The notes under the pieces: generated by a model | What the model was told of the DNA's origin: nothing | Databases searched by the model: none | The model's input: only the letters and a program-made list of their open reading frames with translations | Shown here: positions 1 through 46,973 of the stretch, one piece after another | Layout of the letters: each line of letters starts with the position of its first letter | Position numbering within the stretch: the stretch's first letter is position 1 | Made by a program: the position numbers and the translations under genes | Assembly: GCA_030747595.1 (NCBI GenBank) | Contig: JASLKK010000013.1 | Span: 1 to 46,973 of the forward strand | DNA from: Acidimicrobiales bacterium | GTDB lineage: Bacteria; Actinomycetota; Acidimicrobiia; Acidimicrobiales; MedAcidi-G1 | Direction of reading: 5' to 3' | Length of the DNA stretch: 46,973 nt

Positions 1-11
1 GTGTGCGGGCA

Positions 12-944
12 ATGACCCGTTCCTTCCGCTTCAGCATCCAGGCCTCGGCGCCCCGTCCAGCTGCCGAATGGCGCGAACTTGGCCGTCGGGCTGAAGACCT
101 TGGCTACTCCGCCTTGTCGGTCTCGGACCACCTCGATGCCGAGATGGCTCCCCTGATCGCCCTGGCCGTCACCGCCGAGGCCACCCGTGACCTGCGCCTG
201 ACCACCCTCGTGCTGGGCAACGACTTCCGGCACCCGCTGTTCCTGGCTAAGCAGGCCGCCACGCTGGACCTGCTGTCGGACGGGCGCCTCGAGTTGGGCC
301 TGGGGGCCGGCTGGAAGACCTCCGACTATGACCAGTCGGGTCTCGCCCTGGATCAACCGGGCGTGCGCATCGCCCGGCTGGCCGAGTCCGTCGAGATCCT
401 GAAGCGGTGCTTCGCCGAGGGGTCGTTCGACTTTGACGGCAAGCACTACACGGTGAGCGGCCACGACGGACAGCCGACCTGCATCCAGTCGCCCCACCCA
501 CCGTTCCTACTAGCCGGTGGGGGTCGCAAGATGTTGTCTCTGGCTGCCCGGGAGGCCGACATAGTGGGGCTGAACGCCAACATGGCCGCCGGGGTGATCG
601 ACGAGCGGGCCGGCGCCTCGGCCACCGTGGAGGCCACCGACGAAAAGTTGGGGTGGATACGCGATGCAGCCGGCGACAGGTTCGAGGACCTCGAACTGCA
701 GACCCGGGTCCACATGTCCCAGATCACCGACGATCCGATCGGTCTAGCCGAGTTGATGGCGCCGGCCCTGGGCCTGGACGCCGAGGCGGCGTTGGCCTCG
801 CCCCACGTGTTGGCGGGTTCCACGGGCCAGTGCGTCGAGACGCTGCTGGCTTGGCGGGAACGATGGGGCCTGACCTACATCGGCCTCAACGAGGACTCGA
901 TGGTCGAGTTCGGACCGGTCGTGGAGGCCCTGTCCGGCGTCTGA
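12..944 (+). CDS. LLM-class F420-dependent oxidoreductase, TIGR03621-like
   Basis: Luciferase-like TIM-barrel flavin/F420 oxidoreductase; substrate unknown. The N-terminal barrel strand, the LGLGAGW segment around residue 95 and PFLLAGGG around residue 165 are typical of the family, and the full sequence resembles the MSMEG_2516 subfamily (TIGR03621), which is thought to use coenzyme F420. The ATG at 12 gives about 310 residues, the usual length. An in-frame GTG at base 3 and the nearby window edge mean a start further upstream cannot be excluded. The gene converges on the minus-strand gene ending at 965, with only 20 bases between the stops. Family call is firm; F420 use and substrate are inferred. 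Confidence 0.85.
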   Translation: MTRSFRFSIQASAPRPAAEWRELGRRAEDLGYSALSVSDHLDAEMAPLIALAVTAEATRDLRLTTLVLGNDFRHPLFLAKQAATLDLLSDGRLELGLGAGWKTSDYDQSGLALDQPGVRIARLAESVEILKRCFAEGSFDFDGKHYTVSGHDGQPTCIQSPHPPFLLAGGGRKMLSLAAREADIVGLNANMAAGVIDERAGASATVEATDEKLGWIRDAAGDRFEDLELQTRVHMSQITDDPIGLAELMAPALGLDAEAALASPHVLAGSTGQCVETLLAWRERWGLTYIGLNEDSMVEFGPVVEALSGV

Positions 945-964
945 GCCCAGATCCGAAGACCGGG

Positions 965-1789
965 CTACCAAAGTTCGTCTGTGTAGCGGTCGGTGCCGAC
1001 CACGGTGCGCAGGAACGGTGCGGCCGACGTGACCCGACCTAGGCCCGATGCTTCGAGGCGAGCCGCATAGTCCACGAACCGGATCCAGCAGGCTGCTGGA
1101 TCATCCTCGACGAAGAAAAGTTGCATCGTGGCATCGGGGCCGATGGGTGGCGATCCGAGGTCCATGGGGGCGTTGTTGGTCATGTCGTCGCGGGGGACGG
1201 CCTTCCACTGGGCACACGCCGCCACTGGCCCGTCGGCGAATAGGCCCGGCAGCCCCTCGGTGTCCACCCAGGCATCCAGGCCAGCAGCCTCCCCCGAGGG
1301 CTCCACGACGACCGACACCAAACCGGCGTACCCGTGGTCGAGAGCCACGTCGACGGGCACCGGGTCGGCGTCTCGGTACCGGTTGGACAAGTGCAGGTAC
1401 AACACGGTGTGGGCGTGACGGCGCTCCTGGAAGCCCCGGCCGGCCATATAGAGCTTCACCACCTGGTCGGCCCCCCAGGAGAAATGGTCGTCGTGGTGAC
1501 CCTCCTCCACCCAGTAGACGGCCAGGTACGAGCCCCGGTCCGACGGGTCATTGACCGAGTTGCCATCGGTCGGAAAACGCAGCTCCTTCAACGCCCGAGT
1601 GGCCACCCACCGGCTGCCAGCGAAGCACCACGGGCCGGTCATGCAGCCCCCGTAGTAGTGGTCACGCTCGTACCAACGGTTGTAGGCGACCTCATGGCCC
1701 TTCTCGGGGTCGACCAGCGTGTAGAGCATGCTGCCCACCCTTACCGGGTGTACGGGCCCCCTCTCCGGGTCATGGGTTTCGTCAGCCAT
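965..1789 (-). CDS. EthD/dimeric alpha-beta barrel-like protein, function unknown
   Basis: 274 residues with no confident specific function. The N-terminal part (VGSMLYTLVDPEKG, then YNRWYERDHYYGG) looks like an EthD or dimeric alpha-beta barrel domain, as in small degradative or antibiotic-biosynthesis monooxygenase relatives. A second, weaker copy seems to occupy residues 150-270, which would make it a two-domain barrel. It is rich in Trp, His and Tyr. The ATG at 1789 has GGAGG 7 bases upstream. It lies 21 bases after the thioesterase-like gene and probably shares its transcript. Ligand and reaction cannot be read from the sequence. Confidence 0.6.
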   Translation of the reverse strand: MADETHDPERGPVHPVRVGSMLYTLVDPEKGHEVAYNRWYERDHYYGGCMTGPWCFAGSRWVATRALKELRFPTDGNSVNDPSDRGSYLAVYWVEEGHHDDHFSWGADQVVKLYMAGRGFQERRHAHTVLYLHLSNRYRDADPVPVDVALDHGYAGLVSVVVEPSGEAAGLDAWVDTEGLPGLFADGPVAACAQWKAVPRDDMTNNAPMDLGSPPIGPDATMQLFFVEDDPAACWIRFVDYAARLEASGLGRVTSAAPFLRTVVGTDRYTDELW

Positions 1790-1810
1790 CGGGGGTCCTC
1801 CGGGTTCGGG

Positions 1811-2656
1811 TCAGCGGGGTTCGATGAGGATCGACGCGGTGGCCCTTCCCACCCGCCCGTCCAGGTCATAGAGCACGGCCTCGGACAAGCCGATGCCGTC
1901 ACCGTCGTTCTTGTGCAGGGCCCGGACTCCCATCCAGTCGCCCACCGGGTCACGGAAGGCGGTTACTGCCAGGTCGGCGTTGACTGTCATCCACTCGTCA
2001 GGCTGGAGGTACTGGGCGGCCATGGACGCCATGTCGGCCACCGTAGCCAGGCGCACGAAGGCGCTGGTCTTGCACCCGGCCACCATCTCGTTGTGCATAC
2101 GCAGCCACACGAGGCCTGGGGCGCCATCGCGATACTCGCCAGTACGTCGGAACTCCACCGCCCGAAGGAAGGCCGGGACACCGATGCCCAGCATGGTGAG
2201 AAGCACCGGCTCATCGGGCAGGGCGTGGGGCTCGTCCTCGGGGTGGGCCGTCTTTTCGGGTTCGACCGGGTTGGGGATATCGGCCACCCGCATTCGCAGC
2301 GAGGTAGCGCGGGCCATCTCCACATCGAGGTCGGAGCCGGAAAAGAGCGACGCCCTCACGACCTGGATTCGGCGACCGGACCGCAACACCTCCACCTCGG
2401 GCCGCAGCGGGGTGAGCGGCACACCGCGCATCATGTCGACGGTATGGCGGACCGTGCGCATGGGTGCAGGGGCGGGAACCGTCTCAACGAGATGGGCGAG
2501 GATGCCCGAGATAGGGCCGCCGTGCTGGATGGTCGGGTCCCACGGGCCGCCGGTCAGCGGTCCGGGCACCAGGAGGCCGCCACGTTCCCCGTAGAAGGGC
2601 TCAGTCGAGTACTGCTGATTGGTCTCGGCAATGCCGCCGACGGGGTCCGAGGTCAC
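1811..2656 (-). CDS. acyl-CoA thioesterase-like (hotdog fold) protein
   Basis: About 281 residues resembling TesB-like/4HBT_3 thioesterases made of two hotdog halves. The first half contains a GGPISGILAHLVE helix and a TVDMMRGVPL strand region; the second contains WMTVNADLAVTAFRDPVGDWMG and ends with a short-chain-modifying strand (GRATASILIEPR). These proteins hydrolyse acyl-CoA thioesters or act as non-catalytic relatives. I chose GTG 2656, which lies just after the stop of the upstream gene (2664). An ATG at 2713 would overlap that gene by 50 bases and add a low-complexity leader unlike the family. Substrate unknown. Confidence 0.7.
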   Translation of the reverse strand: MTSDPVGGIAETNQQYSTEPFYGERGGLLVPGPLTGGPWDPTIQHGGPISGILAHLVETVPAPAPMRTVRHTVDMMRGVPLTPLRPEVEVLRSGRRIQVVRASLFSGSDLDVEMARATSLRMRVADIPNPVEPEKTAHPEDEPHALPDEPVLLTMLGIGVPAFLRAVEFRRTGEYRDGAPGLVWLRMHNEMVAGCKTSAFVRLATVADMASMAAQYLQPDEWMTVNADLAVTAFRDPVGDWMGVRALHKNDGDGIGLSEAVLYDLDGRVGRATASILIEPR

Positions 2657-2663
2657 CGCCCGA

Positions 2664-3293
2664 TCATGCCGTCCGGCCGAGCAACGACAGGAGTCGGACA
2701 CCGGCCGATGCACCGTCGGGCGGCATCACCTTTGACCCGAAGTGGCCGGTGAGGGCGTCCGAGCCGGCCAGCGGCAACCAGAAGTCGAGACACCGTTCGG
2801 CCAGGGTTTCCGGCAGTTCAACGTAAGCGCCGCACGACCGGGCCAGGTCCCAGCCGTGGACCAGATTCTCGGTGACCCGGAAGCCGATGATGACCCCGCC
2901 CGGCAGTTCGCCCACCGCGTGGGGGTGTAGGGCATCCAGCACGCCGTCGACCGATGCCGACTCGATGGCGGCCAGCACCGTGCCCCGCCAGGTGGCCATG
3001 GGATTCAGGCCCAGGATCGACGGGTCGGCCTGGGACTCCCATGCTCCACCGCCGCGCAGCACGCGGGTGACCAGCGCCTCGCCGGTGATCACGTGGGCTA
3101 CCAGCGTGCGGACGTCCCATCCGTCGCACGGGGTATCGGCCGTCCAGTCCAGTTCGGTGACCTCAGCGAGGCGTTCACCGAAGAAGGCGCACGCCGTCGT
3201 GTAGGCGGCCACCGTGTCGGTGCGCTCGCTGTCAGTCAGGCCCGTTCCCGGCCCTTCGGGCGGATCGGCGCCCGGCCTGTCCGCTGGGTTCAC
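2664..3293 (-). CDS. TIGR03086-like protein (DinB/MDMPI N-terminal fold)
   Basis: About 209 residues of the TIGR03086 family, related to the metal-binding N-terminal domain of mycothiol-dependent maleylpyruvate isomerase. Visible marks are [13 protein letters not shown] near residues 55-67 and HGWDLAR near residue 150; the histidines are candidate metal ligands. The function of this family is not established. The start is GTG 3293, which overlaps the guaA stop as GTGA, so translation is probably coupled to guaA. Because of the frameshift inside guaA, this frame also reads open from the guaA start and gives a false 730-residue fusion; the guaA stop in the proper frame shows these are two genes. 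Confidence 0.75.
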
Positions 3294-4856
3294 TCCCACT
3301 CGATGGTGCCGGGGGGCTTGGAGGTGATGTCGTAAGCCACCCGATTCACGCCGTCCACCTCGTTGATGATGCGGCTGGACATCCGCTCTAAGAGGTCGTG
3401 GGGCAGGCGGGCCCAGTCGGCGGTCATGGCATCTTCGCTGGTGACGGCCCGGATGATGACCGGTCGGGCGTAGGTGCGCTCGTCGCCCATGACGCCTACG
3501 GACCGGGCGGATGTCGGCCAGTACTGCGAAGGCCTGCCAGATCTCGCGTTCCAGACCAGCCTCACGAATCTCCTCACGGACAATGAGGTCGGCGGCCTGC
3601 AGGGTGGCGGCGGTCTCCGGTGTGACCTCGCCGACAATGCGAACGCCCAGGCCGGGGCCGGGAAACGGCTGGCGCCACACGATCTCGTCGGGCAGGCCCA
3701 ACTCGGAACCGACAGCTCGCACCTCGTCCTTGAACAGGTTGCGGAGCGGTTCGACGAGGGCGAAGTCCATGTCGTCGGGTAGGCCGCCCACGTTGTGGTG
3801 GCTCTTGATCTTGGCTGCGTCCTTGGTGCCCGATTCGATGACGTCCGGGTAGAGCGTGCCCTGGACGAGGAACTTCGCATCGGTGATGCCGCTCGAGGCG
3901 TCCTCGAAGATCCGGATGAACAGTTCGCCGATGACCTTGCGCTTGTCCTCCGGGTCGGTGACCCCGGCCAACTTGTCAAAGAACCGGTCGGCGGCCCGCA
4001 CGTGGATGAGCTCGATGCCTTGGGTCTTCTGGAAGGTATCCACGACCTGTTCGCCCTCGCCGGCCCGCATCAGGCCGGTGTCGACGAACACGCAGGTCAG
4101 CTGGGACCCGATGGCCCTGTGCACGAGTGCCGCGGCGACCGCTGAGTCAACCCCGCCGGACAGTCCGCAGATGGCCCGTCCGGTGCCAACCTGTTCTCGG
4201 ATGGCGTCCACCGACGAGTCGATGACCGAGGCCATCGTCCAATCGCCAGCACACCCGCAGACGTCGCGGACGAAGCGGGTGAGCAGGTCCTGGCCACACG
4301 GCGTGTGGTGGACCTCGGGGTGGAACTGGACGGCGTACAACCCGTCGTCGGGGGCCTCAAAGGCGGCTACCGGGGCGTCGGGCGACGAGGCGGTCACCGT
4401 GGCGCCGCCCGGCGCGTCGGTGATGGCGTCGAAGTGGCTCATCCAGACCGAGTGGCTGCCGGTGCCAGCGTCGCCCAGGAGCACGCCGGTGTCGGCGACG
4501 GTCAGCTCGGTGCGGCCGTACTCGCCGTGTTCGTTGCGACCCACCGTGCCGCCCCGCTGGTGGGCAATGAGTTGGGCGCCGTAGCAGATGCCCAGGATGG
4601 GCACACCGAGGTCGTAGACGCCGGGATCGATCCGAGGGGCGCCGTCGACGTGAACCGAGGCTGGGCCACCGCTGAAGATGATTCCGGTGGGTGCCCGCTC
4701 GGCGAACTCGGCCGCCGTCAGGTCGTGGGGGACGATCTCACTGAAGACATCTGCCTCACGAACCCTTCGGGCAATGAGCTGGGCGTACTGGGCGCCGAAG
4801 TCGACAACCAGGATGCGGTCGGTAGCGCGTGCGCTCCCGCCGGGGGTCTCAGCCAT
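3290..4856 (-). CDS. guaA: GMP synthase (glutamine-hydrolysing), apparent frameshift
   Basis: Converts XMP, ATP and glutamine to GMP, the last step of GMP synthesis. The class I amidotransferase domain has the nucleophile Cys91 in GICYGAQ and the FHPEV histidine/glutamate. The ATP pyrophosphatase domain has the SGGVDS loop. The dimerisation domain ends in [10 protein letters not shown], as in other GuaA proteins. The reading frame breaks near 3502-3509: the frame running through VLADIR is followed by [11 protein letters not shown] only after a shift of one base (or removal of four). With that correction the protein is about 520 residues, the normal length. A sequencing or assembly error is more likely than a real mutation in so central a gene. 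It lies 51 bases after guaB3. Confidence 0.9.
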
Positions 4857-4907
4857 GAAGTGGTGGGTCGATCCGGTTGCGTTGGTCGGAGAAGCCGGGC
4901 CGCAGGC

Positions 4908-6077
4908 CTAGTGGCCCATCCCCACGCCCTGGGACTTCTGAAGCGACTTGCCCTCGGTCATCAGCGCCGGGGCGACCATGACCTCGGCCTTCTGGAACTC
5001 CTTGACGTCGAGGTAACCACAGGTAGCCATCGAGGTTCGGAGCCCGCCGAACAGGTTCAACTTGCCGTCGTTCTCGTTGGCCGGACCGAGGAGAATCTCC
5101 TCGAGAGAGCCTCTCGTCGCGGTCTGGACCCGAGCGCCGCGGGGCAGCGTCGGGTGGAAGGTGGCCATGCCCCAGTGGTAGCCGCGGCCTGGTGCTTCCG
5201 AAGCGGCAGCCAGAGGCGAGCCGATCATCACGGCGTCGGCGCCACACACGATGGCCTTGGAGATGTCGCCACCGGTGGCCATCCCGCCATCGGCGATGAC
5301 GTGGCAGTAAACGCCGGTCTCGTCAAGGTGACGCATGCGGGCCGCACGGACGTCGGCAATGGCCGTGGCCTGCGGGACGCCGAGGCCCAGCACACCGCGG
5401 GTGGTGCAGGCGTGGCCGGGACCCACGCCAACCAGCACACCAGCCGCACCGGTACGCATCAGGTGGAGGGCCGCTTTGTTGGTGGCACAGCCGCCGACGA
5501 TGACCGGGATGTCCAACTGGCGGATGAACGTCTTGAGGTTCAACGGCTCGACGGTGGTCGACACGTGTTCGGCCGACACGACGGTGCCTTGGATGACCAG
5601 CATGTCCAGTTCGCCGGCGAGAATGTTCTCGATCATCCCGTGGGTGCGCTGCGGGGTGACCGAGGCGCACGACACCACACCGGCGGCGTTGATCTCGCGG
5701 ATCCGCTCGGTGACTAGGTCAGGGATGATGGGCTGCTGGTACAGCTCCTGCATCCGCTTGGTGGCCTTCTCGACGGGCTGTTCGGCAATCTCGGCGAGGA
5801 TGGAGTCGGCGTCCTCGTAGCGGGTCCAGAGGCCCTCAAGGTTGAGCACGCCTACGCCACCTAGGCGGCCAATCTCAATAGCCGTGGCCGGGCTGATGAC
5901 ACCGTCCATGGCTGAACCCATAAGGGGCAGGTCGAAGCGGTAGGCGTCGATCTGCCAGGAAATGTCGACGTCTTCGGGGTCGCGAGTCCGACGGCTGGGG
6001 ACGATTGCGATGTCGTCGAACCCATAGGCCCGTCGACCGCTCTTTCCCATCCCGATCCCGATCTCGATCTCGGCCAT
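4908..6077 (-). CDS. guaB3: GuaB3 family IMP dehydrogenase-related protein
   Basis: 389-residue IMPDH/GMP-reductase superfamily barrel without CBS domains, matching the actinobacterial GuaB3 type that sits beside guaA. Catalytic Cys224 followed by TTR (GHACTTRGVLGLG) corresponds to the IMPDH cysteine loop; GGCATN at 195-200 and IADGGMATGGD are nucleotide-binding loops. Known relatives act in purine nucleotide interconversion, but whether actinobacterial GuaB3 oxidises IMP or reduces GMP is unsettled to my knowledge. The ATG at 6077 follows a GGGAG ribosome-binding site; an in-frame start at 6113 would add 12 residues unlike the family. The downstream guaA gives a purine context. Confidence 0.88.
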   Translation of the reverse strand: MAEIEIGIGMGKSGRRAYGFDDIAIVPSRRTRDPEDVDISWQIDAYRFDLPLMGSAMDGVISPATAIEIGRLGGVGVLNLEGLWTRYEDADSILAEIAEQPVEKATKRMQELYQQPIIPDLVTERIREINAAGVVSCASVTPQRTHGMIENILAGELDMLVIQGTVVSAEHVSTTVEPLNLKTFIRQLDIPVIVGGCATNKAALHLMRTGAAGVLVGVGPGHACTTRGVLGLGVPQATAIADVRAARMRHLDETGVYCHVIADGGMATGGDISKAIVCGADAVMIGSPLAAASEAPGRGYHWGMATFHPTLPRGARVQTATRGSLEEILLGPANENDGKLNLFGGLRTSMATCGYLDVKEFQKAEVMVAPALMTEGKSLQKSQGVGMGH

Positions 6078-6157
6078 GGTTGCTGCAACTCCCTGTTGGT
6101 GCCTGAAAGTCACCGTCTCCGGCCGGAAGGCCTTGTGACGGCCCCCGGAAAGGGTCG

Positions 6158-6163
6158 ATTCTA
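6158..6163 (-). promoter_or_regulatory. candidate -10 element upstream of guaB3
   Basis: The minus strand reads TAGAAT here, 80 bases upstream of the guaB3 start, in the 172-base gap between the decarboxylase-like gene and guaB3. No convincing -35 lies at the right distance, so this is a weak call based on the -10 alone. Confidence 0.25.
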
Positions 6164-6249
6164 GTCACGCGCGTCCGACGCGAACGGCGAGAAGAGCCCG
6201 CTGTTTTCGGGTTTGTCAGGCTCAGCCTCGACCCGGCCATCGGCGTCGA

Positions 6250-7701
6250 TCAGGGGCCGTCGAAAACCAGGGCGTCGAGGAGGTCGGCCAGTTCGGTGAC
6301 GTGCTCGGCAGTCGTCCAGGTACCACCCACTGCGACTCTCAGCGCGTACCGGTCGTCGAGGCGGGTGTGGGTGAGGAAGGCCCGGCCCGAGGCGTTGACG
6401 GTGGCCAGCAGGTGCTCGGAGGCCTCGTCTCCGTCCACGTGGCGGAAGCACACCAAGCCCAACGACAGGGGCGCCGCCATCTCCAAGCTCGGGTTGGACG
6501 CCACCCGGTCGGCTAGATCGGTCGTGGCCGCCACGTGGGACCGGATGTGGGCTCGCAGGCCGTCCGTCCCGTAGGAGCGCAACACGAACCAGAGCTTGAG
6601 GGACCGGAAGCGGCGCCCGAGGGGCACCTGCCAGTCCCGGTAGTCGATCACCTCGCCGGCATCGCTGGCCGCGTTGCGGAGGTACTCGGGGACGATTGAC
6701 AGCGAATCCAGCAGCGGACCCGAATCGGCCACAAAGAACGCCGAGCAGTCGAAGTTGGTGAGCAGCCACTTGTGGGGGTTGAAGCAGTAACTGTCGACCC
6801 GGTCCAGTCCGTCCAACAGGTGGCGGTACTCGGGGCACACGGTGGCCGAACCGGCCCACGCGGCATCCACGTGTACCCACGCCCCGACGGGCCCGGCCAC
6901 ATCGCAGACCCTGGCCACCGGGTCGATGGCGCCCGACGACGTAGTACCTACCGTGGCAGCGATGAGGCACGGCACGAGGCCCTCGGCCTCGTCGGCGGCA
7001 ACCATGGCGGCCAACGCATCGGCATCCATGGCGAACCCGACGTCGGTGGGCACGACCCGCAACTGCTCACGGGCGAAGCCGGCGACCAAGATGTCCTTTT
7101 CAATCGAGGAGTGGGCTTGGGCTGACGTGTAGACCCGCAGACGTGGCAGTTCGGCAGCGCCGCCGGATCGGTCGCGGGCAGCCAGCACGGCACACAGCGA
7201 CGCTGACGAGGCCGAGTCCTGGATGACGCCGCCGCCCGGACCGTCGGAGCGGAACCGGTCGGGAAGCCCGCAGGCCTCGACCAGCCAATCCAGGACAAGG
7301 GTCTCCAATTCCGTGCAAGCCGGACTGGTCGACCACATCATTCCCTGAACCCCCAGGCCGGCTGAGATCAACTCACCCAGGATTGATGGCGGCGACGAGT
7401 CGGCCGGGAAGAAACCATAGAAACCGGGGTGCTGCCACTGGGTGGTAGCCGGGACGATGAGACGGTCCACGTCGGTCAGCAGATCGGCAAATGGTTCGCC
7501 GACGGCGGGCGGGGACGAAGGCAGTGACCGGTAGACGTCCCCAGGAGCCACGTCGGGCACGATCGGTCGGTCATGCCCGCCATCGCGGTGGTCGGCCAGG
7601 AAGTCGGCCAACCAGTCGATTGCAACCCGTCCGGCCTCCCGGAATTCGTCGGGCGTCATGTGCTCGGGGCCCGTCGGTTGCTCAGAAGGTCGGTCAGTCA
7701 T
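6250..7701 (-). CDS. PLP-dependent decarboxylase, aromatic-L-amino-acid decarboxylase family
   Basis: 483-residue group II PLP decarboxylase. It shows the aromatic amino acid decarboxylase signature: FYGFFPADSS near residue 94, SPACTELETLVLDWL near 126, His197 in AQAHSS stacking on PLP, Asp279 in VDAAW binding the pyridine nitrogen, and Lys311 in NPHKW forming the Schiff base. Tyr340 matches the loop tyrosine (Tyr332 of the human enzyme) kept in true decarboxylases and changed to Phe in aldehyde synthases, so amine formation from an aromatic amino acid is the best guess. Substrate (Tyr, Trp, Phe or Dopa) cannot be told. It starts 25 bases after the Nudix gene and may share a transcript with it. 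Confidence 0.88.
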   Translation of the reverse strand: MTDRPSEQPTGPEHMTPDEFREAGRVAIDWLADFLADHRDGGHDRPIVPDVAPGDVYRSLPSSPPAVGEPFADLLTDVDRLIVPATTQWQHPGFYGFFPADSSPPSILGELISAGLGVQGMMWSTSPACTELETLVLDWLVEACGLPDRFRSDGPGGGVIQDSASSASLCAVLAARDRSGGAAELPRLRVYTSAQAHSSIEKDILVAGFAREQLRVVPTDVGFAMDADALAAMVAADEAEGLVPCLIAATVGTTSSGAIDPVARVCDVAGPVGAWVHVDAAWAGSATVCPEYRHLLDGLDRVDSYCFNPHKWLLTNFDCSAFFVADSGPLLDSLSIVPEYLRNAASDAGEVIDYRDWQVPLGRRFRSLKLWFVLRSYGTDGLRAHIRSHVAATTDLADRVASNPSLEMAAPLSLGLVCFRHVDGDEASEHLLATVNASGRAFLTHTRLDDRYALRVAVGGTWTTAEHVTELADLLDALVFDGP

Positions 7702-7725
7702 CGCTGATTCCTCTCAACACGGGCA

Positions 7726-8445
7726 TCACGAGTCAGCACGATAATTGCGGTGGTCGTCAACGCCGAGGGCGAGCGCCAGCAGCTGGCGCAGCATGGCTGC
7801 CGTGGCACCCCATATCGTGTCGCCGACCAACTCGAAGAACGTGATGATCCACGGATCACCGTAGGTGGACCACTCCTCCTCGCGGTACACCTCGTCCAGC
7901 AGCAGCTCGGCCAGCGGCACGTGGAGGATGGCCTCCACCTCATCGGGGTTGGCCACCAGATCAGGACGGCCGTCGAGGACGGCCACAAACGGGTGGATGA
8001 GACTCCGACTGCCCACGGTGACCAGCGGGTCGAGACGACCGACAAGTCGGACCAGCGACGGATCCAGCCCGATCTCCTCCTCGGCCTCGCGCAAGGCGGT
8101 GGCCCAGAGGTCCGGGTCGGTCGGATCATGGCGGCCGCCGGGGAACGAGACCTCGTGGGTGTGGCTGGAAAGGCTGGGCGACCGTCGGGTCAGTACCACG
8201 TGGGGTCCACCACCCTCGGGGTCGTCATAGAGGGCGACCAGCACGCCGGCTTCGCGTTCGTCGCCGCGGGGTCGCCCTCGAATGCCGCCGGGTTCGCGGC
8301 CGACGAACACGGCAACTAGGTGGCCGAGGGTCAGATGCCGGTCGACCAGCGCGCCCCACGGCGGCGCCTCGCCTAGGCGCCAACCATCAGGCCGGGGGAT
8401 CTCTTGGGGTCCGCCCCATCCGGTGGGCCGCACGACGGCGGTCAC
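7726..8445 (-). CDS. Nudix hydrolase, CoA diphosphatase-like
   Basis: 239 residues with a Nudix box ending REAEEEIGL and preceded by SFPGG, the form seen in coenzyme A diphosphatases (NudL/YeaB group), which cleave CoA to phosphopantetheine and 3',5'-ADP. The E usually found in the middle of the box is replaced by an Asp-rich stretch (HDPTDPD), common in this subgroup. The GTG start at 8445 overlaps the stop of the upstream small gene as GTGA, so the two are translationally coupled. The domain begins near residue 65; the N-terminal leader is less conserved. CoA is the likely substrate by family only. Confidence 0.82.
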   Translation of the reverse strand: MTAVVRPTGWGGPQEIPRPDGWRLGEAPPWGALVDRHLTLGHLVAVFVGREPGGIRGRPRGDEREAGVLVALYDDPEGGGPHVVLTRRSPSLSSHTHEVSFPGGRHDPTDPDLWATALREAEEEIGLDPSLVRLVGRLDPLVTVGSRSLIHPFVAVLDGRPDLVANPDEVEAILHVPLAELLLDEVYREEEWSTYGDPWIITFFELVGDTIWGATAAMLRQLLALALGVDDHRNYRADS

Positions 8446-8774
8446 TGCTCGATCGGGTCGGCCAGGAACGCCTCAAGCCCCGCGTCTCGGAGGCCTTCGG
8501 CCACCTCGAGGGGGACAATGGAGCCACGCTCCCAGCCATCCCAGTGAACGGATAGGGCGGCGACCAGCTCGGCTCGGGGGTCGTCGTCCTCAGCAGCCAA
8601 GGCTGCGGCGGCCAACACCTCGGGGAAGCGACCCGTCTTGAGGTTGGCCAGCATTCGACCCACCAAGGTCTCACCCCGGATCCATTCCGCGAACTGGCCG
8701 GCCAACTTGACGGAATCGGGGGCGGGCCGGTGGTCAGGCACCGTTGAATCGTCGAAAACCACCGGATCGGACAT
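8442..8774 (-). CDS. small hypothetical protein, 110 residues
   Basis: I do not recognise this protein. The ATG at 8774 (MSDPVVFDD) gives 110 residues; the open frame continues upstream to 8837, but that segment looks like leader DNA. It is acidic and mostly helical in appearance, with an Ala/Glu-rich middle (EVLAAAALAAEDDD) and a C-terminal VPLEVAEGLRDAGLEAFLAD. No signal peptide, cysteine pair or membrane segment. It is coupled to the Nudix gene by a GTGA overlap and lies just after the groEL terminator, so it probably starts a new transcript. Confidence 0.65.
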   Translation of the reverse strand: MSDPVVFDDSTVPDHRPAPDSVKLAGQFAEWIRGETLVGRMLANLKTGRFPEVLAAAALAAEDDDPRAELVAALSVHWDGWERGSIVPLEVAEGLRDAGLEAFLADPIEQ

Positions 8775-8836
8775 GGTTGCCACGGTACCGGCGCACCCGA
8801 CTCGCCAGTCAGCGGGACGGGCCGAAAGTGGGTTCA

Positions 8837-8873
8837 AAACGACGGAAGCCGGACCCGTGGGCCCGGCTTCCGT
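8837..8873 (-). terminator. intrinsic terminator downstream of groEL
   Basis: An 11-bp perfect stem, ACGGAAGCCGG paired with CCGGCTTCCGT (8842-8852 with 8863-8873) around a 10-base loop, is followed on the minus strand by CGTTTTG. It sits 40-76 bases after the groEL stop, so it should end the groESL transcript. Confidence 0.8.
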
Positions 8874-8912
8874 GACCCCCGGCCGAAGCCGGAGGACAAT
8901 CCCGAAGGATCC

Positions 8913-10863
<1,951 letters not shown>

Positions 10864-10953
10864 CGAATGATTCCCTTTCGAGACGACGCCGGACCATGTG
10901 GCCGCTGGCGTCTGGATGGGGTTCTGAATGTCTCGCACGGTCGGACCCGCCGA

Positions 10954-10980
10954 TTGGCAGTCTCCCTGTGCGAGTGCCAA
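10954..10980. promoter_or_regulatory. CIRCE operator (HrcA binding site)
   Basis: TTGGCAGTC, nine bases, then GAGTGCCAA: an inverted repeat with 8 of 9 positions paired, matching the CIRCE consensus TTAGCACTC-N9-GAGTGCTAA with A/T to G/C changes. It starts directly after the -10 hexamer of the groES promoter, so bound HrcA would cover the start site. This predicts heat-inducible groESL under HrcA; hrcA itself is not in the window. Confidence 0.85.
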
Positions 10981-11008
10981 CGATAGGGCTGCACTGGCCC
11001 GCGGCCAA
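10980..11008 (-). promoter_or_regulatory. groESL promoter
   Basis: On the minus strand TTGGCC (11008-11003), a 17-base spacer, then TATCGT (10985-10980). The spacing is ideal and the -10 touches the CIRCE element, which supports the call. The -35 is only moderately close to consensus. Confidence 0.65.
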
Positions 11009-11059
11009 CGTGGCAGCCGGCGGTTTTCCCACTATCCGACCAGCGACGGGGCCCGTGAC

Positions 11060-12136
11060 TCAGTCCAGCAGCGGCAGGCTGAGGTTCGGATCGGCCCCCA
11101 CGTCCAGCGGGCTGGGGCCGTCCGAACGTAGACGCCACCAGCCGGCGGCCGCCACCATGGCCGCGTTGTCGGTGCACAGGGCCCGCGACGGAAGGAAGGC
11201 CCGCACCCCGGTATCGGTGCACATGTCCAGGAAACGCTCCCGTAGTCGGGAGTTGGCGGCCACCCCTCCCCCGAGGCACGCCCCCTTGGCCCCGGTGGCC
11301 TCCACGGCCCAGCGGGCCTTGGTGACCAGCGCGTCGACCACGGCCTCCTGAAATGAGGCGGCCACGTCGGCGGTTGCCGCGTCGGGTTCGTTTCGAACGT
11401 GGTTCACCACAGCGGTCTTCAGACCGCTGAACGAGAAGGCATACCGGCGGTCGTCGGACAGGGTGGCTGGATTCTCTTGGACCATGGAGCGGGGGTAGGC
11501 GTACGCCGTTGGGTCACCATCCATGGCCAGGGCATCGATCGCTGGGCCGCCCGGATATCCGAGCCCCAGATAGCGGGCCACCTTGTCGTAGGCCTCTCCG
11601 GCTGCGTCGTCCAACGTGGAACCCAGTAGGCGGTAGCGACCATGGTCCTCCATGAGGACCAGCATCGTGTGGCCGCCGGACACCAGCAGGACGACCAGGG
11701 GCAATTCCAGATCGGGCTCCTCGAGAAACGACGCATACAGGTGGGCCTCGAGGTGGTTGACGGCCACGAACGGCACGCCCCACACCAGCGACAGGGCCTT
11801 GGCGGCGCTCACCCCGGTAAGGAGTGATCCAACGAGGCCAGGGCCGGTGGTGGCGGCCACTGCGTCGATGCCGCCGGCGCTTCCTCCCGGAACCTCGATC
11901 CCGGCGGTGGCTAGCGCCTCGGCCAGGACGGGCACCAACTCGCGCACATGAGCCCGCCCGGCGATCTCCGGGACCACCCCACCGAACACCGCGTGCTGCT
12001 CGACCTGGCTGGACACCACTGACGACCGGACCACGGTGGCCCGCTCAACGACGGCAACCGCTGTCTCGTCGCATGATGTCTCGATTCCCAGAATCGTGTT
12101 TGGCGTGACCGTGTCGCCCAAAGCCGTGTCACCCAT
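11060..12136 (-). CDS. tsaD: tRNA N6-adenosine threonylcarbamoyltransferase TsaD
   Basis: About 358 residues of the Kae1/TsaD family, which transfers the threonylcarbamoyl group to A37 of ANN-decoding tRNAs (t6A). The ASKHA-fold start ILGIETSCDET, the metal-binding pair His128 and His132 in NHLEAHLYA, the SGGHT loop and the GGVAANSRLR segment are all present. ATG 12136 overlaps the rimI stop as TGATG; a TTG at 12139 is an alternative. It ends the tsaE-tsaB-rimI-tsaD run; the downstream 196-base gap carries the groES promoter. Confidence 0.96.
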   Translation of the reverse strand: MGDTALGDTVTPNTILGIETSCDETAVAVVERATVVRSSVVSSQVEQHAVFGGVVPEIAGRAHVRELVPVLAEALATAGIEVPGGSAGGIDAVAATTGPGLVGSLLTGVSAAKALSLVWGVPFVAVNHLEAHLYASFLEEPDLELPLVVLLVSGGHTMLVLMEDHGRYRLLGSTLDDAAGEAYDKVARYLGLGYPGGPAIDALAMDGDPTAYAYPRSMVQENPATLSDDRRYAFSFSGLKTAVVNHVRNEPDAATADVAASFQEAVVDALVTKARWAVEATGAKGACLGGGVAANSRLRERFLDMCTDTGVRAFLPSRALCTDNAAMVAAAGWWRLRSDGPSPLDVGADPNLSLPLLD

Positions 12137-12651
12137 CAACTCTGGTCCTTCTCAAACTGTTCATCGAACGCCGGATCGTCGACATCATGGATCCACATCA
12201 CCAGGGCATCGGTTGTCGCACCATCGGAATCGGTGTAGTAGGCGGGTCGCACTCCAGCCGGGACGAACCCGAACCGGCGGTAGAGCGAGATGGCCGCCGT
12301 ATTGGACGTCCGGACCTCCAGCGTCATGGACGTCAGGCCTCGAGTCCGGGCGTCGCGGCACAGGGCAGCCATCAGGCAGGCTCCGATCCCACGACGCTGG
12401 TGGGCGGGATCCACGGCAATGGACGTGACGTGCCCCTCGTCGGCCACCACCACGAGCACCGCGTGGCCCACCGGGGTGCCGTCAGCCCCCTCGGCCACCA
12501 GGAGGGTCCGGGTCTCGGTATCGGCCAGTTGGTCACGCAGGAAGGTCTCGGACCACGGCGTGGGCTGGACGAGGGCGTCCAATGCCCTGACGGCGTCCAC
12601 ATCACACTCGCCCATGGGTCGCAACACGACCTGCGTGGCGGCCACCGGCAT
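12136..12651 (-). CDS. rimI: ribosomal-protein-alanine N-acetyltransferase RimI
   Basis: 171-residue GNAT acetyltransferase. The acetyl-CoA loop is QRRGIGACLM, preceded by the TSIAVDP strand, and the C-terminal part has TLEVRTSNTAAISLYRRFGF, typical of RimI, which acetylates the N-terminal alanine of S18 in enterobacteria; in many bacteria the target is less certain. ATG 12651 sits in a TGATG overlap with the tsaB stop. The longer frame to 12726 overlaps tsaB and is not family-like. Position between tsaB and tsaD is the standard actinobacterial arrangement. Confidence 0.92.
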   Translation of the reverse strand: MPVAATQVVLRPMGECDVDAVRALDALVQPTPWSETFLRDQLADTETRTLLVAEGADGTPVGHAVLVVVADEGHVTSIAVDPAHQRRGIGACLMAALCRDARTRGLTSMTLEVRTSNTAAISLYRRFGFVPAGVRPAYYTDSDGATTDALVMWIHDVDDPAFDEQFEKDQS

Positions 12652-13352
12652 CACGCCCCACCGGCCCGGGTCGCCCAGTTGATCTGGGCGTCGGGCTGAC
12701 GTAGATACACCGGCTCGAGTTCCCACGGCTGAACGAACTCCTCGCGCATGGCGCGGGCGTGGGCCAACTGCACGAGCGACCGAGCACTCGGGTTGGCCAG
12801 GCCCTGCTCGGCCATCTCGATGCCCCTCAGGCCAGCGAACTCTTCGGCGTGGCGTAGTGCCCCGTCGCCCAGCAACAGGGTCGGCTCGTCGAGGGCCTCC
12901 AACTCGGCCGACAACTCGGCGGGCGTGCAGACGTTGGCGTCGCGGACCCGCTGGATACCGCCCGGTACCTTGCGGAACAACGCCGTGAACAGCTCACCCC
13001 GACGGGCGTCGAGCGCCGGGACGATCAGGCGGGTCGTCCAGCGGGCTGGGAAGGCCATCAGGTCGAGGCTGGGCACCGGGATCATGGGCACGCCGAGACC
13101 CTGGGCGAGAGCGACCGCGGTGGCGATCCCGACCCGCAGGCCAGTGAACAGGCCGGGACCGACGTCGACGGCCACCGCGCCCACCTCCGACAGTTCGATG
13201 CCGGCCTGGCGGCGGACGAAGTCGATCTGAGGGGCCAACGCCTCAGCGTGACGGCGCCCCCGGCCGGCCTGGGCCGAAGCCAGCACACCCTCGTGGCCGC
13301 CCACCGCACAGCCCACCTGAGCACCCGCACTTTCGATGCCCAGAATCAACAT
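12651..13352 (-). CDS. tsaB: tRNA threonylcarbamoyladenosine biosynthesis protein TsaB
   Basis: 233-residue ASKHA-fold paralogue of TsaD that scaffolds the TsaB-TsaD-TsaE complex. LILGIESAGAQVGCAV at the N-terminus and DVGPGLFTGLRVGIATA around residue 65 are diagnostic; the family lacks the TsaD metal histidines, as here. ATG 13352 overlaps the end of tsaE by 7 bases; earlier in-frame sequence to 13529 lies inside tsaE. Stop is shared with the rimI start (TGATG). Confidence 0.94.
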   Translation of the reverse strand: MLILGIESAGAQVGCAVGGHEGVLASAQAGRGRRHAEALAPQIDFVRRQAGIELSEVGAVAVDVGPGLFTGLRVGIATAVALAQGLGVPMIPVPSLDLMAFPARWTTRLIVPALDARRGELFTALFRKVPGGIQRVRDANVCTPAELSAELEALDEPTLLLGDGALRHAEEFAGLRGIEMAEQGLANPSARSLVQLAHARAMREEFVQPWELEPVYLRQPDAQINWATRAGGA

Positions 13353-13864
13353 GTGATTCCCCCGTCTCCACCGACGGGCGTCTCGAGGGTCAATAGGGCC
13401 ACCTCGCGGTCGGACCAGTCGGCCCCCACGGTCCGGAGCTCCAGCACCCGGTCGTCGGAGCCGTCGCCGAGGGTGAGACGGACCTCGAGGTAGCCGCCGG
13501 GCAAGGCACCGGAGATGACGTCCCCCCACTCGATGAGAGTGACTGACCGATCATCGACCAGCTCGTAGAGACCGAGGTCACGAACCTCGTCGATGTGGGT
13601 GAGTCGGTACACGTCGAGGTGGTGAACGGTCAACTCGTCGCCCGTGTAGCGGTTGGCCAGGGTGAAAGTGGGCGAGGTGATGGGTGTGGTCACCCCGAGG
13701 GCCCGACCGAACCCCTGGGTGAACGCCGTCTTGCCGGCCCCCAGGTCACCACACAGCACCAGCAGGTCTCCAGCACGCGACAGCCCAGCTAGTGCGGCGG
13801 CCACGGCCTGAGTGCCTTCGGCCGAGGTGGTGGACACCGTCAGGAGGGGCAGGTCCGTCGTCAT
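13346..13864 (-). CDS. tsaE: tRNA threonylcarbamoyladenosine biosynthesis ATPase TsaE
   Basis: 172-residue P-loop ATPase that drives the t6A complex. Walker A is GDLGAGKT (39-46); SPTFTLANRY, the HHLDVYRL strand and the LIEWGD segment are family marks. Slightly longer than the usual 150 residues because of a C-terminal tail after residue 150. Starts 13 bases after the uracil-DNA glycosylase stop and overlaps tsaB at its end. Confidence 0.94.
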   Translation of the reverse strand: MTTDLPLLTVSTTSAEGTQAVAAALAGLSRAGDLLVLCGDLGAGKTAFTQGFGRALGVTTPITSPTFTLANRYTGDELTVHHLDVYRLTHIDEVRDLGLYELVDDRSVTLIEWGDVISGALPGGYLEVRLTLGDGSDDRVLELRTVGADWSDREVALLTLETPVGGDGGITC

Positions 13865-13877
13865 CTCGGACGCCCGT

Positions 13878-14453
13878 TCATGAGGCCATCATCAGGTTGC
13901 GGGCCCGTCCGAAGTCGGACCGCATGTCGGCCAGCACGCCGGCCCCACCACGGAGAGCGGCCGCCGGGTGGAAGGTTGGCACGAGGTGACGGGGCGGATT
14001 CCCGTAGCGGTAGTCGGCGCCCCGTAGCTTCGTGATGCCGGTGGCGGTGGCTAGAAGGAGCCTGGAGGCGAAGTTGCCCAGCGTGACAATGACCGCCGGA
14101 TCCACAAGTTCCAGCTGTTGGGCCAGCCAAGGCCGACAGGCGGCGATCTCGTCGGGGCGAGGGTCACGGTTGTCGGGCGGGCGGCACTTCACGACGTTGG
14201 CGATGTAGACATCGGACCGTTTGACGCTCAGTTCCTCGGCCAGTAGCCGATCCAGGAGCTGGCCGGAGCGACCCACGAAGGGCACGCCCTGCTCGTCCTC
14301 GCGGGCGCCGGGTGCTTCACCGACGAACATCACGTCGGCGTTGGGGGCACCGGTACCGAAGACGACCTGCGTACGACCCTTGGCCAACCCACAGGCCGTG
14401 CAGGAAGCAGCCTCGTCGGCCAGAAGAGCCAATGACTCGGGGGTGGTCGTCAC
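13878..14453 (-). CDS. type 4 uracil-DNA glycosylase (Fe-S)
   Basis: 191-residue family 4 UDG that removes uracil from DNA. The four cluster ligands are visible: Cys18 and Cys21 (CTAC), Cys90 and Cys106, spaced as in UdgA enzymes that hold one 4Fe-4S cluster. The active-site motif GEAPG is at 45-49 and the second motif is FHPAA near residue 162. The ATG at 14453 gives a normal-length N-terminus. It is wedged between the P1-type peptidase gene and the t6A cluster and may be read through into tsaE, but no functional tie to t6A is known. Confidence 0.92.
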
Positions 14454-14494
14454 CCGGGCAGATTATCGACCCGATCCCCTCAGAACGGGGCCCG

Positions 14495-15400
14495 TCAGCA
14501 GGCCCGTACCACGGCCCGCTCGACGGCAGCCACGGCCAGCACCCTCAGCACGTCGATGTCGGCAGCCTCTGCCGCCTCGGCGCGGCCGGTAGCCGCGGCG
14601 ACGAAGGCATCTCCATCAGATCTCATGTGGGGCGGGAATACGGCCCGGGCCAGACCGTCATGGGCCGACTGGGCCATGAGCAGGCACTCCCCCTTAGTAA
14701 GGGCGGCGTCGGTGACTACCGCCCCGATGGTGGTGTTGCCCCGCCGACCCGGCAGATCCGAGGCGTCTCCGGCATCTCCAGCAACCGGCCAACCGCCGAA
14801 CACCCCGTCGGCCACCGCGGCCGACGTGGCCGGATGACCGACGTCGCCCGCCGCGTTGACGGCCACCACGGCGGCCACCGTGACCCCGCCGTGGGCGACT
14901 ACGGCTACCCCCACTCCACCAGGACGGGCATGGGTCCGGCCCCGCCACTTACCGACCGTGGCGCCGGTGCCGGCCCCGACCGGCCCGGTGGCCACCGCCA
15001 TCTCGGCGGTTGCCATGGCCGTTTCAGCAGCGACTCGACCATCAGCGGCCGTGGGACGGACCGAACCGTCCCCCTCCAGAAGGTCGTAGAGCGCCAGGCC
15101 GACCACTATGGGCACCGGACCGCCTTCGGTGGCGTAACCGATTCCGGCACCAGCAAGATGCGAAACCACCCCATCAGCGGCCGCCAGGCCGAAGGCCGAA
15201 CCACCAGACAGCACAAGGGCGTCTAAGCGCTCCACCGAGCGCTCAGGAGCCAGCAGGTCGAACTCACGTGTCGCGGGGGCACCGCCGCGGACCTCGCCGG
15301 AGGCCACCGTCCCTTCGGGGAACAGCAGGACCGTACAGCCGGTGCGTGCCTCACTATCGGTGTAGTTGCCGACCCGCAGGCCATCGATGGGAATCCTCAC
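14495..15400 (-). CDS. P1 family (DmpA/S58-like) self-processing peptidase
   Basis: 301-residue member of the P1/DmpA fold, N-terminal-nucleophile aminopeptidases that cut themselves into two chains. [15 protein letters not shown] at the start, [15 protein letters not shown] near residue 65, [11 protein letters not shown] near 145 and [16 protein letters not shown] near 230 match the family; one Thr in NTTIG is the probable new N-terminal nucleophile after processing. Many actinobacterial homologues have unknown substrates. ATG 15400 gives a typical start. It lies 11 bases after the glycosyltransferase gene and likely belongs to the same transcript. Confidence 0.85.
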
Positions 15401-15411
15401 GTCAGCCGACG

Positions 15412-16581
15412 CTAGTCCCAGCCCCCGGTGGTCCCGCTCGTGATGTCACGGTCGGTGCCGGTGGCAAGTGTCTCCAGGCGATCGTCGTAGTCGGTAACCA
15501 CGGTGCGCCAGTCAAACCGTCGAATGGCCTCGTCTAGGCCGACCATCCGGGCGCGCCAGCCATCGAGGTCGACCAGTACGTCACGCAGACGGGTCCGCAG
15601 GCCACCTTCCGGATAGAGGGCGTCCTCGGACCACGATCCCACCAGCTCCGGGTAGCTCTGCCCGGTCGGGAGGACCGGCACGCAGCCGGCGGCCATGGCT
15701 TCCACCACGGCGATCCCGAAGAACTCGTGGTGCGCCGCGCTGACCACCACATCTGACCGGTCCAACAGGTCGACGTAGGCGGCCCGGTCCTGGAACCCCC
15801 AGGCCACCACCCGATCGCCAAGGTGGTCCCGAGCCTCGACGAACTCCCTCGGATCGACCCGTTCATTCTCGCCTACCAGAGCCACCCTAAAGGCCACGCC
15901 CTCGTCGGCCAGGTGGCGTAGCGCATTCAGCACAGCCTTCGGGTTCTTGTCGTGATCCCAGCGTTGGTTCCAGAGCACCAGCGGGCCCGTCGAATTGGCG
16001 GAAACGATCTCTTCAGAAACCGTCCCTTCAGGAATGGGCACGTCGGCCAAGTCGACGCCCACGGGCACCACGTGGCACCGGTCGGCCACCTCGCTCAGGA
16101 ATCCGACATGGGAATGGTCGGGGGCCCGCTTCAGGAGGTCGGGCAGGGCGGCCAACAGTCCATCGCGCTGGAACGCCGAGTTGCACCACACCTGGTCGGC
16201 GCCGGCCATCCCCATCCAGTTGACCAACGGCATCTCGTCGGACGCCGACCCCTTCTGGTTGGGACTCACCGGGTACATCAACTGGTTCTCGTGCAGGTAG
16301 AGCACCACCGGCGGATCACCTAGGAAGCGTCGGGTGAGGCCCAGCCAGCCCGCTAGGTCGACCATGCCGGAGACCAGCACCACTTCGGGCGGGCCGTGCT
16401 CGGCCACCGCCCGGCGGGCCGCCTCGGCCAGAGTGAGTGCCCCGCCTCGCATCCGCCAACGCCACGCGGCGGCCGGGTGCGAGACGACGACCATTTCGTG
16501 GCGGCTGTAGGCGACCAAACCATCGGCCCACGCTCCGTGGGAGCCCCCGTAAAACGGTTCGACGAGCAAGACTCGGGCCAT
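15412..16581 (-). CDS. DUF3524 glycosyltransferase, tRNA-queuosine mannosyltransferase-like
   Basis: 389-residue GT-B glycosyltransferase. The N-terminal half is DUF3524: LLVEPFYGGSHGAWADG at residues 5-21, WRWRMRGGAL near 42 and LYLHENQLMYPVSPNQ near 115 closely follow animal GTDC1, the tRNA-queuosine mannosyltransferase. The C-terminal half is a GT4-type donor domain with LWNQRWDHDKNP near 210 and HEFFGIAVVEAMAAGCVPVLP near 300. ATG 16581 is 9 bases after the alr stop; the longer frame overlaps alr. Mannosylation of queuosine in tRNA-Asp is inferred from the family and would need queuosine in the organism. Confidence 0.82.
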   Translation of the reverse strand: MARVLLVEPFYGGSHGAWADGLVAYSRHEMVVVSHPAAAWRWRMRGGALTLAEAARRAVAEHGPPEVVLVSGMVDLAGWLGLTRRFLGDPPVVLYLHENQLMYPVSPNQKGSASDEMPLVNWMGMAGADQVWCNSAFQRDGLLAALPDLLKRAPDHSHVGFLSEVADRCHVVPVGVDLADVPIPEGTVSEEIVSANSTGPLVLWNQRWDHDKNPKAVLNALRHLADEGVAFRVALVGENERVDPREFVEARDHLGDRVVAWGFQDRAAYVDLLDRSDVVVSAAHHEFFGIAVVEAMAAGCVPVLPTGQSYPELVGSWSEDALYPEGGLRTRLRDVLVDLDGWRARMVGLDEAIRRFDWRTVVTDYDDRLETLATGTDRDITSGTTGGWD

Positions 16582-16589
16582 TTTCGGAC

Positions 16590-17708
16590 CTAGGGGTAAC
16601 GTCGGGGCGGGCGTTGACTGAGCGAACAGAGGACCTCCCACGGGATGATCCCGATCGTGTCGGCGACCTCACCGGCCCCGATCTCCTCGTCGCCCTGGCT
16701 GCCCAAAAGGACCACCTCGTCGCCGAGGGAGACCGACCCGTCGACTTCGACCATTAGGGCGTCCATCGAGACGACGCCACGTAATGGCCGGCGTCGACCA
16801 CCCACCAACGCCTCGCCACCCAGGCCCCACGCCCGGGCCAGGCCGTCGGCGTAACCCATGGGTACGGTGGCCAGGATGGTCTCGTGGTCGGCCACCCAAC
16901 GGTGGCCGTACCCCACTCCCTCGCCTGACGGCACGACATGCAGGTGAGTGACCTCACTGCGGATGGACATGGCCTGACGAAGACCAAGCGCCCGGCAGGG
17001 CTCAGCCACGTCCGGGCCGGGCGATACGCCGTACATTCCGATGCCGACCCGGACCAACGAACGGTGGGTGTCGGGACGGGTGACCGAAGCAGCCGTGTTG
17101 GCCAGGTGGACGACCGGCGGTTCGATACCTACGGCGGCCAGGGTGGCCAGCACGGCGTTGAAGCGGTCAACCTGCACCCCGGTGAACGGATCCTCAGGCA
17201 CATCGGCCGTTGAACAGTGCGAGAACACTCCCTCAAGGATTAGGCCGGTGTCACTGATGTGGCGCGCCGTGGCTAGTGCCTCCTCGGGCCGCACCCCGAC
17301 CCGGTGCATTCCGGTATCGACCTTCAGATGGACGGCCGACGGGCCTACCCCGGCCCGGGTCGAGTGGACCGCGGCGGCATAGGCGTCGATCCCGACCGGC
17401 GTGTAGAGGGTGGGGCGCACCCCACCGAGGGCCACCACCTCGGCCATCTCATCGGGCCTTGGTTCGGACAGGACCAAGATGGGAGCGGTCAGCCCGGCCG
17501 CCCGGAGATCGGCGGCCTCCTCGACCAGGGCCACGGCCAACCAGGTGGCTCCGGCCCGTACCGCCGCGTCAGCCACCGCCGGGGCACCGTGGCCGTACCC
17601 GTCAGCCTTGACAACCGCGCAGACGGCGGCGTCACCCACCAGGGCGTCAAAGGCGGCCACGTTGTGGCCCACGGCGTCCAAGTCGACCGACACCCAGGTG
17701 GGACGCAT
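16590..17708 (-). CDS. alr: alanine racemase
   Basis: 372-residue PLP enzyme that makes D-alanine for peptidoglycan. The PLP lysine is Lys34 in VVKADGYGHG; HLKVDTGMHRVG near residue 127, the GIGMYG segment and the catalytic tyrosine region PMGYADGLAR are all standard. ATG 17708 overlaps the nnr stop as TGATG. The neighbourhood with nnr, acpS and t6A genes is the common actinobacterial one. Confidence 0.96.
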   Translation of the reverse strand: MRPTWVSVDLDAVGHNVAAFDALVGDAAVCAVVKADGYGHGAPAVADAAVRAGATWLAVALVEEAADLRAAGLTAPILVLSEPRPDEMAEVVALGGVRPTLYTPVGIDAYAAAVHSTRAGVGPSAVHLKVDTGMHRVGVRPEEALATARHISDTGLILEGVFSHCSTADVPEDPFTGVQVDRFNAVLATLAAVGIEPPVVHLANTAASVTRPDTHRSLVRVGIGMYGVSPGPDVAEPCRALGLRQAMSIRSEVTHLHVVPSGEGVGYGHRWVADHETILATVPMGYADGLARAWGLGGEALVGGRRRPLRGVVSMDALMVEVDGSVSLGDEVVLLGSQGDEEIGAGEVADTIGIIPWEVLCSLSQRPPRRYP

Positions 17709-19141
17709 CAGCTTGCGCCTCCCGAGGCATCGACGGAAAGGTTGGTCAGCACGGACACCAGCCTCGCCGCAAGATCGCCCGCCGCCACCCCGGTGGACGA
17801 ACCCGCCATCGGGGGGCCATCAATGCCCGGCCCGGTGACCAGGCGTCCGTGCACATGGGCGGCGGCGGCCGCGGCCTCCAACGGCGCGGCCCCACGGGCA
17901 AGGAAGGCCCCGATGATCCCAGCCAGCACATCACCGGACCCAGCGGTAGCCAGGCGGGCGTCGCCCGCCGCGGCGAACCGAACCTGGCCGTCGGGGGCGG
18001 CGACCACCGTGGTCGGACCCTTCAGGAGCACCACAGCGCCGGTATCGGCAGCTAGGGCACGGGCGGCAGCCATGCGGTCCAAACCAGGCGGCCCACCGGC
18101 CAGACGGGTGAACTCACCGTCGTGCGGGGTCAGGATCAGCGGCCTCCCCGCGGTAGCCACCCGACCGCCGGCCGGGACGGTGAGGGCGGCCAGGCCATCA
18201 CCATCGATGACTAGCGGTGGGCCCGACGAGGCCACCAGCCGTCGCACTGCGTCGGCCACCTCGGGGGCGGTCCCCAATCCCGGGCCGACCACCATCGAGG
18301 CGAACCGGTCCCCGTCCAAGCCCTCGGGGCCATCTAGCCCCAGGTCAGTGGTGACGGGCATCCGTACCACCTCGGCCGGGACACCCAGCTCGTCGGAAAT
18401 ACCCGGGCCATCGTCGCCGGGTACAGACAGACGGACGTAGCCCGCCCCGGCCCGCAGCGCCGCGGTGGCGGCCAGACCAGCGGCCCCCTTCATGCCCGAT
18501 GAGCCAGCGATGACCCAGCAGGCCCGCTGCCACTTGTGGGCGTTGACCGGACGTGGGGGCACCAGGCCAGCGATGTCGCCGTCGGTCAGCAGATAGGACG
18601 TCGCCCCCGACACGTCGAGACCCAGGTCCACCACCTCGATCCGTCCAGCCAGCGCCGGACCGTCACCGAACAACAGGCCCGGCTTGAGGGCCGCAAAGGT
18701 CACGGTCCGACGAGCGCTTAGGGGCCGACCCCGCGCCTCGCCGGTCAGACCGTCGAGGCCCGACGGGAGGTCCACGGCCAGTACCGGAGCGACGACGGCG
18801 GGTGCATCAAAAGGGCGGCCAAGCCCGGTGCCGTAAGCGGCATCCACTACCAGGTCCACCGCGTGATCCCCCGCGGTCGGTAGGTGGTCCGAGGTTGCGG
18901 CAGCATCAACGACCGTCGCCCGCACCCCCCGTCGGGCCAGCAGACCGGCGGCCACCCGGCCATCTGCGCCGTTGGATCCCTTGCCGGCAAGCACGGCCAC
19001 TCGCCGTCCGTATCCTCCACCCAACTCGTCCAGTACGGCACGGGCCACTGCGGCACCGGCCCGTCCGATCAGGACCTCTAGCGGTTCAGTTGCCGCGGCA
19101 TCCACGGTGGCCATCTCATCCGGCGTACACACCGGGATCAC
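17708..19141 (-). CDS. nnr: bifunctional NAD(P)H-hydrate epimerase/dehydratase
   Basis: 477-residue fusion that repairs hydrated NAD(P)H. The N-terminal epimerase domain (about 1-200) has VLAGKGSNGADGRV and VDAAYGTGLG; the C-terminal ADP/ATP-dependent dehydratase domain (about 215-477) has VIAGSSGMKGAAGLA, LILTPHDGEF and GSGDVLAGIIGAFLARG. The start is GTG 19141 (VIPVCTPDEM), 14 bases after the acpS stop. Stop overlaps the alr start. Confidence 0.95.
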   Translation of the reverse strand: MIPVCTPDEMATVDAAATEPLEVLIGRAGAAVARAVLDELGGGYGRRVAVLAGKGSNGADGRVAAGLLARRGVRATVVDAAATSDHLPTAGDHAVDLVVDAAYGTGLGRPFDAPAVVAPVLAVDLPSGLDGLTGEARGRPLSARRTVTFAALKPGLLFGDGPALAGRIEVVDLGLDVSGATSYLLTDGDIAGLVPPRPVNAHKWQRACWVIAGSSGMKGAAGLAATAALRAGAGYVRLSVPGDDGPGISDELGVPAEVVRMPVTTDLGLDGPEGLDGDRFASMVVGPGLGTAPEVADAVRRLVASSGPPLVIDGDGLAALTVPAGGRVATAGRPLILTPHDGEFTRLAGGPPGLDRMAAARALAADTGAVVLLKGPTTVVAAPDGQVRFAAAGDARLATAGSGDVLAGIIGAFLARGAAPLEAAAAAAHVHGRLVTGPGIDGPPMAGSSTGVAAGDLAARLVSVLTNLSVDASGGAS

Positions 19142-19155
19142 GTCGGATCGACTCC

Positions 19156-19521
19156 TCAGAGAGCGACGACGGTCGCCTGGGCCAGAGTGTCAGTGTGGCT
19201 CAGTGTGACCAACCAGCGGCTCACGCCGGCCCGCCGGGCCACCTCGGCTGACTCACCGTGGAGCACCATCGAAGGAGGCCCCAGCCCGTCGCGCACCACC
19301 TCGATGTCGTACATGTCCATCCCGCCGAGACCCAGACCGAGAGCCTTGAGCGTCGCCTCCTTGGCCGCGAACCGCACCGCGTAGCGACTGGCCGGGTCCA
19401 CATGGGCATCGGCATAGGCCCGCTCAGCCGGTCGGAACAGCCGGTCTCGTAGCGACGGCGTGCGATCCAACGAGCCTCGGAACCGGTCGATATCGACTAG
19501 GTCCACTCCGATGCCGATCAT
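19156..19521 (-). CDS. acpS: holo-[acyl-carrier-protein] synthase
   Basis: 121-residue 4'-phosphopantetheinyl transferase that activates ACP. The two magnesium-binding motifs are IGVDLVDIDRF (Asp7) and FAAKEATLKALG near residues 55-66. ATG 19521 gives the normal length; the frame upstream to 19578 overlaps the GlmS-like gene. In the same transcript direction 19 bases after that gene. Confidence 0.95.
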   Translation of the reverse strand: MIGIGVDLVDIDRFRGSLDRTPSLRDRLFRPAERAYADAHVDPASRYAVRFAAKEATLKALGLGLGGMDMYDIEVVRDGLGPPSMVLHGESAEVARRAGVSRWLVTLSHTDTLAQATVVAL

Positions 19522-19540
19522 GGTCGGTAGAGCGCCGGAC

Positions 19541-22500
19541 TCAGGCCCGGAGCCGGTCGGCCCGCAGTCGGTCAGCAATGTCCGACACCGGGTCAGTCAA
19601 CAGGTCGACCACCGACACCTCGGCTAGCAAGTCGTCTCGTAGGTCGGGCTCAGTCTCACAAACCGCGTCACGCACCGCGGAATAGCGGTTGCCATAGCCC
19701 TGCAGCACGCCACGCAGGACGTCCGGGGTGAGGCGCTCGCGCAACACCACGTGCAGCAGGGTGATACCCACCGTCTCGCGGTCCTTGACCTCGGGCACCA
19801 GCACGATGATCCGGTCGTCGCGGGCACCCCGGGTCACCAAGACGTCACGATCCACAGCCACCCGATGCTTGGTGCCCCGCAGGGCCGGGTCCCTATCAGT
19901 ACGCGAGCGGATTCCCGTCGACACCCCAGCACGGTCCACGATCGCCGCGGTCGGCGAAGCCCCGTCCAGGCCGTCCACCCGGTAGCGGGTGTAGCCGGCG
20001 ACGTCGGACACCGCCGGATCCAGGGCAACCAGTGCCCGAAGTGTCCGGTAGCTGAGCGAATCACGAGGCGCCCCGGCGTCGAGCACCTCACGGGCCAAGC
20101 GGGCGTCCAACAGGGTCTCGTCAGTCCTTGAGATGCCCACGGTCACCGTCTTTGCCTGATGCTTGATGGCGTCGATGGGTCTGGTCAGCTCCTCGATTGC
20201 CACGGTCAACGCGGCGGCCAGATCGTCCAGCACCAGTGCCGGCGTGCCGACCCGACCGAACTCCAACTGGTACGACTCCAACGGCACGGCGCCCAGAGCA
20301 AACCGAAACAACGTCGACAGGCGCACCGCTGTGGACGCCTCGAGGTGCCCGTTGAGCCGCCCGTTTCGCAACTCGTCGGCGAAGGTACTGGCGGCGGCGC
20401 CCAACTCGGTGGCCAAGCCTGGGGTCAACGCATCGGGTAACGCCTCGGGGGCGGAGGAGTCAGTCCCCGGGTCGTCCGACGTCGCCTGGACCGCCCCGCC
20501 GGCCAAGCGACGCTCGGCCTCGGCCTCGATCGCCGCGTGGGCGGACCGCAGCACGTGGGCCTGAGCGTCAATGGCCCGGGCCGCCTCGTAGCCGAACAGA
20601 TGGCCGACCATGGTGGACAGCAGGAAGGCCAGACGGGGATGCACCGGCGGTACCGACACCACGTCGTGAGCATCGGCGAATCTCGACGAGCCGGCGTCGG
20701 CCACCACCACTGGCAGCGCCTTATGCGCCCGGTAGATGGCCACCTCCTTGGCCACGTCATCGGCTGTGGAACCGACCAGGCCGGTGGCGCACACCAGGAT
20801 CAGCGGCTCCGACGAGAGGTCGATGTGCTTCTTGTCCTCAGTGGCATCCGCGGCGATCGACTTGTAACAGAGTTCCGACAGTTTGATCCGGATCTCGCGG
20901 GCTGCCACCAGGTTGGGTCCACTCCCCACCACGGCCCAGTAGCGCCGACCCGGGGCGTGCCGTGAGGCGATCGACGCCACCTGGTCACGCATCCCCAGCA
21001 CCTCGACCATCGCGTCGGGCAGGGCCCGCAACCCGGTCAGCACGTCGGCCCGATCGGGCGCACCGGGGGCCCCGGCCGCGTCAGCAATCGCCACGGCTAG
21101 CAGGATCCCGGCCACCGCCTGGGCGTAGAAGGCCTTCGTGGAGGCCACGCTCATCTCTACGTCGCGACCATCGGACGTGTACAACACGCCGTCGGCCCGG
21201 CCGACCAGGTCGCTGTTGCGCCGGTTCACGATGGCCACCACCCGGGCACCCCGGGTCCGCACCAGATCGACAGTGCGATTGGTGTCTGTCGTCGTCCCCG
21301 ACTGGCTGATGGCCACTACGAGGGTGTCGGACATGTCCGGCGTCAGGCCGAAGCCCGAGAGTTCGGTGGCCGGTAGGTCCTCCACGATGATGCCGTCGGA
21401 CCCAGCCAGTTCAGCCTCGAGGGCACGGGCCACCGAGCCACCTGCGATGGCCGCTGTGCCCTGGCCGATGATCAGGATCCGTCGAATCGATCCGTCAGAC
21501 AGGCCGGCCCGCACATCGGCTCCCAGCGCGTCCTCCCCCAGACGGACCCGCCAGACCGCGGGGGTATCGCCGACAGGCACAAGCCGGCCACGCAGGGTGG
21601 CCCTGACCGAGTCCGGAGACTCGCCGATTTCCTTTAGGAGAAAGTGGGGGTGATCGCCCCGGTCGATATCCCGGGTGGTGATCTCGGCTCGGGCCAGATC
21701 GGCCTCGGTGACCGGCAACGATCGTCCGTCATACGACCGTCGGACCATCCCGTGGAGCGTCCCCGCCAGCGCACCGTCCAACTCCAGGATCTGGCCCCGG
21801 CTGGCCCCCGGATCGTCCGGATCGGCCGGTGTCTCGCCATCCATCCGGACGAACTCAGTCGTCACCTCCACCACCCCGTAGGGTTCGGAGGCCACGACGT
21901 AGGCGTCCTCGGCTAGGCCCACGTAAAGCCCCTGGCCGCTGCCTCGCAGAGCGAGGAGGAGCCTGTCGGGCGCGTCGCCGATCGCCGCCCCGATGGCCAC
22001 TGACCCATCAAAGACGCTCACCGCCCGGCGGAATGCCTCGGAACGATCATGGCCGGCAGCCAAATGGGTGGCACACAGCACCGGTATCACCTTGGCGTCG
22101 GTGGTTATCTCCGGAGCCACGCTGAGACCCTCGGACACCATCAAGTCGGCGTGGTTGTCGACATCACCGTTGAGCACCGCGGTGACCAGCGGGACTGCCA
22201 CCCCATCGGCCCGAACAGAATCCACCGGGTGGGCGTTGGACTCGGAGATCAGGCCCACGCTGGCCCACCGGGTGTGGCCCAGGATCGACCCCTCCACCCC
22301 GGGGGCGACCAGAGCCCGGGCCAGAAGGCCGTCGGCAGCCAACGACGCACGTAGGACCGCCGTGTTGTCGCCCAGCTCGCCTATCTCGGCTGCCGCCTTG
22401 ACCACGAAGGCCAGACCACCGCCGTCCAGCACCCGGACACTGCCCGTGCGGTGGAGACCGTCGACCGTTCGGCCGGCCACCTCCGGGTCGTCAGCAGCCA

Positions 22501-23068
22501 GATCGTGATTCCAGACCGTCACCTGGATACCGGCTGAATCCCGGCCCCTGACCTCGAGGCGGTCGATGGCCGACAGGGCCTGTTGGATCGAGAGGAGGAC
22601 ACCCAGCCCGGCGTCGCTCGGTGCGATGCGAGGCGAACGGAGTGATCCCACTCCGACGTGGGTACCGAGCCTGTCCCGGGTCACGCCCCAGACGGCATCC
22701 CGCAGTGCTACCAGGGCGGCATTGGCCACTTCGACTCCGTCGGATGAATCCGATCCGTCTGGAGTGGTCACCCGACGCTCCAGCACCGCTTCCATCCCAG
22801 CGATCTGATCCGGAAGATCAGCCAGTGCCGCGGTGATCCGCCCGGCCAGACCAGCATCCCGATCGAGGGCCAGGAGCCCGGGGAGGCCTCCCAGCAGACG
22901 ATCGGCCTCGGCGATCTGACCAGCGGCCGTGGTCACCCGGTCAGCCATCTGCGGGCCGTCAGGCCCGCCGAGCAGCGCGGTGGCGTCGACGAGCAGCGTC
23001 AGGATCGACTCGGCGGTGGGAACGTCCCGGGAGGGCGGCCTTCGGAGGATCGCGATTATGCCGCACAT
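19541..23068 (-). CDS. glmS: oversized GlmS-like glutamine amidotransferase/SIS protein, 1175 residues
   Basis: Expected role: glutamine plus fructose-6-phosphate to glucosamine-6-phosphate, feeding glmM next door. The start is fixed by Cys2 of MCGIIA and an AGGAGG site. The RG-DSAG motif comes at 174-180, about 150 residues later than in normal GlmS, because of a helical insertion. GHTRWA (264-269), SESNAHP (275-281) and LNGD (299-302) complete the class II amidotransferase. SIS1 has ISQSGTTTDT (587-596) and VASTKAF (641-647); SIS2 covers about 706-830. A KHQAKTVTV segment (969-977) resembles the catalytic C-terminal LAKSVTV loop of GlmS but lies 130 residues late and is followed by 198 extra residues. 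Normal GlmS has about 610. No stop or frameshift explains the size. Confidence 0.8.
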   Translation of the reverse strand: MCGIIAILRRPPSRDVPTAESILTLLVDATALLGGPDGPQMADRVTTAAGQIAEADRLLGGLPGLLALDRDAGLAGRITAALADLPDQIAGMEAVLERRVTTPDGSDSSDGVEVANAALVALRDAVWGVTRDRLGTHVGVGSLRSPRIAPSDAGLGVLLSIQQALSAIDRLEVRGRDSAGIQVTVWNHDLAADDPEVAGRTVDGLHRTGSVRVLDGGGLAFVVKAAAEIGELGDNTAVLRASLAADGLLARALVAPGVEGSILGHTRWASVGLISESNAHPVDSVRADGVAVPLVTAVLNGDVDNHADLMVSEGLSVAPEITTDAKVIPVLCATHLAAGHDRSEAFRRAVSVFDGSVAIGAAIGDAPDRLLLALRGSGQGLYVGLAEDAYVVASEPYGVVEVTTEFVRMDGETPADPDDPGASRGQILELDGALAGTLHGMVRRSYDGRSLPVTEADLARAEITTRDIDRGDHPHFLLKEIGESPDSVRATLRGRLVPVGDTPAVWRVRLGEDALGADVRAGLSDGSIRRILIIGQGTAAIAGGSVARALEAELAGSDGIIVEDLPATELSGFGLTPDMSDTLVVAISQSGTTTDTNRTVDLVRTRGARVVAIVNRRNSDLVGRADGVLYTSDGRDVEMSVASTKAFYAQAVAGILLAVAIADAAGAPGAPDRADVLTGLRALPDAMVEVLGMRDQVASIASRHAPGRRYWAVVGSGPNLVAAREIRIKLSELCYKSIAADATEDKKHIDLSSEPLILVCATGLVGSTADDVAKEVAIYRAHKALPVVVADAGSSRFADAHDVVSVPPVHPRLAFLLSTMVGHLFGYEAARAIDAQAHVLRSAHAAIEAEAERRLAGGAVQATSDDPGTDSSAPEALPDALTPGLATELGAAASTFADELRNGRLNGHLEASTAVRLSTLFRFALGAVPLESYQLEFGRVGTPALVLDDLAAALTVAIEELTRPIDAIKHQAKTVTVGISRTDETLLDARLAREVLDAGAPRDSLSYRTLRALVALDPAVSDVAGYTRYRVDGLDGASPTAAIVDRAGVSTGIRSRTDRDPALRGTKHRVAVDRDVLVTRGARDDRIIVLVPEVKDRETVGITLLHVVLRERLTPDVLRGVLQGYGNRYSAVRDAVCETEPDLRDDLLAEVSVVDLLTDPVSDIADRLRADRLRA

Positions 23069-23187
23069 GTGTTGATCACCCTCCTGTTGCTCGATGCCTG
23101 TCGTTGTTTGGTCGTCGCCGGCCGTTCGTTGTCGGCACAAGATCGCAGGCCGGCCCGGTTTACAGGCACTCTAGGAATCGTACGGGG

Positions 23188-24618
23188 TTAGTACCGGTCG
23201 GCCCGGCGGACGCTCTCGACAAGACGATCGGCCACCGCTGCGGCCTCGGCCGCGTCAAAAGCCTCGACCATGACCCGAACCACCGGTTCGGTCCCCGAAG
23301 GGCGCACTAGCACGCGGCCCGCCGAGCCCAACTGGGCGGCGGCCTCGGTCACCTCGTCAGCCATCGATGCCACCACCGTGACACCATCGGCTGACACCGG
23401 AACAGCGTGCAGCACCTGGGGGGCGCGCACCATCAGGTCAGCCACCCGGCCACCGAGAGTTCGGCCGGCACGGCCCGCCGCCACCAGGGCCTGGATGCCC
23501 GTCAATAGGCCATCGCCGGTGGTGGCCATGGACCGGAAGATCACGTGGCCGGACTGCTCACCACCTAGGACCCAGCCATTGGCCTCCAAGGCCTCGAGGA
23601 CGTAGCGGTCGCCGACGGCCGTCTCGTGCACGGCGATGCCGTGGTCGGCCAACGCTCGGCGCAGGCCCAGGTTGGCCATGACGGTGACGGCCATGGTGTC
23701 GCCGGTCAGCAGCCCACGATCGTGGAGGTCGATACCGCACACAGCCAGTAGGTCATCACCGTCGAGCAGGGTCCCGTCGTCGCTCACGGCAATCACACGG
23801 TCGCCGTCGCCATCGAAGGCGAGGCCGGCGTCAGCCCCCGTCTGGAGCACGGCGGCCCGAAGGTCGTCCGGATGCGTCGAGCCACACCCTTCGTTGATGT
23901 TGCGGCCATCAGGCGAGGCGTGTATCACGCCCACCTCGGCACCCAGTCGACGCAGGATGTCGGCCGCGAACGCTGAGGTGGCACCGTTGGCGCAGTCCAC
24001 GACTAGGGATCGTCCGGCCAGGGGTCGCTCGTCAACCTGCTGCCTGGCGACCTCCCGCCCATCGAGAGACCCCTCATAGATCGCCCATCTGATCAAGGCT
24101 TCGACCCAACGACGACCAGCGGCGGTCTCCTCGGAGGGGTCGTCCCAGTCGGGCGCCACCCTCGGACCATCGAGCCGGGGGCAGGCGTCCCACGCCTCCT
24201 GGATCGCCGACTGCACCCGGTCATCGAGCTTTCGGCCCCCAGCGGCGAACAACTTGATCCCGTTGTCGAACCACGGGTTGTGCGACGCCGAGACCACCGC
24301 GCCAGCCACCCCGTCGATCTGGCACTCGTGTGCGACAGTAGGTGTGGGGACAACCCCGAGGGAGGTGACGTCGAGACCACCGTCCACCAGGCCTTCGGCC
24401 AGTGCAAGGGCAAGAGCAGGACCCGACTCACGGGTGTCGCGGCCGATGACCACACAATCCGCTCCCAGATGGGCCGCCGCGGCACGCCCCAGGGCCCGTA
24501 CCGCCGGCTCATCGAGAACGGAACCGGCCCGGGCGCGGACGCCGTCAGTACCGAATCGCAGCACCTGTCCTGAAGCTGCCGGTCCTGAGGAAGGCGGATG
24601 CACTGAGCGTCCGGTCAT
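23188..24618 (-). CDS. glmM: phosphoglucosamine mutase
   Basis: 476-residue phosphohexomutase that turns glucosamine-6-phosphate into glucosamine-1-phosphate for UDP-GlcNAc. LRFGTDGVR at the N-terminus, phosphoserine loop SASHNPWFDNGIK, metal loop DGDGDR, sugar loop GGEQSGH and phosphate loop RPSGTEPVVRVM are all intact. ATG 24618 (MTGRSVHPP) gives a short extension ahead of the domain. It follows rpsI as in other Actinobacteria, and a run of eight C lies in the gap (24657-24664). The GlmS-like gene follows after 119 bases. Confidence 0.95.
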   Translation of the reverse strand: MTGRSVHPPSSGPAASGQVLRFGTDGVRARAGSVLDEPAVRALGRAAAAHLGADCVVIGRDTRESGPALALALAEGLVDGGLDVTSLGVVPTPTVAHECQIDGVAGAVVSASHNPWFDNGIKLFAAGGRKLDDRVQSAIQEAWDACPRLDGPRVAPDWDDPSEETAAGRRWVEALIRWAIYEGSLDGREVARQQVDERPLAGRSLVVDCANGATSAFAADILRRLGAEVGVIHASPDGRNINEGCGSTHPDDLRAAVLQTGADAGLAFDGDGDRVIAVSDDGTLLDGDDLLAVCGIDLHDRGLLTGDTMAVTVMANLGLRRALADHGIAVHETAVGDRYVLEALEANGWVLGGEQSGHVIFRSMATTGDGLLTGIQALVAAGRAGRTLGGRVADLMVRAPQVLHAVPVSADGVTVVASMADEVTEAAAQLGSAGRVLVRPSGTEPVVRVMVEAFDAAEAAAVADRLVESVRRADRY

Positions 24619-24674
24619 GTCGGCAGCGTAGGAGCCAGCCGGGGACCAGTCCCCGACCCCCCCCACGCCGTCGA

Positions 24675-25067
24675 TCAGCGCTTGGAGTACTGCGGAGCCT
24701 TGCGGGCCTTGTGGAGTCCGTACTTCTTGGACTCCTTCTTGCGATCGTCGCGGGTCAGCAGGCCAGCCTCCTTGAGGGCCGGACGACGCTCGGGCTCTAG
24801 GGCCTCTAGTGCACGGGCGATGCCGAGGCGCATGGCCCCCGCTTGACCAGCGATGCCGCCGCCGTGCAGGGTGGCGTCGATGTCGTAGGCGCCCTCCGTG
24901 GCGGTGACCCTCAGCGGCTCGGTGAACACCAGACGGTGGCTCTCCGACGGGAAGTAGTCCTCGGCCGTACGACCGTTGACGGTGACCGTGCCGTTGCCCG
25001 GGCGCAGGCGCACACGAGCGACCGACTCCTTGCGGCGACCAGTGGATTGGATGAGGGGGCTGGGCAT
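24675..25067 (-). CDS. rpsI: 30S ribosomal protein S9
   Basis: 130 residues. [13 protein letters not shown] opens the fold, [19 protein letters not shown] is the conserved middle, and the C-terminal tail ends in the QYSKR that contacts P-site tRNA. ATG 25067 has AGGAG 6 bases upstream. Paired with rplM, 26 bases upstream, as in nearly all bacteria. Confidence 0.97.
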
Positions 25068-25093
25068 CAGGTGCTCCTGTCAGGGCCGGCCGC

Positions 25094-25546
25094 TCAGGCC
25101 GTGCGGGCCCGTGCGTGATCGATGGCCAGCGGCTGGGGCTGCTGTGCCTCGTGGGGATGATCGGCGCCGCGGTACACCTTCAGCTTGGTGAGCTGCTGGC
25201 GGCCCAGGCGGTTCTTGGGAATCATCCCCCGGATGGTCCGGCGGATGGCCTCTTCGGGCTTCTTGGCCAGGAAGGTGCCGTAGGCCTGGGTCTTCAGACC
25301 GCCCGGGTAACCCGAGTGGTCGTAAACGTTCTTGTCGGTGTTCTTGGCGCCCGTCAGCACGACTTTTTCGGCGTTGATGATCACCACGTGGTCACCGGTG
25401 TCGATGTGGGGCGTGAAGGTCGGCTTGTGCTTGCCGCGTAGGATCGACGCGACCTCGGACGCCATACGACCGAGGATCATGCCCTCGGCGTCGACGACGT
25501 GCCAGACGCGCTCGATTTCGCTGGCCCTGGGGGTGTAGGTGGACAC
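25094..25546 (-). CDS. rplM: 50S ribosomal protein L13
   Basis: 150 residues, an early assembly protein of the 50S subunit. [16 protein letters not shown] and [16 protein letters not shown] are diagnostic, and [20 protein letters not shown] lies near the end. GTG 25546 ([10 protein letters not shown]) matches the usual N-terminus; the open frame upstream to 25627 is leader DNA. First gene of the rplM-rpsI pair. Confidence 0.96.
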
Positions 25547-25610
25547 GGTTGACCGCCTGTACTTGATCGGAGACTGGTTGGGAAGGCTGCTGGAAGCCTC
25601 AAGGAGGATT

Positions 25611-25640
25611 CCTAGAGGACGCGGCACGACCGGGGGTCAA
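25611..25640 (-). promoter_or_regulatory. possible rplM-rpsI promoter
   Basis: On the minus strand TTGACC (25640-25635), 18 bases, then TCTAGG (25616-25611). The -35 is good and the -10 poor. Just upstream, 25653-25682 can fold into a hairpin (CCCAGG with CCTGGG, plus an inner CGG/CCG). The 240-base gap between truA and rplM otherwise shows nothing I can name. Confidence 0.3.
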
Positions 25641-25786
25641 GGCTAGGGCCGGCCCAGGACCCCGGCAACCCGTCGACCTGGGATGGGACGCGTGCCACAG
25701 CGGGCCCAAAACCGGGATTCGGAAACCACTATCAGCGCCACGGCTCATTCCTGGCCGTTTAACCGATCCGGTGCCCGCAGAAAACG

Positions 25787-26560
25787 TCAGCCGTAGGTAA
25801 CCGACCAGAAGACAAGGCCCTGGGCCGGAGCGGAATCCGCCGCAATACGTCGATCCTCGGCAGCCAGCACGGCGGGGATTACGTCAATGGCCAGCTCACC
25901 GCGGCCGATATCCACCAATGTTCCAACAATGGTTCGGACCATCCGCTGGCAGAAGGCCGACGCGGACACCTCGAACTCCAACAGGTCCGCTCCCGACGGA
26001 CCATCGGGCAACCTCCGCCACGAGGCTGCGGTCACCCTCCGCATCATGGTGGGCATCGACCCGTCCGGTCGAGGAGCCTGCTGAAGGCAGAACGACGTGA
26101 AGTCGTGCAGGCCCACCAGGTCGGCCGATGCAGCCTCCATGGCGGCCACGTCGAGAGGCTCGGCCACGTGCCAAACCCGGGTGACCAGCAGCGGATCGGG
26201 TTCCAGGCGATCCAGGATCCGGTACCGGTAGGTCCGACCGGTAGCCGAGAACCGGGCGTCGAAATCATCGGCGGCCCGCTGAATGGAGGTCAGGACCACG
26301 GAGGGTCCGATCCGCCGGTTCACGATGTCGCGCAGCGTCTCGAGCTCGGCGTCCGAACGCTCCGACAGATCGAAACCCACTACCTGGCCCACGGCGTGCA
26401 CGCCGCGGTCCGTGCGGCCAGCACACGTCAGGGTCACCTCGGTCCGTAGGACGCGTGACAACACGTCGACCAGCAAGCCGGCGACGGTGGGTACGCCTGC
26501 ATTGGCGGCGAACCCGTGGAACGGGGCCCCGTCATAGGCGACGGTCGCCCTAGCCCTCAT
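25787..26560 (-). CDS. truA: tRNA pseudouridine synthase A
   Basis: 257-residue enzyme that makes pseudouridine at positions 38-40 of tRNA. VAYDGAPFHGFAAN at the N-terminus and the catalytic aspartate in CAGRTDRGVHAVGQV (residues 47-61) are intact; FCQRMVRTIVGTLVDIGRG is the C-terminal signature. ATG 26560 is the third of three tandem ATGAGGG copies, and each earlier copy opens a four-codon mini-ORF ending in TAATG, so translation may depend on reinitiation. Placed after rplQ as in mycobacteria. Confidence 0.94.
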   Translation of the reverse strand: MRARATVAYDGAPFHGFAANAGVPTVAGLLVDVLSRVLRTEVTLTCAGRTDRGVHAVGQVVGFDLSERSDAELETLRDIVNRRIGPSVVLTSIQRAADDFDARFSATGRTYRYRILDRLEPDPLLVTRVWHVAEPLDVAAMEAASADLVGLHDFTSFCLQQAPRPDGSMPTMMRRVTAASWRRLPDGPSGADLLEFEVSASAFCQRMVRTIVGTLVDIGRGELAIDVIPAVLAAEDRRIAADSAPAQGLVFWSVTYG

Positions 26561-26595
26561 TACAGGACCCTCATTACAGGACCCTCATTAACTGG
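26554..26595 (-). repeat. 14-bp tandem repeat with two mini-cistrons before truA
   Basis: Two perfect 14-base copies of CCCTCATTACAGGA and a partial third. On the minus strand this gives ATG AGG GTC CTG TAA from 26588, then the same from 26574, then the truA ATG at 26560; each TAA overlaps the next ATG. GGAGG at 26601-26597 is well placed, 8 bases before the first ATG, not before truA. Confidence 0.85.
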
Positions 26596-26650
26596 TCCTC
26601 CCACCCCGGTCCGAACATGCTGGAGCGGGATGTGCCCTAAAGGGGCTGGG

Positions 26651-27004
26651 TCAGACGAGCTCGATGCGAGCCATCGGCGCGTTGTCACCATGGCGGGGGC
26701 CGACCTTGAGGATCCGCGTGTAACCACCCGGACGGTCGACGTAGCGGGGACCAATCTCGTCGAAGAGCTTGGCGGCCATCTCACGATCTCGGAGGAACGA
26801 GACCACCTGACGGTGGTTGTGGACACCGCCCTTACGGGCCTTGGTGATCATCTTCTCGGCGATGGGGCGCAGAGCCTTGGCCTTGGCCTCCGTAGTCGTG
26901 ATGCCCTCAGCGGCAATCAGCGACGCCACGAGGTTGGCCATCATCGACTTCTGGTGAGCCGAGCTGCCACCGAAGCGACGGCCCTTCTTGGGGGTTGCCG
27001 GCAT
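26651..27004 (-). CDS. rplQ: 50S ribosomal protein L17
   Basis: 117 residues. [22 protein letters not shown] is the L17 signature and the [23 protein letters not shown] helix follows. Family-typical length for Actinobacteria, where a longer C-terminal tail is sometimes added; here it ends at MARIELV. Starts 4 bases after the rpoA stop. Confidence 0.97.
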
Positions 27005-27008
27005 GACG

Positions 27009-27947
27009 TCAGTCCCGGACCCGCAGCGTCAGGCCGCGCTCGTCAAGCTTTTCGATTACCTCGTCGAGCGACTTCTGGCCGAAGTTGGTGACGGCCAGCA
27101 GGTCGTCCTCCGTCTTCTCCAGGAGCTGGCCGACGGTATCGACCTGAGCTCGCTTGAGACAGTTTCGGGGACGCTCGGAAAGGTCGAGATCCTCGATCAG
27201 TAGGTCGAGGTCGGGAGAACCGCCACCTACCTCCTCAGCTTCGCCTAACTCAAGGCCACGGGCCTCGTCGCTCATGTCCTCGACCAGCTGGACGAGGGTC
27301 CGCAACGTGGCGCCGGCCGAAGCCAGGGCATCACGGGGGGTGATGGAACCGTCAGTAGTGACGTCCAGCACGAGGCGGTCCATGTCCGTGGTCTGACCGA
27401 CCGACACGGGCTCCACCTCGATGGAGACCCGACGAACCGGTGAGAAGAGAGCGTCGACCGGGATCACCCCGATGACAGCATCGCCGCTGGCGCGGTCCGA
27501 ACCGAGGTAGCCGCGGCCGATCTCGACGGTCAGCTCCAGGGCCAGACGACCCTTGCCGGTCACCGTGGCCAGGTGGAGGTCGGGGTTCAGTACCTCGACC
27601 TGCTCGTTGGTCTCAAGTGCTCCAGCGGTCACCTCAGTGTCGCCTCGCACGTCGACCCGCAGGGTGATGGGCTCGTCGCTGTGGCAGCGGAGCTCCACGT
27701 CCTTGAGGTTCAACACGATGTCGGTCACGTCCTCGACGACGCCGTCGATGGTGCCGAACTCGTGGAGTGCGTCATCGAACTTGACCTGGGTGACCGCAGC
27801 CCCCGGGATGGACGACAACAGTGTCCGACGCAGGGAGTTTCCGAGCGTGTGGCCGAAGCCTGGCTCGAGGGGTTCAATGGAGAACTGCTGACGATTGCCG
27901 TCGGCATCTGCCACCGCGGTGACCGTGGGTCGCTGAATGACCAACAT
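27009..27947 (-). CDS. rpoA: RNA polymerase subunit alpha
   Basis: 312 residues. The N-terminal assembly domain includes [25 protein letters not shown]; the C-terminal domain (about 245-312) with [23 protein letters not shown] contacts UP elements and activators. ATG 27947. It sits 60 bases after rpsD, the usual place in the alpha operon. Confidence 0.98.
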
Positions 27948-28007
27948 GAGATTGTCCTTCGCTTCGGGGGGATCGGGAAAGAGTGGGAGGCGCCGCGAGG
28001 CGGACGC

Positions 28008-28625
28008 CTACTTGGAGTAGAGCTCGACGATCAACTGCTCACGGACCGGAATGTCGATCTGCTCGCGGACCGGGATTTCACGAATGACGGCCCGGTGGCC
28101 ATCGTCTTCAATGTCCATCCACGCCGGAGCCTGACGGTCCAGCACGTCGATGTTCCACTGAACCACGACCATCTTGCGGGCCTTGTCACGCAGGGTGATC
28201 ACCTCACCCTTGCTGCAGCGGTAACTGGGGATATCGACCCGGCTGCCGTTGACGTCCACATGGCCGTGGTTGACCAACTGGCGGGCCTGAGGCCGAGTGG
28301 CGGCCATGCCGGCCCGGTAGACGATGTTGTCGAGGCGGAGTTCTAGGTACTGGAGCATGTTGTCGCCGGTCACTCCCTGACGGCGGTTCGCCTCCTCGTA
28401 GAGACGACGGAACTGACGCTCGGACAGGCCGTACGAGAAACGGGCCTTCTGCTTTTCCTGAAGCTGCAGCAGGTACTCGGACGGGTTGCCCCGACGACGG
28501 GTACGGCCGTGCTCGCCGGGCGGGTACGGGCGCTTGTCCAGCGCGACGACCTCACCCTTGGTGCCGAAGATGTTGGTGCCCAGACGCCGCGAGACGCGGG
28601 CCCGGGGGCCGGTGTAACGAGACAT
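28008..28625 (-). CDS. rpsD: 30S ribosomal protein S4
   Basis: 205 residues. SRYTGPRARVSRRLG at the start, then the S4 RNA-binding domain (LRLDNIVYRAG... ARQLVNHGHVDVNG). The four zinc-binding cysteines of the N-terminal C+ form are absent, so this is the zinc-free type. ATG 28625 is 4 bases after rpsK. Confidence 0.97.
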   Translation of the reverse strand: MSRYTGPRARVSRRLGTNIFGTKGEVVALDKRPYPPGEHGRTRRRGNPSEYLLQLQEKQKARFSYGLSERQFRRLYEEANRRQGVTGDNMLQYLELRLDNIVYRAGMAATRPQARQLVNHGHVDVNGSRVDIPSYRCSKGEVITLRDKARKMVVVQWNIDVLDRQAPAWMDIEDDGHRAVIREIPVREQIDIPVREQLIVELYSK

Positions 28626-28629
28626 TCGG

Positions 28630-29028
28630 TCAGACCCTCCTACGCTTGGGCGGCCGGCAGCCGTTGTGGGGAATCGGCGTGACGTCCTTGATCCCCGTCA
28701 CCTCGAGGCCTGTGTTCTGAATGGTCAGGATAGCGGTCTCACGACCGGATCCCGGTCCACGCACCACCACGTCGACCTTGCGGACACCATGTTCCATGGC
28801 CCGCCGGGCGCACTCTTCGGCCGCCATCTGAGCAGCGAACGGCGTCGACTTGCGAGAGCCCTTGAAGCCAACGTTTCCGGCAGAGGCCCACGCCAGAGTG
28901 TTCCCGCCCTGGTCGGTGATGGTGATGATCGTGTTGTTGAAGGAACTCTTGATGTGCGCAACGCCATGGGGGACGTTCTTGCGTTCCTTCTTGCGGGGAC
29001 GTCGGCCCCCAGCGCTCGGCTTCGCCAT
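28630..29028 (-). CDS. rpsK: 30S ribosomal protein S11
   Basis: 132 residues. [20 protein letters not shown] and the C-terminal [16 protein letters not shown] are diagnostic. A basic N-terminal leader ([16 protein letters not shown]) is common in Actinobacteria. Overlaps the rpsM stop by one base (TAATG). Confidence 0.97.
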
Positions 29029-29405
29029 TACTTCGTGACCTGCTTCTTGTTCGCGACTGTCTTGCGGGGGCCCTTACGGGTCCGGGCGTTGGTGTGGGTG
29101 CGCTGTCCGCGGACCGGAAGGCCACGACGATGACGCAGGCCCTGATAGCAACCGATGTCCATCTTGCGCTTGATGTTCTGGGAGACCTCACGCCGGAGGT
29201 CGCCCTCGACCTTGAACTGCTGGTCAACGAACGCCCGGATCGCCGTGACCTCGTCATCGGTGAGATCACGGACTCGGGTGGTGGGGTCGACGCCGGTGCC
29301 CTCGCAGATGTTCAGTGCGGAGGTGCGGCCGATGCCGTGGATGTAAGTCAACGCGATCACCACCCGCTTCTCGCGGGGGACGTCGACGCCTGAGATACGT
29401 GCCAT
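29028..29405 (-). CDS. rpsM: 30S ribosomal protein S13
   Basis: 125 residues. [21 protein letters not shown] at the N-terminus and [20 protein letters not shown] near the C-terminus match S13, which bridges the subunits. It ends in a basic tail. Starts 12 bases after the rpmJ stop. Confidence 0.97.
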
Positions 29406-29417
29406 GAGATGCTTCCT

Positions 29418-29531
29418 CTAACCCTGACGCTGCTTGTGACGGGGGTTGCTGCAGATGACCTGCACACGTCCATGACGCCGGATCACCCGGCACTTGTCAC
29501 AGATGCGCTTGACGCTCGCTCGGACCTTCAT
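29418..29531 (-). CDS. rpmJ: 50S ribosomal protein L36
   Basis: 37-residue protein [14 protein letters not shown]..., with Cys11, Cys14, Cys27 and His32 forming the zinc site of the C+ type of L36. It is too short for most ORF callers and lies in the usual infA-rpmJ-rpsM order. Confidence 0.95.
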
Positions 29532-29572
29532 GCTTGTTCTCTTCTGCTCTTCGTGACGGCTACGGGTAGCGG

Positions 29573-29797
29573 TTACTTGTAGCGGTAGGTGATCCGACCT
29601 CGTTGGAGGTCGTACGGGGTGAGCTCCACCTGGACCTTGTCGCCAGGAAGGATGCGGATGTAGTGCATCCTCATCTTTCCGGAGATGTGGGCCAGGACGT
29701 TGTGGCCGTTCTCCAGTTCGACGCGGAACATGGCGTTGGGCAGCGGTTCGAGAACCGTTCCCTCCATCACGATCGCATCTTCCTTGGGCTTCGACAG
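29573..29797 (-). CDS. infA: translation initiation factor IF-1, probable CTG start
   Basis: OB-fold factor that binds the ribosomal A site with IF-2 and IF-3. [24 protein letters not shown] and the C-terminal GRITYRYK are family invariants. The first ordinary start in frame is GTG 29770 (then ATG 29767), which would remove the start of the first strand. CTG 29797 gives [14 protein letters not shown], 74 residues, normal for IF-1, and has AGGAG exactly 7 bases upstream. No ATG, GTG or TTG lies in frame between these points. The CTG start is inferred. Confidence 0.85.
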
Positions 29798-29991
29798 TGT
29801 GGTGCTCCTGGTTGATTTCGGACTTGGTGGGCGGATGTTGGGTGAGTTGGTGGATGGGAATCCGCCGGACCCGATGTCGGGGGCTGCTCCAAAGGGCGCA
29901 CACCCGGCTCAGGCCAGTGGACAACGCTATCGGGGGCCCTCCGGGGGGCCAACCCGCGACCCGTTGGTATGGCGGACAGAACGACTGGTCA

Positions 29992-30621
29992 TCAGGCTCC
30001 CGGGGCGCATCTGACAGGCATCCCCGACCGCGTCCCTCTGGCGTCTCCGACACGGAGGCGACCGTCGATGACCGAGGTGAGGCGGTCGAACACAGTCTCC
30101 TCGTCGGCCAGGCCATCGACCACGTCAAGCAGGTCATGCTCGGCGAACCAGGCTAGGAGCGGCGCTGTCTCGGATTCATAGAGGTCGAGGCGGCGGCGGA
30201 TGCCCTCCTCGGTGTCATCAGCGCGGCCACGGGCAACCATGCGTGCGGTGACCTCATCGACCGGGACATCGAGGTTGACCGCAACGTCCAACGGCGTGCC
30301 AGCCTCGGCCAGGAAGCCCTCCAGCGCGGTGGCCTGATCCGGGGTGCGGGGATAGCCGTCGAGCAGGAAGCCACGTTCGACCACGTCGCCCTCCACCAGG
30401 CGTTCGGCCACGATCGAGTTGATGAGGTCGTCGCCCACCAGGTCCCCCGCGTCCATCAGCGCCTTGGCCTGGAGACCCAACTCGGTTCCGGCGGCCACCG
30501 CAGCACGAAGCATGTCTCCGGTGGAAATGTGGACTGGTCCGTAGGCCTCGACCAGACGCCCCGCCTGGGTCCCTTTGCCGGATCCCTGGCGGCCGAGAAT
30601 GACGAGTCGGACGGAGGTCAT
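29992..30621 (-). CDS. adk: adenylate kinase
   Basis: 209 residues; ATP + AMP to 2 ADP. P-loop GRQGSGKGT (10-18), AMP loop HISTGDMLR, and [10 protein letters not shown]. The LID is the short type: [20 protein letters not shown] runs straight on with no 25-residue cysteine-containing insert. ATG 30621 directly follows the secY stop. The usual actinobacterial map gene is not between adk and infA. Confidence 0.96.
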
Positions 30622-31944
30622 CTACTTGAGGAAGCCCTCGTAGTTGCGCATCGTGAGCTGCGAATCGACCTGCTTCATCGTCTCGAGCGACACGCCCGCC
30701 GCGATGAGAATCGAGATACCGATGAAGCCGAAGCCAGCCGCGCCACCCGAACCAACACCAGCACTGGTGTCCAGGAAGATGTTGATCAAGATCGACGGCA
30801 CAAGGGCCACACCGGCGATGAACAGGGCCCCGGGCAGCGTGATGCGGGACAGAATCCTGGCCAGGTACCGCTCGGTCTGGTGACCGGGCCGGATGCCGGG
30901 CACGAAACCACCCTGCTTGCGGATGGTGTCGGCCTGCTTCACCGGGTCGAAGGTGATCGCCGTGTAGAAGTAGGCAAAGCCGACGATCAGCAGCCCGGTG
31001 ATGGTGAAGTAGAAGACGTTGTCCGGCTGGGCCAGGTTGTTGTCGATCCAGCCCCGAAAACCGTCCCACGGAAGGGCCGCAGCCACCAGGACCGGCAGGT
31101 AAAGAACCGACGAGGCGAAGATGATCGGGATCACGCCCGACTGGTTGACCTTCAGGGGGATGTAGGTGTTCTGGCCGCCATACATCCGGCGCCCCACCAC
31201 GCGCTTGGCGAACTGCACGGGGATGCGGCGCTGGCCCTGCTCGACGAACACGATGGCCGCCACCATCAGCATCAGGAAGGCCAGGACGACCAACGAGACA
31301 ATGGCCCCATTCTCTGCCTGGATCAACGAACCCTGCGCCGGGAAGCCACTTACGATCGAGATCATGATCAGCAGTGACATGCCGTTGCCGATCCCCTTCT
31401 GGGTGATCAACTCGCCCATCCACATCAGCAGTGCCGTTCCAGCGGTCAAGGTCAATACGACGACGCTGACCGTGCCGATGTGAAAGTCGGGCAGCAGATT
31501 CGCACCTGACTGGCCGGAGATGGAGTTGCCCTGGTCGTTGAACAGGAAGGCAAAGCTCGTGGACTGGATGACGGCGATGGCCACCGTCAGATAGCGGGTC
31601 CACTGGGTGATCTTGCGCTGGCCGACCGCTCCCTGCTGCTGCCACTGCTCGATGCGGGGCACAACCACGCCGAGCACCTGCATGATGATCGAGGCGGTGA
31701 TGTAGGGCATGACGCCCAGTGCAAACACGGCGAAACTGGTCAGTGACCCGCCGGAAAAGAGTTGCAGGAAGGCAAGCACGCCGCCCTGGTCAGCACGATC
31801 GCGCAGCAACTGCACCTGCTCGACGTCGATGCCCGGAGCGGGCATGAACGCGCCGATCCGGTAGAGCAGGATCATGAGAAGGGTGAAGACGATCCGCTTT
31901 CGCAGATCGGCAACCCGGAACATGTTCAGCATGCTGGACAGCAC
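30622..31944 (-). CDS. secY: preprotein translocase subunit SecY
   Basis: 440-residue ten-helix membrane channel. The N-terminal VADLRKRIVFTLLMILLYRIG, the ITQKGIGNGMSLLIMISI region near residue 172 and the C-terminal GGFVPGIRPGHQTERYL segment (about 340) are typical. GTG 31944 has AGGAG 5 bases upstream; ATG 31932 is a possible shorter start. It follows rplO by 44 bases at the end of the spc block. Confidence 0.96.
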   Translation of the reverse strand: MLSSMLNMFRVADLRKRIVFTLLMILLYRIGAFMPAPGIDVEQVQLLRDRADQGGVLAFLQLFSGGSLTSFAVFALGVMPYITASIIMQVLGVVVPRIEQWQQQGAVGQRKITQWTRYLTVAIAVIQSTSFAFLFNDQGNSISGQSGANLLPDFHIGTVSVVVLTLTAGTALLMWMGELITQKGIGNGMSLLIMISIVSGFPAQGSLIQAENGAIVSLVVLAFLMLMVAAIVFVEQGQRRIPVQFAKRVVGRRMYGGQNTYIPLKVNQSGVIPIIFASSVLYLPVLVAAALPWDGFRGWIDNNLAQPDNVFYFTITGLLIVGFAYFYTAITFDPVKQADTIRKQGGFVPGIRPGHQTERYLARILSRITLPGALFIAGVALVPSILINIFLDTSAGVGSGGAAGFGFIGISILIAAGVSLETMKQVDSQLTMRNYEGFLK

Positions 31945-31988
31945 GTGGACTCCTGTCGCCTATCGGATCGAGACCGAGATGGATCGGG

Positions 31989-32474
31989 TTAGCGGTTCAT
32001 CAGCGCGTTACCGCTGGCTGCGGGACGTACTGCGAAGGGGAGCGGAAGCTTCTCGATGGTCCCACCGGCAGCCGTGATAGCCGCCTCGGCCGACGCCGAG
32101 AAGGCGTGGGCCTTCACGGTGACCGCACGAGTCAACTCGCCACGACCCAGCACCTTGACCAACGACTTCTTGCCGACCAAGCCCTGAGCGTGCAGCGCCT
32201 CGGGCGATACCTCGTCGAGGCCACACTCCTGGATGGTGTCTAGGTTGACCGCCTGGTACTCCACGCGGAACGGGTTCTTGAAGCCCTTGAGCTTCGGAAT
32301 CCGCTGGTGGAGAGGCATCTGGCCACCCTCGAAACCAACGCGGACGGTGTTACGGGCCCGCTGGCCCTTGCTACCGCGACCGGCGGTCTTGCCACCCTTC
32401 CCGCCGATACCTCGACCAACACGCTTGGCCCGCTTTGTGGAGCCGGGAGCCGGCTGTAGATCATGAACCTTCAT
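31989..32474 (-). CDS. rplO: 50S ribosomal protein L15
   Basis: 161 residues. [20 protein letters not shown] at the N-terminus then the glycine-rich [19 protein letters not shown] are unmistakable. ATG 32474 is one base after the rpmD stop; the longer frame overlaps rpmD. Confidence 0.97.
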
Positions 32475-32475
32475 G

Positions 32476-32670
32476 TCACTCAGCCTCCCCGGCCAGTTCC
32501 TCCACCCGGACCAGATGCGGAACCCGGGCAATCATGCCCCGGATCTCACCACGGTCCGGCAGAGTGTTGCTTCGTCCGATCCGGCCCAAGCCGAGAGCTC
32601 GGAGCGTGCCCCGCTGCTTGGGCTTGGCGCCGATGGCGCTGCGGATCTGGGTAACGACCAACTGGGTCAT
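32476..32670 (-). CDS. rpmD: 50S ribosomal protein L30
   Basis: 64 residues: [20 protein letters not shown] then [13 protein letters not shown], the L30 signature. ATG 32670 is preferred; GTG 32679, which overlaps the rpsE stop as GTGA, would add three residues and is possible. Confidence 0.94.
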
Positions 32671-32675
32671 GTCAC

Positions 32676-33251
32676 TCACCGTCCCGCAGTGTCGTCTGAG
32701 CCGACGCCGACGCCGGCCTCGGTACGACGGTACGCCTCAAGCAGGGCACCTGGCACGAACTCCTCCGGGTCCAAGCCACGCAGGCGGGCGATCTCGTCGG
32801 GCCGTCGCAGCCCCTTGAGGCCGGCGATGGTGGCCCGGGCCACGTTGATGTGGTTGGACGACCCCTGTGACTTGCACAGGATGTCGTGGATGCCAGCCTC
32901 TTCGAGAATGGCACGAGCAGCGCCACCGGCGATGACCCCGGTACCAGGAGCGGCAGGCTTCAACATCACCCGCCCGGCGCCCATGACGCCGAGGATCGGG
33001 TGGATGATGGTCGAACCAGTCAGCGCCACCTTGAACAGGTTTCGCTTGGCCTCCTCAGTCCCCTTCTGGATGGCCAGCGGAACCTCCTTGGCCTTGCCGT
33101 AGCCCAGGCCGACCCGGCCAGCGCCATCACCGATCACCACGAGCGCGGTGAACGAGAACCGACGGCCGCCCTTGACCACCTTGGCCACGCGGTTGATGTG
33201 GATGACCCGCGACTCCCTGAGGGAGGCATCGTCATTATTGTGCTGTGCCAC
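32676..33251 (-). CDS. rpsE: 30S ribosomal protein S5
   Basis: 191 residues. [21 protein letters not shown] is the N-terminal double-stranded-RNA-binding-like region; the C-terminal part has [23 protein letters not shown] start at 33251 in an overlap with the rplR stop (TAG). The C-terminus is slightly extended ([13 protein letters not shown]). Confidence 0.97.
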
Positions 33252-33607
33252 TAGAACTCCAGTCCGGCTTCGCGGGCAGCATCGGCCAACGCCGCCACCC
33301 TGCCGTGGTACTTGTATCCGCCTCGGTCGAAGACCACCGACGCGATTCCGGCTTCGCGTGCTCGCTCAGCGACCACCCGTCCGACCTCGGTGGCGGCAGC
33401 CACCCCGGTCACACCCTCGGCCACACCGTCCTGAACGGTCGATGCCGCGGCCACGGTGCGACCCGAACGGTCGTCGATGACCTGGGCTGAGATATGACGA
33501 GCCGAACGGAAGACCGCAAGACGGGGACGGGACTCCGAGCCCCGGACCGATTTGCGGACCCGACGGTGTCGACGCTGACGCGCCTTGGAACGATCCAGGC
33601 TGCTCAC
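33251..33607 (-). CDS. rplR: 50S ribosomal protein L18
   Basis: 118 residues, 5S rRNA-binding. [20 protein letters not shown] and [26 protein letters not shown] are diagnostic. GTG 33607 overlaps the rplF stop as GTGA. Confidence 0.97.
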
Positions 33608-34143
33608 TTGGCTGCCTTTCCGGCCTTGCGGGCCACGTGCTCGCCGAGGTACCGCACGCCCTTGCCCTTGTAGGGCTCCGGCTTGCGATACGAACGGATG
33701 TTGGCGGCCACCTGGCCGACAACCTGCTTGTCAGTGCCTGACACGATGATGCGTGTCGGTTCCGGCACGTCGAACGAGATGCCGTCCGGAGCCTCGACGT
33801 TCACCGGATGACTGAATCCGAGCTGCAGCTCCAAGGCGTTTGTGCCCTTGGCCGCTGCTCGGTAGCCGACGCCGACGATCTGGAGTTCCTTGGAGAACCC
33901 CTCGGTCACGCCGACCACCATGTTGTTCACCAACGACCGAGTCAGACCGTGCAGGGCACGGTTCTGACGTTCATCATCGGGGCGCTCCACGAGGAGCACC
34001 TCGCCGTCCTGACGGACGGTGATGTCACCGGGAACCTCGATGTCGAGTTCGCCCTTGGGACCCTTGACGGCCAGCTGGCGACCCTGGATCTGGACCTCGA
34101 CACCGGACGGAACGGTGATAGGAGCCTTCCCGATTCGGGACAT
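33604..34143 (-). CDS. rplF: 50S ribosomal protein L6
   Basis: 179 residues in two repeated domains. [16 protein letters not shown] opens and the C-terminal [19 protein letters not shown] closes. ATG 34143 chosen over 34185 because only the former begins with the family N-terminus. 13 bases after rpsH. Confidence 0.97.
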
Positions 34144-34156
34144 GTCGTCTCCTTCC

Positions 34157-34561
34157 CTACCAGACGTAGCAGAGCACCTCGCCACCGATCCTTCGGCGGC
34201 GGGCCTCGCGGTCGCTCATAAGTCCGCGGCTCGTGGAGATCACGGCGACGCCGAGACCTCCGAGCACGCGGGGAATCCGGTTGGAGGCGCTGTACACGCG
34301 AAGGCCGGGCTTGGAGACCCGCTTCACGCCGCTGATGACGCGCTCCCGCTCGGGGGAGTACTTCATCTCTATGTTCAACACCTGGCCGGGGCCAGTCTTG
34401 GCCTCCGACACCGCATAGTCGCGGATATAACCCTCGGACTTGAGGATGTCAGCGAGCGCCACCTTCTGCTTCGACGACGGCATATTGACGCCTTCGTGCA
34501 TCGCCACGTTGGCGTTGCGAATGCGCGTCAACATGTCAGCGACGGGATCGGTCATGGTCAT
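34157..34561 (-). CDS. rpsH: 30S ribosomal protein S8
   Basis: 134 residues. [21 protein letters not shown] and the C-terminal [19 protein letters not shown] are S8 signatures. Two starts are possible, ATG 34561 or 34555 (MTMTDP); the first is given. 12 bases after rpsZ. Confidence 0.96.
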
Positions 34562-34573
34562 GTCAGACCCTCC

Positions 34574-34759
34574 TCACCAGCTCGACTTCGTGAGCCCGGG
34601 GATCTCTCCCGCGTGGGCCATGCTCCGCAGGCAGATCCGGCAGAGGTTGAAGGCGCGGTAGACCGAACGCGGTCGGCCGCAACGGCGACACCGCGTATAG
34701 GCCCGAACCTTGAACTTCGGGGTCTTCTGCTGCTTGTTGACCAGTGCTTTCTTAGCCAC
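34574..34759 (-). CDS. rpsZ: 30S ribosomal protein S14, zinc type
   Basis: 61 residues with Cys24, Cys27, Cys40 and Cys43, the zinc-binding short S14 (rpsZ/rpsN type Z). The longer zinc-free paralogue, where present, would be elsewhere. One-base overlap with the rplE stop. Confidence 0.96.
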
Positions 34760-35346
34760 TACTGCCCTTCCTTCCGGAATGGGAAACCAAACGCCGCGAG
34801 CAGGGCCCGCCCTTCGGCGTCATCGGACGCAGACGTCACAATCGTGATGTCCATTCCCCGGGTGCGATCGACCTTGTCGTAGTCAATCTCCGGGAAGATC
34901 AATTGTTCGGTCACGCCGAACGTGTAGTTACCGCTACCGTCGAACGACTTCGGACTGAGCCCGCGGAAGTCACGGATACGGGGGATCGCCAGAGTGATCA
35001 GGCGGTCCAGGAACTCGTACATGCGGTCGCCCCGCATCGTGACCTTGGCCCCGATGGGCTGGCCCTCGCGGAGCTTGAAGTTCGAGATGGACTTCCGGGC
35101 CCGAGTCACCATCGGTTTCTGGCCGGTGATGGCCTCCAGATCGGTCAGTGCACCATCCAGAAGCTTCGCCTGCTGGGCGGCGTCACCGACACCCATGTTG
35201 ACGACGATCTTGGACAGCCTCGGAACCTGCATCACGTTGGCGAGGCCCAGCTCGGTCTGTACCGCGCTCCGGATCTCGTCGTTGTAACGCACACGCATCC
35301 GCACCGCTGCGGTGGTACCGGAGTCAGAAATGAGTGTCTCAGCCAT
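34759..35346 (-). CDS. rplE: 50S ribosomal protein L5
   Basis: 195 residues. Binds 5S r[19 protein letters not shown] and [20 protein letters not shown] are diagnostic. An N-terminal extension ([15 protein letters not shown]) is a little longer than usual. Overlaps the rplX end by 8 bases. Confidence 0.96.
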
Positions 35347-35653
35347 CGATGTCCACCCCCGTGCGTTTGCAGATCCGGACCTTGTCGCCGGTCTCAGTGA
35401 ATCGGTACCCGATGCGGGTCGGCTTGCCGTCCGACGGGCTCAGGATGGCCACGTTGGACACGTGTAGTGGCATCGCCTTTTCGATGATGCCGCCCTGGTC
35501 CGTAGCGCTCGTGGGCTTCTGGTGGCGTTTGGCGATGTTGATGCCGTCCACGATGACTTTGTCATCAGCGGGGATGGCTCGGCTCACCTTGCCCTCCTTG
35601 CCCTCATCCTTGCCGGCCAGGACCCGCACCTTGTCTCCTTTGCGAATCTTCAT
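35339..35653 (-). CDS. rplX: 50S ribosomal protein L24
   Basis: 104 residues. [21 protein letters not shown] is the KOW-motif start; [12 protein letters not shown] follows. ATG 35653 is one base after the rplN stop region; the longer frame to 35878 overlaps rplN and is a shadow. Confidence 0.96.
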
Positions 35654-35654
35654 C

Positions 35655-36023
35655 TCAGAGCACCTCCGGCGCCAGCGACACGATTCGCATGAACTTGTGG
35701 TCCCGTAGCTCTCGCCCGACTGGGCCGAAGATGCGGGTGCCTCGAGGCTGGTTCTGGTCGTTGATAAGCACCGCCGCGTTCTCGTCGAACCGGATGTAGC
35801 TCCCGTCCGGACGACGACGTTCCTTCTTGGTCCGGACGACGACGCACTTGACGACCTCACCCTTCTTGACGGCCGCACCGGGATTGGCGTCCTTCACCGT
35901 CGCGGTGAAAATGTCGCCGATCGAGGCGTAACGACGCTTGGAGCCGCCCAGCACCTTGATGCAGAGCACCTCGCGGGCGCCAGAGTTGTCCGCGACCCGG
36001 AGTCGGGTCTCCTGCTGAATCAT
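35655..36023 (-). CDS. rplN: 50S ribosomal protein L14
   Basis: 122 residues. [20 protein letters not shown] at the start, [16 protein letters not shown] and [15 protein letters not shown] are standard. One-base overlap with rpsQ (TAATG). Confidence 0.98.
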
Positions 36024-36301
36024 TACTTCGCCCTCTCGAGGATCTCGACCAAACGCCAGTGCTTCAACTTGGACAGCGGTCGGGTCTCCTGGACCCGCAC
36101 GCGGTCGCCCACGCTGAGCTGGTTGTCTTCGTCGTGGACGTGGAGTCGCTTGGTCCGCTGGACCGTCTTGGCATACCGGCGATGCCGGACGCGGTCGACA
36201 GTCTCGACGATCGCCGTCTTGTCCTGAACATCAGAGACCACTAGACCCTCACGCACCTTGCGGCGGTTCGGACGTTCGGTCGTTTCGGTCGTCTCGGCCA
36301 T
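36023..36301 (-). CDS. rpsQ: 30S ribosomal protein S17
   Basis: 92 residues. [19 protein letters not shown] and [20 protein letters not shown] are the S17 OB-fold signatures; a short Thr-rich leader precedes them. TGATG overlap with rpmC. Confidence 0.97.
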
Positions 36302-36537
36302 CAGTCGGCCACCTCCTCGCCGCCGGCCACAATGGCCTCGGCAGCGTCGATTTCACGGGCTCGCAGCTCAGTCAGCATGCGGGCCACCTCTTTTTTGACC
36401 TGCCCGACCCTCGCGTAGTTCTCGAGCTGGCCGGTTACCAACTGGAAGCGCAAGTTGAACAACTCTTCCTTGGCGTCGGACAGACGCTCTAGGAGGTCAG
36501 TGTCACCGAGGGTGTTCAGGGTCTCTTTCTTCGCCAT
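36301..36537 (-). CDS. rpmC: 50S ribosomal protein L29
   Basis: 78 residues. Two-helix protein near the tunnel exit: LSDAKEELFNLRFQLVTGQL then ARVGQVKKEVARMLTELRARE. Slightly long for L29 through an acidic C-terminus (GGEEVAD). Confidence 0.96.
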   Translation of the reverse strand: MAKKETLNTLGDTDLLERLSDAKEELFNLRFQLVTGQLENYARVGQVKKEVARMLTELRAREIDAAEAIVAGGEEVAD

Positions 36538-36539
36538 GG

Positions 36540-36950
36540 CTAGAAGCCCTCCTCACGCTCGACGAAGCGTGCCTTGATGGGCAGCTTCTGAATGGCGCGG
36601 TCGAGGGCCTCGCGGGCCACGACCGCGTCGCTGTACGACAGTTCGAACAGGATCCGTCCGGGCTTGACCACCGCGACCCACTTCTCCGGGTTGCCCTTGC
36701 CGGAACCCATGCGGGTCTCAGCCGGCTTCTCGGTGATGGGCTTGTCCGGGAAGACGTTGATCCACACCTTGCCGCCACGCTTGATGTGACGGGTCATGGC
36801 GATACGGGCAGCCTCGATCTGGCGGGCGGTGATCCAACCCGGCTCAAGAGCCTGGATTCCGTACTCACCGAACGTCATCTCGGTCTGGCCCTTGGAATTG
36901 CCCTTGAGGCGACCGCGGTGCTGCTTGCGGTGTCGAACCTTCTTCGGCAT
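36540..36950 (-). CDS. rplP: 50S ribosomal protein L16
   Basis: 136 residues. [21 protein letters not shown], then [25 protein letters not shown] and [22 protein letters not shown] 36956 (adding two residues) is an alternative start. Follows rpsC by 9 bases. Confidence 0.97.
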
Positions 36951-36959
36951 CAACACGGC

Positions 36960-37889
36960 TCAGTCACCATCCCCACCGCGGAAGTGCGGCGTCTCGTGGT
37001 TCTCCTTGGTGGATGCCTCAATGGCCTCCTCCTCAGCGAGCAGCTTTTCGAACTCGGCGTCACCCTCCTTGACTAGCGGCGCCGGATCAGCCTCGGTGAC
37101 CTCCGGCGCAGGGGGCTCGGTGGCCGCCACCTCAGCAGCCTCGGGGCGCCGGGGGGCGGCAGCCGAGGACACCACGGTGCGAGGCTTGGTCTGGCCGGAG
37201 GTCTCACCGACGGCCATGGCCGCCTCCTTGGTGATCTTGTCCTCAAGCACGCTCTTGTAGGGCAGGATCTCGCCCTTGTAGATCCACACCTTCACGCCGA
37301 TGCGACCGTATGTGGTGCGGGCCTCACGAAAGCCGTAGTCAATGTCAGCCCTCAGCGTGTGCAGCGGGACCCGACCTTCGCGGTACCACTCGGTCCGGGA
37401 CATCTCGGCGCCACCGAGGCGACCCGAGCACTGCACCCGGATGCCGAGAGCGCCAGCCTTCTGGGCGTTCTGGACAGCCCGCTTCATGGCGCGACGGAAA
37501 GCGACACGGCCAGCCAACTGGTCGGCAACGCCCTGGGCGATCAACGCAGCCTCGAGCTCGGGCTCCTTGATCTCCTGGATGTTGAGCTGGACCTGATGGT
37601 TGCCACTGATCTTGGTCAGCCCGGAACGGAGGCGGTCGGCCTCCGAACCCTTACGCCCGATGACGATGCCCGGGCGGGCCGTGTGGACATCGATCCGCAA
37701 CTTGTTGCTGGTCCGCTCGACCTCGATCCGGCTGATCGCCGCGTGCGCCAGATCCTCCATGATGTACTCGCGGATCTTCCAGTCCTCAAGGACGTTGTCG
37801 GCGTACTCCTTTCGGCTGGCAAACCACCGCGACTTCCAGTCGGTGGTGACCCCCAGACGGAAGCCGTACGGATTGACCTTCTGGCCCAT
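36960..37889 (-). CDS. rpsC: 30S ribosomal protein S3, extended acidic tail
   Basis: 309 residues; most bacterial S3 have 210-270. The core has the KH domain ([17 protein letters not shown]) and the [25 protein letters not shown] segment. From about residue 215 a Pro/Ala/Glu-rich tail runs through [20 protein letters not shown] to [13 protein letters not shown] and ends HFRGGDGD. No frame disturbance is visible. One-base overlap with rplV. Confidence 0.96.
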
Positions 37890-38599
37890 CAGTTGGACTC
37901 CTCTTCGTCCTGCTGCTCTTCGGCCTGATCTTCGGCCTGCTCGGCAACCTGCTCTTCGGCCTGCTCTTCGGCCTGCTCTTCGGCCTGCTCGGCAACCTGC
38001 TCTTCGGCCTGCTCGGCAACCTGCTCTTCGGCCTGCTCGGCGACGGTGACCTCTGCCTCAACGGTTTCCACGGCCTCGACCTCATCGGCGTGGTCGTGGT
38101 CGTGGTCGTGGTCGCTAGCTTCCTCAGCGGCCGCACGGCTGCGCTCCACACGCTGACGACGGGCCTCCGCGGCATGGGCGCTCGACCCTGCCTGGCCCTT
38201 GGCCTCTTCGCGCTCGCGCCGGTCGGCGAGCGTGGCATCGTCGTAGCGACTCACGATCATCGTGATGTGGCTGGTGCGCTTGAGGATCTGCGTGGCGCGC
38301 CCACGTGCACGAGGGCGCCAGCGCTTCAGCGTCGGGCCCTCGTCGGCGTAGCACGCCGACACGAAGAGTTCTTCGGCCGGAATGTTGTCGTTGTTCTCGG
38401 CGTTGGCCACTGCCGAATCCAGGCACTTGCCGATCACCTCAGACACCGATCGCTCGGAGAAGGCGAGGATCTCGGACGCACGACCGTAGGACTCGCCCCG
38501 CACGAGGTCCAGCACGGCACGGGCTTTACTCGGTGACACACGGACGTACTTCACGACCGCACGCGTCCCTGGACGCTCGTTGGTCTTCAGGCCGGTCAT
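37889..38599 (-). CDS. rplV: 50S ribosomal protein L22 with long repetitive acidic tail
   Basis: 236 residues against about 110-130 for the core family. The core (1-125) has [20 protein letters not shown] and [22 protein letters not shown]. It is followed by a charged linker, DHDHDHDH at 163-170, an acidic stretch, and eleven four-residue repeats (VAEQ or AEEQ, one AEDQ) at 186-229, ending QDEEESN. ATG 38599 overlaps the rpsS stop (TAATG); the longer frame to 38779 lies in rpsS. The tail should project at the ribosome surface; its role is unknown. Confidence 0.95.
37913..38044 (-). repeat. 12-bp tandem repeat in rplV, 11 units
   Basis: Eleven head-to-tail 12-base units, on the plus strand mostly CTGCTCTTCGGC or CTGCTCGGCAAC, coding AEEQ and VAEQ on the minus strand. 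The units are in frame, so gain or loss of copies would keep the reading frame. Confidence 0.95.
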
Positions 38600-38877
38600 T
38601 AGCGACGACCACCCTTCTCCTGGCCGGCATGGTGCCGGAAGGTCCGCGTTGGAGCGAACTCGCCCAGCTTGTGGCCAACCATCGACTCGGTGATGTACAC
38701 CGGCACGTGCTTGCGGCCGTCGTGTACACCCATCGTGTGTCCGACCATGTCGGGCACGATGGTGGACCGACGGGACCACGTTCGAATGACCTTCTTTTCG
38801 CCGGACTCGTTAAGTACGTCCACCTTCTTGAGCAGGTGGTCGTCCACGAACGGACCCTTCTTGAGACTCCTCGGCAT
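38599..38877 (-). CDS. rpsS: 30S ribosomal protein S19
   Basis: 92 residues. [40 protein letters not shown] and [15 protein letters not shown] are S19 signatures. Starts 6 bases after rplB. Confidence 0.98.
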
Positions 38878-38883
38878 CGCCGA

Positions 38884-39720
38884 TTACCTCCGCGATCCAC
38901 GCCGACGACGACGGCGCACGATCAACTTGTCGGACTGCTTGCCCTGCTTACGGGTACGGCCTTCAGGCTTGCCCCAGGGTGACACCGGGTGGCGACCACC
39001 CGAAGACTTACCTTCGCCACCGCCCAGGGGGTGGTCGACCGGGTTCATGGCAACACCACGGGACTGCGGGCGGACACCCTTCCAGCGGTTGCGACCGGCC
39101 TTGCCGATCTTGATTAGTTCGTGCTCCTGATTGCCCACCTCACCAACCGTGGCCCGGCAGTCAATGCGGACACGCCGCATCTCGGTGCTGGGAAGTCGCA
39201 GGGTGGCGTAGTCACCCTCCTTGGCCACTAGTTGGACGCTGGCACCGGCACTGCGGGCCATCTTGCCGCCGCCCTCGGGCTGCAGTTCAACGTTGTGCAC
39301 GACCGTACCGACGGGGATGTAGCGCAACGGCAGGGCGTTGCCGGGCTTGATCTCGCTGCCCTGGCCGGACTGCAGGGTCTCGCCGACCTCGACGCCCTTG
39401 GGGGCGAGGATGTAGCGCTTCTCGCCGTCGAAGTAATGGAGCAGGAGGATGCGGCAACTCCGATTCGGGTCGTACTCGACGGCCGCCACCTTGGCCGGCA
39501 CGCCATCCTTGTTGCGGCGAAAGTCGATGACCCGGTACTGCTGCTTATGGCCGCCGCCGCGGTGACGGGCGGTCTTGCGGCCATAGTTGTTGCGGCCACC
39601 GGTGCGGTTCTTTTGTTCGGTCAGCGACCGCTCCGGGATCGTCTTGGTGATCTCAGAGAAGTCGGCGACGGTCTGGAACCGCCGGCCGGGACTGGTGGGC
39701 TTGCGCTTGCGCTGCGGCAT
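38884..39720 (-). CDS. rplB: 50S ribosomal protein L2
   Basis: 278 residues. [22 protein letters not shown], the [13 protein letters not shown] region and the peptidyl-transferase-centre segment [17 protein letters not shown] are intact. ATG 39720 chosen over the frame start at 39753, which adds an unrelated leader overlapping rplW. Confidence 0.98.
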
Positions 39721-39724
39721 GTTC

Positions 39725-40015
39725 CTAGACCTCGAACAACTCGATCGAATCACCCTCGGCGAGGGTGATGTATGCCCGCTTGACGTCCGGGCGCTTACCG
39801 AACGTCGGCATGCGCCGGTTCCGCTTGCGCTTGCCGGCCCGATTCAGGGTGTTCACCTTGAGGACCTTCACATCGAAGATCGACTCGACGGCATCACGGA
39901 TCTCAGGCTTGGAGGCCGACTTCGCGACCTCGAAGGTATAGACGTTCTCCTCGAGCAGGGAGTAGGACTTCTCCGACACGACCGGCTTAACGATGACGTC
40001 ACGTGCGTCCTTCAC
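39725..40015 (-). CDS. rplW: 50S ribosomal protein L23
   Basis: 96 residues near the exit tunnel, docking site for trigger factor and [25 protein letters not shown] and the arm [20 protein letters not shown] are typical. Overlaps rplD by 4 bases. Confidence 0.97.
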
Positions 40016-40698
40016 TCTTCTTCTCCCATGTCGGAGTCATCGGAGGTTTCAACCGGTGCGGCCGGGACCGTCTTCGACGCCGCCGGGGCAGCGATTGGCA
40101 AGGTGGCCTTGGTGAAGACCACGACGTCACTGACCAGCACGTCATAGGCGTTGAGCTCGCCCGGCGAGAGCACGTGGACCGTGCCCAGGTTGGCGAAGCT
40201 CTTCCAGGTGTTCTCGTCGGAGCGCTCGGCCACCACCAGAACACGACCCTCGATACCGAGGGCCGCCAGAGCGGCGACCGCGTCCTTGGTGCGGGGCGCA
40301 TCGAAGGCCCAGCCATCGATTACGACAATCTTGCCCTCTGAGGCCCGGTCGCTCAACGCCGAACGCAGGGCGAGGCGAACCATCTTCTTGGGCGTCTTCT
40401 GGGCGTAACTGCGGGGCTTGGGGCCCAGCGCGACACCGCCACCACGCCACTGCGGCGAGCGGATCGAACCCTGCCGGGCACGGCCTGTGCCCTTCTGGGC
40501 CCACGGCTTGGCACCGCCACCCCGGACCTCGGCCCGGGTCAGCGTGCTCTGGGTCCCCGACCGGCGGGCAGCCAACTGAGCGGTCACGACTTGGTGCATC
40601 ACGGCGACATTCGGTTCGATGCCGAAAGTGGCATCGTCGAGATCAACGGAACCTGCCGCTGCGCCGGTCTGACTCAGAACGTCCATCTTCGCCATCAC
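40012..40698 (-). CDS. rplD: 50S ribosomal protein L4
   Basis: 228 residues. The tunnel loop [22 protein letters not shown] and [17 protein letters not shown] are diagnostic. An acidic Ala/Pro-rich C-terminal tail (about residues 200-228, ending DMGEEE) is extra. Overlaps rplC by 4 bases. Confidence 0.97.
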
Positions 40699-41336
40699 CG
40701 GCCTCCCTTCACAGCATCACGAATGAGGACAGTGGCGCCACGGGCACCGGGCACCGAACCACGTACCAGCAGTAGCTCGCGCTCGGCATCGGCCTGCACG
40801 ACCTGAAGGTTCAACGTGGTGGTCTTCTGGTTACCCATCCGGCCCGGCATCTTCTTGCCCCGGAACACCCTGGACGGAGTGGCGCACTGGCCGATGGCTC
40901 CCGGCTTGCGGTGCACCTTGTGCGCACCGTGGGAGGCCCGCTGGCCCTTGAATCCGTGGCGCTTCATGGCGCCGGCGAAACCCTTTCCCTTACTCACCGA
41001 GGTCACGTCAACGTGACCCTGATCGACGAGCGACTCAACGGTGATCTCCTGGCCAACCTCGTAGCCAGCCACGTCATCGATTCGGAGTTCCACCAGACGC
41101 TCGCCGGCTTCAACCCCCCCGGCGGCGAAATGGCCGGCCTCGGGACGGGTGAGCTTCTCGGCGTCACGATGGCCGATGGTGACCTGGAGTGCGGAGTAAC
41201 CATCGCGCTCGGTGGTCTTGACCTGGACGACGCGATTAGGACGGACACGAAGCACGGTGACGGGCTGGACACGATTGTCCTCGTCCCACACCTGTGTCAT
41301 GCCGACCTTCTCGCCGACGATTGCCTTGTTGGCCAT
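40695..41336 (-). CDS. rplC: 50S ribosomal protein L3
   Basis: 213 residues. VGEKVGMTQVWDEDNRV at the start; GFAGAMKRHGFKGQRASHGA and KKMPGRMGNQKTTTLNLQV are L3 signatures. ATG 41336 has CAGGAG 6 bases upstream; the longer frame to 41552 is upstream DNA. It is first in its transcript because a plus-strand gene and a terminator separate it from rpsJ. Confidence 0.97.
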   Translation of the reverse strand: MANKAIVGEKVGMTQVWDEDNRVQPVTVLRVRPNRVVQVKTTERDGYSALQVTIGHRDAEKLTRPEAGHFAAGGVEAGERLVELRIDDVAGYEVGQEITVESLVDQGHVDVTSVSKGKGFAGAMKRHGFKGQRASHGAHKVHRKPGAIGQCATPSRVFRGKKMPGRMGNQKTTTLNLQVVQADAERELLLVRGSVPGARGATVLIRDAVKGGR

Positions 41337-41403
41337 GATGGCTCCTGCGACTGGTGCCGGTGATCTGCCGGCATTGGTGGCCCTGACGGACCATTCACGC
41401 GAA

Positions 41404-41434
41404 CGCTCCGCACGGGCACAAGCCCGGCGGAGCG
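41404..41434 (-). promoter_or_regulatory. leader hairpin upstream of rplC
   Basis: CGCTCCGC pairs with GCGGAGCG and CGGGC with GCCCG, with a single-base bulge and a 4-base loop: 13 base pairs in 31 bases. It lies 68-98 bases before the rplC start, inside the predicted leader. No T-run follows on the minus strand, so it is more likely a leader structure than a terminator. Confidence 0.6.
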
Positions 41435-41551
41435 GCGATTCTGTTTTGCCGTGCGGTTCGCCGGTCCCGGTCTCCCGAAACCGCCGCCTACCCGGACGTC
41501 GATTCACCCAGCGGGCCGACCACGGACGGTCTGCCAGAAGTGCAGGGGACA

Positions 41552-41580
41552 ACGATACGGCGGTCCGGGTTGGGCCACAA
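41552..41580 (-). promoter_or_regulatory. candidate promoter for the rplC operon
   Basis: Minus strand TTGTGG (41580-41575), 17 bases, TATCGT (41557-41552). The same -10 hexamer and spacing appear at the groES promoter. The -35 match is poor, so the call rests on spacing, -10 and the need for a promoter here. Confidence 0.4.
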
Positions 41581-41739
41581 CCGGCTAACCATCAGGTCGT
41601 TGTGCCGCGCGTCATGGCCAACCGGAGCCCTCCCACCGACCAAGGATCCCCGGCCGCCTCCAAGCCGACCGATAACGTCGCCAACAGTGCGAGATCCCTT
41701 CAATTCCAACGATCGCGGGGCCATGTCCTGGCCCGACAC

Positions 41740-42900
41740 ATGACCGGCAACACCGACCACCGGCTCCCGCCCAGCGACGAGGGGCGATCTCTGCCGTCGT
41801 GGGCGCGACGGGCGATCCTAAGCCTGTTGGGGGGAATCGCCGCGATCTACTACCTCCGAGGGATTATCGAGGCGCTCCGGCCGCTCATCCTGGTGGTGCT
41901 GGTGGCCTTCTTCCTGTCGTTCGCCCTCGAGCCCGCGGTTAACCGCCTCGAACGGGCCGGCCTCCGCCGAGGGGTGGGCACGGCGCTCACCATGATGGTG
42001 CTGGTGGCCGGGATGGGTGGCTTCGGTATCCAGGTCGGCAGTCTGCTGGCTGAGCAGGTAACCGACTTCAGCGAGGACGTCCCCGTCTACCTAGCCGACG
42101 CCGACCAGTGGCTGACCGACTCGTTTGGCATCGACAATGCCCTAGCCGATCTACGGACCAACTACGACTCGGGCGCCCTCGCCGGGTGGCTGGGTGACGT
42201 GGCCGACGATCTGGCTCGCTTCGGAACCACCGTGGTCAACGTCCTGTTTCAGTTGTTCACCGTCGGGCTCTTCACCTTCTACCTGGTGGCCGAGGGACCC
42301 AAGCTGCGGCGGCTGATCTGTTCGTTCCTCGCCGAGCGCCATCAGCGCCACGTGCTCGAAGTCTGGGACCTGGCCATCGAGAAGACCGGCGGCTACATCC
42401 TCTCCCGGAGCATCTTGGCGTTGGCATCGTCGCTCGTCCACTGGGCGGCCTTCGAGATCATCGGCCTGCCGTCGGCACTCGCCCTAGCCCTGTGGGTGGG
42501 GATCATGTCCCAGTTCGTACCAGTCGTCGGGACATTCATCGCCGGCGCCCTCCCACTAGCCATCGCCCTGCTCGGCGAGCCGGTCCACGGGCTCTGGGTG
42601 GTCATCGTGATCGCTGTGTACCAGCAGGTCGAGAACTACGTATTGGGGCCGCGTATCACCGCCCACACCATGCAGTTGCACGTGGCGGTGGCCTTCGGCG
42701 CTGTGATCGCCGGGGCGGCCGTCCTCGGCGTGGTCGGGGCTCTGCTCGCCCTCCCAGCCGCCGCCACCATCCAAGCCGTGATCGCCGCAGAAGCCGAACG
42801 CCACGTGGTGTCCGAGGACCTCCAGGAGGCCAGCAGCCAACGGCGGGGCCACGGCGACCGGAGCGACGCCCCTCCCGAATCCGAGCCCGAGCCTGCCTGA
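41740..42900 (+). CDS. AI-2E family transporter (PerM/UPF0118)
   Basis: About 386-residue inner-membrane protein with 7-8 hydrophobic segments: one pair near residues 25-65 (LILVVLVAFFLSFALEPAV), one near 85, and a C-terminal cluster around 200-345. LALWVGIMSQFVPVVGTFIAG and YQQVENYVLGPRI are the family signature. Members export AI-2, Na+/H+ or have unknown roles. ATG 41740 is chosen; in-frame starts further upstream lack hydrophobic or conserved sequence. The last 40 residues are charged. It is the only plus-strand gene inside the ribosomal region and separates rpsJ from rplC. Confidence 0.88.
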   Translation: MTGNTDHRLPPSDEGRSLPSWARRAILSLLGGIAAIYYLRGIIEALRPLILVVLVAFFLSFALEPAVNRLERAGLRRGVGTALTMMVLVAGMGGFGIQVGSLLAEQVTDFSEDVPVYLADADQWLTDSFGIDNALADLRTNYDSGALAGWLGDVADDLARFGTTVVNVLFQLFTVGLFTFYLVAEGPKLRRLICSFLAERHQRHVLEVWDLAIEKTGGYILSRSILALASSLVHWAAFEIIGLPSALALALWVGIMSQFVPVVGTFIAGALPLAIALLGEPVHGLWVVIVIAVYQQVENYVLGPRITAHTMQLHVAVAFGAVIAGAAVLGVVGALLALPAAATIQAVIAAEAERHVVSEDLQEASSQRRGHGDRSDAPPESEPEPA

Positions 42901-42908
42901 AAACGGTC

Positions 42909-42932
42909 GAAGCGCCCCCGGAGGGGCGCTTC
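42909..42932. terminator. bidirectional terminator between AI-2E gene and rpsJ
   Basis: GAAGCGCCCC, loop CGGA, GGGGCGCTTC: a perfect 10-bp stem midway between two convergent stops (42900 and 42968). On the minus strand it is followed by GACCGTTTTC, on the plus strand by CACTCTCGTTCTT. It should end both the rpsJ and AI-2E transcripts. Confidence 0.8.
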
Positions 42933-42967
42933 CACTCTCGTTCTTCGATCGCAGACCCGGGAGGCGC

Positions 42968-43288
42968 TTACACCTGCTGGATCTTGATCTCGATGTCGAC
43001 GCCAGCCGGCAGGTCCAGGCGCTGCAGCGAGTCCACGGTCTTGGGCGAGGGATCCAGGATGTCGAGCAGGCGCTTATGAATGCGCATCTCAAAGTGCTCC
43101 CGGGAGTCCTTGTCCTTGAAAGGGCCACGGATGACCGTGTAGCGGTGTTTCTCGGTCGGCAGGGGGATCGGACCGCGAAGGTCGGCCTGGGTCCGTCGAA
43201 CCGTCTCAACGATCTTCTTCGTCGACTGGTCGATGACCTCGTGGTCGTAGGCCTTCAGTCGGATCCGGATCTTCTGCCCTGCAGGCAT
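42968..43288 (-). CDS. rpsJ: 30S ribosomal protein S10
   Basis: 106 residues. [23 protein letters not shown] and [18 protein letters not shown] are S10 signatures; S10 also serves as NusE in antitermination. It is 13 bases after tuf and followed by a terminator, so here it ends the str transcript instead of starting the S10 operon. Confidence 0.97.
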
Positions 43289-43301
43289 CTACGTCGTCCT
43301 G

Positions 43302-44492
43302 CTACTTCAGGATCTTGGTGACGGCGCCAGCACCAACGGTGCGGCCACCTTCACGGATGGCGAAGCGAAGGCCCTCGTCCATGGCGATCGGAGCGATGAG
43401 CTCGACGGTCATGGTCGTGTTGTCGCCGGGCATGCACATCTCGGTACCGGCGGGCAGTTCGATCATGCCGGTCACGTCAGTGGTCCGGAAGTAGAACTGC
43501 GGGCGGTAGTTGGAGAAGAACGGCTTGTGACGGCCACCCTCCTCCTTGGTCAGCACGTACACCTCGGCCTCGAACTGGGTGTGGGGAGTGATCGAACCGG
43601 GCTTGGCCAGAACCTGACCGCGCTGGACCTCCTCCTTGTCGATGCCACGCAGGAGGGCGCCGATGTTGTCGCCGGCCTCACCCTGATCGAGCAACTTGCG
43701 GAACATCTCGACGCCGGTACAGGTCGTCGTCTGGGTGTCCTTGAGGCCGATGATCTCGATGCTGTCGCCCGTGTTGACGACGCCCTGTTCGACACGACCG
43801 GTCACCACGGTGCCTCGGCCGGTGATCGAGAACACGTCCTCGATCGGCATCAGGAAGGGCTTGTCGATGTCACGCTCGGGCTGGGGGATGTACTCGTCCA
43901 CCTGGGCCATCAGGTCAACGATCTGGTCGGCGGCGTCGCTGTCGCCCTCGAGGGCCTTGAGCGCCGAAACCCGCACGATCGGGGTGTCGTCACCCGGGAA
44001 GTCGTACTCGCCAAGGAGCTCGCGCACCTCCATCTCGACCAGCTCGAGTAGCTCCTCGTCGTCGACCATGTCGCACTTGTTCAGCGCCACGATGATCTTG
44101 GGCACGCCGACCTGGCGGGCCAGGAGCACGTGCTCACGGGTCTGGGGCATCGGGCCGTCAGCGGCCGACACCACGAGGATCGCACCGTCGACCTGAGCGG
44201 CGCCTGTGATCATGTTCTTGATGTAATCCGCGTGACCCGGCATGTCGACGTGGGCGTAGTGCCGGTTCTCGGTCTCATACTCGACGTGGCTCACGTTGAT
44301 CGTGATGCCGCGCTCCCGCTCCTCGGGTGCCTTGTCGATGTCCGCGAACTCGGTGAAATTGGTGGAGTTGGGATCACGATCCGACAGGACCTTGGTGATC
44401 GCCGCGGTCAGCGTGGTCTTGCCATGGTCAATGTGACCCATGGTGCCCACGTTTACGTGGGGCTTGTTTCGCTCGAATTGGGCCTTGGCCAT
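43302..44492 (-). CDS. tuf: elongation factor Tu
   Basis: 396 residues. GTP-binding motifs [20 protein letters not shown] and NKCD; domain 2-3 boundaries are standard, ending [12 protein letters not shown] 44492 has GAGGAAG upstream. 67 bases after fusA. Confidence 0.98.
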
Positions 44493-44559
44493 TTCGCTTC
44501 TTCCTCGGTTCTCTTATTTCTCTGTGGACTGGACTTGCTGGTGGAGAGGGTTGGGCAGG

Positions 44560-46647
44560 TCACTCACCGTGGATTCGGCGGGTGATCTCCTCCTGTACGG
44601 ACCCGGGCGTCTGCTGGTAGGAGTCAAACTGCATCGTGTACGTCGCACGCCCCTGAGTGCGTGACCGCAGGTCGGTAGCGTATCCGAACATCTCCGACAG
44701 CGGCACCAGTGCACTGACCACCTGGTTGGCCCCACGGGCTTCCATCTGGCCCACTCGACCACGTCGGGAGTTCAGGTCGCCGACCACGTCACCCATGTAA
44801 TCCTCGGGCGTCACGACCTCGACCGACATCACGGGCTCGAGCAGTACCGGCTTGGCCATACGCATGGCCTCACGAAACCACGCCTGGGCAGCGATCTTGA
44901 ACGCCATCTCCGAGGAGTCCACGTCGTGAGCCTTGCCATCGTTCAGGCTGACTTTGAGGCCCAGCACCTGGAAGCCGGCTAGCGGGCCGTTCGTGGTGGC
45001 CAACTTGACGCCGGCATCCACCGACGGGATGTACTCCTTGGGAATACGACCACCGGAGACGTTGTCCTCGAAGAGGTAGTCCTCTTCTTCGTTCTCGTAG
45101 GGCTCGAGGCTGGCCACGATCTCAGCAAACTGGCCGGAACCACCGGTCTGCTTCTTGTGGGTGTAGCGGTAGTCGAGAACCGGCTTGGTGATCGTCTCGC
45201 GGTAAGCCACCTGGGGCTTGCCCACGTTGGCGTCCACCCGGAACTCACGGAGCATGCGGTCGACCAGCACCTCGAGGTGCAGCTCGCCCATGCCGCCGAT
45301 GATCGTCTGGCCCGTCTCCTCGTCGCTTCGGACGGTGAAGGTGGGATCCTCCTCGGACAGGGAGAAGAGGGCCTTGCTCATCTTGTCCTGGTCTGCCTTG
45401 GAGCGGGGCTCGACGGCTACGTGGATAACCGGCGCCGGGAACTCCAACTGCTCCAGGACAATGGGGTGGTCGGGGGCGCACAGCGTGTCGCCGGTACGGG
45501 TGTTCTTGAGGCCGATGCCGGCCACGATGTCGCCGGTCCGAACCTCGTCGCGATCCTCGCGGTCGTTGGCGTGCATCTCGAGCACGCGACCAAGGCGCTC
45601 CTTGTTGCCGGTCCGGGTGTTGAGCACCGCTGAACCCTTGTCGAGCACGCCGCTGTAGGCCCGAAAATAGATGAGCTTGCCGACGTGCGGGTCGGTCATG
45701 ATCTTGAAGGCCAGCGCAGAGAACGGAGCGTCGTCCGATGCCTCACGATCGAGGGTGTCGCCCGAGCGCGGGTGCACGCCTTCGACCGGCGGAAGATCGA
45801 CCGGCGACGGCAGGAACTTGACGACGGCGTCCAGCAGTGGCTGCACGCCCTTGTTCTTGAAGGCCGACCCGGTGAGGATCGGCACGCAGTCGCCGGACAG
45901 GGTGCCGGAGCGGACCGCACTGCGAACGTCCTGGGAGGTGATCTCCTCCTCGCCGACGAACTTCTCGAGGATGTTCTCGTCGAACTCGGACAGTGCGTCG
46001 ATCAACTCGGCCCGGTACTGCTCGGCCAGTTCGGTCATGTCCTCGGGGATGTCCACGACGTCCCAGGATGCGCCGAGGTCCTCACCCTGCCAGATGAGAG
46101 CGTTCATCTCGATGAGGTCGATAATGCCGGCGAAGTCACCCTCGGCACCGATGGGCAGTTGGATGACCGCCGCGTTACAGCCCAGGCGATCACGGATGGT
46201 GTCCAGCACGAAGTAGAAGTCAGCACCGGTGCGGTCCATCTTGTTGATGAAACACATGCGAGGGACGTTGTATTTGTCGGCCTGGCGCCACACCGTCTCG
46301 GTCTGGGGCTCCACGCCGGCGACGCCGTCGAACACGGCGACCGCTCCGTCGAGCACGCGTAGGGAACGTTCCACCTCGACGGTGAAGTCCACGTGGCCCG
46401 GCGTGTCGATGATGTTAATCCGGTGGTCGTCCCAGAAGCAGCTGGTGGCAGCCGAGGTGATGGTGATTCCCCGCTCCTGTTCCTGCTCCATCCAGTCCAT
46501 GGTCGCAGCGCCGTCGTGGACCTCGCCGATCTTGTAGTTCACGCCGGTGTAGTACAGGATCCGCTCGGTCGTCGTGGTCTTACCCGCGTCGATATGGGCC
46601 ATGATCCCGATGTTGCGGGTTTTCTGGAGGGGGTGTCGCGTCGCCAT
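44560..46647 (-). CDS. fusA: elongation factor G
   Basis: 695 residues, five-domain translocase. GTPase motifs [23 protein letters not shown] and NKMDR; domain IV has [16 protein letters not shown] 46647. The 170-base gap from rpsG contains a GGTCCCGGGTCGGGACC-like inverted repeat and a run of seven G (46795-46801). Confidence 0.98.
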
Positions 46648-46817
46648 CTCAGTGCTCGGTGTCTCGTCTGTCTCGGTGGACGTGTTCGGTCAGGTCCCGG
46701 GTCGGGACCCGAGGTGGTTCACCGTCAGACGCCGGAGCGCCACGGCGACGGCCAGTGAGTACGCATCTGGTGCGCGCCCCGGGCCGGTCTAGGTGGGGGG
46801 GATGGTCGGGTAACCGC

Positions 46818-46973
<156 letters not shown>

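Follow-up and report, generated by a model that had tools for sequence, protein, structure and literature searches.

In the bacterial cell-wall pathway, GlmS is the enzyme that produces the first amino sugar. Its ordinary form otherwise falls into a single size class of about 605 to 620 amino acids in the genomes examined. The window analysed, a stretch of 46,973 nucleotides from an Acidimicrobiales bacterium, carries a GlmS-like gene of far greater length. Is its product (P0001) still a glucosamine-6-phosphate synthase, and what would the added modules contribute? The answer that we propose, on the basis of sequence comparison and structural modelling, is that the organism very probably relies on the long form as its sole glucosamine-6-phosphate synthase, this form being an enlarged and deeply separate GlmS lineage that stands in the place of the ordinary enzyme. 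It is a real variant of a known enzyme, apparently not described before, and literature searches covering few subscription journals returned no published characterisation of it.

A long frame kept among relatives

The first-pass annotation had described one continuous frame almost twice the normal size at 19541-23068. These coordinates are exact, the gene lying on the minus strand, and the frame runs without internal stop from an ATG at 23068 to a stop codon at 19541-19543, giving 1175 amino acids against about 610 for the ordinary enzyme. The ATG was preferred to an upstream TTG of the ORF listing because an AGGAGG lies just upstream of it. Homologous frames of 1124-1183 amino acids are present at 79 of 80 loci on named genome contigs, these loci being the 80 listed of 549 relatives in a genome-contig scan, and the long glmS is therefore not a chance open frame. 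Among the 79 long frames, 78 are complete, that of L115 is cut by the contig end and L102 has no recognised start. The listed relatives (80 of 549) include unverified submitter labels such as Dehalococcoidia or Acidobacteria. Furthermore, the dN/dS ratio ranges from 0.05 to 0.21 in the 12 computable of 15 module comparisons.

The gene lies next to glmM, as had been announced, and its other neighbours are collected in Table 1. The true start of acpS is probably internal, since its longest frame reaches into the end of glmS. The same gene order surrounds the ordinary and the long forms, both of which usually adjoin glmM. No Rfam family, the glmS ribozyme included, was matched at gathering score in the region 16000-27000.

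Table 1. Position of the long glmS, its modules and its neighbours in the window
Feature	Position	Strand	Remarks
truA	25787-26560	minus	
rplM	25094-25627	minus	
rpsI	24675-25067	minus	
glmM, phosphoglucosamine mutase, next pathway step	23188-24666	minus	TIGR01455 412.2 bits, just below cut-off 447.55
Shine-Dalgarno-like AGGAGG	23080-23085	minus	just 5' of the long glmS ATG, read by eye
Long glmS (P0001)	19541-23068	minus	1175 codons and stop
Residues 1-9, N-terminal strand with nucleophile Cys2 (MCGI)	23042-23068	minus	C2 in 80/80
Residues 10-165, helical N-insert, least conserved module	22574-23041	minus	missing in ordinary GlmS; helices in model
Residues 166-463, glutaminase body (RGRDSAG, HTRWAS, NG..D)	21680-22573	minus	Pfam GATase_6 and structure
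Residues 464-832, isomerase domain, SIS1 and SIS2	20573-21679	minus	Pfam SIS 529-659; 1jxa and 1moq alignments; K729, E732, H748
Residues 833-964, helical C-insert	20177-20572	minus	missing in ordinary GlmS; helices in model
Residues 965-980, internal catalytic C-loop with KHQAKTVTV	20129-20176	minus	AKTVTV aligns with E. coli C-terminus
Residues 981-1175, alpha/beta tail domain, seen only on long GlmS	19544-20128	minus	model and searches
acpS, longest frame	19156-19578	minus	overlaps glmS end
nnr, NAD(P)H-hydrate dehydratase/epimerase	17708-19141	minus	
alr, alanine racemase	16590-17708	minus	

Domain layout and catalytic residues

The AlphaFold model of the long GlmS (mean pLDDT 89.1, C-loop residues 974-980 being among the least confident) aligns with E. 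coli GlmS 1jxa over residues 2 to 978 (Z 41.6) and with GFAT-1 over residues 2 to 979 (Z 43.0), the structural alignment spanning both SIS domains and the C-loop. The GlmS architecture is thus kept, as the first-pass annotation had claimed: the whole glutaminase and two SIS domains are present, the former matched by Pfam GATase_6 at residues 261-395 (31.3 bits, cut-off 27), and the second SIS domain visible by structure and not by Pfam. The proposal that KHQAKTVTV is the counterpart of the catalytic C-terminal tail holds by sequence and by structure. As for the spacing, a long stretch does separate Cys2 from RG-DSAG: R174, the first Arg of RGRDSAG, lies 172 residues from Cys2 (about 150 had been announced), and the corresponding distance in E. 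coli GlmS is 25. Between the end of SIS2, at about 832, and KHQAKTVTV (969-977) we count 137 residues (about 130 had been announced), and the 198 residues said to follow are found (978-1175).

The residues C2, R267, W268, N300, G301, D324, K645, K729, E732, H748 and K973 are intact in P0001, and the key catalytic residues are present in all 80 long and all 26 ordinary sequences. Equivalents of E. coli C1, R73, N98, G99 and D123, which we take to be the N-terminal nucleophile and the glutaminase pocket, occur in 80/80 long sequences, as do those of K485, E488, H504 and the C-loop K603, presumably the isomerase-catalytic residues. H86 is seen in 79 long rows, the remaining row being without a call. 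The tryptophan W74 of the ammonia channel corresponds to W268 and is kept in 80/80, in altered surroundings (Y28 to R, L601 to Q). In the parts of PMC7948480 that bear on this point, K485 and E488 are key residues of GlmS and W74 is the tryptophan gate of its ammonia channel.

Other positions, invariant or nearly so in the 26 ordinary GlmS, are changed in the 80 long sequences: Y25 to V/I, Y28 to R, T76 to S, H77 to V/I/F, C300 to Q, E351 to T, G505 to I, R599 to K (75/80), N600 to H, L601 to Q/H and E608 to G. The substitutions Y497 to D and S303 to A affect positions that are variable among ordinary GlmS. The long form therefore resembles E. coli GlmS (1jxa, 2j6h) in its domain order, fold (Z 41.4-41.6, 597 residues), key residues and C-loop and, among its relatives, bacterial GlmS in lying beside glmM, whereas it differs from the E. 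coli enzyme by a sequence identity of 29%, a length of 1175 instead of 609 amino acids, three added modules, a catalytic loop that is internal and not C-terminal, and several changed conserved residues.

Distribution of the two forms

A search of the organism's own genome (95.9% complete) with P0001 and TIGR01135 as queries returned no second glmS; a PurF-like frame of 571 amino acids and a class-II amidotransferase frame of 326 amino acids were read by eye and rejected as candidates. Among 198 sampled genomes of Acidimicrobiia, an ordinary GlmS is encoded in 104, the long form in 78 and neither in 16; no genome has both. Outside the class, eight of nine long-form genomes are without ordinary GlmS, two of these eight being only 81% and 64% complete; the one genome with both forms (G042) carries 5% contamination. 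In G167, a genome from outside the class, glmM is not followed by a glmS and a different contig carries the long gene; in its family-mate G146 an ordinary glmS adjoins glmM. None of 313 matching plasmid records covers 80% of the query.

The fold, the key residues, the adjacency of glmM and the finding of no other GlmS together make the long form most likely the sole glucosamine-6-phosphate synthase, so that the synthesis of this product, which had been predicted at first reading, is supported. The first-pass annotation was largely right, and the combination that it had named as a sign of a different function, a normal glmS elsewhere together with substrate-binding residues lost here, is not seen in the 95.9% complete genome. 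The NCBIfam equivalog model for glmS (TIGR01135) gives 203.6 bits over residues 262-832, below its cut-off of 418.05, and genomes carrying the long form may consequently look devoid of glmS; recognising it closes this apparent gap.

Conservation and relatives of the added modules

Mean pairwise identity amounts to 35% in the N-insert, where 6 of 156 positions are invariant, 53.5% in the C-insert, 56% in the tail against 59% in the glutaminase body, and 95.7% in the C-loop. The three added modules are each at least half filled in all 80 aligned sequences. A duplication linking the N-insert and the C-insert was rejected, no similarity being detected between them.

Pfam matches up to E 1 in 17 members comprise SIS and GATase_6 in all 17, GATase_7 in nine, AAA_26 weakly in two (in P0001 overlying the SIS region) and eight further families in one member each, with no PAS or GAF family among them. 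By fold, the best matches of the tail are of sensor type (PAS/GAF) and marginal (Foldseek E 3.5e-3, Z 8.9; other sensor folds about 6-7.5), their Z of 6.2-8.9 falling in a range common for unrelated matches. The top one is residues 175-361 of L-GDH180 (7jsr; Z 8.9, 162 aligned, rmsd 5.0), a segment that, judging from Pfam boundaries in homologues, ought to comprise the PAS domain and a portion of helical motif 1. Comparison by hhalign of the A4 and A3 profiles and slices, which are shallow (Neff about 2.5-3), with ten L-GDH N-terminal regions gave probabilities below 1%; the match of the tail with L-GDH180 is one of fold, with no profile similarity seen at this depth. The L-GDH catalytic domain was not found in the organism's own genome.

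In 396 genomes of the phylum, with up to five candidates scored in each, the long-specific C-terminal segment was detected on 31 long GlmS. A weak match in G464 (E 6.6e-4) was dismissed as chance because its frame was judged by eye to be methylmalonyl-CoA-mutase-like. Searches of the tail against PDB sequences up to E 1 and of the C-terminal model against BFVD folds at E 0.001 gave no match; the full-length model does find viral GlmS and amidotransferases in BFVD. The tail as a general replacement of GlmU was also rejected: full GlmU occurs in the long-form genomes G016 (f6), G205 (f73) and G215 (f74), and a truncated GlmU match is found in G166, a genome with ordinary GlmS.

Alternative explanations

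That the long frame results from misassembly or frame fusion has practically no chance of being true: no point was found in its support, and it is already refuted by the long homologues at 79 of 80 named loci (the 80 listed of 549 relatives), including the complete chromosome of Aquihabitans sp. G128. Could the protein be a relative among the amidotransferase-isomerases that uses a different substrate or yields a different product, such as another ketose phosphate, or that works in the deaminase direction? Half of the curated glmS score, the residues changed around the sugar and glutamine sites and within the C-loop, and the long branch between it and all 26 ordinary GlmS in a tree built by a quick method speak for such a shift. 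However, the long form takes the place and the neighbours of the ordinary gene, with mutual exclusion in the 198 genomes, K485, E488, H504 and K603 are invariant, and an organism encoding GlmM and Alr in the same cluster would be left without any GlmS; we consider the shift very improbable.

A bifunctional enzyme, in which the tail or the tail and C-insert would form a second catalytic domain acting on glucosamine-6-phosphate or glutamate, seems to us very improbable too. The invariance of 21 of 195 tail positions in 80 sequences (R1002, Y1007, R1028, Y1029, R1056, K1067, D1084, R1086, Y1125, R1128 and E1138 among them) argues in its favour, as does the organism's own genome, whose lack of a clear GlmU leaves the acetylation step unfilled; yet a conserved ligand site or interface would give the same invariance, full-length GlmU accompanies the long form in other families (the three genomes cited above), and sensor-type folds dominate the listed tail matches, the top enzyme, L-GDH180, matching by its regulatory segment. 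The added modules might also be neutral bulk that stabilises the fold or the oligomer without regulation, a reading that overlaps with GlmS function and that we find possible if rather doubtful: it agrees with the weak conservation of the N-insert, but conservation in the tail is close to that of the glutaminase body and its dN/dS is low, and none of the three modules is less than half filled in any aligned sequence.

Proposed mechanism and known enlarged enzymes

In the model that we retain, that of an enlarged glucosamine-6-phosphate synthase, the established chemistry of GlmS would apply: Cys2 would hydrolyse glutamine, the ammonia would pass the tryptophan of HTRW, and Lys973 in the internal C-loop would bind fructose-6-phosphate at the SIS site. 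The tail, which is attached to the mobile loop closing the ammonia channel, could act as a sensor or a clamp; binding of a metabolite or of an adjacent subunit would in that case determine where the loop sits and whether the two active sites are coupled or uncoupled, and the two helical inserts would bind both halves together or build the oligomer. We suggest tentatively that the tail is a PAS/GAF-like allosteric sensor of a nitrogen or cell-wall metabolite, gating the ammonia channel. If this is true, a GlmS under feedback control would have arisen independently of eukaryotic GFAT, supplanted the ordinary enzyme in many Acidimicrobiia and reached other Actinomycetota as well. A GlmS of double size that excludes the ordinary form in the 198 sampled genomes represents a natural experiment in rebuilding or regulating the mobile loop and the ammonia channel.

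Two known enzymes may be compared with it. L-GDH180 of Mycobacterium smegmatis is described, in the relevant sections of PMC8175468, as enlarged by sensor-type ACT/PAS domains; its catalytic core is different, and it showed no sequence similarity with the long GlmS in the shallow-profile comparison above. Human GFAT-1 (6r4i and others), the best structural match (Z 43.0, 606 aligned), is presented in the corresponding part of PMC7000685 as an enlarged GlmS under allosteric control, with UDP-GlcNAc feedback via the interdomain linker. The GFAT-1 chains number 687 amino acids, and regulation acts on them through a site in the isomerase domain and the linker, not in a tail domain.

Gene context and catalytic core

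The long glmS, whose ATG is preceded upstream by AGGAGG, lies in a same-strand cluster, and the continuous frame and the neighbouring glmM that the first-pass annotation had reported are both borne out.

Long glmS and its surroundings in the window
Feature	Position	Strand	Remarks
long glmS	19541-23068	minus	1175 codons without a stop; start ATG at 23068
truA, rplM, rpsI, glmM		same as glmS	on one side of glmS
acpS, nnr, alr		same as glmS	after glmS
glycosyltransferase gene	15412-16641		downstream of alr; N-terminal tRNA-queuosine alpha-mannosyltransferase domain (PF12038, E 1.7e-46)

In the protein, Pfam places GATase_6 at residues 261-395 (31.3 bits) and a single SIS match at 529-659 (61.8 bits), both above cut-off, and the NCBIfam glmS equivalog aligns over 262-832 with 203.6 bits, below its cut-off of 418.05. 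The AlphaFold2 model, built with 80 sequences as input (mean pLDDT 89.1, pTM 0.81), can be superposed on human GFAT-1 over model residues 2-979 (606 residues aligned, Z 43.0, rmsd 3.4) and on E. coli GlmS 1jxa over 2-978 (597 aligned, Z 41.6, rmsd 3.9). The predicted glutaminase domain, the SIS pair and the C-loop thus match known enzymes, and the extra parts fall outside. The two SIS motifs read earlier from the sequence are both recovered by the model alignment, and only one of them by Pfam.

When the window's protein and 79 long ones of other loci, 80 in total, were aligned with 26 ordinary GlmS, the residues C1, R26, R73, W74, N98, G99, D123, Q348, S349, K403, E481, K485, E488, K503, H504, A602 and K603 (E. 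coli numbering) were identical in all rows, which upholds the intact N-terminal cysteine; H86 is a histidine in 79 long rows, the remaining row being undetermined. Other positions that vary hardly or not at all among the ordinary sequences differ in the long form: Y25, Y28, T76, H77, C300, E351, G505, N600, L601 and E608 are substituted in every one of the 80 long proteins, and R599 has become lysine in 75. In the excerpt of PMC7948480, Arg33, Tyr35, Leu675 and Ala676 of hGFAT2 surround the gate tryptophan Trp93; we take them, by motif, to be E. coli R26, Y28, L601 and A602. With this mapping two of the four gate neighbours are kept (R26, A602) and two replaced (Y28 by R, L601 by Q), and the gate region therefore looks rebuilt rather than lost.

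Added modules

The helical N-insert (10-165) has a mean pairwise identity of 35% and 6 invariant positions of 156, and the helical C-insert (833-964) an identity of 53.5%. The tail (981-1175), at 56.3% with 21 of 195 positions invariant, comes near the glutaminase body (59.3%), and the C-loop reaches 95.7%. Module dN/dS is 0.05-0.21 against loci L039 and L038, and L037 for two modules, dS for L038 being near or past saturation. In the full model, pLDDT drops below 50 over at least three consecutive residues only at 871-874 and at 974-980, the latter being compatible with a mobile loop.

Modelled alone (pLDDT 92.1), residues 833-1175 gave no Foldseek match in the PDB at E 0.001; the top match, at E 3.5e-3, was L-GDH180, the large glutamate dehydrogenase of Mycobacterium smegmatis (7jsr); most of the matches behind it were sensor, PAS, CACHE and GAF domains. 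VIA-align also ranked 7jsr first (Z 8.9, 162 residues, model 157-342 on chain 175-361), then three helical matches (Z 8.1-8.3) and thereafter mostly GAF/PAS/CACHE domains (Z 6.2-7.5, about model 157-279). Since Pfam ends ACT1 at 166-197 and starts HM1 (helical motif 1) at 319-369 in three L-GDH homologues, 7jsr 175-361 should comprise the PAS domain and part of HM1; the PAS-region segment is described as a possible metabolic sensor in the excerpt of PMC8175468. Comparison of the tail with L-GDH by shallow profiles (Neff about 2.5-3) revealed no similarity, and we therefore call the tail a predicted sensor-like fold, not a sensor-family member.

Distribution, probable replacement and descent

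A scan of named genome contigs confirmed at least 549 relatives. Of the best 80 loci among these, most bear Acidimicrobiia names. In 79 a frame of 1124-1183 aa could be read, which in one case is truncated where the contig stops. The closest named relative among the matches listed is 96% identical and labelled Acidimicrobiales; from these names we assign the window to the class Acidimicrobiia. Among 198 genomes of the class, ordinary GlmS (above cut-off) occurs in 104, the long form (a match to its specific C-terminal 244 residues) in 78, both in none and neither in 16. Four of the last were re-examined: G362 has only a class-II amidotransferase-type match, G339 and G343 have weak or partial matches, and the partial match in G378 (1.1e-54) lies in a frame of 753 aa, perhaps a truncated long form. 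In the phylum, 396 genomes yielded 31 long forms, 9 of them outside the class; one further match was judged to be due to chance.

The same-strand neighbours at the 80 long loci are glmM (74), rpsI (70), rplM (68), acpS (67), nnr (64) and alr (60), the loci with enough flank numbering 69, 67, 65, 74, 68 and 59, respectively. Ordinary glmS of the class has glmM upstream in 7 of 8 cases (L129 having no glmM, rpsI or rplM match) and acpS downstream in 7 of 8 (L125 lacking acpS, nnr and alr, and L122 having acpS about 2 kb off). The simplest reading is that the ordinary gene was lost and the long one gained, which would imply equal function. In family f45, outside the class, the ordinary glmS of G146 adjoins glmM; in G167 no glmS was found in the 17 kb taken behind truA-rplM-rpsI-glmM, and the long gene lies on a separate contig (C4:744055) behind a Peptidase_M24 (methionine-aminopeptidase-type) gene, which points to transfer in this family. 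In G103 and G124, also of f45, the long gene has none of its usual neighbours at a distance of up to 1.5 kb. Only G042, among the 9 long-form genomes outside the class, has an ordinary GlmS above cut-off as well; this genome measures 6.5 Mb and is 5% contaminated, and no usual neighbour accompanies the long gene (C313). Either contamination or acquisition may explain the pair. The ordinary glmS of G042 adjoins glmM.

A quick maximum-likelihood tree (598 core columns) separates 23 long proteins by a very long branch from the whole ordinary set of 26, in which haloarchaea, Bacteroidota, Fusobacteriota, Bacillota and Pseudomonadota are represented. As judged from this tree, the long form is therefore not a recently decorated actinobacterial GlmS; the lineage may be either ancient or fast-evolving. 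The literature search found no published description of such a GlmS, in keeping with the first-pass annotation, which named no studied example, and the long form is apparently an undescribed form of a known enzyme.

Proposed mechanism

The architecture, conservation, synteny and, in the sample, exclusivity of the long form are shown by sequence and model, and it very probably works as a GlmS. In GlmS/GFAT, according to excerpts of PMC7948480 and PMC7000685, the Q-loop tryptophan and the C-tail form a hydrophobic ammonia channel, and shifting one domain against the other alters coupling. By analogy, the channel of the long form would be built from the same two elements, and the tail, spliced behind the C-loop, would be well placed to control its seal. 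We give a regulatory or conformational role of the tail about an even chance; that it is a true metabolite sensor is possible, and somewhat doubtful.

GlmU in related genomes

The window's own genome has no GlmU above cut-off (best 51.5 bits), and a good match is missing in all three genomes of its family (best E 1e-14 to 2e-17). Its best two matches (C1:254119-254565 and C1:209980-210597) belong to NTP-transferase frames, 396 and 450 aa long. The acetyl and uridyl steps may therefore be non-canonical, or their genes unassembled. In genomes of the same order, many GlmU matches break off near position 333-362 (mostly 344) of the 452-position model, the frames being mostly 358-431 aa long (for example G134:C3:150984-152036 and G166:C23:36764-37786). 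The part beyond these ends, which we take to carry the acetyltransferase site, seems to be missing in many genomes of the order. The short matches occur with long or ordinary GlmS alike.
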